From: Bryopsis sp. KO-2023
Lineage: Eukaryota; Chlorophyta; Ulvophyceae; Bryopsidales; Bryopsidaceae
DNA: 64,000 nt
Reading direction: 5' to 3'
Assembly (NCBI GenBank): GCA_030272585.1
Contig: BSYQ01000006.1
Coordinates: forward strand, 5,481,001-5,545,000
The notes under the pieces: generated by a model
Database searches by the model: none
The model's input: only the letters and a program-made list of their open reading frames with translations
Told to the model about the DNA's origin: nothing
Shown: in pieces, positions 1-64,000 of the stretch
Layout of the letters: the number at the start of each line of letters is the position of its first letter
How positions within the stretch are numbered: position 1 is the first letter of the stretch
Position numbers and translations under genes: made by a program

Positions 1-964
1 ACACGATGGCCCTCATTTCGGTGCTCGGATGCACAATCCACAAAACCAACTTGTGTGGGTTATGTACGTCCTTCTCGTCATTTTTTCAATTGGAAAATTC
101 CTTTTCGAATGGACTGTGTGGTTCAGATCTTTTCTGGGGAGGTTTTCGATGTGAGAACTTTCAAGGTCACCCAAGAGTGTCAATCAATCAATCAATTACA
201 GCAAAAAGAGGCCCCCCCCCCAAAAAAAGGGGGTGTCATGTTTGTGGGAGTGCTTTATTTGATGTTTGTTTGCTTGTTTGGAGTGCTTTTTCTTTGTGTG
301 GTTGATGGAAGAGCAATGTTGCATTTACGACCGTGCATTTTGTAGTTTCCAAGTGCCGTACCCGTACGATAAATGTCAGACTCACAGAATCGTGGAAACT
401 ATAACATCGTCTCCAAATCCCTTGATCGCAATTAATTCATCCAAAACAAACAAACAAACAAACAAACAAGCAAATCGGCCCTATCCAAAATTTTTGTTGA
501 AATTTTAGTTTTTCGCCACCCAGCTTTGTGTTGTGTTTCCGTGCTGGTTGGATTTGTGCCGCAATCGCAATCGTTCTTTTCGATAGGATATGTTGGACGT
601 TTTGCGTTGTACGGGAGAATGACGAGAGAGGGGTGTTTGGGTGTAAGATTCGATGTCAACCAAAAAGAAGAATCTGTTTCGGAGGTTTCTCCCGTCGACA
701 GAAAAAACTGCACCACCTGTCGTTGTTTTCCCAGCATAGATTTTTCTGACGCGCACTGGGCTCTTTCCTTTGTTTGCAGCGGTCACCCTTTTGGGTTTTG
801 CAACGGAAAAAGAGTGACAGCTTCTTTCCGCTTGTGCGGGTTTTCTCTTTTTTTTTATCTCTGGCTTTTTGGTGGGTTTTTTGTCGTTCATCTGCAAACC
901 ATAAGAATAGAGAAACGACGAGAGGTGACAGGATTTCGGGGGCGGACGCCCGCAGTATTGTGGG
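1..964. other. Non-coding stretch upstream of the CDPK gene
   Basis: No family-level coding signal is visible. It holds homopolymers and a short CAAA-type microsatellite near 447-470, and presumably the promoter and 5' UTR of the kinase gene. The open frames here are short, overlapping and of low complexity. Confidence 0.5.
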
Positions 965-3900
965 ATGGGTGCTCAGCATTCGTCCAGAAAAGGCACTCTA
1001 AACTTAAGTTTGAAGAACATCAGTTCGACGCTTTCGTTCCAGAATCGTTGGCGGAAAACGATACAAGTGGTGAGAACTATTGAGAAGCATTGAGTCGTTT
1101 GGTAAGGAGGGGGGGGGGATTCTGCGTCGAACCCCCTCTCGGGGTTGTCGTTTTTCGTTCTTTTCTTTGCAGCGATGGAAAACCTCAACTCGGCGAATGC
1201 CACCATTGTCTTGTTTATTGATTCTCGCAACGTCCGCATCGTCCGTTGGTTTGATTTTCTTTATTCGCGTGTCTCCCTTTTTTTTCCCGCACTGTTTCGA
1301 AAAAGGTTTCGGGCGGTATTCCGGTGATAAGTATTCCGAAAAGAGGGAGGAGAAAACCTTCTCAGAATTAACCTGGAAATGGACCTTATGAGTTAGGACC
1401 TAGGGAAGACATAGAACACAATCGGATTTGTGTCATTGTATCTTCAGAAAACTCAAATTTGAAGGAAATATATATATTTATATCTGGGTTTTCCTCCAGA
1501 AAGAATGACATCCTTGATGGGTGGGTTATCGACTTTCTTTTTTGCTAGAGATGAAGAAAACCCAGACTGAAAAAGGACACTTAGTCAAACTGATCGTTGG
1601 AATTGATTTCTTTCGATCGAAGACTTCAGCTGATGTTTGGATTTTGGTTTTGTTTCTTTCCCTCTCCCCCCCCCCCCCCTTTTGATAACGCAATGGATAG
1701 AATGCCAAAGAAAATCTCATCATCAAGCAGACAGCATCCATCAACTCCGTTTTCACTCTGGGGCCCGTTTTGGGGAGAGGCCAGTTCGGAGTCACTAGAG
1801 TGGCCACCCACAAAAAAGATGGCAAAAAATATGCATGCAAGTCGATCGCGAAGGAAAAGTTGAAATCGCCGGAGGATGTGGAATCCATGCGGAGGGAGGT
1901 CGAAATCATGCACATGCTTTCCGGCCATGAACACATTGTGCAGATCGTGGATCTGTACGAAGAGAGGGACCATGTTCATATCGTCATGGAGCTGTGTACC
2001 GGGGGGGAGTTGCTGGCGTCCATTATGGAGAAGGTATTGCTTGATTTGTCAGTTTTGTGCTGGTTTTTTTGTTACGCCCCAGCATCAGTTTGACTGGGGT
2101 GGAATGTTGAGGGTTTTTGGTCGAACTGCCAGGAAATCTTAGCAGGTCAATTGATCAATTGTTCCTTTCTTGATTCTCCATTTTTTTATTCCGTGGAATT
2201 CTGCAAACGATGCTCACCAACTCCTTTGAATTGTTTTTTTCACTAAGAAACTTTTTTGAGGTATGAACTGCTTATGCAACTATCGATAGATCTTGTTGCA
2301 ATATTTTGGACCATGACAAAGGCCCTTTCTTTTTTGAACAATTACAAAACTACTGATCTACATTACAGCAAAATATAAAAACTCATGCAGTTTCCAGTGT
2401 CGGATTGAGAAAAAACTGAGTTGAATTCTTCTCTAACCCCTTTCTTTCTTTTTCTCTAAAGGGAGTTTTGACCGAACACGATGCCGCCGGCATTCTGAGA
2501 TCCATGCTCCGTGTCGTGGCACATTGCCACGATCACTTCGTAATCCATCGAGATCTGAAACCAGAAAATTTCCTCATCTCGCACAAAGGCCCAGGCGCCA
2601 AGCTGAAAGCCATCGACTTCGGCATTTCCCGATTCTGCAAAGAGAACGAATTCCAAACAGAGATCGCCGGGTCGATGTATTACATCGCCCCAGAGGTGCT
2701 CAAAAGAAAATACAGCTTTCCGGCAGACATCTGGAGCTGCGGGGTTATTCTGTACATTTTGCTGTGTGGGGAGCCCCCGTTTCATGGAAATACGAACATG
2801 GAGACGTTCAGGGCAATTTTGGATTGGGAGTTGAATTTCACGTTTCATCCTTGGCCGTGCGTTTCGGATGCTGCGAAGAATTGCATTAGTCAGATGCTGA
2901 CCAGGGACCCCGAGAAAAGGCCGACCGCCAGACAGATGCTGAAACATGAATTTCTGAAGGAGCATGGGGTGGCTTTGAGAGATCCACTGGGAAATGCCGT
3001 TCTCAGCAAAATGATGAAATTTGCAAACTGCAACAAACTCAAGAGGTGATTTTTCAAGGAAAATTGTTTTTTTGGTGGGGGGAAGGGTGCCTTTTTCTGT
3101 TTTGTTTTTTGATCCACACTTTTTCTCACTGTGGATTGGCTGCTGAATGTTTTTTGCTTTCTTAACATTAACTTTCTTTGCGTCCCAGATTGGCTTTTAC
3201 GCTGATTGTTGGGCAGTTGCCTAAGGAAGAAACGGAGGGGCTCCGTCGGATATTCAATCAGATCGATGAGGATGGCAATGGCAGCATCACAGTGGAAGAG
3301 TTGAAACATGCCATGGAGAGGAAGGGGGTCGAAGCCGAGGACTGCCAGTTCATTGAGCTCGTTAAAAGTTTGGACATCGACAGCAATGGGGAGATCGACT
3401 ACGAAGAGTTTGTAGCTGCCAACATACAGGTAGGGCTGTGGACAGTGATATATATATATATATATTTTATTTTATTATTATTTTTTTTTTGGGGGGGGGG
3501 GGTTATGCCCTTTCAGGTTTGAAGCTTCTGGCATTTGCAAGCAGGATTGAAAATAGATGATGGCGGCCGTCTCCAAGTCTCGATTTTCAGCCTGATTTGC
3601 TGTTCGGTGTCCTGACCCAATATGCTTCCACCCACATGCAAGATGGGGTTCTTTTCTGTCATGCTGGCTGTCAGAATTGAGATGTATCGTTTTGTTTGTC
3701 GAATTGAAGAGAAGTGGGGAAGATTGTTGAATGTGTGTGTGTGTCTGCCATACAGCTTCGAAAACTGGATGATGACAAGAACATCCGCTTCGCTTTCGAC
3801 AAGCTGGACACTGATAACAGCGAATACCTCACTCGAGACGAAATCGTCGATGCTTTGCACCATTTCGAGTTGTCCGACCAAGAGATCGACGATATCGTCG

Positions 3901-3974
3901 CAACGGTCGATGCAAACCGAGACGGAAAGATCGATTTCTTCGAGTTTCGGGCGATGATTCGGGGGAATTGCTAG
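965..3974 (+). CDS. CDPK: Calcium-dependent protein kinase (CDPK), 5 exons, 493 aa
   Basis: This is a calcium-regulated Ser/Thr kinase with a kinase domain, a junction and a calmodulin-like tail. My exon model is 965-1069, 1701-2033, 2462-3045, 3189-3429 and 3756-3974, and all phases agree. The start MGAQHS fits an N-myristoylation motif (Gly2, Ser6), which suggests membrane attachment. Seen in the sequence are the glycine loop LGRGQFG, the lysine of YACKSI, the catalytic HRDLKPEN, AIDFG, the APE motif, and four EF-hands with loops starting DEDGNG, DIDSNG, DTDNSE and DANRDG. EF3 has Glu in place of the central Gly but keeps the other ligands. The junction NKLKRLAF resembles plant CDPK autoinhibitory segments. 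The 493 aa length is normal for the family. The exon 1 to exon 2 link spans 631 nt and rests on phase and the myristoylation motif; an extra small exon near 1173 cannot be excluded. The gene ends in TAG. Confidence 0.93.
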
Positions 3975-5882
3975 CAAGCATGTCGCAAATTTTTCAATCG
4001 CACACCGGGGGTCCCCACGTTTTTTCAGACGATTCCCACGAACGAATGTCATGAAAAGAGCGATTCTGGATAATAGACCGGGGGGTGTGGGTGTGGGGTG
4101 TGGGGTGAGTCATGCATGCGCGCGTCTCAGTTTTTTTTCAAACTGCATTCTGGTCGGTGGCACCCGACCCCTCGCACCCCCTGTTTTAGCCGAAAAAAAC
4201 AACTTTGCACTTGTTTTCTTTGTTTTCTTTTTTTCTTTTTTTTTGGTTTGTGTATGTAGAATGTGACGATCGATGGTTTTAGTTTGCATGGAGCTGAGTG
4301 TCTGTCCTTTTTTAAATTTTGGTTTGGGGGGGTGAGTGGGATGGGTTTGCATGATATGGAGGAAATCAAAAAGGGAAAAACGAAAAAAGAACAGTCACGC
4401 TTTGGGGTGGAGCTCACACCCTGTTCCAAGCTAACTCTTTTTTTTTCTTTCCAAGGATCATATTCGCAGGAGTGGTGTTTTCCAATGGGGTGGATCAGGT
4501 TTTAAAAAAAGCAAGAAAAAAAAAAAACATGGCGAAATAACCCAAAACGAACGGGGTTTGGAGGTTTATGAACAAGAGTTCATTGTATTTCGGCTTCGGG
4601 AGGAAAAAAAAGAAAACAACAGAAGGCTTTTTCTTTTTTATGTTTCGTTCTTTTCCTCATTTGACTCGTGGTAGTTTTGTTGGTGACTGGATGATTTGAC
4701 TTTGTACAGTATTTTTTTTTCTTAAAAACAGAAAGCCATTTTTGTTGGGTCATCAACTTTGTTTCAAAATGGTTGTGAAATAACCGGTAGTGAAGACACT
4801 TGAAAAAAAGGGAGTGGCTTGTATTTACATCAGGAGGGAGTGGCTATAGATCAGTCATCATTAGTGCATTATCTGTGTTGCAGCACGCCGTTACCTCGTT
4901 GCGAAATTTAGTAACGCTTGGGCGCACGTGGAGAGTCTTTTGTGGGGTTAGAGTCTTTTGTGGGGTTGCCAAACAAATAGAGAAGCCCAAAATTGTCAGA
5001 TGATGTAGGGCGGCGCGCGTTTTTAGTGAACGACTTTGTTTAGTGGATACGACCGTCTCGATCCATGCTGGTAGAAACGCCCATCCCCGTAACTGATGTG
5101 GGAGGTTATGCGGTTAATCTGACATAAGACGTCAGAACGCTCGCTGTGGGGCGTCAGAATCGCGTCGAACATTGTGCTGTCGACACCAGATCCATCAAGA
5201 TTTGGATTCCACCCAGATTGAAGACACCCTGCGAGATTCACAGCGTATCGCTCACGTGTGCAAAGAGGTCGTCAATCGATGACTGACTGACATCCTCCCA
5301 TCGTCAAAGTCAGATTAAGTTCGCTTTCGCCCCAGTGTCTGCAGACGCTTGCGCGAGAATAGAGTCCGGTGCGAGGATGGACGCCAACGTGAAAACTTTC
5401 GGCGCCTGCTTAAGATCTTCCCCAGCTGTAGGGGCGGCTGGGCGTGTTTTCTCACGAGAGGGACCCACTCGTCGCCCGTTGCTCCGGCGACGAAATGCTG
5501 CGTCCTGTCGCGTCTTCGGAAGCGCAGCACAGGTGACAGGTGGTGGTCATTTCGCGATGGGAAAATTTCACTTTCCGCGCGAATTATGATCAGTTTATCG
5601 TCCTTGCCACTGTAGTTTGCTGCTCGTCGGTGGCCACATTCGAGTTCTCTTAATGCGAAGTTTGAATTCCGGGTCGCGTTGTTTCCGTGGGGGGGAAAAA
5701 GCGTCGCTGCAGAAGTACTGCATGCGTGGAATATGGCCGTAGTTGATGAAAGTGACTGACTTTTTGGGAAATTTTGGGTGCAACTTTGCAGGTTCCTTTT
5801 CCGGAGGTTAACCCACCGAACAACAGTTTGCTCGCCAAGCTCTCGAAGGTGACTGATCGTGACTAATCACGACTGACGCAGA
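3975..5882. other. Intergenic region between the CDPK and the repeat-protein gene
   Basis: The left part is T-rich with homopolymers and is probably CDPK 3' UTR. From about 5000 to 5880 the composition becomes more GC-rich, with several TGACTGAC-like motifs. I recognise no protein or RNA gene. Short open frames occur on both strands but lack family signals. Confidence 0.4.
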
Positions 5883-5885
5883 CGA

Positions 5886-5893
5886 TATATAAA
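5886..5893 (+). promoter_or_regulatory. TATA-like motif upstream of the repeat-protein gene
   Basis: The sequence TATATAAA lies about 95 bp upstream of the first candidate ATG (5988). It is the only good TATA-like motif close to this gene. A single AT-rich motif is weak evidence. Confidence 0.25.
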
Positions 5894-5987
5894 CAAACGC
5901 AAATTTTGCGGGGGAAAAAAAGACACGATTCGCTGGCACGAATTCCTGTCGCCTCGCATATATTGTTAATAACAATAATTATATAAT

Positions 5988-8900
5988 ATGATCAGTCATG
6001 ATATTCCTGTCCAGTTTCTGTTGGAAAAAAAAAACTGCTGCAAACTTCTTTCCTCCGAAAAGTGTTTCTCGACTTCTCAGGTTTTTTTTTCTGGTTTCTG
6101 GTTTTTTAAAATTGTTTTTTTTCTCAACAGGCTGCAATCCTCGTGCCAGCGATTGGGGTTGCTTTGTTCAGCTGCAATAATGCAAACGCACGGCCTGCTC
6201 CTGTTACGCCGGAAGTAAGCACAGAAAGAAAAACTGAACAAGAAAATGAAATCAAAATATATCACCGAAACTGGGAAAAAAACACACACCAAAACGCAAA
6301 AACAAACCGATAAATGGGTGTGAAAGGAACTCTTTGCTAATCATCGACATATATATATATATGTATATTTTTCTGCAAAGAGAAGAAAACAATAAGTATT
6401 ATTCCAGAAGGCAGTAGTGTTTTGGAGCCTCCTCTGCACTGCAATTTTTCCTCAAATCTTTTGAAATTAGTTCACGTTTTGACCACAAAATCAAAAACTT
6501 CCTTCTCTGAAAAGTAAATACCATGCTTGAATATTTTCTCTGCGAATTTTGCAGATTTCCACGTCAAATTCTGTGTCAGGTGCTTCCTCTTCGCCAAGCA
6601 CTCTTTTCGCTTCGGCCAGTGCAGCCATGGGCAACCCAAAGGTGAGTTTTCGGTCACCTTGGAGTTTTGAGTCCTTATTTTTTCCTTTTAAAAAAGAAAC
6701 CCCAAAACGAATTTTTGCTGGATTAATGAATGTCCAAATTTTAATGAAAAGAAAAGAAAGCAAAGGAGCAAGAATTGAGAGAGTATGGGAGTGATTTGCT
6801 CCGGTTCTGTTGAATTTTCTTGACCGAGAAGTGCTGTTGCACAAAATTTTTTATTTAATTTTTAAGGTGCGGGTGACAGCTCTAGCCATTTGTTTGGCGG
6901 TGGCCGCAACAGCAGCAGCAAGACACTCGCACAAGAAAAAGGTAATTGATGATACTGCATATGTGGGGGTGATCTTTCAGAATTTTTTCATTTTTTTCAT
7001 TTTTATGTCGATATGTATATACACATATATAGCTGTATTTTTATTTTATTTTTTTTTTTAGGGGGGCGTCGAAAAGGAACAAGAACTTGACCTCTTAGCA
7101 TGCCACACAACATAACAGATATTGATGCATTCCATTGAAAAGTCAACACCTTCAGATTTCTGAGAAGCTATTCTGTGTATTATTCAGGCCATGAAGGCAA
7201 AAGCGGCTGACAAGTCGGATAGCCCCCCTGATGGCCAATCGCCCAGCAAGCCCCAGAAAGAGTCTGTGCCGGATCCTGGGGTGATTATTTTGGGTTTGGC
7301 TGGTTTGATGATCGACGCTGTGAGCGACACACCCAAGAAGCCGAGGTCGAGTCAAATCGGTGCCTCCATTGTGGAAGCCCAACCCGCAACAAAAGGTTTG
7401 TAAAAGGTTGTAGGATTGATTTGAAAAACTTTGGACGGCGTTTCAGAATTTGCCAATTGGACCACGGCAGTTTGCTTTTGTTTTTTTTTTAAGTAGAAAA
7501 TGGATCATCCATGGAAATGTTGCCTGTGAATTTTGCTTATCTATTCAATGTGGTGCTGCTGTTTCTTAAAATGGATTTTTGACCGAAGCTAACTGTTTTG
7601 TTGTGTTACGTGTCCATTTCTTTTTTCTTCTTTTTTTTTTAAATAGAAAAGGAGAAGGAATCCAAAGTGCTTGCTTTGGAAGAATCAAAAGGCGTCGGTG
7701 TCAGCAATGCCGAGAAATACGATCTGTTCGTAGAGTTGGTGAATGCTGGCAACGACCTGGTGGCCAACCCCAAGTACGACCCCATTCGGTCGATGCTGGG
7801 GGAAGCTTCCAAAAATGTCGAATCCTTCACCAGAAGTTTCTTCAGCTTGATCGAATGGCAAGGCGACGATCGATACGACCTGGTCAAAGATCTTTTCACG
7901 AGGATGAAAACAGAAGGTAATATATTTCAGCCATGTTTTTATTTTTTATTTTTTTTACACCAATCCAATTGTGGTTTTTTATTTTCGACCAATTTAACTG
8001 TGGTTTTATTTTGGATCAATTAAACTGCGCTTTTTTTCAACTTCGATCTCCTTGATTTGGAAACTTCCTGCTCGTTGCATGTAAGAAAATAGTTATTTTT
8101 ATTTGTTTTTATTTTTGCATTAAATATATCTATATATATATTTCTGAATCGAACCTGAGAGGTGTTGCTTCTTTTTCTTTTTTATCGTAACGCAGGCATT
8201 GCTGAGGATCCGAAATACGATCCTCTCTACCGAGCGTTGAAAATCGATGTTCCGACGGGCTATAGGAGATTCGACCCGATCGGAGGCATCGTGAAAGTGG
8301 CACGGGCTCCCGTGAATTTCGTGGCGAACAAGTTTGACTTCCTCACAGGCTTTTTCAAAGGCAAATGGCAGTCTGAAAACATGACCCTGGACAACCTGCC
8401 CGAGTGGGATCCCGTCTCTGCTGTGCATTCTTCAGCAGGTTGGCTCCCTCCCCTCGATCGATCGATCAAACACAATTTAAATAAATGTAGAAAATGAAAT
8501 TCAATAGGTGAAAAGAAGAAATTAGATACTGTTTCATTTTGTGGCTTTTTTTTTCCGAAAAAGATGGTAATTTTACCTCCACGCTTTCGAAGCCAACCCC
8601 CCGGCTGTCAGAAGTTGGAGCAATCAGCCAAGGGCAAAATTTTGACTCATGCTGTTGCAATAATGTTCGTTCTGCCCTTGTGCAAACTACTGATGCATTG
8701 TTTTTTTTGGTTTAAATCCTGTAGGTCAGCCGGTGACCTTTGAAGACAACAAGTACGACCCAGCAGAGACTGCCAATCGAAGAGAATGGTTGGCTGAGAA
8801 TTCAACGGTCAGGAGTTCCCCCAAATGGGATCCTATCAGCGGCATGCAAGAAGCTGCAAGAAGCCCCATGACATTCCAGATAAACAGGTAAATAAGATGT

Positions 8901-9847
8901 TCTTCCCAAAAATGTAGCGGTAAGGCCACCTCCATTTTGTTTTCCCTCGAGTGATATGGAGTCGATCTTCCAAAGGAGGAGTGTTGTTGCGGACCAATGT
9001 CTTAGTCAATATCTATCCACACACATATATATATATATATGTATATTTTTGGATGAGCATTTGAAAACAAACATTATCTCAACCGTTTCTTCAGGAAAGC
9101 TGGACAATTGACTTGAGTTCTATATATATAACCTTGTAAAATGTCTTTTACAGCAGGTATGATGTTGCGGAGGTCATCTTGCGGGGTGAGTGGCTGAAAA
9201 TGATTTCTGGCCTTTCGAACCTCCCCTCCTGGGACCCAACCAGCAAGTTCGTTGAAATCGCCACCGCCTCCAAGGAATCCAAGCCCTCAGACAAGTACGA
9301 TGCGATCCCGTCGCTGCTGCGTGGGGACTGGCGAACAGCTTTGGGGGATGAGAGCTGGGAAGACGAGGGGAAATCGGCGGCTCAGGTCGACCAGATGGAG
9401 GTGTTCGACGCCAGCAAAGATATCGAGGAGATGGAAGGAATCGATGCAAGCAAACGGGTCGAGGAGGTCGAGCCGATCGGCACGTCCATTAAACCGGTGG
9501 AAGATTCCGAACAGGGCAATGCGATTTCTCAGATGGAGGAGGGGGATGAGCAGGGGGATGTGGGGAAGGAAACCCAAGCGGAGCAGGATGCCGAGGAAGC
9601 TTTGCTGTTGCGATTGAAAGAGAAGGAGACGGAGGAGGCGGCGAAATTGGAGGCCGAAATAGCCAAGGTCGCAAGCGAAAGCGTTGCGGAGAAGATCGTG
9701 ACTTCGAGGATGGAGGTCGAAAACGACAAGGTCAAGATGCAAAAGCAGACGAGGGCCTTCGAATCGAAAACGAAAGTTTTGAAAAGCATCGCGGCGTTGA
9801 TCCGGGAATTCGAATCTGTTCAGCAAATGGATGCTCTCAAAGCTTGA
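5988..9847 (+). CDS. [Y/W/F]-D-P repeat protein with N-terminal targeting segments, acidic coiled-coil tail
   Basis: I do not recognise a family. The exon model is 5988-6080, 6131-6214, 6555-6641, 6867-6941, 7188-7395, 7647-7916, 8196-8438, 8725-8887 and 9157-9847, all in phase (637 aa). A second plausible start is the ATG at 6627 (554 aa), giving an N-terminus MGNPKVR followed by a hydrophobic run rich in Ala and Val. Upstream lie another hydrophobic segment (AAILVPAIGVALF) and a Ser/Ala-rich stretch, a layout compatible with multi-step organelle targeting. The middle has about eleven copies of a short motif of the type K-[Y/W]-D-P-[I/L/V], spaced roughly 15-45 residues, for example KYDPIRSM, KYDPLYRA, EWDPVSAV, KWDPISGM and SWDPTSKF. 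The last 160 residues are acidic and Glu/Lys-rich, a likely coiled coil. The last acceptor is a CAGCAG pair that can add or drop one Ser. A scaffold role is only inference. Confidence 0.75.
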
Positions 9848-11202
9848 TCATCTGATGGACGATGTGTTGTTTATTCAATGAGGGGGGAGAGGGTGGGTGG
9901 GACTGGAATAATTGTATTGTGGAAGACACCCTAGCAACCGGTTGAAAAAAAAAAAAAGTGAGAAAGCTGACTGAACTTGACAGGGAGGGGGAAGGAATGA
10001 CTGAAGCCAATGAGTGAAAGAAAGATCAGCAAGTGTGAAATGGGGGGTGGTTGTGTTGTCATTTTCATTCTGGTACTGCGTTCGATCTGGTTAGTAGTTT
10101 GTGATAGATGTCTGGAGGGGTTTTGAGGAAGAGGGGGAGCGGTCTCCCTGCCAAGGGCTTTCCTGGCAAGCAAAACGAATGTGGGGGAAGATTGGCGAGA
10201 AAATCGCTGTTTTGGGGAGAGAGGGGCTTCAGTTATAATTTTTGGTAGTGATATGGGTTTTCGAGAAGATCATGATGGCGATTGCCGTAAAAGTAGGAGA
10301 GGTTTTTTTTTAAGGCGGGGGTGTTGGAGCGAGGGCTCTGATTTTTCCTGAATTTGGGCGGGTACTTAAATCCGGAAAAAAAAAGAAGAAACTACGCAAA
10401 CGAATGGGTTGACGGCCTCCTTTCGATGTTCATATCGTTCGCTATGTCTGTCGAGGAGAAAATATGCCACCCTTTTTTTTCTATCTATTGGTTTGTATCA
10501 ATATTGTCGGTAGCGAATGATTCGATCAATTTTATGTGTGTTTTTGTTGTTGTTTTTTGGAGGTCGGGCGGGAAAGGGCCCTTTTTGGGAATTCCGGGAT
10601 GGAGTGAAGGTTGAGAAGAAAAAAGACAGCTACTTGGGTGCTCATTGAGGGAGGAAAAGATGATTTCCCAATAGGACTTTTTAGACCATCTTCGAAGGGG
10701 CAGCGGGAACCGTCTGCTTTTTAAAGTATTGCATCCATTTTTTCTTTTTGGGAGAATTCGAGCGCTGGAAAAAAAACAGGAAAAAAAGAAAGAGAAAACT
10801 GACAGAAAAGCTCGGATGATGATGTTTTTGACGTTTTTTTTTGAAGAATGCATTTCCGTTGTAGTTGCCTTTTTGCCAACAGTGATTTTCGTCCCTCGAA
10901 TTTCGACTGCGTTCTGGTGGAATATGTTTATGTACTGTGGAGATCGATATATTCGCATCAATTATCAATTCCCTGTGTCTTTGTTCAATATCATCCAGAA
11001 CAATCAACACGATATTTTTTTTACATCATAGCTGTGTCGCACATACGAGGACACCAGCTCAACCGTTCTGTGGAATCCTGTGGTCCAACGTAGTTTGCTT
11101 GCACTATTTTTCGTGCTTAATGATGGGGTCAACATAAAACCACCCCCTCACAGGAGCGGAAACTTTATCAAAATCTGAACTTGTTTTCGGAAAAAATAAA
11201 GC
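9848..11202. other. Intergenic region between the repeat-protein and TTLL genes
   Basis: This is 1.35 kb of low-complexity, T- and G-rich sequence with homopolymer runs. No coding, RNA or repeat feature could be supported. It probably contains the 3' UTR of the upstream gene and the promoter of the TTLL gene. Confidence 0.4.
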
Positions 11203-14200
11203 ATGCTCCAGCCCTATGAAATATACGATGCGACGTCGGAGGAGCTACACACAGAGCTGAAACGATTGAAAGGCATTGAGGGGTACGCCACACATTCGGA
11301 TAGCATCAAGCCGATCGCGGTTCGGAGAAAAGGCCTCGCATTGATACAGCACAGCGTTGAATAGATCCGAAGACCTGCAGAGCTCGATAGCTGAAGAGCT
11401 CGAGGAAAGGGGCCAATCGCAACGATTATCGACGGAGCTCCTAGCTCTTGCGTCGGATGCCGCTTGCGTGGAAGACGAGGGGCGTCCAGAACCTGAAGAT
11501 ATCAGTGTTCAAGGTAGCCCAACGGTGGAGCGATTGGAAGAGGGCGAGTGTGGATCAGTGCACGATAAGGAAGAAGGTGGAGAGTCTCTGTGTGAGGAGG
11601 GGCCATCAACGTCGCAAGCCACCAATTCTGAAGACGCAGCCAGAGGGAAGGGTAAAACCGTCATCGAGCTGGCTATATCGGCTTACAGAGTAGAGAGGTT
11701 GCAAACAAACAAGGCAAGTGCAGGATCCATATATCTGTCCTCGCAGATACTGGTAAGAAATTGGCCATGGTGCGAGACTTTGTGATTCACTGCGCAGGCC
11801 AGAAGAGCTGTCGTCCGCCACACACCCTCCATAAAGCAAGCCCGGAGCTCGGCGGATCCTGTTCCATGCCATGAAACTCCAAAATCACAACCAAAGCACC
11901 CCAGTGCTCGACCCACTCTTGCCAAGAGCGTGTATTCACAGGAAGAACAGGTGGTAAACTCGAAGCGTACGCCCTTCGGGAACGTGAAAAACATCGAATG
12001 CGGCGCCGAACCATGCAGTAAGAAAGATGACACGCCTGGAGAGGTCGAGACGCCCACCAGCGACAACCCTGAATCTCCAGCTAGAGGGTTGGCTAACGGA
12101 ACGCACCGAGCACCTGAGATAGCACAAAATAGTAGTGCGGTCAATGAGTTTCTCGCCTTTGGCGAGTCGGTGGTCGACATTCAAGCGATGGCTCACATTG
12201 AGACCCCGACGAGAGCATCGCCACCACCTTCGCTAGATGGCGGGCCAAGGAGTGTCCCAAAAGAGATCCCTATTGAAAGGTCGACTGCACAGAACATGGA
12301 CATCAGGGAGACGGTTGGGATGGCAGATTCCTCCTCAAACGCCTGGGGTAACTCTGAAATGATACCAGAACAGGAGATTGGAGAAGAGCATAGGTCTGAA
12401 GCTGGTGGCTCCTCAAGAAGTATTACACCCCAGCCAGAGGGGGAAAGCACTTATGAGGGACTGAACCCCTGCGACGACAATCCCGCTGGATCCACCGCTT
12501 CTCCCACAGGGTCAGCACCCAAAGAATCACCTATTGACGATTCGCCAGAAGAGAGCTCTGCCCAAAGTTCGACAGAGGCGAAATCTATCAATCCAGTCGA
12601 AGGTTCTAGCTCCATAACCACTCCACATAGAAGACAAGGCCAGAGCCAATGCGTAAGCTCTACGAATGAGGAATACCCTGCAAGAGAGCCCAGCTACTGC
12701 ACAACGAATGCAGGTAACGACGTCAACAGCTTACTTCACAATTCATGTATCACATTGCTCGAGCGTTGCCAGAGAATTGCTAAGTTGCGCTCAATCCATT
12801 TCTGCACTCCCAGACCTTCTTGAGAGAAGGGAAGCGTCTGTCTCCGCGGGCGTTGATCGATGGGAAGACTGGGATATGGAGGATGGCGATGTGTGCTCGT
12901 GGCCAAGCACACCCGACTCGTCGTCACAGACTCGGCTTTCGCTGTCTATGAAGAAACCCGAAGAAGGAGTCGACTCCCAGCCTTGTTCATCGAGGCCCGA
13001 AAAAGACACATCAATCGAGAAGGACCGGAAAAGGCAAGGGATCGGTATGAAGCCGTTGTCCGAAACCAAATTCGCTCAACATGCTTACAAATGAGCAGGG
13101 CTAAACGTTTGTGACTTGCACCAGGTTCGGGCAGGAGCAGGCCTCCTATTCAACGGTCCAAGCCACATACCTGCAGCAAAATACCCAACCATGCCGACAA
13201 AAGCCATTCGAGCGCAAAGCATGCCAGTCTTGTCTCACTGTACCCGTCATTTTCGCACATATTTTCTGCTTTCGGAACACCAAGTCCTGGCGTTTCAGCT
13301 GGACTTGGAAGGGATGCCAGATGTGCCATCGAGACTACTCTTTTCAACAAATGCAAGTCCTTCGTTGCGAATTTCGCCTCACAGAACGAATGCTCGTCAT
13401 CCACAGCAGGAAGGAGTATTTGTATAATTGGGACTCCTGATCACCCCGAGGTTGAGAGTGTCGTGACGGAAGCGATATCCAATTTTGAAGGGTGGACAAT
13501 AGAGAATGACACTGATCTTCAGGAGCAAATGGTGTGTTTCAAAGACCCAGACAAATGCAATGAATTGAAATTTGCTGTGTTCGAACATATTAGTTTCGTG
13601 CCTGCGAAAAGTTTTGAAAAGAGTTCTCAAGAAACTGAAAACGCATGCGTTCAAGTTGTATGGCTTTTTTTCCTACAGAAAGCGTCCGTTGAGGCGAGCG
13701 GACCGACCTCCAGGCCCTCTTCTTGTTTCAAGAAAGCATCGACACCAGAAAATTCCTGTCTTAGACAATGGAACGTGCTTTGGACGTGGTCTTCGAGAAT
13801 TCGGGTCCCCCACGCCGACCTCCTCGTGTGGCAGCGTGTGAATCATTACCCGAATTCCAGAGCCCTCACTCGAAAGGATTTGTTCAAGAAGCACTTAGCC
13901 CGATTTCAGGCGATTTACTCGAACAAAACTCGGCCAGGGTCCTATTTTGACATTTCCCCCACCACTTTCCTGTTGCCGAAAGAATACGCCTTTTTCGTGG
14001 ATAGCTTCAACTCTTCTGGGAAGCATGTTGCCAGCCACGAGACAAGACCAAATGTGTGGATCGTAAAACCAGTTAGCACTTCTTGTGGTCGTGGAATTCA
14101 TTTGCTGGAGAACCCCATGGACGTCTCGCTTGGGGAGCCTGTCGTGGTGCAGCGCTATATAACGAACCCCTTGTTGATTGGAGGATACAAGTTCGACCTG

Positions 14201-15258
14201 AGATTGTACGTGCTCGTGACGTCTTTCGCACCCTTGGAGGCATGGCTCTACAAGGATGGTTTCGCTCGCTTCGCCACAGAAAAATTCTCGCTGGAGAGCG
14301 AGCTTTTGGACAACAGTTTCGTCCATTTAACGAACTCCTCGATCCAACAGTGCAGCGATTGGAAGACTGTGGAGAACGACGATGGACCTCGCAACCCTTT
14401 TGGCGGCTGCGTTGCGCGGGGGTCCTCAAAGACGTCGATCCATGAGCTGTGGAAGCTCTTGGACTGGGATTGCGAACAGCAAGAAGTTGTTTGGCGCCAA
14501 TGCCAGGACGTGGTGCTGACGGCCCTGTTCGTCGCCCAGGAAGGGATAACCAATCAGGTGGGCTCCATACCTTTCGCCACTTGAGAAAAAATACAAATGT
14601 GGACACGAGCCCGTTTTCGCAGATAAAGCTCACCGTGAGTGTCAAAGAACAGAGCAGCTTGAAAACGCAGGTACTCACAATTCCTAAAAGGCATGCACTT
14701 CGCTCAGGTGAACAGTTTCGAGCTGTTTGGCTTCGATCTCATCATAGATGATTCCCTGAAGGTCTGGCTGCTTGAAGCGAATTCCTCACCCTCCCTGGAG
14801 TGCAGAACGGACTTGGACAAGAGCGTCAAGGTGCAATTAATCAAGGACGTTATAAGGTTGGTCGATCCTCCTTCCGTGAATTGGCATTTTCTGTCTGAGG
14901 CAATGAAGCAGTTGGTGGAAAGGAAGGGCAAATCTCAGGAGACCGCCGTCCTCGCTGAGCAACTCGAGGTAATGACCCATGCAACGGGGAAAAATACATA
15001 TTTAGGTTGTATCATGTGGGAGCTCTGTGAGTTTTTGTGGTGCTTCCATCATTTGTGGGGTGCAGCAGTCTTGTTTTCCTTTCTCAGTTGATGAAACTGA
15101 TTATGAAGTGAGCGTTGTGGGTGGCTGCACAGGGAATCCTGGGAGGCTGCCGGCCAAGGCAGTACGGAGAAATCCCCGTTGATTGTGGAAATTTCGAGAT
15201 ACTGGCACCTTCAAAAACTCTTCATGCACTCCAAGCCTGCAAGAACCCATTGCCTTGA
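11203..15258 (+). CDS. TTLL: TTLL-family tubulin polyglutamylase-like ligase with long disordered N-terminus, 8 exons, 1178 aa
   Basis: TTLL enzymes add glutamates to tubulin tails in cilia and cytoplasmic microtubules. The exons are 11203-11282, 11350-11752, 11798-12713, 12775-13044, 13125-14557, 14623-14670, 14708-14968 and 15133-15258. All phases match and the frame stays open throughout. The catalytic TTL domain is about residues 770-1140. Visible are NHYPN followed by LTRKDL, WIVKPVSTSCGRGIHLL, the block KFDLRLYVLV, DGFARFATEKFS, FVHLTNSSIQ, FELFGFDLIIDD and WLLEANSSPSL, which carry the ATP/Mg-binding residues. The layout is closest to the TTLL1/TTLL9 group. The first 690 or so residues are Ser/Glu/Pro-rich with no domain I know. 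Its introns are only 37-164 nt and lack long poly-T, unlike neighbouring genes. A run translated as VVWLFFLQ near 13661-13684 could be a 24-nt intron or simply coding. The tail ends just past an ILAPS motif. Confidence 0.88.
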
Positions 15259-15762
15259 AGAAAATTCTCCTCAAGGTCACAATTCTCCCCAATCAGAATT
15301 TCCGTCCCGGAATGGGCAATTTTCATCCACCAGTGGAGCTTCAAAGACGCCATCTCCAGAGTTCAAGATGTTCTTTTTCATTTATTTTGGACACTTGACT
15401 TTTGAGGAAAAGAATCTGGGATGGTTTGGGGGCATAAATTCGCATTTTCACAGTTCCAAGGATGATAAAAGAATCTCAGAACACCCTAAATGCCCATGAA
15501 GAAAACCCACCCTCCAAATGACAGTTTCTAATAACTACAAATCCTAAGTCAAAAGACAATCTATATGTTCTCCATCCTCGACTCCAACTCGGATCCACTC
15601 TCTTCCCTTCCGCACCACCTCCTGTTTGAAAAGACCACCCCCAATCACTGCTACGTTCCTTCCCAAACTTGCAACTAAAAGATTTCTTCTCTTTTTTTTT
15701 GTTTCCCTCCTAACATCTATAATCTAGAAACCGAACGGGAAAATGAAACGACATGCGAGGAG
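15259..15762. other. Convergent intergenic region (3' ends of TTLL and SF3B3)
   Basis: About 500 bp separate two convergent stop codons. The sequence is A- and C-rich. I see no additional gene; it presumably holds both 3' UTRs and polyadenylation signals. Confidence 0.5.
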
Positions 15763-18700
15763 CTACAAAATTTTGTTTCGAATTTTCTCCAGCTTCTTTA
15801 GGATTTCCCCTGGCGTTCTGTCGAGCTCATCGGATATGCTCCGCTGCTTCTCGGTAGACAGCTGCAAGAAGAAAACAAAATCCATTTTTAGAACGAAAAA
15901 GAAAACACACACCCCCTGGCTCCAAGTCCCCCATTAAAAAAAAAAAATGAAGTCAAAGGTCACTCTCTATCTCTTTCTGGTGGACCACTGTACAACCCAG
16001 AAAAACTCATGCCAGTAATTTTTACATTTCAGGGGGGGGGGGGGGGGGAGTCCAGGCAGAAACATGACATGCCAATAGCTTACCATCGAAAACTGTTCGC
16101 ACAGGTCCCCATCCACCGTATCTTTCGCAGGGAAATAATACGACCGAAACATTAAATGATCTCTTCCACACAGCGGGGGATTTTCTTGCCGCATGTGCAT
16201 TTCCAGGTGCTGGAAAAAATCCACGTCTTGTCTGGACTGGAAAGGTAACAGCACTCCGATGGCCCCTAAAATAGTGGTGTACAGAACGATCTCGGTGCCT
16301 CCGGCTTGCATGGCAGTGAGTTGCAGGGAGGTGACAATTTCACCGATATGAAATTGAATGATGTTTTCCAGCCGATTCGGAGCTCCGTTCAGGTGGCTGG
16401 TCATGGCTGCCAGCTTCCCTCCAGTGGGATCATCCTCCACCTTTCCGGAAATTTTCCACAAAGAGATTTCTTTAAATTAAGGATACGGAAAAAATCCACA
16501 AAGAGATTTCTTTAAGGATACGGAAAAAATCCAAGGTTGACCTTGGAACCTCACGAAGCGAGTTTTTGTAAAACAACAAAACCACACAGACACCCACCCA
16601 AAACTCATGCAATCAGCACATATGCAACAGCATAGAAATGGTTCTACAGTTTTGCGCACCTGTCCAGATAGCTCTTCTGGTAATCTTGTGATGTAAACAT
16701 TTCCAAACTTATCGGCACCGCACATTGTGTCGTAGTCCAGATTCAGGGAGCAGGTAGCATACCTTGTTTTTTTTTTTAAAGGAAAAAAACAAACCACATA
16801 AGCAGAATGAGAAGAACTCAGCTCGATTCACTCTGCATACGTACATCTTTCACACAACAAGAAAAATATTCTTTTCATGGAAGCCTGCCCAGTTGAACAA
16901 ATGCTACCCACAGAACAAAAAAACCAAAAAAACCAGAACAAAAAACGAAATACAGGAGTGTGTGTGGGGGGGGGCACATTTTTACCTGTTGGCGATATCG
17001 TCTGCAAAAATGTAAAATTGATTGTCGGATGGTTTGTATTTCATGAACATGAAGGAGTCTTGGGCTGTTCCCAAGTAAATGCGATTTCCCTTGCAGTGAA
17101 TCGTAACTATGGAATTCGGAAGCCTGTTGAAACCGCACAGAACCAGATTGAGTCATCCACAACTTCCTGAAAACTTGAAATTTTGATATGGTGCCTGCTG
17201 CGTCAACACCACAGCAACTCTGCATTTATGTATGATTAGTAATTTTACGATCCATATTTATTTCACAGAAAAGACCCAAGATGGAAATTTAAAAAATATT
17301 AAATATTCAAAAAAAAATAAAAAATGAAAGGACGGCGTGGTATAGTGCATTATATCAGGCACAGAATGCATATGTGGTCGAAAGCATCCACAGTGGCATT
17401 TTTTTTTTCGCAAGAAACTGTTGGAGGGTGAACAAAAATAACTTTCAAAAAACTCGTGATAACTCGTGGCATCACTCACTTTCGGTATTCGCATTTTCTC
17501 AGGAGCTTTTTCTTTCCCATTTCATACATCCTGAGCGAAGTTCCGATACCGGCCAACAATTTTCCTTTGAATGCTGATAACGCCAAGGGGATCCCTTCCA
17601 CGGGGGTTTTATGCACCAATTCCAGTTCCTGCCCGTTCTCCAAAAATCTATACACCCGAATAAAGCCACCTGCGATTCCACGACTCCTTTCAGATCGACT
17701 CAATCCTTGGAATGCCACTCATTTTCATCCATTTTTATTTTTCATTTTTTTTCTCAAACTTTTTTCAAGTCAGGAAGTTGAAATAAATAACACAGGCACG
17801 CACAACGTATCTTCCCTAAATTTGCAAAAGAATATCAATTGGAAAAAAAACAACACACACGACTCACCGTCGGCCTCCAATGGACAGAATTTCATGTGAT
17901 TGACGGTTCCCACTACCAGGAAGCTTCCCTCCTCCATTCGATTGTTGAACCCTGCCAAACACAAGCTGATCGCCGCTTCCCTCCCTTCGATGTGCACTGT
18001 GTGCACGACGCTCATTTCTTTGGGATCCACCACCTGGACGCAAGATGCCCATTCACCAGGGGCGCTCTTGGAAGCTCCAAACTGTTCTTCTGGACTCATA
18101 CCCTCGTCATCCACATCCATTTCCTGAACAAATCCCCCAAAACAGAAAAAAATTGATAATTTCGTCAAGAAGTTATTTATCGATTTTCATCACATTCTGC
18201 TTTGTGTGATTTTTTTCAGAATATAAACGTCTAAAAGAACAAAATTAAAAATGCAATTATTTCTGTGGATAATACCTTTGAGGAACCTTCCAGAAAAAGA
18301 AGAAAAAAGAAGGGACCCATCCACAAGGTGTGAGTTTGAGCAAAAGCAAAAATTTATGCCGACCAAGAGAGGAACTCTCACATGTCCAGCGCCTCCACCG
18401 TTTTCCGTTCCGTTTTGAGAAGCTTTTTGTTGCTGGGCCTCCGGGTGGGGCACCGATTGGTGGTCAGCTTCCACGACGACCAGAACCTTATAGGATTCGT
18501 GAATCACGAATTTCCTGGGGGTATACATCAACTTGGCCACGGATTGATTGAAAGTTTCGCCAACGTTTTCCACCGTGATGATTCTCAACGTGCTCTTGGA
18601 GACGGCCACGAAGCCTTCCGGACATTGATCGGAAGCAAATCCTGGAAAGCAGGCAAAAAATCACATTCAAATAAAAATCGATTCAGCGCACAAAAAAAGT

Positions 18701-21700
18701 CAGAAAACAGCGAGTGTACATATATGTGAATGAGTGAATATCAGATTTACATTAGGCAAACTTGCCCAACAAAGGCCATCCACAATGAGATGATTTAGCC
18801 CAAGAGCCCTGGAGAGAAATATGTATCCATATATGTATATATATTGCATCGAGGACCATTTCTCCTTTTCGTGGTTCCTATCAGATATCCACAAAAATCA
18901 AGATTGCCACCATAGCCATCCCCCTCATTTTATTTCGCCATTACCCCCCCCCTTCATCCCCACCTGAAGCATGATCCAACACCTCATACGACAGCGGCAC
19001 GACATTATATCTCCCCATGTCTGAGAATCCTAGCCAAGGTCTGCTGGTCAAAGCAAGCATCGCCGCCCTTCCCTTCACTTTGGCCCTGAACAGCTTCGGC
19101 GCCCGAGTGCCCAGGAACCTCGTCCGTGTGTCTGACAGGGTGCCGGTGGTTCGCCCGACCTCGGTTCTCAGCAGCACTCCGTTGTTGAGCCCCAATTGAA
19201 GGAAGAGAGGTCCGTTGCCTTCGTCCGATCCGTCTGCAGCCAAACCCGAAGTGCTTAAAAATAGCAAGCTCTCGGGGATGGCAGGAACTGCCTGAGAAAC
19301 GAAGAAAAAAGAAAAAAACGGGCTGGCCCCAGTCAGCGGATCGCACATCGTTTTTTTTAAATAAATTTAATTCCCCTCCTCAAGGAAGCTTCCTTCCAGT
19401 TCCCAAGCCATCAAGCCATCACTCATAACCAGAAAAAAAACATAAAAAAAACGAATTCATTCCTTGTTCCCTATTCCAGACCTTTGTTTTTTCATTTTTT
19501 CTGACCTTCAATCAGTTATTTGTCGGAGTTTTTCCCTTTCATTTAATTTTTGTTTTTGTTTTTTTTGTATTTTCCCTACTTGGAGAGCGAGAGCATTCAG
19601 ACACTCCCCAGGGTCCAAGCTCATGACCCTGACTGTTGAATCGATACTTCCGATGGCCACGAATCTCGTCCTTTGCTTCCCTTCTGGAATCGGAGCCACA
19701 TCCATGCACGAAATCTCCGAAGTGGTGTCCTTCTTTTCAGTTTCCAAAAGCTGCCCAATCGGATCCATCTCAAAATACACAATTTCCCCGCCAGACAACC
19801 CAATCACCACCTGGTGATAAAAAAAACACACACAAAATGAGGGTAAATGGGGGATTTCTGACGGGGGGGGGGGGGGGGAAGAGCCTGATTCTGTTGTTGG
19901 GGGAAGAGTGCCTTCTGCCACACCAGCTCAGGTGATGCACTTTTCCAAAAATGAAAAAAACAGAAAGAAATGTGGAATCATGACTTGATGAGGACCCCCC
20001 ACCTGAGATGGATTAGTCGCTGCTTTTGTGATGGTCGACCTACCAGGCACCCTCCATTCGTTGATCCGTCGATCGGGTCGAATGTGCCTCAGACCTCCGG
20101 GATGAACTTGCAACATCGAACTGTCGGAGAGAAGCTGCACATGCAAAGTGGGGCTCGTCCCGAGGAAACCACTGTCATTGGTTTCTTTGATTTCATCACC
20201 GATCGAGAAAACCTGTCAGACACAACACACACCAAAAGCCATCAGAGAAAAATCCATGCACAGGGAGTGCATGGATTCACTCCCCATGCACCTGGGTGTG
20301 GCAATCCCAAGCAAAGACATCATTCGAGAACCCCCCCCCCCCCAAAAAAAAAAAAAAAGGAAATGTTTTAGCACGTATCTTATATCGTAAAGAAGCTATT
20401 ATTTCCCCCTTAAGTTGACTATCTTTATTTAGTACACAATCATGTACTAAATTAAAAGAAAATTTCAAAATTAATTGATTCTTTAGTATATAAAATAAAC
20501 ATACCCAACTCACGTGGGAAATAATATAATAATACACAACTATTTTTTTTTTCTGGATTGAATTGAAACAGGTGCTTCCGATTTCCTTTTACCAAGGTGG
20601 CGTTCTGAAACGAGACGATGATGTAGCAGTCATATTCATCCGACGCTGATCTTCTTATGGTGAAAACTGCAGTGGGGGTACTGGGCAGCGGGGCCACCGC
20701 CAGCTCAGTCACCGCTAAACCTGGTCGAAGAACTCTCATCGATGACCTGGTCCCCCGTCCACACAGGGTGTAGATCTGAGGGATTTCCTCTCTCAATAGG
20801 TTGGCTACCTGGACACAGAAACACATCAAACAAACAGGAAAAAAGGTGCCTTTTTTTTTTTCAAAAAAATGGTAGGAGCGGAAAATGTTCGGCGATTGGA
20901 TGGTTTTTTGCAGCAGCAGCATCTTTTTTTTTCTTAGAACCCACCTTCGCATCCGTGATGGGGCTCAGATTGTCGATTCCGTCCACCAGCATAAGGTTTC
21001 TCAGTTTTCTGGGTTCGAAGAAAACGGGGTGATATCCCTCCTCTGTTTCCACCAAGCTGAGCGAGCTCGACTCCACGTCATCATCATCATCTCCAGTTCC
21101 CTGAGGTAAAAAAAAATAGAAAAACCATAAGCAAAGAGATCACGTAGAATCTGCTCCGAATGGTTGCGTGATGCCATTATAAAAACTTCCTCAGTTTTTA
21201 TTTCTGGGAAAAAGAAAAATGTTATTTCAAGTCAGGCATCTTGATCGAGTCGGTATATCTTGGTGCTGTTTCTTCTTCTTTTTTCTTGCTCTCTCTCTCT
21301 TTCTCTTTTTGAAATTTATTTTGCAGGGGTCATAATTGAAATATTTCCGTTTGCTCACATACACAACTTTTCTTTCCTTTTCTCTCTCTTTCGTTTCTTC
21401 AGAGCAGATCATATATTTGTTTCATGAAATTTGGATGCAATTCATCAGCAATTTTTCTATTTTTTCTTTCTTGGCATGAACAAAGTTCATTTGAATAAAA
21501 TAAGGTCGTCTTAACGTTGGGTTGCAGTTTTTTTTTGCCAGCGATTGTGGGCTCCCTCACCAAGAATTGATAGAGTGCATGATTCCCAAATTCGGAAGCG
21601 GCGAAAAGAAAACCAGTTTTCAACACGCAGATCGAGACGCAGGGAGGGATGGTGTCGAAATATTTCACTTTGAGTTCTCGGACGGTTTCCCCCTCATAGT

Positions 21701-23353
21701 CCACCGTAACTTTGTAGATGTCCCCATACTCGCTCTGCGAAAAAAAAAATCAAAATGAAAATTTCAGAAAGTGAAAAAAAAAAAGGAAAAAAGGAAAAAA
21801 AAAAAAACACAAGAAAAGATGAGGAAAACAGGAACAAAAAAAAACACAAGAAAAGATGAGGAAAAAAGGAACAAAACAAAAAAAAGAAAAGATGAAAAGA
21901 AAAAATCCAAAAACAGATGAAAAATAAAATCCAAAAAAAACTTTCCCTCACCTGGACCAAAAAGAAAAACATGTTCTTCCTTTTGTGCATTGCATAGGTG
22001 ACGATCAACACCCCTCGATCCGCCGGCAAATCCGACCGCCTCGGAATGACTGCCCGGACCTCCTCGGGGGATTCCATGTTTCGATACATGATGAAATTCT
22101 CCGCACACACTAACACCCCACTGGGCCCGTCGGCACCCCCAGGGACGGGGATCAAGAGATTGGCCCCGTTATCGATTGGTTCGACGGCTTTTCGGAGAAC
22201 ATGATTGAGCCCCAGATCCAATTCGTAGTAGCTGAGGTGTTTTTGGGCCTGAGATGCGGCCTCGCCGGTGGAGTCCTGATGGAATAAGAATTTATGCTTA
22301 TTTATTTAGGGACCAGGAGTTTTTTTAATTGAAAAAACATTGAAAATAACCCGTATTTGGAAAAGTGGTTGAATGGAAAATAGTGTTGTTTTTTTTGGGG
22401 GTCAGGAGCAAAAGGAAGATGTTTTTCTTTATGAATTTTTTCCCTTCGAAATGCTTTATTTTTGTGTTTTCCACGAAGCTCAGAAGCATACCATGTATCA
22501 AAATGACAAAATTTCTTGTTTGATTCATTTGGGAAAAAAAAGAAACTCAAGAGAAGGAGTTGTGTGAAACTGGGGATTTGTTTAGAAAAAGAGGAATTGG
22601 AGTTACTGAGTTTGCTGTTCTTTTCGCACTTGGTCGGCGTTCTCGTAGTCCAACTCGATTGCCGCGAAAACAGGGTTGTCGAATCCGCAGTCCATCCCGC
22701 AGACCGAAAACACGATGACTTTCGCTTTGTGGGCTTCCAGCGGAGACGATATCGTCAGGTTCGCCGCGTTATCCCTGTTCAACACGTACACGAATTTCTG
22801 CTTCTCGCTCGCCACCAGCATGCAAGCTCTTCCCTTGGGATCCCCCGCCAGAAACTGCCCCGGAACGATACGTCGCACCCCCGACCGCCCGAACGTTTCC
22901 TGGTGAATCTTCACGAACGTATTTTTATCGGCAGAAAACTCGAGGATCACGACGCGTCCCGAATCCGAGCCCACCATAATATAATCGCGGGACGCACCCG
23001 TGAGTCGGAAAGGGAGCAGCGAACGAACGCATCCGAACACCTCCACCGCACACACGCTGACGACTTTCCTGTTTTCGTTGGGACGGAGCAGTTCCAAGAT
23101 CTTCCCCCTCGAGACGACGATCTCCTGAGCTTTGGGTGCGGAAAAGTTTCCATATATCGCGCACTGGCCGGACAAAAACATCACCCCACAAAAAACAAAG
23201 TTGACTTTCAAACCATCACCATCACAGCGTGATCTCCAACTCGAGCGGAACGCGAAAAAGACGTCAGAGCAGTTTGTCAAATAAAACTGAGGTCCTGGCT
23301 CTCTGTACCTGAATAGCCGACGCCCGGCTGAGCGTCAAATTGTACAGATACAT
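15763..23353 (-). CDS. SF3B3: Splicing factor 3B subunit 3 (SF3b130/RSE1), 16 exons, 1218 aa
   Basis: SF3B3 is a triple beta-propeller scaffold of the U2 snRNP SF3b complex and helps recognise the intron branch point. The minus-strand exons are 23353-23309, 23163-22630, 22275-21952, 21734-21561, 21100-20945, 20808-20593, 20212-20003, 19810-19580, 19291-18964, 18641-18382, 18123-17868, 17705-17480, 17123-16986, 16762-16660, 16440-16084 and 15861-15763. They sum to 3657 nt with every phase consistent, giving 1218 aa, one residue longer than the human protein. Family signatures include the start [118 protein letters not shown] and [17 protein letters not shown]. The C-terminus [16 protein letters not shown] closes the last propeller. 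The gene ends in TAG, which shows that TAG is a stop in this genome. Identification is secure; individual splice sites are manual. Confidence 0.97.
16456..16532. repeat. Tandem duplication in an SF3B3 intron
   Basis: Two adjacent copies of a roughly 36-41 bp unit beginning TCCACAAAGAGATTTCTTTA lie within the intron between the exons at 16440 and 16660. One copy has a 5-nt indel. It looks like a recent local duplication. Confidence 0.75.
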
Positions 23354-23667
23354 CTAAACGGCCTCCCTCTCCACTGGCGCGACAATGATGCAGAGACGTG
23401 AACCTAACCGGCGATCACCCCTTTCACAGACTCACAAACTCGCCTCCGAAACCAGGGTGGCTTTGCCCAAAGGCAGCGAGAAATTAGTTGTTGGCAGAAA
23501 AGAATATTTATATGCAATCGTGTCGTACAGTTTCGTTTTGACAGGTCATGCCAGCCCCCATCAGTTGTCACTTCGCGCGTTCTTAAAACTTGGCTTGCAG
23601 CGAAACCTCCCTGTTTTTTCGGAAGGCCTCACGGGGACGTGCGCGTCGGAGAGAATCTGCCCAGAAA
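23354..23667. promoter_or_regulatory. Shared divergent promoter region of SF3B3 and the XS/RING gene
   Basis: The two start codons (SF3B3 at 23353 on minus, XS gene at 23668 on plus) are 314 bp apart. Both 5' UTRs and core promoters must fit here, unless there are unseen upstream exons. I see no clear TATA box. Confidence 0.5.
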
Positions 23668-26600
23668 ATGGATTCGGACTATTGTTACGACGACTCTTGC
23701 AGCTCGGACTCGGATGACTCTGAGTGGGATACGAAAACGGAAACGTGGTCGGAGAGGGTGGATGGCGCTATAGAGAACATCGTCAAAGATTTCTCCAAAG
23801 ATAGGAAACGGCTGAACTGCGTCGTTTGCGTGAGGAAAAACAGGAGAGGCGCGTGTCCGGACATCAAAGCCCTCGTTCAGCATTGTGGGACTGTCGCAGA
23901 GCACAAAAAGAAGCACAGGCAATTTAAGGAGGCATTGGAGAAGGCCGTGCAGGAAAGGGGCCTCTCGATGCGGACGCTCGACGTGGGAAATGCGGCGACG
24001 AGCGAGACGGCGTTCAAACGCGTGGAAGCGGACGACAAGGGGAAGATCGTCCAGCCGTACGTTCTCCTGGTGGAGAACGTACCTTTGAAAAGCTGCGACC
24101 CGGTGTTGTGTGGGATGGATGAGGAGTGGATCTGCTGTAAACTCGGAGATCAAGGGATCAGAAACTTCTCATACGCTGGGCTCCTCCCAGAAAGCCCTGA
24201 CTTCCTTACGACTTTCGGATTCAAAGCGCGCGCGTATGCCGTTTTCGACCAAAATGACGATTTGGCTTTGGCACACGAGCACCTCCGACAAAATGGGTTG
24301 GGGCGAGGTGATTGGGGTGCTAAGGAACAGCGTTTGCGGCAGATCCCCACTTGCGAGAAACTTTTTGGTTACAGAGCCACCGTTGACGACTTGAAGAAGC
24401 TCGATCCGAGTCGGAGGGTGATCAAGTGGCACGAGGTCGATTTCAACGAGACGTGTTTCTTGCCCGAAGTGAAACGGTTGGAGCAGACGGTTGCGTTGAG
24501 GAAAAGGGGTTTGGAGATCGAGACGAAGAAAAAGAAGCTTGCGGAATTACGAGCGAAGTCGGAGGCAGGACTCGAGAAACAGAGATTAATTTTGGAAAGG
24601 CGGCAGAATGAGCTGAAGTCGTGGAAGAAACGCGTGGAAGAGGTACAGTCGGGTCACCCAATACCGCCGCTTTGAATAGCGCCGTACTCGATATAACGCC
24701 GGTTTGAAACTGGGAAAATCTTGGCACACCTTAAATGTGATCCTAGATGTGGCTGAGAAACTGTAGAACTAGGACAGAAGTGTGAAACCATAGGAAAACA
24801 ACTTTAAAAACACCAAAAATCTTCCATTAGACCAGTTGTACAACTGTCGTGACCAAAATCGTCTGATTTCGGACACGCAAAATCATTGTTCCAGTCATTG
24901 CATCAAAAGAGGACTTGAATCGATGTCTTTCGATTTGAACTTTCGGCAGCAATTGTTTCAAGTGTTTTCCAACACTTCTTCAAATTTTTGTGATTTTTGA
25001 GTTATTTGGGGTGTGTTTGTTAGGGGCCTGGATTTGTCCAATCTTTTGCTGTTGGTTGGACAAATCTAGCCTCATCTTTCATCCACTTCCTCAATTACAT
25101 TGCACTCAAAAACATAGCCACGGGGTCGTGGTTCTCTCAAATAAATTAGCGCACTTCAAAAATACCCAGCACGGCGGTAACAGACACGAATTACAGGCGA
25201 AAAATCGACGATTCAGACGATTTTTCGCCTGAATTAAGTCACGATTCGTCGATTACTCACAATTTACGTAGGCAATCGAAACGAAACTTTGATGGTGGCT
25301 GTGCAATGTTTTTAACATACTACAGTTAAAATTTCGAGGCGTTTCAGAAAGTGGTTGCCTAAAAATTTGGGATAAAAAAATACTCTCTTATTGGCCACTT
25401 TTTGGTCACGAGAGTTATACTGTAAGATATCCCGAGAACCTCCTTACAGTACAACTGGTCATTACACCACAGAAATGTAAGCTCACTTTCTTGAAAAGAA
25501 CACAACAAAGAACCCTACATCTTCCAACGTCATTTGCTTTTTCTTTTGGAAACTCTTCTTCAGAATCGCTTGCTGGAAGTTCAAACGTTTTCGCTTTGGA
25601 GGCATGGCTACGGCTGCGAATTTGCTTGCCAGCGATTTCATTCGATTAGACTTTTGTGTCATTTTCGACCTATAATGTGAATACCGCCGTACTCGATATA
25701 CCGCCGGTTTTTTTGAGCTGACACACACCGGCGGTATTGCGTGACCCGACTGTATGTTCTTATTCCTGTTAAATTAATAAAATAAGTAGGAAAAAAAAGA
25801 GGAAGGCAATATAATAATGGTAACATATTATTTACTGGTTTTGTTTAATCAGTTCAAGTGTTTTTTTTTTTTTTAATATTCTGTTGTCTTTCTTTGTTTG
25901 TGTTTTTTTATTTTCAGAAGAGGACGAAATTTTTGAAAAAGAAAATGCATCATAAAAAATGAAATCCGTGCTTCTTCTTGTCAGCACATTCTGTTGCATA
26001 TCTTCCTCTTGCTTCGCTTTTGGATTTAAAAAAATATGTATATTTCATTTTATTCTCAGTCAGAACTGGTGCTCCTGAAAGAAAGGGAGGCTTCCTCCCT
26101 GAGATGCGAAAAAGAGGTGGAGGCTCGTTCCAGAGATTTCGAAACGAAAATGCAGGAGCTCAACAATGTAGACCAAGAAGACAGCAAGGCTGCCCAAGAG
26201 AACTTTATCGCTGCTTTCGTGGCAATGAAAGATGCCCAAGAGGACCTTGACGAGTGAGATTCAACTTCCAAAAAAGCATAGAATGGAAAAAAGAAAGAAA
26301 GAAAACAGTGAATTTTTTGATGTACGAAAGGAAGGGGGAAAAAGCCCAGTGCAATCAGGAAAAGAAAATAAGGGGTTTTTCTGTGTACGTTTCTGCGTTT
26401 CTTTTATCGTGGTGGTGGTGGGGGGTCTGGCACCATCATTTTTGCTCTGATCAGTTTTATTAGATATGCTGAATTGAAATGCAATTCATGCACCCCTGGA
26501 AATTGGATCGTTGAAACCGTTCCGAGTGTTTTCTTTTTTCTTTTTTTCCGTTGCTTGTTTTAAGGCATGCTGTGATATTTTCTATGGGTTCCCCCCCCCC

Positions 26601-27394
26601 CCACAAGTTTTAATTAATAAGTGTCGTTTTCCTTCTTTTTTTTTCCTTTCACCAGGGCCCAAAAACTTCATGATGAGAGAGTCTTGGAGGTGATCAACCA
26701 AAAACGTGCGGTCGATGAGCTTCGAAACAGCTCCTTGGCAAGTTCCATCGAGACGCATAAACTGGTCAAGGAGACTGAAACCATTCAAAAGAAACTGGCA
26801 GCCATTGAAGAACAAGTGGAATTGAAGCGGACCAGACTGGCAGAGGCATCAGAGCCGAAAGAGGTGTGTATTGCATACAGTATCAGCAAGAAAAAAAAAA
26901 AGAAAATCCAGAAGTTTCTCAGCTGAACCAACCTTCCTTCTCGATGTTTTATTCATTGGCATTGGATTTTTCCCCCCTTTGGGTTTCCATATTATTAAAA
27001 GTGTGTAATTTTACAGATTTCAGAAATATTGCAACCCTTTGTTTTGCAGGCAGATGATGAAACCATGGACGAGGTGTATAAACAGTTTGAAGTGCTGGAG
27101 CAGTACGGTCTTTCCATTGACTCGTTGGACCATTTTGATTGCGCGGAATGCTATAATTCCAAATGCAAGCAGCCACTGTTGAAGCCGCCGCCGATTTCGA
27201 TGAAAGGCACGATGCCCAACTACGACGCAGAGTTGCGCAAATCCAGATCTTTGCTGATCCCCTGCTGTTGTGCCATTTATTGCATGAAGTGTGCCAGGTT
27301 CATGGTAAAGAAGAAAATGCAGTGTCCGAAATGCAACACAGGGAGGCCGGTAGAGAAGGCCATGGAGTTCACTTTGTTTGGATACAGGGATTGA
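23668..27394 (+). CDS. SGS3/FDM-like protein: zf-XS, XS domain, coiled coil and C-terminal RING-like finger, 4 exons, 573 aa
   Basis: XS proteins (SGS3, FDM/IDN2) bind double-stranded RNA and act with RNA-dependent RNA polymerases or in RNA-directed DNA methylation in plants. The exons are 23668-24642, 26060-26253, 26656-26863 and 27050-27394, all in phase. The fourth could instead start at 27016, also in phase. An acidic N-terminus is followed by a zf-XS finger (Cys51, Cys54, His72, His83). The XS domain (about 128-258) has YVLLVENVP, RAYAVFDQND, the HLRQNG...DW block and KLFGYRATVDDLKK, which match the late conserved XS blocks. A coiled coil covers about 262-480. The tail has a RING-like set: Cys490, 493, 498, a CCC cluster at 531-533, Cys537, 540, 551, 554. 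The usual RING His is a Cys (IPCCCAIYCMKC). Land-plant FDM proteins carry an XH domain there instead. Intron 1 is enlarged by a transposon (24646-25752). Domain assignment is by eye; function is inference. Confidence 0.85.
24646..25752. mobile_element. TA-flanked non-autonomous DNA transposon (Tc1/mariner/pogo-like) in intron 1 of the XS gene
   Basis: The ends are inverted repeats: CAGTCGGGTCACCCAATACC on the left and the complement of a nearly identical 26-nt end on the right, with one mismatch (CCC versus CGC). TA dinucleotides at 24644-24645 and 25753-25754 form the target duplication. A subterminal motif containing GTACTCGATATA occurs near both ends (about 24687 and 25690). A small minus-strand frame around 25605-25483 starts MPPKRKR, as many pogo-type transposases do, but it is only 42 codons and not a full enzyme. 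The 1107-bp length fits a deletion derivative or MITE. Confidence 0.85.
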
Positions 27395-27599
27395 AAGATG
27401 GGAAGCAGGTGCTTGGTGCACCCCTTTTGGGTATTCTTTGGAGTTTTTTTGGGGGGGTTTGCAAAGATTGTGGTAAGATGAATTCTTGATTGGTTTTGCC
27501 GATTTTGTAAGTGTCACCACAATGCAACCCAGAGTTTCCCTTATGAGGAGTAAAGTTTACTCCTCCAATGTAGCACTGACAGTTTTAGTCATATTATTA
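27395..27599. other. 3' flank of the XS/RING gene
   Basis: A short T- and G-rich stretch between the stop codon and the inverted-repeat element. It is probably 3' UTR. Confidence 0.4.
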
Positions 27600-28383
27600 C
27601 AGTGTTTCTCAAACTTTTTTTTCCGTGACCCAAACTGAAAGAGCAGACAAATTTCGCGACCCAACATCATCTCAACTTCAACAGGGCCTATACTATACTA
27701 AACAAAACAAAAAAAACGAATTTTGAAGTGCAAAACGACGTTGAGAACGTGACAATGACACGCGGCCTTTTTCACCAGCAGCAGGGCGCAAATTGAGTTC
27801 AGGGGCTGTTCAGATTGAACGAACGAACGCGCAAAACCGCCCACGTGCGGCGACACGTCGAAAAAATTACTTGTTTCCGAACGAACGTGCAAACGAACAA
27901 ACAAACAAACACCATAAGTGCGAACGAATCTGCAACCCGTTCGTTCGCTTTTTTTGAACGAACGAACGTGCAAATATTACGTGATTTGGAACAAATGTGC
28001 AAACTCGTCACCAAACCAAACCAGTGCCCCGTTCGCGCCACCATATTTGTCGCGTCTGGAAGAGCGTCAAGCGGCGGCAAGACCCATCCCGCACGACCAG
28101 CACAAACTTTCGAGTTGAATCACTTGCTCATTAATCACGAAAATGATCGCACAACACCAAAATTAGCGTCATCACTCGTTCGTTCGTGTCGTGTCATTAT
28201 TCAATCTGAACACGAATGCTCGTTCGTTAGTAAGCGCGCATTTAATCTGAACAACCCCTTAATAATTAGAGTGTTTTAATTGTGTTTCGCGACTCACGAC
28301 CCAAAACTCGCGATTTTGAAAAAAGGAACTGCGACAGTTGGCGACCCACTTTTGGGTCGCGACCCATAGTTTGGGAAACACTG
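27600..28383. mobile_element. hAT-like inverted-repeat element (MITE)
   Basis: The left end CAGTGTTTCTCAAACT and the right end (complement CAGTGTTTCCCAAACT) form a terminal inverted repeat of a type common in hAT elements. The repeats continue imperfectly with GTGACCC-like motifs. I could not find the expected 8-bp target duplication (flanks TATTATTA and CCATAGAG), so the copy may be old or rearranged. It contains a second element at 27802-28258. Confidence 0.6.
27802..28258. mobile_element. PIF/Harbinger-like MITE nested in the hAT-like element
   Basis: The ends are GGGGCTGTTCAGATT and the complement of AATCTGAACAACCCC, an inverted repeat with one mismatch. The flanking trinucleotides are TCA and TTA, close to the three-base target site of PIF/Harbinger elements. 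The inside is rich in GAACGAAC-type motifs and encodes nothing convincing. Confidence 0.6.
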
Positions 28384-28962
28384 CCATAGAGGGTTGTATT
28401 CACTCGACAGGATTAACTGTCAACACATAACCTCGGAAAAGAAGACAAAAACTTCCAGGCCAAATTTCGGTTCCCCTGCGATAAGTTCGTTCAATATGTG
28501 ACTCAGTGTATGAAACCCAATTACATGCATGCACCTCAATGACAACAGCCGATCCAATCAATCACTCTCACTCTTCTTCTCATCTCTCTTTTTTCTCATC
28601 TCACTCTTTTTCTCATTCTTTTCTCGCACATTTCTGCCCCTTTCGCCAACACATCCTGCAATGACCCCACGCAATTTTTTTTCCATCCTTTTCATGGGAA
28701 AGCATCATCAAATCACAGAAGGAAAAAAAGCCAAAAAAAAAATACACTCTTGCTTGCACCCACACTCATCCATCTAAAAATAGGAAGAAAAAAAAACCCT
28801 TATCGATTCGATACCCTCATTTCCTTTCCCCACTTCCACACGCATATGTTGATGGGGGTTTTCTTTCCCTCTTTTGCTTTTGCTTTTGCTTTTTTTTTCT
28901 TTTTTCCTTCTAGTGCATTGGAAGCTATAAATTTGACCTTAACATAAAAAGAGTTCGATTAG
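28384..28962. other. Intergenic stretch before the flavoprotein gene 3' end
   Basis: CT-rich and T-rich low-complexity sequence. No gene is supported; it includes the 3' UTR of the minus-strand gene that ends at 28963. Confidence 0.4.
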
Positions 28963-31900
28963 TCACGCGGTGCCGTTGGTCACCGGGACGTATTGCGATG
29001 GCTTCCTGAATATTTTTTGCGAAACGAATTCTTTGACGACTGCGATTCCCAGAGGAATGGCCACGTTAGGTCTCAGAAAGTAGGTTTTGGGTTGCATGCA
29101 TGTCATGACTTCCGCCCATTTAGCCATCATGCTGTCCCCTTGTCGATGCATTTCCATCGCACAGGCATCCAGCAGCAATGGAAATCGGTAAATTAAGTTG
29201 GCAGCGCTTCGTGACTGGAGGGGGGGGGGGGGGCAATAAATATGGTATTAGGTAACAGAAAAGGTGCAGAAAAATTGCACGTTGGAGGAAGAAAGATGCA
29301 ATGGATGGTATCATATTCCAATGTGGCGAAAAAAATATATTTAAGAAAAAGAATAAGAGAGATGAGATGTAAAACAAATTCAAGAAATCGGTGGGGTACG
29401 TTTCGGTGGCTGACTTCTGATCAAGAAACGATATCGCACAACAATTTGAAGTTCGTTTTCCTTTTTTCTTAATTAAATGGGGAAACGACGATTCGGACGT
29501 ACCATTCCGAAATCATGCCCGAATGCTTTCATCCAACGAGTGTGGTAAACTTTTGTGGATGCCTTCGTGAAATCCCCAGTTTTACGCATGTCCAATACGG
29601 TCAATCCTGCCGCTTTGCCCCCCTTCAACAAAAAGCCACGAAACCAGATTTAAACCCAGAAAATCAGACAAAAATATGATACATGCTTCTGGTGTGCAAT
29701 TCTTGAGCGAAAAAAAATCAAGGTGAGAACTACTCATCTGGTCAATGAGTGATATGGACCCACAGCCCTATTACCCCATTATGAAAAAAAAAAGAATAAG
29801 AAAAGCTTCAAAAGAAAAAAAAGCTTTTTCCCCTTAGGTGCCTACCATCATGGCCGTGTGAATTCCTTCGCCTGTCAGTGGATCGATATGCCCTGCTGCA
29901 TCCCCAATGATCAGCAAATGGTCGTCGAAACTCGTGACGAGTCCTTGTGAACCCAGTCTGAGGGATGCCGCTTTCATTCGCTCGATTTTGGCATTCGGTC
30001 CCAAAGCTTTGCTGATAAACGGATCGTTCTTAATGGCATCGTTGTGGAGTCGAGGCAAGTCTGACTCCTGATACAGGAAGAAAAAAAATGGAAACAAAAT
30101 CATGATAGGAAAAAGGGGTATATGGTTTGGGGAAAAGATCACTTTTCTGTTCTAAAATGAATGGAGCAGAAATAATCTATCTAATCAGGAGATATTCTTT
30201 TAATCTGCTTTTTTTGTGTTGGATACTTTGAGGGCCTGCCACTGCGCTTCTCTGTTATGTGCACCCATACGCTTTAAAAGTTAAGCAGAGTGGAAAATTA
30301 TTTCCTTTTCACGACAATGGCTGAATGAATCCTCAATATGAACCTGTTTTTCTCTTTATCCGCAGGTTCGTTTGAAAAAAACACTCTTTGGAATCCCTAC
30401 GAAAACTCATGCACTCTCAATTCCCTTCCTTTGCTTTGCATGGCTTTCTTTAACCTTTAGTTTTTTTCTTATTTATTTATTTTTATTTTTATTTTTTTTT
30501 TTGGGGGGGAATGGGGAGTGCATCAAAAAAATGCGTTAATAATACCTTGACATTTCCACAGTACCCCTCCTTGCCGCATGGAATGAGGTAGTAGCAGTAG
30601 TTCAATTCTTCATTTGGATGCTTGAAGATGGCAGAGTATCCTGGAAGAGACTCTTTTTGGTAAAAGCAAACGCCTAACACACCACCCCAAAATTAAAACA
30701 GACATTATTTGAAAAAAAAAGTCAGTCATACAGACACCACACAAAAAAAATGAAAAAAAATACATCTTGCTTGCTATTTTCGTTTCGTACATCCAGCTTT
30801 GATCTATTGGAATGGGGATTACAAACGCTGGACGTTTCGACGTACCATCGAATTGAGTGTTGTGCGTGCCTCCCTCGATGAATGCTCGGCTGCAGACCCC
30901 ATGGGGGGCTTCCGTGCAGTATCCTAGGGCTGTTGCCAATCTCGATGTTGCTCCATCCGCACACAGCAACACACGGCCAACGACTTTGGAACCCTGAAGG
31001 AAACACCATCAATGTCGACACAAAAATTAGCACTCGATTTCTTTTTGATTAGATTATATTTGATCTTGATTTAATTTAATTGATTTTTTTAATGAATCAT
31101 TGCATCACCACATTGTTCTGTTTTTGTTTTTTTTTTTGTTTTTTTTTGGGGGGGGGGGGGGGTCGAACACGAACAAACCCAAAATTGAATTGGGTAGACG
31201 TGCGGATATGAAATACTGATCGAAATGCATTTCGACCTCTAAAAATAAAAAAACGGAGTTGGCTGATGATGCTAAGAAATGTTTACAGCTGTTAGAAAAA
31301 TGAATCAAAAAAGGAAGTCAAATTTATAACGATCACATACTCCCCCGAATGAGTGTTTTATCTCCTTTTGTTTTAATAACTGTGCAACTTTCTCTGATCC
31401 AAATTATGCCTTCCACGAAACTCACATCCTTGGCGGTAACCGTCCAGAGCCCCTTCTCTTTGTCAAAGGTTGCATCCACCACATCAAAATTTTCTTTAAG
31501 GTCGGCCCCCGCTCGAGCTGCACATCTAGCCATTCTTTCGTCCAAATTTATCCGTTTCACGGCACAGCATGCCGCTTCGCCAATTTTCTCCACGGAGGCT
31601 CCTATCATCCATCAAAGCAAAATTTTAATTCAACTTTCCTTACAGAAATCAACCATATTGTCAGGAGGGGGGGGTTGTTTTGTTTTTTGGGTTTTCTTTT
31701 GGGGGGAGGGGGGGAGGGCTCATATGCAAAATGGTGACTGGGCGATGTTGGATCTTTTCGAGTGGAGAAGCAAAAGATAAGGCGACACAACACGACGAGT
31801 GGAAAGTTAAAACCAGAGCGGATCATTCAGATTAATCATCAAAATAAATGATCGCTTCTCAAAATAATAGTATTAAATTCAAACAATAAATTTCATGTTC

Positions 31901-32535
31901 AGCTTGTGATTTTGGAGTTGGGCAACATCCTCTTCCCAAGCGAGAATTGAAAAAGAGAAAGCCAACAAACGAACAAGAATACAGACTTATTTTTTATTTT
32001 AATTTTTTGGTTTCACAGGGAAAGAAAAAAAAATTGCGAACAAGTGAGTCCATGGACGGTGCCCACGAAACCGCTCGTCGCCGACTGCACATCTCCACAC
32101 AGCTTTCACGACATCCTTACCGATGTAACAGTAGCCGTGCGGGCTCACGAAACCTCCAGCGTCAGCAAAATGCGCCTCGTTGTTGTCTTTCAGTTCCTGC
32201 AAGACGCCCATCTCTTCCAGCACCCGAATCGCGGGGGTGCACACCGCATCCCCACAATACTTGTCTCGTGGAAAAGTTTCCTTCTCCAGCAGCGCGACAC
32301 TCGCGAAACCCCGCGCCATGTAAAAGGCAGCTGAACTTCCGGAAGGTCCAGCACCCACGATGATAGCATCATACGAGCCTTCGGGAAGCGTTCCGACAGG
32401 ATATGGGCCGGTGGCGGGAACGCGAGCGTCCAGCGTTCGTTTCAACACATATCCCCCCAAAGCCGCTGCAGAAACCACCGAGAGCCCGATGGCCAGGTTT
32501 TTCCCTCCCTTGGTACGTTCAAGAATTCGCTCCAT
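28963..32535 (-). CDS. Geranylgeranyl-reductase-family FAD-dependent oxidoreductase, membrane-anchored, 7 exons, 486 aa
   Basis: Members of this flavoprotein family reduce isoprenoid double bonds (chlorophyll or tocopherol side chains, archaeal lipids, menaquinone). The minus-strand exons are 32535-32121, 31601-31426, 30993-30846, 30673-30546, 30067-29846, 29622-29503 and 29214-28963, summing to 487 codons with all phases matching. A hydrophobic segment (about residues 13-30) near the N-terminus looks like a membrane anchor. The FAD-binding Rossmann motif is AIIVGAGPSGSSAA (about 57-70), followed by FPRDKYCGDAV. The PGYSAIFKH block and GDAAGHIDPLTGEGIHTAMM (the second FAD motif) are clear. 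The N-terminal region looks more like bacterial MenJ-type quinone reductases than like plant ChlP, so I do not assign the chlorophyll enzyme. The ATG at 32535 is the first in frame; substrate and compartment are unknown. Confidence 0.88.
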
Positions 32536-33638
32536 GTTACGAAGGGTTCCCAAGGTGCTCGCCTTTACTCAAGGTGCTGGTGGGGTCTACCACGAAAACA
32601 CGGAATAAGAAGGTGGTTGGGCCGACGGGTGGATGGTTGAAACGGTTGGTAGTTTTTGGCACACGCAAACGAAATGTAAATCGGATGTCCACCATAGTCG
32701 TCCTTCAACCGCTTTTCTTTGAATTTTTGGTGTCGCTGTGATGGAGCTAAAAAGGAATGATCAATGCTCGCCCGAGGTTCTCAGATGCAGTGGATTGCCT
32801 GTGCCGGATGCGCTCGAAAGACGTCTGAACACAGCGCTGGGTTTAGTTGGACGCTGCAGGCGAACTACCAGGAAAACGTTCTCATCGCGTGGTTCCATCT
32901 CTGTCGAGTAACGCCCTCATGCTTAGACGGCGTTACGAAACAACGTTGAGGGTCTTCTGCGCTTGTTCAGATCACCAGCAGAGAAAACACACTTCGGCGT
33001 GCCACATATCCTCCATTTTCGTGAGGAAATTTTTATGGGAGTGGCACCGTTTGCAGGGTAGCACCCAAGGCGTTTCTCAAATGACGTTTTTTGTGTATGG
33101 CACCACACAGTTCTGGTTTGCAGGGTTATATTGTTGTGTGGTGCATTTGTGGAAAATACCGCCTTTCTCTGAGATCAGTGTTGCAGCAGTGTTTTCTCGA
33201 AAAAAACAATAAAATACAAAAAGAAGGATGCCCACAGCAGAGAGCAGTTATAGATGTGTAGCGCTTGAGAGTTGTTTTCCTGTGCTTGTTTAGCATCATT
33301 TTTGTATGTAATCGTCTTGGTCATTTTGTCGATTGAGTGATCAAAACAATTGCGGGTTTGTGAGAAAATGGAATACTTTGCAAAGTATAGCATTGCAATT
33401 GCATGTTGGATGGTTTTTCGTCCATCCTTGACCATATTATCTGGGTGCATGCTCTTCTTGGTTTTCCCCATCATGATGACCATGAGGCCTTAACAAGTTG
33501 CTGTGTTTGACTTCGTGGCATTGGCTCGATCACCGAATGGGTTGCGCGCGGTGCCGTTGAATGCCAGACCTGAACAAGGCTGCGTTTTGATCTGGGGTGC
33601 CTTCAGAAGAACAAAAACCTGAGAGAGTTGGGCATTGA
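32536..33638. other. Region upstream of the flavoprotein gene, left flank of the retroelement nest
   Basis: This holds the flavoprotein promoter and then about 1 kb of unassigned sequence up to the TCAAG target site of the outer retroelement. Short open frames exist but none shows a domain. The interrupted locus resumes at 61518. Confidence 0.4.
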
Positions 33639-33643
33639 TCAAG

Positions 33644-34116
33644 TGTAGTGAATCCGCCTGCAGACCGCTATTGTGGGCTGCTGGCTGTGAACTGCAAGCC
33701 TAGAACGGCTTGGAGGGAAAGAATAGACGACTTGGAAGCGAGACAAAGGGAGTTCAATCCCAAAGTAAGGTTACAAGAACGTTCAAACCCCAAGAACTTA
33801 TAGAATACCCTAGCAGCCTTGATCCTAACTGATCATAGGCTGTAACATCAGTCTGCATCAATGCTGCAAGGCATCAAACCTTGCAGTCCTTTCAATCAGA
33901 GCCCAGCTCAGCCCCACGGCCAATCCTGTGGTGCTGAGCGACCTTCTAGAACATTCTAGCTGCCAGCTCAGTAGTCCACGTACTACTTCACTGCCAGCAC
34001 ACCCTGACTGACTGTACGCTGCCTCAGGGCAGCCAACCTCCTACTTAAAGTACTGCAGGACTGTCAGCAAGCCTGCTGACGTACTGCAGGGCTGTCAGAA
34101 ACCCTGATTCGCTACA
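33644..34116 (-). repeat. 3' LTR of the outer chromovirus
   Basis: This 473-bp copy matches 61040-61512 except for two substitutions I noticed (in the CGGCCAATCC and CAGCCAACC segments). It is flanked on the outside by TCAAG. Confidence 0.95.
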
Positions 34117-34127
34117 TTCCTCCCCAT
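34117..34127 (-). promoter_or_regulatory. Polypurine tract of the outer chromovirus
   Basis: On the minus strand ATGGGGAGGAA directly precedes the 3' LTR, as expected for the plus-strand priming site of reverse transcription. Confidence 0.7.
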
Positions 34128-34179
34128 CTGAACTGCAGTAGCCCCTTACTGCACTTTGACTGAAATAAATCAACCTTTT

Positions 34180-34391
34180 TGTAGTCGGGTTACTGATTAT
34201 CGGGCTAGTTAGAGCCACATGACTGACTTTCTCGGTGTCCGACATGGAGTTAGGATAAAGGGCGCTATTGGGATTGTATCGAGGACCATATTTTGACCTC
34301 TGTAAGACATTGACGCTCGATAGAGCTTGTGACCCCGACCATCTCTCTCTCTCACGACCACTCCCTCTCATCAACAACGTGACCCTCTACA
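34180..34391 (+). repeat. 5' LTR of chromovirus A
   Basis: 212 bp, begins TGTAGTCGGG and ends CTCTACA. It is identical to the 3' copy by eye. Confidence 0.96.
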
Positions 34392-34392
34392 A

Positions 34393-34404
34393 TGGTTTCG
34401 GAGC
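34393..34404 (+). promoter_or_regulatory. Primer-binding site of chromovirus A
   Basis: TGGTTTCGGAGC begins one base after the 5' LTR and would pair with a tRNA ending GCTCCGAAACCA. The same 12-mer is used by the other two retroelements. Confidence 0.8.
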
Positions 34405-34486
34405 TTTAACCTCTCAACGAGGAACGATCGGATAAGGAACGAGGAATCACAGAGAGACGTCACGCTCAACTTTACAAACTGGGACC

Positions 34487-37400
34487 ATGGCTAACAGAAA
34501 CCTCGGACATAAAGTGAAACGATACGAGGAAGAGAAGTTCGATCGAAACAGACGCAACGACCGCCAGAAATCGTCGAACGGCGATGGTCGGTGCAGAGGT
34601 TTGAAACACTGTGTTGGAACGGTTGAAAAGAACATGAACGAACTCCTTAAAGGACAGAAAACGTTGCTGGAACAGTTGAGCGAGATCGTGAAAGAGTCGC
34701 GACGTCTGACAGATGCTGCGAAAAGTGTGAAACGCAGAGATCAACAAACGACGGTGGGACGAGCTTCTCGTAGGACTGGCAGACGCCAGGCGAGGAAGTT
34801 ACACCAGTCGGAACCGTCAGAAAACAAAAGCGCGAGCTCTGGAACGGAGAGTGACGATGGTGTGACGGACGTCACAGGCGTCAGGTCAAGGAAAATGCAT
34901 GTCGAGCATGCAGAGGACGATGCGGCGTCCACGAATGCGGATGCGTTCGATGATCAACCTGAGGGGCAGACTAAGGCGAAGGCGAGTCCATGCGCCACGA
35001 TGCCTCAGGAACCAGTTGGCGTGCATCAGGCTGGAGATCATCAGTCGAAATCGGAAAGGATTTCGAGGAATCCAGGAAGAGATTTCAAGGGAAGCGATGA
35101 CGAGGATGAAGCATCGCAGAGCGCAGGAGCATCGTGTGATGGAAAGGAGCCGACAGCGGTGGATCTAAGGGTGACCGGAGTGGGATCCAAGACATCCCTG
35201 CTGAAATTACACGGCTCGCTGGGCCATGCAGCAGTACGAGTTCTGGTCGATAGCGGAGCGTCGACGGAATTCATATCAGAACGGTTGGTAAAACGGTTGG
35301 GATTAAACATCGATGCATTCGAAAAGCATCGACCTGTGACATTAGCGGATGATTCGGTCGCGAATGTCGTCGGATCATGCACAACGACGATTCGATTTGG
35401 ACCTTACAGAGTTCGAAGGAGATTTTTAGTCCTGGCTGAATTGATACATGATGTTATCTTTGGGAAAAGTTGGTTATCAGAGGTGAACCCTAAAATCGAC
35501 TGGGTATCACACAAGCTAAAGATCTGTCGTCCTGGAAAGAAGGATTTGGAGTTACAGGGGTACTACGGCGATGATACTGGAGGTGGCAACAGTGCGCGAA
35601 ATTTGAATCTGATTTCGGCGAAACAAATGTCGAAGATCATGCGCAGAGGTCGCGATGAGGTGTTCTCGCTGTGGATTCATGATGTCGGAGATAATGATGA
35701 TTCGGAGGATTTCATGGAGTGGAGAAATTCGGAGGAATGTGGAGGCATAAGAACTGGAGGAGAATTGAGAATGGCTGAACTGCTGAATGAGAAGTCGATT
35801 GCTGAAAGACAAGACAAGTCGAAAGGAACTGCAACTCACAAAAAGGAAGCTACAGAACTGGAAACAGAACTGAACACAGGAATCGGGAAATCGAGGGGAA
35901 CTGAGAAAGTGAATCAGAGGAAGGAATCGAACACAGACCACATTGGATTAACAAATAAACTGGGGAAAGGAATTGATGGACCAAGTGGAACTCAAGCCAA
36001 TTCTATCACGAACATTGAGACTCCTAACCAAGCTAAGGCAAATCGAATAAAGGAAAATCCAATGGGAGTGCCCAAACATGGAAGTGTGGAAGTGGATTCC
36101 AAACTGGAAGGGATGATTGACAAACTGCCCAAGGAACTGGAGAAACTCAAGGCAGTGCTTCGTCGTCATGCAGATCGGTTCCCGAACGATTTACCGACGA
36201 AGCTTCCACCTCACAGAAAATTCGACTTCGAAATAAACGAACAGGAAGGAGCGCAACCGGTCTCAAGACCGATCTACCGGTTAAGCCCGGCTGAACTCAA
36301 AGAACTTCGGAAACAGCTCGACTACCTTCTCCAGCACGGAATGATAAGGCCTTCACACAGCCCATACGGAGCTCCCGTCCTGTTCGCGCCAAAAGCAGAC
36401 GGGACTCTTCGTTTCTGCATCGATTATAGGATGCTCAACAAACAGACTCTCCGCTCGAAGTACTCCCTCCCGAGAATGGACGAAATGGTCGACCAGGTGG
36501 AAGGAGCGAAGTGGTTCACAAAAATCGACTTAAGGAGCGGTTACTGGCAGGTCCGCATCAAAAACGAGCATATCCACAAGTCGGCGTTCCGAACGCGCTA
36601 CGGCCACTTTGAATGGCTAGTGATGCCGTTCGGGTTCGCTGACGCGCCGGCCTATTTCATGCGGCTGATGAACGACACCCTCCGCCCCTACCTCGACAAA
36701 TTCGTTCTAGTGTTTCTGGACGACGTGCTGATTTTCAGTAAGGATGCCGACTCGCACGCCGACCACGTGCGTTTGGTGCTGGAAAAGCTGGAGGAGCAAG
36801 GACTGTATGCGAAGTGCAGTAAGTGTGAGTTTGGAAAAAGCGGCGTCGAGTTTCTGGGAACGTGGCTGGAACGGGATGGAACTTACCCCACGGCGGAAAA
36901 AGTTAAATCGATAAAAGAATGGCCGACGCCGAAGTCTGTACACGACGTTCGCAGTTTTTTAGGACTGTGTTCGTTTTACCGAAGGTTCGTCAGGAACTTT
37001 TCGGTGCTCGCTGCCCCTTTGACGAATCTAACGAAAAAACACAATGGTTGGAATTGGGGACGGCTGGAGCGGCAGGCTTTCGAGTCTCTAAAAACGGCTA
37101 TGACAACGACGCCAGTGCTGAAGCACTTCGACGACGAACTTCCGGTGGTGGTGGCGACAGATGCATCGCAAGCTGGCATCGGTGGTGTTCTAATGCAGCG
37201 AACAGAAAAAGGATTACACCCCGTGTGTTTCGAGTCACATAAGTTCACGGAGGCCGAACAGAACTATCCTGTTCACGAGCAGGAGCTCCTAGCGATTGTG
37301 CACTGCCTTAAAAAATGGCGCACATATCTGGAGGGGCGGCACTTCGTGTTGAGAACAGATAATGCGAGTTTGGTTTGGCTCGACACTCAAAAAGGATTGA

Positions 37401-39784
37401 CTCGGAGACAAGTGCGATGGACGCAGTTCCTAGCACCGTTCGACTTCGACACTGTGCATATCAAGGGGACGGACAACGTTGTGGCCGACGCCTTGAGTAG
37501 GTGTCCTCAACCCAATCGGAGTTCTGGATTGAGTTCAGGAGGGGATGAGGAGTCGTCAGCCCAACAGAAGTCGTCAGGCAAAGTAATTGAGACGTGGAGA
37601 AGCGAATGTGTTGGTCGAAAAGTGGCAGAAGCGGAAAACAGAACATTACTGAAAGCGAATGAGTCGAATGACCACCAAGGAAAACAGGCAGAAAAAGGAC
37701 TACAGAATCAGAAAACAATGGAACAGGAGGGGGGACTTAGTTCTCTCCAAACACCCAACAGAGAACCAAAACCAAATATCAACCAAACTGAACAAGGGAG
37801 TCTGATTGAGAAGCAAACTGGGGACAAGCTATCACAGACTGAAATAAACAAACTGCTGGAGACATCTGGTGCTGGGGATTGCACAGATGTAGAGAAGCCT
37901 TTGGGGCTACCACTGGAACAAAAGAACAAAAGGAATGGAGGGGGAGATGAAAGGAACACCCCTGACACAAGCAAACCAGAAAAGACTGGAATTTCGACTG
38001 AGGAGTTGAATGAAGGTCCAGTGGCAGCTCTAAAACCACCTAAGGGTGAGGAAAAGTCCAAGAAAGAAGTAAGGATTAATCCACAGACAACTGAGTTGAA
38101 ATGTTGGTCTTCTGGAGAGGATTCTGAAGGGATCCCTGAGAAGTTAAGACCACTTGGACAGCGACTGGTAAATGATGCAGACAGTTGCAGAATGGAGGCA
38201 AACATGGCACAGAATCAAACTATGGATGGAGGAGCCCCATCCCTGAATGTGTTGACAAGAAGTCAAGTGGAACAAGTGAAGATACCAAGAGAAAAGATCA
38301 GAACTGAGCAAGGAAAGGATGGATATTGCATCAACATCAAGGAACTACTGGAGAAACAGGATGCAAATGTCATCAAGCAATTCAAGTTACAGGAAGGAAC
38401 TCTCATGAAGAAAACTGGACAATTAGTCATCCCCACATCCATCAGACATGATGTCTTGAAAGAGGCACATGACTCAGCTACTGCAGGCCACAAGGGCAGA
38501 GAGAGGACTCTTGATCTCATCAAGAGATACTTTTACTGGAAAAGATTGGATAAGGATGTGGCTGAATATTGTAGGACCTGTCCAAAATGTCAGAAATCTA
38601 AGGCAGAAGCGAAGCTTCCAGCTGGGAAGCTGCAGCCGCTCTCGATACCGGAACGACGCTGGGAGTCGGTCAGTCTCGACTTGATCGTGCAGCTTCCGGA
38701 AACAGAACGAGGGCATTCGGCGATTGTGGTGTTCGTCGACCGGCTGAGCAAAATGACGCACTTCATACCGACGTCGACGAGCGCGTCTGCCAAGGATTTG
38801 GCGGACATATTCTTCAGAGAGGTGTGGCGACACCACGGGATGCCGACGAGTTTGGTGTCGGACCGCGACAGTCGATTCGTCTCAGCATTCTGGCGACGAC
38901 TAATGGAGCTCAGTGGGACGTCATTGAAGATGAGCTCGGCGTTTCACCCGCAGACCGACGGCCAAACGGAAAGAATGAACCGTGTGTTAGAGGAGACGCT
39001 ACGCTGTTATGTCGACGCACGACGGCGCGACTGGGACGAGAGATTGCCGGCCGCCGAGTTCGCGTACAATAATGGAAAGCATACGTCGACGGGTCACACG
39101 CCGTTCTATTTGAACTCAGGGGAGCACCCGTTAGTGCCGATGGCGCTTATCGGAGGTCGACGCGTAGAGAGCGAGATTCGCGGCGTGCACGACATTCTGT
39201 CGAACATGAAGAATGACTTGGATTTGGCAAAACAACTGTGGAAACAAGCTCAGGAGAGGCAACGGAAGTATGCCGACAAGTCGCGACGTGAAGAAGAGTT
39301 CGCGGTTGGAGAACGAGTCTTGTTGACGACCCAGAATCTGTCATTTGCTGGCAGCGGGATTTCGCCGAAGCTCGGACCACGTTTCGTGGGACCGTTTGAG
39401 GTGGTCGCAAGAGTCGGAAAGGTTGCCTACAAGCTCAAGTTACCAGAGACGTGGAAAATTCACGACGTTTTCCATATTGTGAGATTGCGGAGATTTAAGG
39501 AGTCGTCAGACTTTCGACGACCTGAGCCAGAGCCGCCAGCACCGGTGATTAATGAAGAGGAACTCGAATACGAAGTCGAGAGGGTGCTGGATCACAAGGA
39601 AACGAAACGAGGACGGAAGGTGACGAGGAGATATCTGATTCGCTGGGTCGGCTATGGAATCGAACACGATTCCTGGGAGCCGTGGAAGCACTTGGTTAAC
39701 GCGTCAGAAAGGGTGGCGGCATACCACCAACTGGTCGGAATCCAGCCTACGAAGGAAGAAGCTATCCTTCGGGGGCGGACGTGA
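34487..39784 (+). CDS. pol: Chromovirus A polyprotein (protease, RT, RNase H, integrase, chromodomain), 1765 aa
   Basis: The single ORF starts at an ATG 96 nt past the LTR. The first 240 or so residues are basic, partly coiled coil, and show no capsid fold or zinc knuckle. The aspartic protease centre is VDSGAST (about residue 252). RT starts near 595 with YRLSPAELKELRKQLDYLL; its active site is FLDD (about 743). RNase H shows ATDASQAGIGG (about 888). Two polar low-complexity linkers occur, about 400-540 and 1005-1270. Integrase has the His/Cys zinc site (AGHKGRERT, CRTCPKCQ) and the D-D-E core, with SLDLIVQLP and VSDRDSRF. A chromodomain closes the protein (EYEVERVLD to DSWEPWKHLVN, about 1692-1750). 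The lack of a recognisable gag is odd for an otherwise intact element. Confidence 0.95.
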   Translation: MANRNLGHKVKRYEEEKFDRNRRNDRQKSSNGDGRCRGLKHCVGTVEKNMNELLKGQKTLLEQLSEIVKESRRLTDAAKSVKRRDQQTTVGRASRRTGRRQARKLHQSEPSENKSASSGTESDDGVTDVTGVRSRKMHVEHAEDDAASTNADAFDDQPEGQTKAKASPCATMPQEPVGVHQAGDHQSKSERISRNPGRDFKGSDDEDEASQSAGASCDGKEPTAVDLRVTGVGSKTSLLKLHGSLGHAAVRVLVDSGASTEFISERLVKRLGLNIDAFEKHRPVTLADDSVANVVGSCTTTIRFGPYRVRRRFLVLAELIHDVIFGKSWLSEVNPKIDWVSHKLKICRPGKKDLELQGYYGDDTGGGNSARNLNLISAKQMSKIMRRGRDEVFSLWIHDVGDNDDSEDFMEWRNSEECGGIRTGGELRMAELLNEKSIAERQDKSKGTATHKKEATELETELNTGIGKSRGTEKVNQRKESNTDHIGLTNKLGKGIDGPSGTQANSITNIETPNQAKANRIKENPMGVPKHGSVEVDSKLEGMIDKLPKELEKLKAVLRRHADRFPNDLPTKLPPHRKFDFEINEQEGAQPVSRPIYRLSPAELKELRKQLDYLLQHGMIRPSHSPYGAPVLFAPKADGTLRFCIDYRMLNKQTLRSKYSLPRMDEMVDQVEGAKWFTKIDLRSGYWQVRIKNEHIHKSAFRTRYGHFEWLVMPFGFADAPAYFMRLMNDTLRPYLDKFVLVFLDDVLIFSKDADSHADHVRLVLEKLEEQGLYAKCSKCEFGKSGVEFLGTWLERDGTYPTAEKVKSIKEWPTPKSVHDVRSFLGLCSFYRRFVRNFSVLAAPLTNLTKKHNGWNWGRLERQAFESLKTAMTTTPVLKHFDDELPVVVATDASQAGIGGVLMQRTEKGLHPVCFESHKFTEAEQNYPVHEQELLAIVHCLKKWRTYLEGRHFVLRTDNASLVWLDTQKGLTRRQVRWTQFLAPFDFDTVHIKGTDNVVADALSRCPQPNRSSGLSSGGDEESSAQQKSSGKVIETWRSECVGRKVAEAENRTLLKANESNDHQGKQAEKGLQNQKTMEQEGGLSSLQTPNREPKPNINQTEQGSLIEKQTGDKLSQTEINKLLETSGAGDCTDVEKPLGLPLEQKNKRNGGGDERNTPDTSKPEKTGISTEELNEGPVAALKPPKGEEKSKKEVRINPQTTELKCWSSGEDSEGIPEKLRPLGQRLVNDADSCRMEANMAQNQTMDGGAPSLNVLTRSQVEQVKIPREKIRTEQGKDGYCINIKELLEKQDANVIKQFKLQEGTLMKKTGQLVIPTSIRHDVLKEAHDSATAGHKGRERTLDLIKRYFYWKRLDKDVAEYCRTCPKCQKSKAEAKLPAGKLQPLSIPERRWESVSLDLIVQLPETERGHSAIVVFVDRLSKMTHFIPTSTSASAKDLADIFFREVWRHHGMPTSLVSDRDSRFVSAFWRRLMELSGTSLKMSSAFHPQTDGQTERMNRVLEETLRCYVDARRRDWDERLPAAEFAYNNGKHTSTGHTPFYLNSGEHPLVPMALIGGRRVESEIRGVHDILSNMKNDLDLAKQLWKQAQERQRKYADKSRREEEFAVGERVLLTTQNLSFAGSGISPKLGPRFVGPFEVVARVGKVAYKLKLPETWKIHDVFHIVRLRRFKESSDFRRPEPEPPAPVINEEELEYEVERVLDHKETKRGRKVTRRYLIRWVGYGIEHDSWEPWKHLVNASERVAAYHQLVGIQPTKEEAILRGRT

Positions 39785-40496
39785 TTGGTGGTGACGACTT
39801 TACGACGATCGAGGCGAAGGACGACCGGAATACCTACAGACTGACGGATCGCGAGGGGGCGGTTATCGGATTGCGTGATGGGTACTACCGCTAGGCGACC
39901 GCAGACTGCTTTGGGTAAGTCGCTGGAAACCGATCGAAGTCGAAGTGGAAGTTTTTAGAAAAGAGGATTCGAAAAGGAAGTGAAAAGAAAATCGAATTTG
40001 GGTAGCCTGGGAAGAGGCTAGTGTTTTGAAACCTGAATGACCTGATTGTTTATTGACTGGGGATTTCTTATTTTTACTGGAACATTTGGGATTCTAGGGA
40101 CTGGATTCCTGTGTTTTGATTTTTCTGTACTCCCTAGCACTTCCTGGACTTTGAATGTTTTGATTATGTTTCTGGAGGGGAGTTTGCTAGAGTGCTGGCT
40201 GTGAACTGTTTATTTGCTAGCTGGAGGTCAGTGGGATATTGATTGATTGACTGTTTAGTGAACTGACTTGGGTTGGATTCGAACTCGAGTGGGCTAGAAT
40301 GAAATGAGCTGAGCTTTGCCTTTTGGGATTGGCTCGCTTGAGAGAACGGGATAGTGGGACGTTTTTCTCTCTATTCTCGGATTGATTCGGATTCGGACTT
40401 TGACGGACTTTGGACTGATTTTTGGGATACGATCCTGAGTTGCTCTTTTGGATTTTGATAGATGTGACCTCACTCGCCTGACTGGAGTTTAGTCGG

Positions 40497-40511
40497 TGAG
40501 GTGGAGGGGAT
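40497..40511 (+). promoter_or_regulatory. Polypurine tract of chromovirus A
   Basis: GTGAGGTGGAGGGGA, a purine-rich run, ends at the 3' LTR boundary. The 700 bp between the stop codon (39784) and this tract has no ORF with a recognisable domain, so this element lacks the third ORF seen in the other two. Confidence 0.7.
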
Positions 40512-40723
40512 TGTAGTCGGGTTACTGATTATCGGGCTAGTTAGAGCCACATGACTGACTTTCTCGGTGTCCGACATGGAGTTAGGATAAAGGGCGCTAT
40601 TGGGATTGTATCGAGGACCATATTTTGACCTCTGTAAGACATTGACGCTCGATAGAGCTTGTGACCCCGACCATCTCTCTCTCTCACGACCACTCCCTCT
40701 CATCAACAACGTGACCCTCTACA
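40512..40723 (+). repeat. 3' LTR of chromovirus A
   Basis: 212 bp, identical to 34180-34391, followed by the CTTTT target duplication. Confidence 0.96.
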
Positions 40724-41045
40724 CTTTTAGGGAAATTCCATAGCTCAATAAAGATCTGAAAACTCATCATCAAATCAAACCCTACTCCCTTGTAGGTCTA
40801 ACAAAACATCAACAACCAAAGAACCCTGCTGCACACTTAAACTGTTTTCTGCAGCTTCTCACTTCCTTGGCATATAAAACACAACTAAGAAATAATGTTA
40901 TGCCCAAGGTCACAACCCTTGCAAATATAAAAACCTCAATCAGTAGAAAACAAGTCAAATGACTGATCAGCAGTTTTCCAAAATAAACACTGCTTATCAG
41001 CCCACAAAATCCTAGCAATCAGTAAAAATGTCCCATATCAGAATA

Positions 41046-41474
41046 CTGTAATACGCAAATCTTTCACATTGCTTTAGGATCGCTAGTCTTTTTTTTCGCC
41101 TGCCTTATTTTCGTTTCCAAAGATGGGCGCGAAAATAACGCAGGCGCGAAAATAAAGCAGGCGCGAAAGAAATGCATGGCGAGAAAGAAGTGTAGACGCG
41201 AAAGACTACCTAAAACTGTGCTACAATCACGCCTCAAGACCACCAAAGTCCATTGAGTCGCCGTCAGCGGACAGCTCGATCGAACGAACCCGAGCCACGT
41301 TTGCAACACCACCCCAAATGTCAACCAGAGATTTTTCCTCCTACTCTATTTTCGTTCATGCTTTATTTTCGCGCCTGCTTTATTTTCGTTCCTGCTCTTT
41401 TTTCGCCTGCCTTATTTTCGTGCTTTGGTCCGCGCGCGAAAATAAGGTAGCGCGAAAAGATTTGCGTATTACAG
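41046..41474. mobile_element. TA-flanked MITE (Tc1/mariner-like) in the 3' region of the outer element
   Basis: The left end CTGTAATACGCAAATCTTT and the right end AAAGATTTGCGTATTACAG are perfect inverted repeats, flanked by TA at 41044-41045 and 41475-41476. The interior carries several copies of a CCTGCTTTATTTTCGCG-like motif in both orientations. It is 429 bp with no coding capacity. Confidence 0.88.
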
Positions 41475-41771
41475 TATACTATTAAGCTGCAGCAATAAAC
41501 CACATTCTGTTGCAGCTATCAAAAATGTATCTAGTTGGCAGGTTTATTAAGAATCTGAAAATACTCTGCCTGTCCCATAAGCACTTAAGAAAAGGAACAA
41601 AATGATATTACTCCCTCAGAAAATTTTTCTTTTCCAAATTCCACCAAGTCAAGAAACATAACAAGTTTCATTCAATCAGCCTAATATGTTCTGCCTCAAC
41701 TGGCAGCTCCCACTGCAAATCATATTTCAATAAAAACCAAACATTTCTTCAGTGACCTGCAGCAAACTGCA

Positions 41772-42620
41772 CTAGTCACCTGCACCCTGTGAGATCACCT
41801 CATCTAGACTCCTTTTTTTTGCTGACCCAGATTTCTTAGAAGGTATAACCTCCCACTCAACAATCTGGTGTGGTGCTGCATCACGGTTTGTCTGATTTCT
41901 TCCTGCAGTGCTCTTAGGCAACTCCAATCCTGCAATCCGAAGTGTTGTCATGACTCTTGCTGGAGGGACTGTCAAGCCTGGATGTCTCCTTACCATCCTG
42001 CACAATCCACATTCTCCAAACTGAGCAGGTCCTGGACTTGCTACCTTCAGAGAAATTGGACAGTTCGCCTGCATCCTTCCCTCGGCATCGAGCTGAATAG
42101 TGGTATCATAGGCATACCACATCCTCATCCAACAAACAGATCTGCAGCAGACCCTGTGCTGTCCACAAGGGAATGTGTACACTGGTCTGTTGCAGGTCTT
42201 GAAACACAGAGTGCATCCCATGCTTGACTCTGTCAGCCCTTCCACAGGGTTTAGCTGCACTTCTGGCAGTAGCAGTGTCTGATTCGGAAGTATTCTGTCA
42301 ACAGAATTGCTGTACCACCTTGGTTCTTCTTCCTTAACATCAGCCACCTTTTCCTTTCCTGCAACTGACTTTCCTTCACACTCCATTACTCTTCCTGAGA
42401 TCTCATCTGCATCTGCATCTCTGAGCTGAGTCCCTTGCACCACTTCTGGTATATTCGCTGCCCACTCGCGCCAACGATAATTTTCAGCACGGGCGGCCTG
42501 CAACTCAGTTCTTGCTTTCCGAAGCTGTGCGGACAGATTTGCTGCTGATGCTGCCCTGGAGCTCAACAACTTGAAAGCTTGTTCCACCTGATCCTCGGTC
42601 TCTTGAGCGTGGTCTACCAT
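41772..42620 (-). CDS. Third ORF of the outer chromovirus: coiled coil plus Cys/His-rich finger, 282 aa
   Basis: The ORF starts 60 nt after the pol stop on the same strand. The N-terminal third is a predicted coiled coil (Ala/Leu/Arg/Glu-rich). The C-terminal half has CTLC, then FPCGQHRVC, then NCPISL, then ECGLC. The same order (CxxC, PCGxHxVC, PISL-like, CxxC) appears in the third ORF of chromovirus B (53076-54890), which suggests common ancestry. The position is that of an env gene, but there is no signal peptide or transmembrane segment. The finger resembles a RING but is incomplete by usual spacing. Function is unknown. Confidence 0.8.
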   Translation of the reverse strand: MVDHAQETEDQVEQAFKLLSSRAASAANLSAQLRKARTELQAARAENYRWREWAANIPEVVQGTQLRDADADEISGRVMECEGKSVAGKEKVADVKEEEPRWYSNSVDRILPNQTLLLPEVQLNPVEGLTESSMGCTLCFKTCNRPVYTFPCGQHRVCCRSVCWMRMWYAYDTTIQLDAEGRMQANCPISLKVASPGPAQFGECGLCRMVRRHPGLTVPPARVMTTLRIAGLELPKSTAGRNQTNRDAAPHQIVEWEVIPSKKSGSAKKRSLDEVISQGAGD

Positions 42621-42680
42621 TCCTGCTCACGCGAACGATAAAGAGAAAATAACACTCTCCCTTTTCTTCTTCAGTTTTTT

Positions 42681-45403
42681 TTACTGTGCTTTCTGACTAG
42701 GACGTCGCCTCATTGCGGTCCCTTCACTCCTTTGCTGATAGTCACGTAGTACATCTCGAGCATTCTGCAAATGTTCTGCAGGTTCCCATGTGTCCTCAGA
42801 TTGATCATATCCCTGCCATCGAACAAGGTACTGCTTCCTGCCTCTGACAGTTCTGTCTGCCAGAATTCTGTCCACCTGATATTCCTCTTGACCATCCACA
42901 AGCTCAGGTTCAGGTTGCCACCTGGGTGCCTCCCTTGCTGGAAAGCTGCCCACCTGATCTTCAAATGCAGGTTTGAGCTTGGACACATGAAACACATCAT
43001 GTATCCTCCAATGACCTGGCAGTCTCAACCTGACTGCAACTTCAGAGAGCTTCTCAGTGACTTCAAATGGTCCACAGTACTTTGCTGACAACTTTCTGCT
43101 CAACACTGCAGGTAAGGGTAAGTCTTTTGTGGCCAGAAAAACTTTTTCGCCCGGCTCAAAGCCCCCTCCCCGCCTGGTTTCGTCCGCCACCTGGCGTTGA
43201 CGTGCCTGAGCAGCAGCAATATTGTGTTTGCATTTTTCCAGATCAGATTGCCAAGTAGTCCACCAATCATCCACTGCAGGGCAGGCTGACACAGCCACAG
43301 CACTTGCAGGAGTCCTTGGGTTCTGCCCATTCATCAAATAGAAGGGGGAGAATCCAGTAGTAGCATTGACACTGGAGTTATAAGCAAACTCAGCAGCTGC
43401 CAAGTGCTGGTCCCAATCTGTTCCTGCAGGTTCAACATAACTGCGCAGAATTTCCTGCACTGTTCTGTTAGCCCTTTCAGTCTGACCATCTGTCTCAGGA
43501 TGATAACTGCTTGACATTGCCAATCTTGTTCCAGCCTTCTTCCAAAGAGACCTCCAAAAATTGCTAGTGAAACGAGTATCCCGATCAGAAACAATTTCTT
43601 GAGGTAACCCAAAGAAACGAACCACATTCTGGAAAAATAAATCTGCTACCCCTGCAGCAGTAACTGTCTGCTTAGTAGGAATAAGTCTGATCATTTTTGT
43701 GAACCTATCCACAACCACCAACAAATAATCTGACCCAGTTCGAGTTCTAGGTAAAGGCCCAACAAAATCAAGTGAAACACTGGTCCACCTGCCATCAGGA
43801 ATAGGCAGGGGCTGCAGCTTACCCAAAGGCCTCTGATTAGAAGCCTTATTCCTTTGACATGAAATGCAATTCCGGACATACTTGTGCACTGACTCGGAGA
43901 TGTGAGGCCAGAAATAATGCAACTGCACCCTGATAAGGGTCTTCCTTCCGCCCAAATGTCCTGCCAATGGGGACTCATGGCAGTCATGCAGTATTTTCTC
44001 CCTGAGCCCATCTGCTTCAGGAATCCACCATTTCCAAGCATTCCCAATTCTTCTCCAGAGTCTTTGGCCATCCCATTTCACATGTCCAGGTCTGTGTCTT
44101 GCAGTGATCAACTGCTGACACAGTGGATCCTTCGAATAAGCTGTCTGCACCTGTTGCAGGAATCCTTCTGCAACTTCCAGCCTAGCCTGAACATTCATTT
44201 CAGACTTTGTTTCCTCCACTTGATGTGTGGCCCTGCTCAGAGCATCTGCCACCACATTGTCTCTGCCTGGTCTGTACTTGATCTCGAACTTGAAAGATTG
44301 CAGAGTCTCCATCCATCTTGCTTGCCTCTGCGACAGGTGAGGCTGAGTATGCAAAAACTTGAGGGGTGCATGATCGGTGTGCACCACAAACTCTTGTGCA
44401 TCCAAATAGTGTCTCCAGACCTTCAGAGCATGCACAACTGCTAGCAGCTCCTTTTCATGAGTAGCATAGTTGAGTTCTGCAGGTTGCAGCTTCCTGCTTT
44501 CAAATGCAACTGGCTGCTGACCCTGTCCCTTGTCCTGAGTTAGGACTGCTCCTATCGCATAGTCCGAAGCATCGGTGGTGACTTCAAACTTCAGACTTGG
44601 GTCAGGCACCAATAGTACTGGTGCAGACATCAATGCCTCCTTGATATCCTGCATGGCTGCAGCTTCTGTCTCAGTCCATTTCCACTCTGCATCCTTTTTG
44701 AGTAATGCAGTCAAAGGCTTGGCTCTGGCAGAGAAGTCCTTTATGAACCTCCTGTAGTAGTTTGCCAATCCCAGAAAGGACCTGAGATCCTTCACTGATG
44801 TCAAGGGTGGCCAATCTCTGATAACCTGCACCTTGCTCTGCAACACCTGTACTCCTGCAGCACTTAACTCATGCCCCAGAAACTCAACTTGATCTCTGCA
44901 GATCTCACACTTTGAAGCTGATGCATACAACTTCTGTTCCCTCAACCTCTGCATCACTTTCCGCAAATGAACTTTGTGTTCTGCCCAATCTTTGCTAAAA
45001 ATCAAAATATCATCCAAGTAAACGATGCAAAAGACGTCCAGAAAATCATGCAGCACATGATTCATTGTGTTCATAAAAGTGGCAGGGGCATTCGTCAGCC
45101 CAAAAGGAAGAACAACATACTCATAAAGGCCATACCTGGTGCGGAAGGCCGTTTTCTCACAATCTGCAGGATCCAACCGCACCTGATGGTAGCCTGAGCA
45201 GAGGTCAATCTTGCTGAAGCAGCGTGCTCCCTGAATCTGATCCAGCAACTCCTCTATCCTCGGGATAGGATACCTATTTTTCACCGTTAGTTTGTTAAGT
45301 GCCCGAAAATCCACACACATCCTAAGTTTCCCATTTTTCTTAGGAACAAACAAAACCGGCGAACCCCATGGAGACTTGCTAGGTCTGATAAATCCCTGCT
45401 TCA
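42681..45403 (-). pseudogene. pol: Outer chromovirus pol, fragment 3: RT, RNase H, integrase, chromodomain
   Basis: This is the 3' part of pol, cut from its upstream part by chromovirus B. The sequence opens with [20 protein letters not shown]. The RT active site is YLDDILIF, and RNase H shows [13 protein letters not shown]. Integrase has the H2C2 finger ([16 protein letters not shown]), [18 protein letters not shown] and [10 protein letters not shown]. The C-terminal chromodomain runs [11 protein letters not shown] to [15 protein letters not shown]. The frame is open to its natural stop. Without its upstream part it cannot make a full polyprotein. Confidence 0.93.
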
Positions 45404-45408
45404 GCAGC

Positions 45409-45830
45409 TGTTAGTCTTTTAGCGCTATACGAGGTAGTTTGGGATAGAGCCGAGGGTGGCTGACGCATGTGGGTTCACGAGTAAGACAGATTAGACCCAG
45501 AGTTTGGGGCATGCGTCAGCGTACTACACTTAGGGGTACTTAAGAGGCCACTCGTTGTTTTGACACTCATAGTTACTTTGTAAGAACTCGGGATTCGTGG
45601 GATTGGTGTGTTCCCGCTTGTGTGTGTGTTTGTGTGTGTGTTTGTGTTAAGTGTTTGCCTGACGCAATCACTTCCCAACCTAAGTGCTCTAGTAGCGTTC
45701 ACAACCGCGCTAGCTAGAGAGTTGTCTAAACCAACAAACCCCACAAGTATACTTGCGTTAGCCAGCAAGTTATCACGAATCCAACCAACACAGCCGACCA
45801 CTATTGCGTCACCCACAAGCTTCACTATCA
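45409..45830 (+). repeat. 5' LTR of chromovirus B
   Basis: 422 bp, begins TGTTAGTC and ends ACTATCA. It includes a GTGTGTGTTT-type microsatellite that is the same length in both copies. Confidence 0.96.
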
Positions 45831-45832
45831 AT

Positions 45833-45844
45833 TGGTTTCGGAGC
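45833..45844 (+). promoter_or_regulatory. Primer-binding site of chromovirus B
   Basis: TGGTTTCGGAGC starts two bases after the LTR and is followed by GAGG. It is the same 12-mer as in the other two retroelements. Confidence 0.8.
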
Positions 45845-45975
45845 GAGGCAAGAACTTTAAGTTCTTGAGATCGAAACTTGTGAACGTGGCGCAACAAACG
45901 TTTTTGTTTGTTTGTTTGGTAGAGAGAAACTCCAACCGTGGTTGTTGAGTACTCCCAAATAGTGGCTGAGAGACC

Positions 45976-48504
45976 ATGGCTGACCGTGAACACGCATTGG
46001 CAGTGCGCGAGCCTCAAGTTGAAGAGCCAGGGATTGAACCTGAGTTCGATGAGGAATTGCCTGACGCACCCAATGTGGTGTACCAACAAATAAACGTCCA
46101 GAACATCCACAATGTCCAGCAAGCAGCTGTCGACATAGACATGGGAGCTGATGCGGAAGCCTTAAGAGAGGATGTGGATGCGGTCCATGACCGTGTGGAC
46201 GATTTAGCCCACGGGCTAAGGGGTCACCTGCAGCAAGTTGACCAGACACTGGGGCAGAGGCTAGCCCATACTGAGGCCTCTGTGTCGAACCAACTGGCTG
46301 GCGCATCAGAGGTGATCGGGCAGGCGCTGGAAACACAGCACCAGCATGCGCAACAGGTTGAGGCCACACAGCATGCGGTGGTGTCGCAACAGGAGAAGCT
46401 GGAGTCAGTAGCGGCTCAACATAGTCGATACGAGCAGAGGCTATTACGCCAAGATATCGACCATAGAAAAGAAAGAGCCGAGATCAGAGCTTCTGTGGAC
46501 GCAATAACGAGGAGAATGGATGCCGCAGACATTCTAGCGGACTCTCGTTTTGCTGACCTAAAAGAAGCAACTGAAGCATCAGCACTTCAGTTAAAACAAC
46601 TCTCCGAGTTATCCCTTGTTCAAGGGCGGAGAATTGAAGGCTTATTAGGAACTGTTGCGGATTCCAACGAAAAAGTCGAACGGACTCTAGAATTGTTTCG
46701 GGAGTCCTTGCATAAACAAGGTGCTGAGGTGAAGCGTTTGCAGAGCTCAAGAGTAGCAATTCAAAAAGATTTGATTGCCTTGGAGAAAAAGGCAGCCAAG
46801 ACCTGGGATCAGCAGCAAGATGCAGCTGATGTGGTTGCCTTAAGATTATCTGGCCTGGAACGAAGCATGGAGGATGTGAGTGGCGGAAGTCAGAGTGCCC
46901 AAAGTGGAAGTGATGCTCGAGCAGTATCACCAGAGCGAGAAGAATCAACTTCTCCTGAGCCTGAGGACTCAGCCTTTGGGATGCCACTGCCGAAAAAATC
47001 AGTAAAGCAGTTGGCTGCATCATGGCCGCCACTAGACCAGAGCTTCGCGGTAGGAATGGTTGGGGCAGGAACCTCAACAATACCGGCTCCTCCAGCAGTA
47101 CAGGTCGAGGAGGGTGAAATTGTTGCTGCAGAAGCACCACCATGCACTGCAGTGGACAGCGCACCAGACGCTGATTTCACATTCCCTCAGTTGATACCTC
47201 CAAGTACAAGAGCTCAGCCTGGAGTACGCATCTCAGAACCCGACTCTGCCGATGGATCACGTAGACCCACACGAACTAACCCAAGAGTTCTCTCCTCAGC
47301 AGAAGTGTTATATCAAATTGACCTTGAGCGTGCTAAGGCACAGGTCAGAGAAGAGAAAGGAAAAGAACCCATGCAGATCCCCACACGTACTGGAAGATTG
47401 GGACTTGGGTTAAGTGCTTTGGGAGCAAGGGTAGAAAATAATCCCTTTGCTGCACTTGGTTCATATGAGTCTACTGGTGGACCCAGTCGAGTTCCTCGCA
47501 TGCGAGGTAACTTTGGAGACCCTGGTGATGACGACCCAGATGATGATGGCGGTGATGATTACCGCGACAGACGAAACCGCCCACCTTCCCGTATTCCAGG
47601 TGCGCCTGATGGCGGAGGAGGTGGTGGCGGCGGTGGAGATGGTGGAGGCGGTGGACCTCCCGGTGGACCTCCTGGTGGAGGTGGAGGTGGAGGTGGCGCT
47701 GGACCAGCAGGCCCAGGACCTCCTAGGCAAGGACAGTGGTTGCCTAGCACCGTCAAGTTGCAAATGCCCCGCGCATTTAACGGAAGTGGAGAACCAAAAG
47801 CCCGTAAATGGCAAGTGCTCATGACGCGGTACTTGAGGACCTGCGGAGTGCATGAAGCACAGTGGCAATCGATTATGGCCACTAACCTTTATGGGGCTGC
47901 CTCGGATTGGTTAACGATGCAAGAATTAAAAATTCACCGAGGTGAAAGACCACCCTTCCGTGACTGGATGGACTTCATGGATGGCTTAGCTACAGCTTTC
48001 GAATTCTCTAGTGATCGAGATGAAGCGTGGCGTGACCTTCACAAACTCAAGCAGACTGGAACCGTGAAACAGTTCGTCAAAGAGTTTCAGCGGTTAGTCT
48101 TGAGGATTCCAGACCTCGAAGAGGATCACCAGTATTTGCTCTTCGTGGATGGACTTAAGAGTGAAGTTCAGAAGTTAGTCGCTGCAACGGTACCTCGAGA
48201 TGTCGAGGCTGCCATCATATCCGCCGAACGATTGGAAGCCCTTGGAGTTGGAACACAAGGCCAAGGAGGGCAAACCAATCAGAAAAAGAAAGGAGTCTGG
48301 CGTGGTGGAAGAAAGAAGAAAGGCCAGAATCAGGGTCAGCAGCAGCAGAACCCTACACCACCAGCCCAAGCACCACCACAAGCTGCCGCAGGAGTGCAAC
48401 AGCAGCAGCAACAGCAACAAGGACGAGGAGGAGGACGTGGTGGTGGTGGACGTGGACGCGGTGGTGGGAACCGTGGAAGAGGACAAGCCAATCAGGGAAG
48501 ATAG
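45976..48504 (+). CDS. gag: Chromovirus B gag, 842 aa
   Basis: The ORF starts at an ATG in context ACCATGG. Residues about 60-310 are heptad-rich coiled coil. A Ser/Glu/Pro-rich middle is followed by a Gly-rich tract (about 530-590). A capsid-like Retrotrans_gag region (about 595-740) contains KARKWQVLMTRYLRT, ASDWLTMQELK and VKQFVKEFQRLVLRIPDLEEDHQYLLFVDGLK in shorter pieces. The tail is Gln-rich and then RGG-rich. The frame ends at TAG (48502-48504). In the same frame right after it come a CCHC knuckle (CYLCGKKGHPVRQC) and a TGA at 48625, so the knuckle is made only if TAG is read through. Confidence 0.9.
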   Translation: MADREHALAVREPQVEEPGIEPEFDEELPDAPNVVYQQINVQNIHNVQQAAVDIDMGADAEALREDVDAVHDRVDDLAHGLRGHLQQVDQTLGQRLAHTEASVSNQLAGASEVIGQALETQHQHAQQVEATQHAVVSQQEKLESVAAQHSRYEQRLLRQDIDHRKERAEIRASVDAITRRMDAADILADSRFADLKEATEASALQLKQLSELSLVQGRRIEGLLGTVADSNEKVERTLELFRESLHKQGAEVKRLQSSRVAIQKDLIALEKKAAKTWDQQQDAADVVALRLSGLERSMEDVSGGSQSAQSGSDARAVSPEREESTSPEPEDSAFGMPLPKKSVKQLAASWPPLDQSFAVGMVGAGTSTIPAPPAVQVEEGEIVAAEAPPCTAVDSAPDADFTFPQLIPPSTRAQPGVRISEPDSADGSRRPTRTNPRVLSSAEVLYQIDLERAKAQVREEKGKEPMQIPTRTGRLGLGLSALGARVENNPFAALGSYESTGGPSRVPRMRGNFGDPGDDDPDDDGGDDYRDRRNRPPSRIPGAPDGGGGGGGGGDGGGGGPPGGPPGGGGGGGGAGPAGPGPPRQGQWLPSTVKLQMPRAFNGSGEPKARKWQVLMTRYLRTCGVHEAQWQSIMATNLYGAASDWLTMQELKIHRGERPPFRDWMDFMDGLATAFEFSSDRDEAWRDLHKLKQTGTVKQFVKEFQRLVLRIPDLEEDHQYLLFVDGLKSEVQKLVAATVPRDVEAAIISAERLEALGVGTQGQGGQTNQKKKGVWRGGRKKKGQNQGQQQQNPTPPAQAPPQAAAGVQQQQQQQQGRGGGRGGGGRGRGGGNRGRGQANQGR

Positions 48505-48627
48505 AACCCCCAGGGGGGAGGGGGATATAATTGTTATCTTTGTGGAAAGAAGGGTCACCCTGTGAGGCAATGTCCTAGATTGGAGGAGGTGAAAAACCTC
48601 CCCGATGTAAAAAAAATGTTAAACTGA
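48505..48627 (+). other. gag: Gag extension with CCHC zinc knuckle behind an in-frame TAG
   Basis: Forty codons in the gag frame follow the TAG and include CYLCGKKGHPVRQC, the classical nucleocapsid knuckle (C-x2-C-x4-H-x4-C). They end at TGA (48625-48627). Host genes in this window use TAG as a real stop, so this is either a functional readthrough site or a recent nonsense mutation. Confidence 0.8.
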
Positions 48628-48662
48628 CCGCCAGGCAGGCAACTGCTTCGTCTGAGCCTGGC
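48609..48662 (+). promoter_or_regulatory. Candidate -1 ribosomal frameshift signal between gag and pol of chromovirus B
   Basis: In the gag frame there are two slippery sites, A AAA AAA (48609-48615) and G TTA AAC (48618-48624), the latter directly before the gag TGA. Five bases later a 7-bp GC-rich stem starts: GCCAGGC (48630-48636) pairs with GCCTGGC (48656-48662) across a 19-nt loop. A -1 shift here enters the open pol frame. The geometry of the second site matches known viral and retroelement signals. Confidence 0.65.
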
Positions 48663-51600
48663 CGACGCAAACGTCGTAAGCGAAACAGAGTTCGTAGGCG
48701 GCGTAGGAAGCATAGATCAAAAGTAGGTGCCTCGAAAAAGGTTAAAAGTACTCACAGCGGAAAACCTGAGGAGCGGACTAGTACACCGCGTGAAGAGAGA
48801 ACAGAGACACTCTCCACATCTACCCAATCGGCACATGACAACTGCGATTGGAAAAATGAACAGAAGGAAAGCACACCGGATGAGATGGACGCGCCTCATG
48901 CGTCATCTGCATCTCTTCCCTCTGTTAGTGAATCTGTGGGCTCATTGGAGTCGCAGAGTAGTCTACAGGAGTCCCTGCCTGCAGACGTAGACGATAGTGG
49001 GTCAGAAACAACCCAGCGGTCTACCACAGAGCGAGTTAATGTGTCAGAAGTTCGATCAACTTCGTCAACCAAGGGTGACACATGCCCTCTGTTAAAAATT
49101 CAAGAAGTGCCTGTGAGAGGGTACGAAGTAAAAGCACGGATCAAGACCACGGACCTTTATGCATTCATTGATTGTGGAAGTACCGCAAACTATATCAATG
49201 ATAAGGTAGCACGTGATCTCGGGTTGTCGATTACACCAAGCTCAAAGAGAGCAATGTTGGCAAACGGAGATATTAAAGAACTGGCTGGCAGCTGTAACAA
49301 CCTCCGAGTAAAGATAGGAGGGCTGAAGTGCAAAATGAAAGCGGATCTGTTCCCAGACCTTGGTTATGACCTAATATTGGGCATGCCTTGGTTGCAGAAA
49401 GAAAACCCCCGCATAGACTTTCAGCAGAATGAGATTTCAGTTTGCAAAAACAGCCAAGTGTTTCATCTCCCGTTGCGTCATCCAACCCAAGAGAGTATTG
49501 AACCTGAACGAAAAGTACAGTCGATACTGCAAGAAGTGCCAGTGACTGAGTGTTCAGCTAAGAGGATGATGCGTCATCTCAAAACAGAGACAGCATTCAT
49601 GGTTGTAGTGCAAGAATCTGAAGAGAAAGCTTTAGGCCAACACGAATTGCCTGACGCAATAGAGCGAACACAGCCATTCAACACTGAGGATGAGATTGGC
49701 AAACTTATTCGTTCAGACACCCCTGCCGAAATTAAAAAGGTGGTAGAAACACACCGTGGTGTGTTCCCTCGTGATCTACCCCCAGGGATCCCTCCGAAGA
49801 GAAAAGGTCATGAGTTTAAGATAGACCTGGAGGATCCAACACCTATCCATCGTCCAATATACAAGCTTTCACCAGCAGAGCTGGATGAAGTGAAAGCACA
49901 AGTGGACTACCTTCTGGAACAGAAGAAAATCAAACCATCCGAGTCCCCTTGGGGCGCGCCAATCCTGTTTGTACCGAAAAAGGATGGAGGCTTAAGGATG
50001 TGTGTGGATTACAGGTGGATCAATAAGGTGACGGTGAAAAACCGATATCCTTTACCCCTGCCAGAAGAATTGATGGATAGAGTGTTCAAAGCCAAAGTGT
50101 TCTCAAAGTTAGATCTGCGATCAGGCTACTGGCAATTTCCAGTAAGGCCATCTGATACAGATAAAACAGCGTTCCGCACGAGATACGGTCACTTTGAGTT
50201 TTTGGTAGCGCCTTTTGGGCTAACCAATTGCCCAGCGCAATTCCAAACTCTAGTGCAAGACCTACTCACAGAGTTTTTAGATGATTTTGTTGTTGTCTTT
50301 ATTGATGACATACTCATCTTCTCTGAAAACATGGAACAGCATGCCGAACACTTAGAGAAAGTCCTGTCGCGACTAGCAGAATATCAGCTTTTTGCTAAGG
50401 CAAGTAAAAGTGAGCTGGCTGTCGCAACAGTAGACTATCTTGGCTACCGCATTAGCGGAAGTGGGTTAGAACCACAGGAACAAAAAGTGAAGGCAGTGAA
50501 GGAGTGGAAGGAACTACAGAGTGTTAGCGATGTACGTAGTTTCCTTGGAATGGTTTCATACTACAGGAAATTCATTCCCCAGTTTGCACATGTTGCTGGA
50601 CCACTCCATGACTTAGTGAAAAAAGACCATCCCTGGAGATGGGGACAGGTTGAGCGTGGCGCATTCAATGAACTGAAAAAGCGTTTAAGTCAAGCTCCCG
50701 TCCTTATTTTTCCAGATGCGTCACTGCCTTACACTGTGATCACTGATGCGTCGAATGAGGCCATCGGTGCCGTGTTAACACAAGATCACGGAGAGGGGCT
50801 TCAGCCAATAGCTTACCTCTCACGTAGATTCAAGCCTGCCGAGCTTAACTATGCACCATACGATAAAGAGTTGTGTGCAATATGTTATGCGATGGTGCAG
50901 TGGAGACATTATCTAGAAGGTTGTGCGGGTGGAGTAACAGTGTTCACTGACCACCAACCTCTGACGCATATTCTGTCGCAGAGGAACCTTTCTAGAACCC
51001 AAGCAAGATGGCTTGAGGCGGGGTACCTGACTTCGATCAACCCCAAGATCTCCTATATCAAAGGCAAGGCTAATGTGTTAGCAGATGCTCTCTCCCGCAG
51101 TGTTCCTAAGCCCGTGGAAACTGCGATGAACATTTCCACTTGGCAAGTGCATCAAGCAAGCCAAGACGAGTGGAAACAAGCCCTCCAAGCTGATAACTCC
51201 TTGGTGAAGATATTGCGGAAGCTTGAGAGTGGCGAGGAAGTTGAGGGATATTTCCTCAGAGAGGGAATACTCTGGACGGTCCCAAAGAGAGGATTAGTCG
51301 AGAAAGTGGTGGTTCCTAAAGGCCAGCGCAATAAGATTATGAAGGAGTGCCATGAGACACCTTCAGCCGGCCATACAGGACCAGCGCGAACAGGAGAAAT
51401 CCTAGCGCGGCGATATTGGTGGAAGGGGTGGATGAATGAGTTGAAGGCATTTGTGCGCGAATGCCCTGTGTGCCAACAAATAAAGGCTGACACACAGAAG
51501 CCTATGGGCTTACTTCAACCCCTGCCAATACCTGAGCGGAAGTGGGAGCAAATTACCACTGACTTGGTGACAGATCTACCAGCATCCAATGGGTTTACTG

Positions 51601-52625
51601 CTGTAGCTGTCTTTGTCGATAGACTTACCAAGTTTGTGCATTTCGCCCCCTGTACTAAAGAGATTACCGCTGCAGGATACGCCCAACTTTTTATCGAACA
51701 TGTTTACCGCAACCATGGCCTACCTAAAGTGATTGTGTCTGATAGAGACCCTCGCTTTACCAGCAAGTTCTGGCAGACGCTTTTTAAAGCTCTGGGTACA
51801 GAGATTCGTATGAGTACAGCTTACCACCCTCAAACGGATGGGCAGAGTGAGGTTACCATACGTACTCTGGAAAATTTTCTAAGGCCATATGCTGAGAGGT
51901 ATCCCCATAAGTGGGTTGAGTATTTACCTACAGCAGAGTTTGCAGCAAACAATGCAGTAAATGCGAGTACAGGGTTCGCACCTGCATATTTGATGTATGG
52001 GTACCATCCAGAAACACCAAACATTGGTGGGACGGCAACGCAATTTCAAGTGGAAGCAGTTAAGACTATGGTAGCACGGATGGCACAGGACTTAGATACC
52101 GCAAAAGCATATTACTCTAGAGCACAACACAGAATGTGTGTGAGTGCAAACAAGAAGAGAAAAGATATTGCTTTTGAGAAAGGGGATAAAGTCCTGATAA
52201 AAAGCCGTTTTATTCCGTTGGCTGCTTTGAACAAAGTGAGTCCAAAACTGCGCCGTCGATTTGTGGGTCCCTTTGAAATTGTGGAGAAAATATCAAAGGT
52301 GGCTTACAGAGTTCAACTTCCGGAAACATGGCTCATTCACCCAGTGTTTCATGTTTCTAAGTTCAAGCGTTATCACGCCTCGAGTGATAACAGCAGGCAA
52401 ATACAACCTCCAGAAGGAGAGTTGATTGGTAGCGAAGTAGAGTATGAGGTCGAAAATATCCTAAGGGCTAGAGGTAAACGCAATCGTGAATACCTAGTGC
52501 TGTGGAAAGGATACGATCTACTTGACGCTACTTGGGAACCTGAAGCTAATCTGGTTAACGCACCAGATATACTTCGCGCATTTAAAGAGAAAGAAAGAAA
52601 AGAGTTGCAGAAAGGAAGAGAATAG
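48618..52625 (+). CDS. pol: Chromovirus B pol (protease, RT, RNase H, integrase, chromodomain)
   Basis: The pol frame is open from the frameshift site; the first ATG is at 48885, from which 1246 codons run to the stop. A basic Arg/Lys-rich segment precedes the aspartic protease (FIDCGST, about residue 94 counted from 48885). RT begins around 324 (YKLSPAELDEVKAQVDYLLE) with FIDDILIF as the active site (about 472). RNase H has ITDASNEAIGAVL (about 618). Integrase has the HHCC finger (HETPSAGHTG, CPVCQQIK), TTDLVTDLP, VSDRDPRF and HPQTDGQSE. The chromodomain is EYEVENILRARG to LLDATWEPEANLVN (about 1186-1236). It is intact and likely made as a gag-pol fusion. Confidence 0.95.
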   Translation, partial: VKLTARQATASSEPGRRKRRKRNRVRRRRRKHRSKVGASKKVKSTHSGKPEERTSTPREERTETLSTSTQSAHDNCDWKNEQKESTPDEMDAPHASSASLPSVSESVGSLESQSSLQESLPADVDDSGSETTQRSTTERVNVSEVRSTSSTKGDTCPLLKIQEVPVRGYEVKARIKTTDLYAFIDCGSTANYINDKVARDLGLSITPSSKRAMLANGDIKELAGSCNNLRVKIGGLKCKMKADLFPDLGYDLILGMPWLQKENPRIDFQQNEISVCKNSQVFHLPLRHPTQESIEPERKVQSILQEVPVTECSAKRMMRHLKTETAFMVVVQESEEKALGQHELPDAIERTQPFNTEDEIGKLIRSDTPAEIKKVVETHRGVFPRDLPPGIPPKRKGHEFKIDLEDPTPIHRPIYKLSPAELDEVKAQVDYLLEQKKIKPSESPWGAPILFVPKKDGGLRMCVDYRWINKVTVKNRYPLPLPEELMDRVFKAKVFSKLDLRSGYWQFPVRPSDTDKTAFRTRYGHFEFLVAPFGLTNCPAQFQTLVQDLLTEFLDDFVVVFIDDILIFSENMEQHAEHLEKVLSRLAEYQLFAKASKSELAVATVDYLGYRISGSGLEPQEQKVKAVKEWKELQSVSDVRSFLGMVSYYRKFIPQFAHVAGPLHDLVKKDHPWRWGQVERGAFNELKKRLSQAPVLIFPDASLPYTVITDASNEAIGAVLTQDHGEGLQPIAYLSRRFKPAELNYAPYDKELCAICYAMVQWRHYLEGCAGGVTVFTDHQPLTHILSQRNLSRTQARWLEAGYLTSINPKISYIKGKANVLADALSRSVPKPVETAMNISTWQVHQASQDEWKQALQADNSLVKILRKLESGEEVEGYFLREGILWTVPKRGLVEKVVVPKGQRNKIMKECHETPSAGHTGPARTGEILARRYWWKGWMNELKAFVRECPVCQQIKADTQKPMGLLQPLPIPERKWEQITTDLVTDLPASNGFTAVAVFVDRLTKFVHFAPCTKEITAAGYAQLFIEHVYRNHGLPKVIVSDRDPRFTSKFWQTLFKALGTEIRMSTAYHPQTDGQSEVTIRTLENFLRPYAERYPHKWVEYLPTAEFAANNAVNASTGFAPAYLMYGYHPETPNIGGTATQFQVEAVKTMVARMAQDLDTAKAYYSRAQHRMCVSANKKRKDIAFEKGDKVLIKSRFIPLAALNKVSPKLRRRFVGPFEIVEKISKVAYRVQLPETWLIHPVFHVSKFKRYHASSDNSRQIQPPEGELIGSEVEYEVENILRARGKRNREYLVLWKGYDLLDATWEPEANLVNAPDILRAFKEKERKELQKGRE

Positions 52626-53075
52626 GGAAACAGAGTGTTTGATGGCTAAGGTGGAACTCCTTATAGCAAGGGGACGCGAAAAAGGATACCTTAGAAAAAC
52701 TCTGTCGACTTCCAAACCAACTCTTTAACTTTAATGCGTTAGGTGCCTAAGTTATTTGGCTGGCGCAGTAAGTGTAGCTTCAGTAGTACTTTAGAAACCG
52801 GGCAAACGATGTCACATTCGAGATAGTGTGGTTGTTCCGAGAAAACCCCTATCAAGTGACGTGTTGAGGTGGTCTTGACGAGACTCCAACCGAGCGAAAC
52901 GTTGGTGTCTCACCCCAATAACTCAACGAGGAAAGTGTACGAGTCACCCAGCCTTATAAGCGCAGCCCTCGAACCATTTTGCCCTAGTGTTTGTGTGAAC
53001 GGAGCGAGCTCCTGAGTGAAAAAGAGTCTAAAGACGCACAAACCGTTGTTTATCTCTTTCTTTCCGACAAACATA
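52626..53075 (+). other. Spacer between pol and the third ORF of chromovirus B
   Basis: About 450 nt without a convincing ORF. It contains a TATAAG motif (52955-52960) 116 bp before the third ORF's ATG. A subgenomic promoter or splice acceptor for the third ORF could sit here; that is inference. Confidence 0.35.
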
Positions 53076-54890
53076 ATGGCTGCCGACACACCCGCCGCAA
53101 TTATTGCGAGGTTGGAAGCGGAGGTAGCTCAAAAAGAAGAGGAGCTGCAGCACTTTACGTCGACCGCAGAAGAGGTGCTGCAGAACAATGAGGCCTTAAC
53201 CCGGCAGCTCTCAGAGTTGAGTGACCGGACGAAAGCAGCTGAGGCTGCGAAGGAGGCAGCGGAGAAAGCCAAGGAAAAGGCGGAGGCGGAAAAGAAAGAA
53301 GCGGAGGACAAGACCAAGGTCTTGGAAGAAAAATTGGAAGCCATGAAGCTGAAAAAGCAAAGGTTCCAATCTCACATGATGGCTAACCATCGTGAGAATG
53401 ACCTCCGTAAACAAGCTCTCGGGGGAATGGTGGATCGATTTACCGCGGTAGAGGAAACGCTGCAGCGAGCTGTAGCAACCGCGTGGAGTGCAGCAGCCAA
53501 CAACCTTAAGAAGGAATTGGCAGAACAAGAGCTGCAGATCGATTTGCTGGGAGAGTCCCTCAGAGACGGCTCTGAAAAACTTCAAGTGCAGAGCGAAACA
53601 ACGGACAAGATGCTGCGTTTGAACCCGCCGGTACCAGCACCACGGGTACGCGAAGAACTGGATCGCCAAGTCCAAGTTCTGTTGTCAAACGCAACACTTG
53701 ATCTGGAACCGTCCAAGGACGATGATGCGGGAGGCTCAAGCAAGGGCAAGGGGAAAGGGAAAAACAAACGCCCAAACTCGCCGTGTAGGGATGAAGATCC
53801 ACACGGAAAGAGAAGGCGAGAGGACGGTGACGATGAAGGTGGTGAGCCACCGAGGGATCGTATGCCTGGAGATGCAGCAAGAGCCAACTTGTTACTCAAG
53901 TTAAAGGCTGCCGCATTAAAGACTCCAGCACCCTCACAACCAGCACCAACAGTTCAGACTCCCGGAGATGAGGCTACCGCAATAGCACCGGGGGAGGACT
54001 TATTCGACATGAGAGAGGAGGAGCTTTTGGACTTGGATTTTAACGAAGAAATTGACTTCGGCAGTCCACCTCCTAGGCTCGAAGGTCCTAGTTCTGAACT
54101 GGAGGACGGGGAAATAAGGAATGGTGAAGGGCCAAGCCAGGTGACAGAGGTTCAGCGTGCGGTCCATCCACCGTTGGAGTTAGCTCCAACAGAAGCAGCA
54201 CTTCGGGCTTTCCGAGAAAAGGTTAAGCTCAGGAGATTAAGGGCGGCTGCTCAGGACAAAGTGGATGCTGCACCTAGCGAAGTGAACCTGTCACGGGAGG
54301 ATATCGAGGAGGCTTGCAACCCTATCACTGCGTCAGAGAAATGGCCGAAGGTCCAATATACTAACCCCAGGGACCGAGCCTTGCAAAATTACCGCGGCAA
54401 CCGGCACTTTCACGAGTTGCCCATGTGCATTTGGTGCGGGAGAAGCCCAATGCAGGCAAGTGCTCAGCGGCTGACGCAGAAGAAGTATTCCGTCCTTCCT
54501 TGTGGGTATCACCTCGTGTGTGATACTCATTGGTTGGCATACTCGATGCTGGGGCGCATCGTCACGGCGGTCCAAAAAGTCGCGGAAGTGGACAACAAGT
54601 CCATCGCCACCGTCTCCCCATTCTCTCTACCTGCCCATATGTTGAAGCTGACACGCTCGACGTTCGAAGAAATCCCTTCGTTCCCGGCTGAGCACGAGAA
54701 GTTGCCACACTGCAACATGTGTGTGAAGCGGCAGCTCAAGGTGTCCGGCATCACACGGGATCTGCCATTCCTTAAGTCCAAGAGGGTGGCTGCCGCGTTT
54801 GATCCCTGTGTCCGGTATCGTGCAGTGCAGCAAGCGCATGCGCAGGAGCAGCGTGCTATTCAGCAAGCGCAAGCGCAGGAACAGCGTTAA
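53076..54890 (+). CDS. Third ORF of chromovirus B: coiled coil plus Cys/His-rich finger, 604 aa
   Basis: I chose the ATG at 53076 (MAADTPAA) since the frame upstream has no other ATG. Residues about 5-115 are a long coiled coil (E/K/A-rich). A Lys/Arg/Asp-rich low-complexity centre carries a possible nuclear signal (GKGKGKNKRP). The C-terminal third has CIWCGRSP, VLPCGYHLVCDTHW, a SPFSL motif and HCNMC, matching the order of the outer element's third ORF (41772-42620). The end has a short QAQAQEQR repeat. There is no membrane segment, so it is not an envelope protein. Function is unknown; the same architecture in two elements argues that it is selected. Confidence 0.82.
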   Translation: MAADTPAAIIARLEAEVAQKEEELQHFTSTAEEVLQNNEALTRQLSELSDRTKAAEAAKEAAEKAKEKAEAEKKEAEDKTKVLEEKLEAMKLKKQRFQSHMMANHRENDLRKQALGGMVDRFTAVEETLQRAVATAWSAAANNLKKELAEQELQIDLLGESLRDGSEKLQVQSETTDKMLRLNPPVPAPRVREELDRQVQVLLSNATLDLEPSKDDDAGGSSKGKGKGKNKRPNSPCRDEDPHGKRRREDGDDEGGEPPRDRMPGDAARANLLLKLKAAALKTPAPSQPAPTVQTPGDEATAIAPGEDLFDMREEELLDLDFNEEIDFGSPPPRLEGPSSELEDGEIRNGEGPSQVTEVQRAVHPPLELAPTEAALRAFREKVKLRRLRAAAQDKVDAAPSEVNLSREDIEEACNPITASEKWPKVQYTNPRDRALQNYRGNRHFHELPMCIWCGRSPMQASAQRLTQKKYSVLPCGYHLVCDTHWLAYSMLGRIVTAVQKVAEVDNKSIATVSPFSLPAHMLKLTRSTFEEIPSFPAEHEKLPHCNMCVKRQLKVSGITRDLPFLKSKRVAAAFDPCVRYRAVQQAHAQEQRAIQQAQAQEQR

Positions 54891-55071
54891 GGAGAAGGGA
54901 AAAAGAGTTATCGTCGACCAAGTATGTGCGTGCAGCAGCTGTCAGAGACGTCAGAGCAAGAGACAGGTCCAAGACAGTTGGGTGTGGGTATGGGAGTGGG
55001 TGAGTTTTGTGTTTGTGTTTTTGTGTTTTTGTTTTTCTTTGTGTTTTGGTGTGCGTGGGCGCCCACTTTTT

Positions 55072-55085
55072 GCGGGGGGGGCGTA
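55072..55085 (+). promoter_or_regulatory. Polypurine tract of chromovirus B
   Basis: A G-run, GCGGGGGGGGCGTA, abuts the 3' LTR. It is less pure than usual but in the right place. Confidence 0.5.
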
Positions 55086-55507
55086 TGTTAGTCTTTTAGC
55101 GCTATACGAGGTAGTTTGGGATAGAGCCGAGGGTGGCTGACGCATGTGGGTTCACGAGTAAGACAGATTAGACCCAGAGTTTGGGGCATGCGTCAGCGTA
55201 CTACACTTAGGGGTACTTAAGAGGCCACTCGTTGTTTTGACACTCATAGTTACTTTGTAAGAACTCGGGATTCGTGGGATTGGTGTGTTCCCGCTTGTGT
55301 GTGTGTTTGTGTGTGTGTTTGTGTTAAGTGTTTGCCTGACGCAATCACTTCCCAACCTAAGTGCTCTAGTAGCGTTCACAACCGCGCTAGCTAGAGAGTT
55401 GTCTAAACCAACAAACCCCACAAGTATACTTGCGTTAGCCAGCAAGTTATCACGAATCCAACCAACACAGCCGACCACTATTGCGTCACCCACAAGCTTC
55501 ACTATCA
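55086..55507 (+). repeat. 3' LTR of chromovirus B
   Basis: 422 bp, identical by eye to 45409-45830, followed by the GCAGC duplication. Confidence 0.96.
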
Positions 55508-55512
55508 GCAGC

Positions 55513-55748
55513 TCTGCTAACTGCTTTTTCAGTTCTTCTCTTTCTGCAAAACTGGCCCTATAAAGCCCCTTTTTTACTGGTTCTGCACCTTCTACCAACT
55601 CAATCTTATGATTCACACCCCTGTCAGGAGGTAACTCCTGCGGCAGTTCCTCTTTAAACAAATCCTGAAACTCCTTTCTGATCTGTTTTTCTAAGTCAGC
55701 TGCCTCTTTTCCTTCCTCTGACAAGGTTTCTGCAACACTGCCTTTTAC
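55513..55748 (-). pseudogene. pol: Outer chromovirus pol, fragment 2: protease-RT linker and RT start
   Basis: This is a 78-codon open stretch between two insertions. It reads DAVKGSVAETLSEEG, then the typical Ty3/gypsy pre-RT motif (LPPDRGVNHKIELVEGAEPV in pieces) and EELKKQLAEL. Its ends meet fragments 1 and 3 in frame when one target-site copy is kept at each junction. Confidence 0.85.
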
Positions 55749-55756
55749 TGCATCAG

Positions 55757-57061
55757 CAGACCTGGGCCCGACCGGACCGGCAGCGAAAAACCGGTCCGGT
55801 CCGGTCCAATCTGTCCATGGACCGGCTGACCTGTCCGGTCCTGTCCGGTCCAACGAAAAAACGCCGGTCCTTGCAAGACCGGACAGGTTGTGACCTGTCC
55901 GGTTCTGTCCACTCCGGTCCAGTCAACCTCGGAAATCTGCAGAAATCTGGACCGGTTTTCTGACAGATTTTCCGTTTTTAGACAGGTCACACCCACATTT
56001 CGCCTTTATTAGACCGGCAATGTGACCTGTCTAAAACCGGAACGACCCTGTCTTGACAGGGTTGTTCTCCTGTTTTAGACCGGCTCCAGGTCGGTCTGGA
56101 CAGGTGGGCTGCCTGTCCAGACCGACCTGGAGCCTGTCTAGAACAGGTCGCACAACTAAGCACTTCTAACGTGCTAATTGTGTATCAATCGATTGGGAAC
56201 TGATTCAATTGATTAAAGAACGAAGTGTTATTTATTATATACATTTTTAATGCATGAATGACGTGAGCCAAGCCCACCAGCCACCGACTAGAGGGAGTCG
56301 GTCGACTCAAGGAGGATTCGAACCCGGGTTGGCTAAGCCCGAGTCGAAGGCACTATCACTAGTGGACCCCACCACAGGGACGCTCAAAAGGGGGTCGTTA
56401 CATTTAAGTACCCGTTTAATTTTCCAAAATTAAACGGGTACTTAAAAGTAACGACCCCCTTTTGAGCGTCCCTGTGGTGGGGTCCACTAGTGATAGTGCC
56501 TTCGACTCGGGCTTAGCCAACCCGGGTTCGAATCCTCCTTGAGTCGACCGACTCCCTCTAGTCGGTGGCTGGTGGGCTTGGCTCACGTCATTCATGCATT
56601 AAAAATGTATATAATAAATAACACTTCGTTCTTTAATTAATTGAATCAGTTCTCAGTCGATTAACACATTAAAAAGTGCTTAATTGTGTGACCTGTTCTA
56701 GACAGGTGCCAGGTCGGTCTGGACAGGCGGCCCACCTGTCCAGACCGACTTGGAGTCGGTCTAAAACAGGTCATATTGGGCGTCACATCGGTCTAAAACA
56801 GGGTCACACCGGTCTAAAACAGGTCACACGAGTATGACCGTACTAGACAGGCGACAACCTGTCTGGAAAGGTCAAATCCGGTCTAGAAAGGTCAAATCCG
56901 GTCTAGAAAAGGTGGCCTTTACTAGACCGGATTTGACCTTTCTTAGACCGGATTTGACCTTTCCAGACCGGATTTGACCTGTCTAAGAAAGGTCAAATCC
57001 GGTCCAGAAAGTGGTTGCCGGTCCGGTCCGGTCCGGTCCAACGGGTCGGCGCCCAGGTCTG
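55757..57061. mobile_element. hAT-type foldback element with central head-to-head tRNA-like units (foldback 1)
   Basis: The element begins CAGACCTGGGC and ends GCCCAGGTCTG. The 8-bp TGCATCAG at 55749-55756 and 57062-57069 is the target duplication, as for hAT transposons. The outer parts consist of many short variants of GACCGGTCC and AGACAGGTC in both orientations. The centre (about 56188-56661) is a near-perfect palindrome with arms of about 235 bp. Each arm contains a pol III B-box, GGTTCGAATCC, at 56525-56535 and in reverse at 56314-56324, with an A-box-like region upstream. No protein is encoded. It interrupts the outer element's pol between protease and RT. Confidence 0.88.
56455..56560 (+). 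repeat. tRNA-like (SINE-head-like) unit in foldback 1, right arm
   Basis: A perfect B-box (56525-56535) follows an A-box-like stretch around 56481-56500. The T-arm stem pairs only partly, so this is a tRNA-derived sequence and not a working tRNA gene. An inverted copy occupies about 56290-56395. Confidence 0.55.
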
Positions 57062-58239
57062 TGCATCAGTACTTTCCACATTATTAATCAAATGTTCTTC
57101 CTGAACTTCCCGAAGATTTACCAAATACATCGGCATACCCTTGCGGGCTGCCCGAGCAAACTCTTTGGCGGACATCATATCCAAATCTTCAGTACTGCAA
57201 TCCTCTACTCTACCTGTCTGCATTCTGAGTTTGACTACTCCCTGAGGTGTCTGCAAAACCAATTTCTTCTTCTGCCAATCTATCATAGGGTTGTGTTTAC
57301 TCAGCCAAGACATACCTAACACCAGATCATACCTGCCTAGTGTCACTGCATACATCTTTTCCTCTGAAACAAACCTCCCCATCTTGACACTGGCCTGCAG
57401 TTCTTTTTCTACCTTCTCTGAAGTCTTGCCATCTGCCAACTGCACTTCAGTAACCACCTCAGAAGCCTTTGCCTGAATGTCATTTTCTAGCAACCAATCT
57501 TTCGAAACCAAATTGTCGGTTGCTCCACTATCTAACAAAATTCTTGCAAAACAACCTGCCACAGCCCCTGTGGTCTTCAACAATCCTTGAGTCCCCACTT
57601 GGACTCCTCTCAACTTCAAAACTGGGGGTACACTTGAACAAACACTCTTAAGGGAATCTGCACTAAGTTTCCCCTGTTCAAGCTCCTCTCTCACTGAAAA
57701 ATCTGATGTGTCTGCCCTCAGATCAACATCAGTACTTTTACACTCAGTAACATTGTGCAGCTCAGGTTCAGGCTGTACACCTCCCAAACCTGCACTACCC
57801 GACATCACCTGCAAGCTGGGTGTGGCTTCACTTGGCTCATCACCTCCTGCCTCAGAGACCAGAGCGGTTGTGGCTTCACACAGCCCACAACCCTCCTTCG
57901 TTGTCCCTTTATCCTTCACCAGACATTCTGCAAATGTGGCTACACAAGGCCCTCCACCTGCAAAATTCAACACTGACACTGCAGGATCCCCTTCAGGTAT
58001 GGCTACCCATGGCTCTGTACCTGCAAGGTTCTCCATCTTCTTCTTCTTCTTCTTCTCCTTGGCTGAGGCTACACGTGGCTCTCCAACCTTGGAGTTCTGC
58101 TTTAAAATTCCTGCTACCCCCCAATTGGTAGCCTCTCTGTGTGGTGGGCTGCACCGGCCATCCCACACTCCACTTCTATCCTCCTCCGCCAGGATTTCCC
58201 GGCCAGCAGCCTCTCCAGACTCTGGCCTCCTTAGTTTTC
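57062..58239 (-). pseudogene. pol: Outer chromovirus pol, fragment 1: N-terminal linker and aspartic protease
   Basis: On the minus strand this follows gag in the -1 frame. A linker with a KEKKKKKK run leads to the protease centre LLDSGATDN, and later YDLVLGMSWLSKHNPMIDW. The frame is then broken by foldback 1. Further downstream parts are at 55748-55513 and 45403-42681. Confidence 0.9.
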
Positions 58240-58240
58240 C
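58201..58240 (-). promoter_or_regulatory. Candidate -1 frameshift signal between gag and pol of the outer chromovirus
   Basis: On the minus strand gag ends GAA AAC TAA. Six bases after AAC a 6-bp stem GGCCAG (58227-58222) pairs with CTGGCC (58206-58201) over a 15-nt loop. The pol frame is reached by a -1 shift at this point. The slippery heptamer GGAAAAC is weaker than that of chromovirus B, so this is less certain. Confidence 0.45.
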
Positions 58241-59412
58241 TGACAGTCTGCAGCAAAATGTCCTTTCTTGCCGCAGTTGTAACAATCAACATTCGCTGCA
58301 GAGTGACCTGCATCCATTCTGCTCCTTCTGGCAGAGATACTCTCTCCAGATCTTCTGTTCTGCCTCTGTCTGCGAGGACTACCACTGCGTCCTCTGCTTT
58401 CACTGCGACTGTCGCTTCGGTTTCTACCAACATCAAAACCCACGCGGTTACGCTGGAGGCCATCAACCTCCATGCGGTCCCCTAATTGTGGTGTATATTG
58501 GTGTGGTGTATACCTATCACGATCTGCGTCAGTTCTGCCACGACCAGCACTGCGACCTCGACTCTGCGATCTTCCTCTGCTGTAGGATCGGCCTCTGCTG
58601 TAAGATCGGCCTCTGCTCTTTGATCTGTCTCTGCGTGATCCTTCACGCCTGCCTCTGGGACTGTGACCTCTGCGTCCCTCTCTGCGGTACGCCTCAAGTG
58701 GACCTTCCCAAGTGGCGGCGAGTGCTATCGCACGCTCCAGATCTGCAGGATCTTCCATTTCAACCTTAGTTCGCAGACGGTCATTCAGGCCCTCTACAAA
58801 ACGAAACAGCTGCTCTCCAGCGTTGCTGTCATTGATCTGCAGCATAAGTCTTCTGAACTGATGCACATACTCAGCAACGGTAGATCGTCCCTGCCTCAGA
58901 CGAGACCATTCTCGCCTGAAGTCTTTGTTCTCATTCGTTTTACCAAACTGCTGTCTCAGTGCTGTTACCAAAGCTGGAACGTCCTGTGGCAGATTCAACT
59001 GTCCCGCCATCGCAGCTTCATACCGACCTCTCCACCAAGTGCCTGCTGCATCTCTCAAGCATCCTGCAGCCACTAGTACCTGCTGTTCCCTGTCCCTGGT
59101 TGCAGTAACATCAAAGTATGTCTGCAACTGGACTTGCCACTCATTGAGGGGAACATCATGTGGATCACCATACCACATGTCAGGGCCTTTCGCCCTAGCT
59201 CTGCCCAGAGCTGCGGGAGGTTGCTGCTGTGCCATCCTGTTGTGCACTGCGTTCCGAGCTGCGTCGTCCATCTGCACGTTCACGTTGGCTGCTACGTGTC
59301 TCAGGTGCTGGACCTCTTCCTGCATGTCCAAAATCATCTGCCTCAATCCCTGCACGTCGAAGGGATCTGGGGCCGGCATTCCTATCTGCGGTTGCTCGTC
59401 CTGTCCGGCCAT
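58231..59412 (-). CDS. gag: Outer chromovirus gag, 393 aa
   Basis: The start is MAGQDEQPQ at 59412. A short coiled coil is followed by the capsid region (WYGDPHDVPLNEWQVQLQTYF, in pieces; GTWWRGRYEAAM; VAEYVHQFRRLMLQI). An Arg/Ser-rich tail leads to the nucleocapsid knuckle CYNCGKKGHFAADC right before the stop. The ORF is unbroken. Confidence 0.92.
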   Translation of the reverse strand: MAGQDEQPQIGMPAPDPFDVQGLRQMILDMQEEVQHLRHVAANVNVQMDDAARNAVHNRMAQQQPPAALGRARAKGPDMWYGDPHDVPLNEWQVQLQTYFDVTATRDREQQVLVAAGCLRDAAGTWWRGRYEAAMAGQLNLPQDVPALVTALRQQFGKTNENKDFRREWSRLRQGRSTVAEYVHQFRRLMLQINDSNAGEQLFRFVEGLNDRLRTKVEMEDPADLERAIALAATWEGPLEAYRREGRRGHSPRGRREGSRRDRSKSRGRSYSRGRSYSRGRSQSRGRSAGRGRTDADRDRYTPHQYTPQLGDRMEVDGLQRNRVGFDVGRNRSDSRSESRGRSGSPRRQRQNRRSGESISARRSRMDAGHSAANVDCYNCGKKGHFAADCQEN

Positions 59413-59791
59413 CTCTGCGCTGCTCTCTGCGTTCTCTTTCCTGCTGTCCTCTCAAGCGATTCCTGTATATATTGCAGTTGGGATCAGTACACTCTGTGTA
59501 TCTGAAGTACCCTGGACCCTGTTCTGCTCTGCGGTGACCGTGAGGGGGTGCTCTCAGAGCGCCTGGCTCCAACACTGCCAAAGGGTGTCTGACAGGTCCA
59601 AGTATATGTACAGGCTGAGCAAAACGAAGAGGAGAAGGTAAACGAACCACTGTATCAGGAAAACGCAGTGTGTGTGGCAGCACCCCTTCTGGGTGGTTCT
59701 CTGCTGAGTCCTCTGAATGAATACTCGTCTCAGAGTCAGAAACCACTTCAATAACTCTGTCACTACCACCAAAAGGTCTGCCGAAACTCAT
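59195..59791 (-). CDS. Short ORF upstream of and overlapping gag in the outer chromovirus, 198 aa
   Basis: It starts with MSFGRPFGG at 59791 and overlaps gag by 218 nt in another frame. It is Arg/Glu/Pro-rich with one Cys pair (ECTDPNC). I recognise no family. It may be a leader ORF or an alternative gag start reached by frameshifting. The overlapped part may be only a shadow of gag, but the first 120 codons do not overlap. Confidence 0.45.
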   Translation of the reverse strand: MSFGRPFGGSDRVIEVVSDSETSIHSEDSAENHPEGVLPHTLRFPDTVVRLPSPLRFAQPVHILGPVRHPLAVLEPGALRAPPHGHRRAEQGPGYFRYTECTDPNCNIYRNRLRGQQERERREQRRDGRTGRATADRNAGPRSLRRAGIEADDFGHAGRGPAPETRSSQRERADGRRSSERSAQQDGTAATSRSSGQS

Positions 59792-59877
59792 ACAACCAAA
59801 ACTCGACCAAGCAACAGCTGCGCCTGTAACTTTTCAAGTCTGCTTCCCTGAACAGCGCAAAAACTGCGTCTGTGTGC

Positions 59878-60902
59878 CATACTATGGATCTGATCGATCT
59901 TCCAAAACTAAGGTAATATTAGGTCACAGCAGTAATCCGACATCATAACTGCGTCCTAGAACCGATTTTAGCAATGATCGGTTTTTTTTTTTTTTTTTTT
60001 CATTTTTGGCTGATCGGTGATCGTGATCGTGATCGGCCGATCAAATGTTGATCGTGCTCTTGATCGTCCGATCACATGTTGATCGTGATCGTGATCGGTT
60101 CGCCGATCACCGATCTGATCGGTTGTTCCGATCACGATCCCGATCACGATCAAGCGCCGCGACCTGTCGGCACTTCATCGGCTGACCTTGATCGGTGTGA
60201 TCGTGATCGGCCGATCGTGATCGGACCTGCATCCGATCATGATCGGTATTGATCATTTGATCGATGAATTGATCGGTCTCGCGAAAATGCCGACAAGTCA
60301 CCACCCGCAGGTGTTTCTGAGGTGGAAGGATTCGAACCGGGTACCTAACGGATTAGAAGCATACTCACTAACGCTTGGACCACTCGGAGCCACGGTTTGT
60401 TGGTCATCCGTGTCATTATATACGTGATCTGTCAGTCCGACAAACTGAGGTATATATAGCCACGGATGACCTAGTAACCGTGGCTCCGAGTGGTCCAAGC
60501 GTTAATGCGTTTGTCTCTAGTCTGTTAGGTCTCAGGTTCGAATCCCTGCACCCCAGAAACACCTGCGGGTGGTGATTTCTCGGCATTTGTGATGGACCGA
60601 TCAATTGACCGATCATGATCCGATCTAATCGGCATCACCGATCCCGATCCCGACCCCGATCAAGCGCTGCGATCTGTCGGCACTTGATCGGCTGACGTTG
60701 ATCGGTCTGATCGTGATCGGCCGATCAAAGTTGGCCGATTAAATCGGTCATCCGATCAGATTGGTGATCGGCCGATCTCCATCGATGATCGGCCAAACCG
60801 ATTTGATCGGCGATCGATCTGATCGGAAAAACCCGATCACGATTTAATCGGTCGGACCGATCAATCCACGACCGATTAGATCGTGATCGGATCCATAGTA
60901 TG
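59878..60902. mobile_element. hAT-type foldback element with central head-to-head tRNA-like units (foldback 2)
   Basis: The ends are CATACTATGGATC and GATCCATAGTATG, flanked by the 8-bp duplication CTGTGTGC at 59870-59877 and 60903-60910. The outer parts are dense in GATCGG/CCGATC motifs in both orientations. The centre (about 60290-60580) holds two inverted tRNA-like units with B-boxes at 60535-60545 and, reversed, at 60328-60338. It lies in the 5' leader of the outer element, between primer site and gag. Confidence 0.88.
60478..60556 (+). repeat. tRNA-like unit in foldback 2, right arm
   Basis: The A-box TGGCTCCGAGTGG (60481-60493) and B-box GGTTCGAATCC (60535-60545) are 42 bp apart and fit RNA polymerase III promoters. 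The spacing and the GAGTGG start recall Leu/Ser-type tRNAs. The stems pair imperfectly. The inverted copy lies at about 60315-60395. Confidence 0.6.
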
Positions 60903-61026
60903 CTGTGTGCTGCGCCTGTGCGCTGCTTCTGTGTGCTGCTCACAGCACTCTCCAGTTCTATCTCTCCCAAGGCTGTGGGGCCTTCCAAGGTCCTCCAGCG
61001 ACCCTGCACAGTCTTGCTGCGCCCCT

Positions 61027-61038
61027 GCTCCGAAACCA
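61027..61038 (-). promoter_or_regulatory. Primer-binding site of the outer chromovirus
   Basis: On the minus strand TGGTTTCGGAGC begins one base after the 5' LTR, identical to the sites of chromoviruses A and B. Confidence 0.8.
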
Positions 61039-61039
61039 A

Positions 61040-61512
61040 TGTAGTGAATCCGCCTGCAGACCGCTATTGTGGGCTGCTGGCTGTGAACTGCAAGCCTAGA
61101 ACGGCTTGGAGGGAAAGAATAGACGACTTGGAAGCGAGACAAAGGGAGTTCAATCCCAAAGTAAGGTTACAAGAACGTTCAAACCCCAAGAACTTATAGA
61201 ATACCCTAGCAGCCTTGATCCTAACTGATCATAGGCTGTAACATCAGTCTGCATCAATGCTGCAAGGCATCAAACCTTGCAGTCCTTTCAATCAGAGCCC
61301 AGCTCAGCCCCACGGCCATTCCTGTGGTGCTGAGCGACCTTCTAGAACATTCTAGCTGCCAGCTCAGTAGTCCACGTACTACTTCACTGCCAGCACACCC
61401 TGACTGACTGTACGCTGCCTCAGGGCAGCCAGCCTCCTACTTAAAGTACTGCAGGACTGTCAGCAAGCCTGCTGACGTACTGCAGGGCTGTCAGAAACCC
61501 TGATTCGCTACA
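61040..61512 (-). repeat. 5' LTR of the outer chromovirus
   Basis: 473 bp, the partner of 33644-34116, followed on the plus strand by the TCAAG duplication (61513-61517). Confidence 0.95.
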
Positions 61513-61517
61513 TCAAG

Positions 61518-62508
61518 ACATGCCCAAACTAAAGCCAGTCATGGAACCATCCACAGTGCGCGGTTCAACCTGTTGGTTGCAGCAGCGGTTAACCGTTGAA
61601 GTGGCGATTCCGTGGAAGGATATATGCCTTAGGTCTTGTTCCACAAGCCACCCGCGTCGTTACACTCAAAGCACATGGTCGCAGGAGGAGAAACCTGATT
61701 TATAGTATATAAAGCCGTTTATGAATGATGAAGACAAGACTGGGTGGGATCTGGGAATCCGGTAGGATGAGTGTAAAGGAAATGCACTCTAGTATTTAGA
61801 GAAGGGCTGGAGTGCATAGGGCATCTAATTTTGCCCTCCCTTCCCCCCCTTGGTATTGATGCGGGTTTTTGTGCTTGTTAGCAGTTCTGGTTGTGGTCTT
61901 GGTTTTGGCAGTAGGTCATCCACAGAAGGATGTCCAGAAAAATTAATCTCTTCAGGGTTACAGGGGTTGTTTGGCTAGGGGTTATTTCTTTAGGTATTAT
62001 ACATATTATATAGTTCAGAGTATTAAGAAGTAAGTGATTAGGATTTGGGGACCTCATGGTACATTCGGGATAGAGAGGATTTGTTCGAAAGATACTTGTG
62101 TCGCGGAACAAGGGCATTTAATATTAAAAAGCTGTGATTTGTTATAAACCACAGATTTGGGTGGGTTATTGTCAAAAGAATGGATAAACAACAGCGACAA
62201 GTAAGAACAAATGGCACTTTGGAGCTTCACTATGGAAGGGAGCGTGGAGCTGTAGAATAAACTGTTTCTCACAAACCAGCCGCCAGTATTTCTTTCCCGG
62301 AGTGGGGATATCTTTCTTGCACCTTAGGGCACAGTGCTGTAAAGCCCTGTTTAAAAACATCGTCTTTAGAACTAATTGGCTCTACTTTGTAGAGTATCGA
62401 CCATACGTTGCGAGCTGCACTGGGTTTTCAAGCTCGAACCTGTTGATTTTCCATTCTTACGCTCAGGGAATGAAGATATTGACTTTCGTTTCGTTTTTCT
62501 GCTCAGGA
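61518..62508. other. Right flank of the retroelement nest, no gene recognised
   Basis: The host locus broken at 33643 resumes here. The sequence is AT-rich with short open frames on both strands and no domain. Its last part is the likely promoter of the small membrane-protein gene. Confidence 0.4.
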
Positions 62509-63015
62509 ATGAGCGCTTCGAACGAGCCCACTCCCTCTCCGTGGGACGTACCACCAGCCGTTCACTCCGTGACCTTTCACGGAGGCCGACATGTGGGGTT
62601 GCGGGTAAACATGAAACCCAGCACTCTGTGGGCGGCGCTCGCAGCGCTTCTTCTTGTCGCTGGGGCAACTCTTTTTTCCGTGGCCCGATTGTGCGACTTC
62701 GCGGAAGGCACGCGAAATGCTGCTGGCGGTTTGTGGTTGGGCCTGGGTGTCCTCCTCGCGATCGCAGAGCGTCTCGCGCGTGAGCAAGAGAAGGACGTCG
62801 ACATCATCATTGGCACGACGTTCGTCGCTTGCTCCCAAAGCCCGTTCGCATACCGAATTGATTGTGTTGCGAGCGTGGAGAGAGCATCTGGAAACGTGGA
62901 GATGCTGATGAGGGACGGAACGCGCCGAGTCTTCTTCTGTGGCCGTGACGCCCACGTCGCCGATTACATCGCCCACTGGATGAAGGCTAGGATGTGCCTG
63001 GATTCCTTGGTTTAG
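62509..63015 (+). CDS. Small two-transmembrane hypothetical protein, 168 aa, single exon
   Basis: The start MSASNEPTP at 62509 is my choice; an in-frame ATG at 62470 (MKILTFVSFF) would add 13 residues. Two hydrophobic segments (about 38-58 and 72-88) form a hairpin. They are followed by a soluble domain of about 75 residues (DIIIGTTFVACSQ to YIAHWMKAR) with alternating hydrophobic strands and one terminal helix, vaguely like small membrane-tethered PH-like domains. I do not recognise the family. The GC-rich codon use contrasts with the AT-rich flanks, which supports coding. Upstream exons are possible. Confidence 0.6.
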   Translation: MSASNEPTPSPWDVPPAVHSVTFHGGRHVGLRVNMKPSTLWAALAALLLVAGATLFSVARLCDFAEGTRNAAGGLWLGLGVLLAIAERLAREQEKDVDIIIGTTFVACSQSPFAYRIDCVASVERASGNVEMLMRDGTRRVFFCGRDAHVADYIAHWMKARMCLDSLV

Positions 63016-64000
63016 AAATACGGGGTAGGGGGAGGACAGGTGGGCAAGATACCGGGGACCTGGGGGGGAGGGGAGCAGTGCTGAAAATGCACATCGCATG
63101 CCCAATTTTTACAATTGCTATTGATGTTGCCGGGAGGCAAAAAGTTGCCTTGAAATATGGGCATGGGTCAGGGGTTTAAAGAGGGGGAAGAAAGGGGGGC
63201 AGGGGAGCGGGGGTTATGTACCAATGGAAAAAAATAGATGAATAGTGAATAAGGGAGTAAACTGTTGGGGACACATTCGTGAACAAATGAAGTTTTGGTT
63301 TTTACATCCTGTCTGAAGGATGGCTGGATCCGAGATGAAAAAAGGTGAACAGTATAGTTGTGATCAGAAATGAAAAAAAGGAACCTTTTTAAATGCCCCT
63401 GAAGATGGGGAATAAGAAATTTTCCAGGAATTGCTGTAAAACATATGATAAGATTTGCACAACCTTCAGCTCTCAAACAAACAAACAAACAAACATCAAA
63501 TGCTTGGAACTTTGAAATGCTTCATGCCCACCCAGGTTGTCTTCCAGTGAATCTTCTCTTTCCTTTCGGACCTGATTTGAATCTGTTTTGTCTAATTCTG
63601 TCCGTCTCACAACAATTTCTTCCTCATTTGAGCCCCACTGCATATTACGAATCGTTCAACCAATCAATCGATCAATGATTAAACGTTTTACATTCCTTTA
63701 CTGCGAATCAATTTTTGATTACGCCTGAAAAGAATGCGTAAAAAAAAAATACGCCGACAGCCGGCAGAAGAAGGATTGACCACCGAAGTGATTGGCAAAA
63801 ACATTGCGCGAAAAGCGCGATCTGTTTTTGCTGCAAACGCAGTCCAATTCCAAAGCATGCAAAAGGCTTTGGGCACCTTCTGTGGTGACACAGTTGTCAA
63901 CGGTGTTCAGTTGCGTCATTGGGGGTTACAGTTAACCGTTGGGCTAGGGTGTATTTAGCCGGGATAATCCAATGTAATCCACCTTCTTCGTTCTGTCCTG
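63016..64000. other. Right end of window, no gene recognised
   Basis: G-rich then AT-rich sequence with a (CAAA)n-like microsatellite near 63475-63494. A plus-strand frame at 63734-63958 (RKKKIRRQPAEEG...) is open but has no family signal and could be part of an exon running off the window. Confidence 0.35.

Follow-up and report, generated by a model that had tools for sequence, protein, structure and literature searches.

A predicted SGS3-like gene with a C-terminal RING-like finger in the green alga Bryopsis sp. KO-2023

The locus and its gene model

The window analysed here is a 64,000-nucleotide stretch (C6:5481001-5545000) of the Bryopsis sp. KO-2023 assembly, which comprises 91.09 Mb in 28 contigs. 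At positions 23668-27394 of its + strand lies a predicted gene whose four exons, separated by introns with GT-AG ends, form a single frame of 573 aa plus a stop codon. This rebuilds the model proposed in an earlier sequence-only reading, which had assigned the DNA to an apparent protist, whereas the organism is a green alga (Chlorophyta, Ulvophyceae). Exon 1 (23668-24642, 325 aa) has an open frame with SGS3 matches and encodes an acidic N-terminus, a zf-XS-like finger, an XS domain and the start of a coiled coil. Exons 2 (26060-26253) and 3 (26656-26863) probably continue the coiled coil, judging from their composition, and exon 4 (27050-27394, including the stop codon) encodes a RING-like finger. 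All four exons are on the + strand.

Exon 1 is contained in a stop-to-stop frame of 362 aa; in 60 simulated windows the longest chance ORF had a median length of 207 aa and never exceeded 305 aa. Codon scores are positive in frame for all four exons, each of them above its other five frames; those of exons 2 and 3 (0.40 and 0.36) exceed the 95th percentile of stop-free window pieces of similar length, whereas that of exon 4 (0.22) is below it (0.27). Given a training set of just two long ORFs, and with exon 4 under the 95th percentile, we regard the codon scores as modest coding support. A search of the 573-aa model against 5.8 billion proteins (315-1002 aa) scored 7,994 candidates, none of which reached E <= 10. 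Since this collection is silent for the window gene even though it contains the protein of the paralogue described below, public annotation may omit the gene or list it at a length other than 315-1002 aa.

Intron 1 (24643-26059, +) contains a DNA transposon of 1107 bp (24646-25752, +) with terminal inverted repeats that match at 23 of 24 bp and TA at both flanks, features on which we rejected a retroelement as the insert. The element starts 3 bp after exon 1, so that the donor of the intron now reads GTACAG, and the sequence past it begins TATGT; the GT and the exon frame are preserved despite the insertion. Eight other near-full-length copies are present elsewhere in the genome (among the 40 scored of 69 candidates), and their high identity, 94-97%, suggests recent movement. 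The product may be truncated, with its end at 24675.

Upstream, on the minus strand, a divergent neighbour (22603-23331) encodes part of an RSE1/DDB1/CPSF1-type protein, with the Pfam first beta-propeller at 194.8 bits. Between the end of its open frame and the start codon of the XS-RING gene lie about 340 bp, and it stands outside the XS-RING system. Further along the window are two pairs of identical 300-nt direct repeats: one at 45409-45708 and 55086-55385, spaced 9.7 kb and possibly representing LTR parts of a young element, and another at 33644-33943 and 61040-61339, with 27.4 kb between its members.

The zf-XS-like finger and the XS domain

The N-terminal finger has the pattern C51-x2-C54-x17-H72-x10-H83 (23818-23916, +). 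In the SGS3 alignment its four zinc ligands, C51, C54, H72 and H83, stand in register with those of SGS3, upstream of XS, and the acidic N-terminus before them resembles the Asp-rich stretch that precedes zf-XS in SGS3. The XS domain covers residues ~127-245 (24046-24402, +). The Cys/His spacing of the finger and the late XS blocks AVFDQND, HLRQNG and KLFGYRATVDD had been picked out in the sequence-only reading, and both hold, as these blocks also align with SGS3.

Pfam recognises the XS domain (PF03468) at scores below its cut-off of 25, whether in the protein (16.4 bits), in exon 1 (17.2 bits) or in the genome scan (17.8 bits), where the match spans profile 4-112/113. Pfam zf-XS matches neither the window protein nor its site in the genome search. 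At E <= 10 the XS search of the genome found two places, the window gene and a locus on contig C1 (2 candidates scored). The genome's best match to Pfam zf-XS is likewise sub-threshold (18.6 bits, cut-off 22) and lies outside both XS genes, at C1:3868982-3869092 (-).

The relation to SGS3 was seen in several ways. Exon 1 obtains 21.8 bits with a profile built from 119 of 120 retrieved SGS3 proteins, in a single colinear match over residues 66-245, which takes in the second half of the zf-XS and the XS. By comparison, no shuffle out of 300 exceeded 3.8 bits, and the best unrelated sequence among 671 ORFs reached 4.6 bits, these ORFs being those of the window and the loci, minus the loci of both XS genes and 20 other loci. 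The stop-to-stop frame of exon 1, inside the ORF set, scored 21.5 bits and the C1 protein 10.5 bits. With hhalign, residues 51-242 align to SGS3 with a score of 49.5 and a probability of 90.8, where the highest of 60 shuffles scored 25.1; residues 40-105 alone gave 29.0 (shuffle maximum 23.4), and residues 125-270 alone 27.4 (shuffle maximum 21.4), a smaller margin than that of the full-region alignment. When land-plant SGS3 was searched against the whole 91-Mb genome in six frames (E <= 10), one match was found, at E 8.3e-4, and it is exon 1 (4 candidates scored). Identity to 20 aligned SGS3 proteins is 20-24%. By sequence, the window gene is related to XS proteins beyond chance.

Structure prediction gave a low-confidence model. 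The top row of its structural comparison is 4e8u_A, the XS domain of IDN2, with RRM structures further down; Foldseek with the exon 1 model returned nothing at E <= 0.001. Among PDB sequences, exon 1 alone found no XS match, and the XS region of the C1 protein found 4e8u at E 0.36 only. A mixed profile matched 4e8u among PDB sequences at E 6.8e-7, a result we left out of the evidence because four of the six profile rows are SGS3.

After the XS domain, a helix is predicted at residues 259-324. Pfam XH has no match in the window protein. Because SGS3 searches find the gene and XH is absent from the protein, we consider it SGS3-like and reject an FDM-like identity, so that only the first half of the earlier SGS3/FDM-like label is retained. 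In SGS3, no further domain follows the coiled coil after XS, whereas the window protein has a RING-like finger at its end.

The XS-RING paralogue on contig C1

The second XS gene, on contig C1, was modelled before comparison with the deposited protein BSKO_01379, with which the model agrees at every residue from M8 onwards. Its nine exons encode 520 aa in which the XS is followed by a coiled coil and then a RING, and the 520-aa model has no zf-XS. The XS domain scores 32.5 bits (profile 4-112/113), above the cut-off of 25, and a charged, proline-free stretch was taken as the coiled coil. The last exon carries an ordinary RING pattern, CxxC...CGH...C...CPTC, which zf-C3HC4_3 scores at 18.5 bits (E 0.0018), below its cut-off of 27. 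The donors of this model include GTGGGG and GTGGGA.

As the paralogue has all three parts, XS-coiled coil-RING is a repeated architecture in this genome and not the accident of one model, and their identical order makes the XS-RING fusion of the window gene credible. When the XS part of the C1 protein was searched in the protein collection, BSKO_01379 was the only match out of 4,050 candidates, and the search thus reached no other XS-RING protein, not even that of Selaginella. The C1 protein has no relative in IMG/VR.

Spread along contig C10 are four RING loci with coiled-coil-like exons upstream and a RING last exon resembling that of the C1 paralogue. They seem to constitute a small separate family. 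All four were dismissed as candidate XS genes, no XS being seen upstream by eye, and the Pfam XS search of the genome had no match on C10.

The RING-like tail and its partial duplicate

The ligands of the RING-like finger extend from C490 to C554 (27140-27334, +) and were placed by alignment with the PCGH motif of the paralogue. They are C490, C493, C531, C533, C537, C540, C551 and C554, with C498 and C532 as spare Cys. Exon 4 has the motif order CxxC, PCCCxxxCxxC, CPKC; the paralogue reads PCGHxxxCxxC at the second of these, which places C533 at the His position and indicates that His was exchanged for Cys in the window gene. The eight-Cys tail with Cys for His is as first described, and so is its place behind a coiled coil, in line with the predicted helix, the composition of exons 2-3 and the same order in the paralogue.

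Like XS, the finger is matched by Pfam below threshold: zf-C3HC4_3 gives 17.5 bits for the whole protein and 20.9 bits (E 3e-4) for exon 4 alone (cut-off 27). Compared with PDB sequences, exon 4 has RNF4 as its first match (E 0.0013), and of 17 rows with E <= 10, 10 belong to RING E3 proteins. Folded alone, the RING exon reached a pLDDT of 44.

A partial duplicate of this exon lies 4.9 Mb away on the same contig (C6:621364-621699, -). It aligns from 27137 on, and so starts within exon 4, with 84% identity over 356 alignment columns; its frame is open, the finger Cys are retained, and zf-C3HC4_3 scores it at 25.7 bits (cut-off 27). Between duplicate and exon 4, dN is 0.127 and dS 0.204 (83 codons), a ratio that may be read as weak evidence of constraint.

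Silencing genes elsewhere in the genome

RDR, Argonaute and Dicer genes, which the sequence-only reading had suggested looking for, all have candidates in the genome. Cellular RdRP matches fall in three places (20 exon matches), and the DLDGD motif is present at all three RDR loci. Piwi matches number 27 and group into 12 places, some of which are single exons. Two loci have two RNase III domains each, on C5 within one 1478-aa frame and on C16 in separate frames; neither helicase nor PAZ was found in the seven frames scanned at these loci. The C5 frame (3045-7478 of the extracted locus) has its RNase III pair near the end, and would represent an unusual Dicer- or Drosha-like protein. DNA methylase gave six matches at two places. 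The genome search for XH found none, and its controls were equally silent. On the basis of these matches, Bryopsis appears to have counterparts of all four of SGS3, RDR, DCL and AGO.

Proposed function and alternatives

The reading we favour, and think somewhat probable, is that the gene encodes an SGS3-like chlorophyte protein that partners an RDR in the production of secondary siRNAs, with its RING serving as an E3 in cis that limits amplification. Its role would resemble that of SGS3 as a cofactor of RDR6. By analogy with SGS3 and IDN2, the zf-XS and the RRM-like XS would bind RNA, and the coiled coil, as in IDN2, would make dimers. The protein could then pass Argonaute-marked transcripts to the cellular RNA-dependent RNA polymerase, whose product would be dsRNA for a Dicer-like enzyme. 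The C-terminal RING would most likely be an E3 ubiquitin ligase module in cis, directed at the protein itself or at its partners, and the ubiquitination driven by it would limit the amplification step. The idea of a silencing factor with ubiquitin-ligase ability had already been raised from the sequence, and while the observation behind it is confirmed, this interpretation is partly supported. If Bryopsis does have counterparts of all four silencing components, the SGS3 step would predate streptophytes, or else a single line of chlorophytes has retained or acquired it; an E3 module within an SGS3-like protein would then allow a direct test of the restraint of siRNA amplification.

The finger itself could be read differently, as a purely structural part of an SGS3-like protein, such as a zinc-binding dimer or protein-contact module with no ubiquitin-ligase activity. 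Its non-canonical ligands (Cys in place of His, and additional Cys), its score below the Pfam RING cut-off and its failure to fold alone would all suit such a role. We nevertheless find this rather unlikely, as the paralogue on C1 has retained at this position an ordinary finger, CxxC...CGH...C...CPTC, itself at 18.5 bits against a cut-off of 27, and C4C4 RINGs with E3 activity are known, for example that of CNOT4.

It is similarly improbable, in our view, that the transposon splits the gene functionally in KO-2023, with an mRNA that ends in or retains intron 1, a short zf-XS-XS protein as its product and a RING exon in decay. The 1107-bp element only 3 bp into the intron, the GTACAG donor, the eight other copies at 94-97% identity that suggest recent movement and the silence of the protein collection would agree with such a split. 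Against it, the GT and the exon frame are intact, exons 2-4 are open and have their best codon score in frame, and GTGGGG and GTGGGA are used as donors in the model of the paralogue, which equals the deposited protein.

We see still less reason to suppose that the protein lies outside silencing, as an RNA-binding RING factor in mRNA turnover or splicing whose XS fold is shared with SGS3. Pointing that way are the divergent RSE1/DDB1/CPSF1-type neighbour, the published description of XS as RRM-like and the RRM structures lower in the structural match list; yet the best match of SGS3 in the genome is the window gene, the top structural row is the XS of IDN2, and silencing partners are present in the genome. 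Chance motif matches in unrelated exons, with no XS protein at all, would accord with the sub-threshold Pfam scores and with the lack of an XS match for exon 1 alone among PDB sequences, but are very improbable given the shuffle controls, the single whole-genome SGS3 match, the colinear alignment and the paralogue.

The SGS3-like reading with an E3 in cis also permits an evolutionary proposal, which we put forward tentatively and hold to be doubtful: XS-coiled coil-RING may be the ancestral green-plant form of SGS3/FDM. The ancestor of chlorophytes and streptophytes would then have had an RDR cofactor with a built-in ligase limiting siRNA amplification, and land-plant SGS3 would have lost the RING, its control passing to separate E3s such as SGIP1. 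In Arabidopsis, according to the excerpted text of PMC11371168, SGS3 is ubiquitinated via SGIP1, a separate F-box protein, and can be removed by autophagy.

Comparison with known systems

A zf-XS-XS-coiled coil-RING protein was not found in literature searches on XS/SGS3, algae and RNA silencing, nor was an SGS3-like gene in Chlorophyta; in the papers so covered, the report on the Bryopsis genome by Ochiai et al. (2024, Plant J) enters as a citation only. The excerpted text of PMC5907777 reports SGS3 in charophytes and none in Chlorophyta, a picture with which the SGS3-like gene described here contrasts, and that of PMC4457045 reports SGS3, RDR, DCL and AGO together in no alga examined.

With the SGS3 of land plants and charophytes, the window protein has in common the acidic N-terminus, the zf-XS ligands, the XS and the coiled coil, in the same order. 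It differs by the addition of a RING-like finger, whereas the 120 SGS3-type proteins listed have only zf-XS and XS as Pfam domains and no RING. The IDN2/FDM proteins of RNA-directed DNA methylation resemble it in having XS and a coiled coil, and the XS of IDN2 (4e8u) tops the structural comparison, but they end in XH, in place of which the window protein has a RING-like finger. The RING coiled-coil genes of C10 combine a RING last exon with coiled-coil-like exons and, unlike the window gene, showed no XS either by eye in the four loci or in the genome search.

A land-plant precedent for XS-RING is provided by the Selaginella protein XP_002979112, which, in the excerpted description of PMC5907777, has an XS domain and a C-terminal RING zinc finger, comparable to the XS and the RING-like finger of the window gene. 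Compared by that description only, the Selaginella protein is without an upstream zf-XS, in contrast to the window gene with its zf-XS-like finger. Set beside the same excerpted description (PMC5907777), BSKO_01379, the paralogue on C1, matches the Selaginella make-up: XS and RING, without zf-XS.
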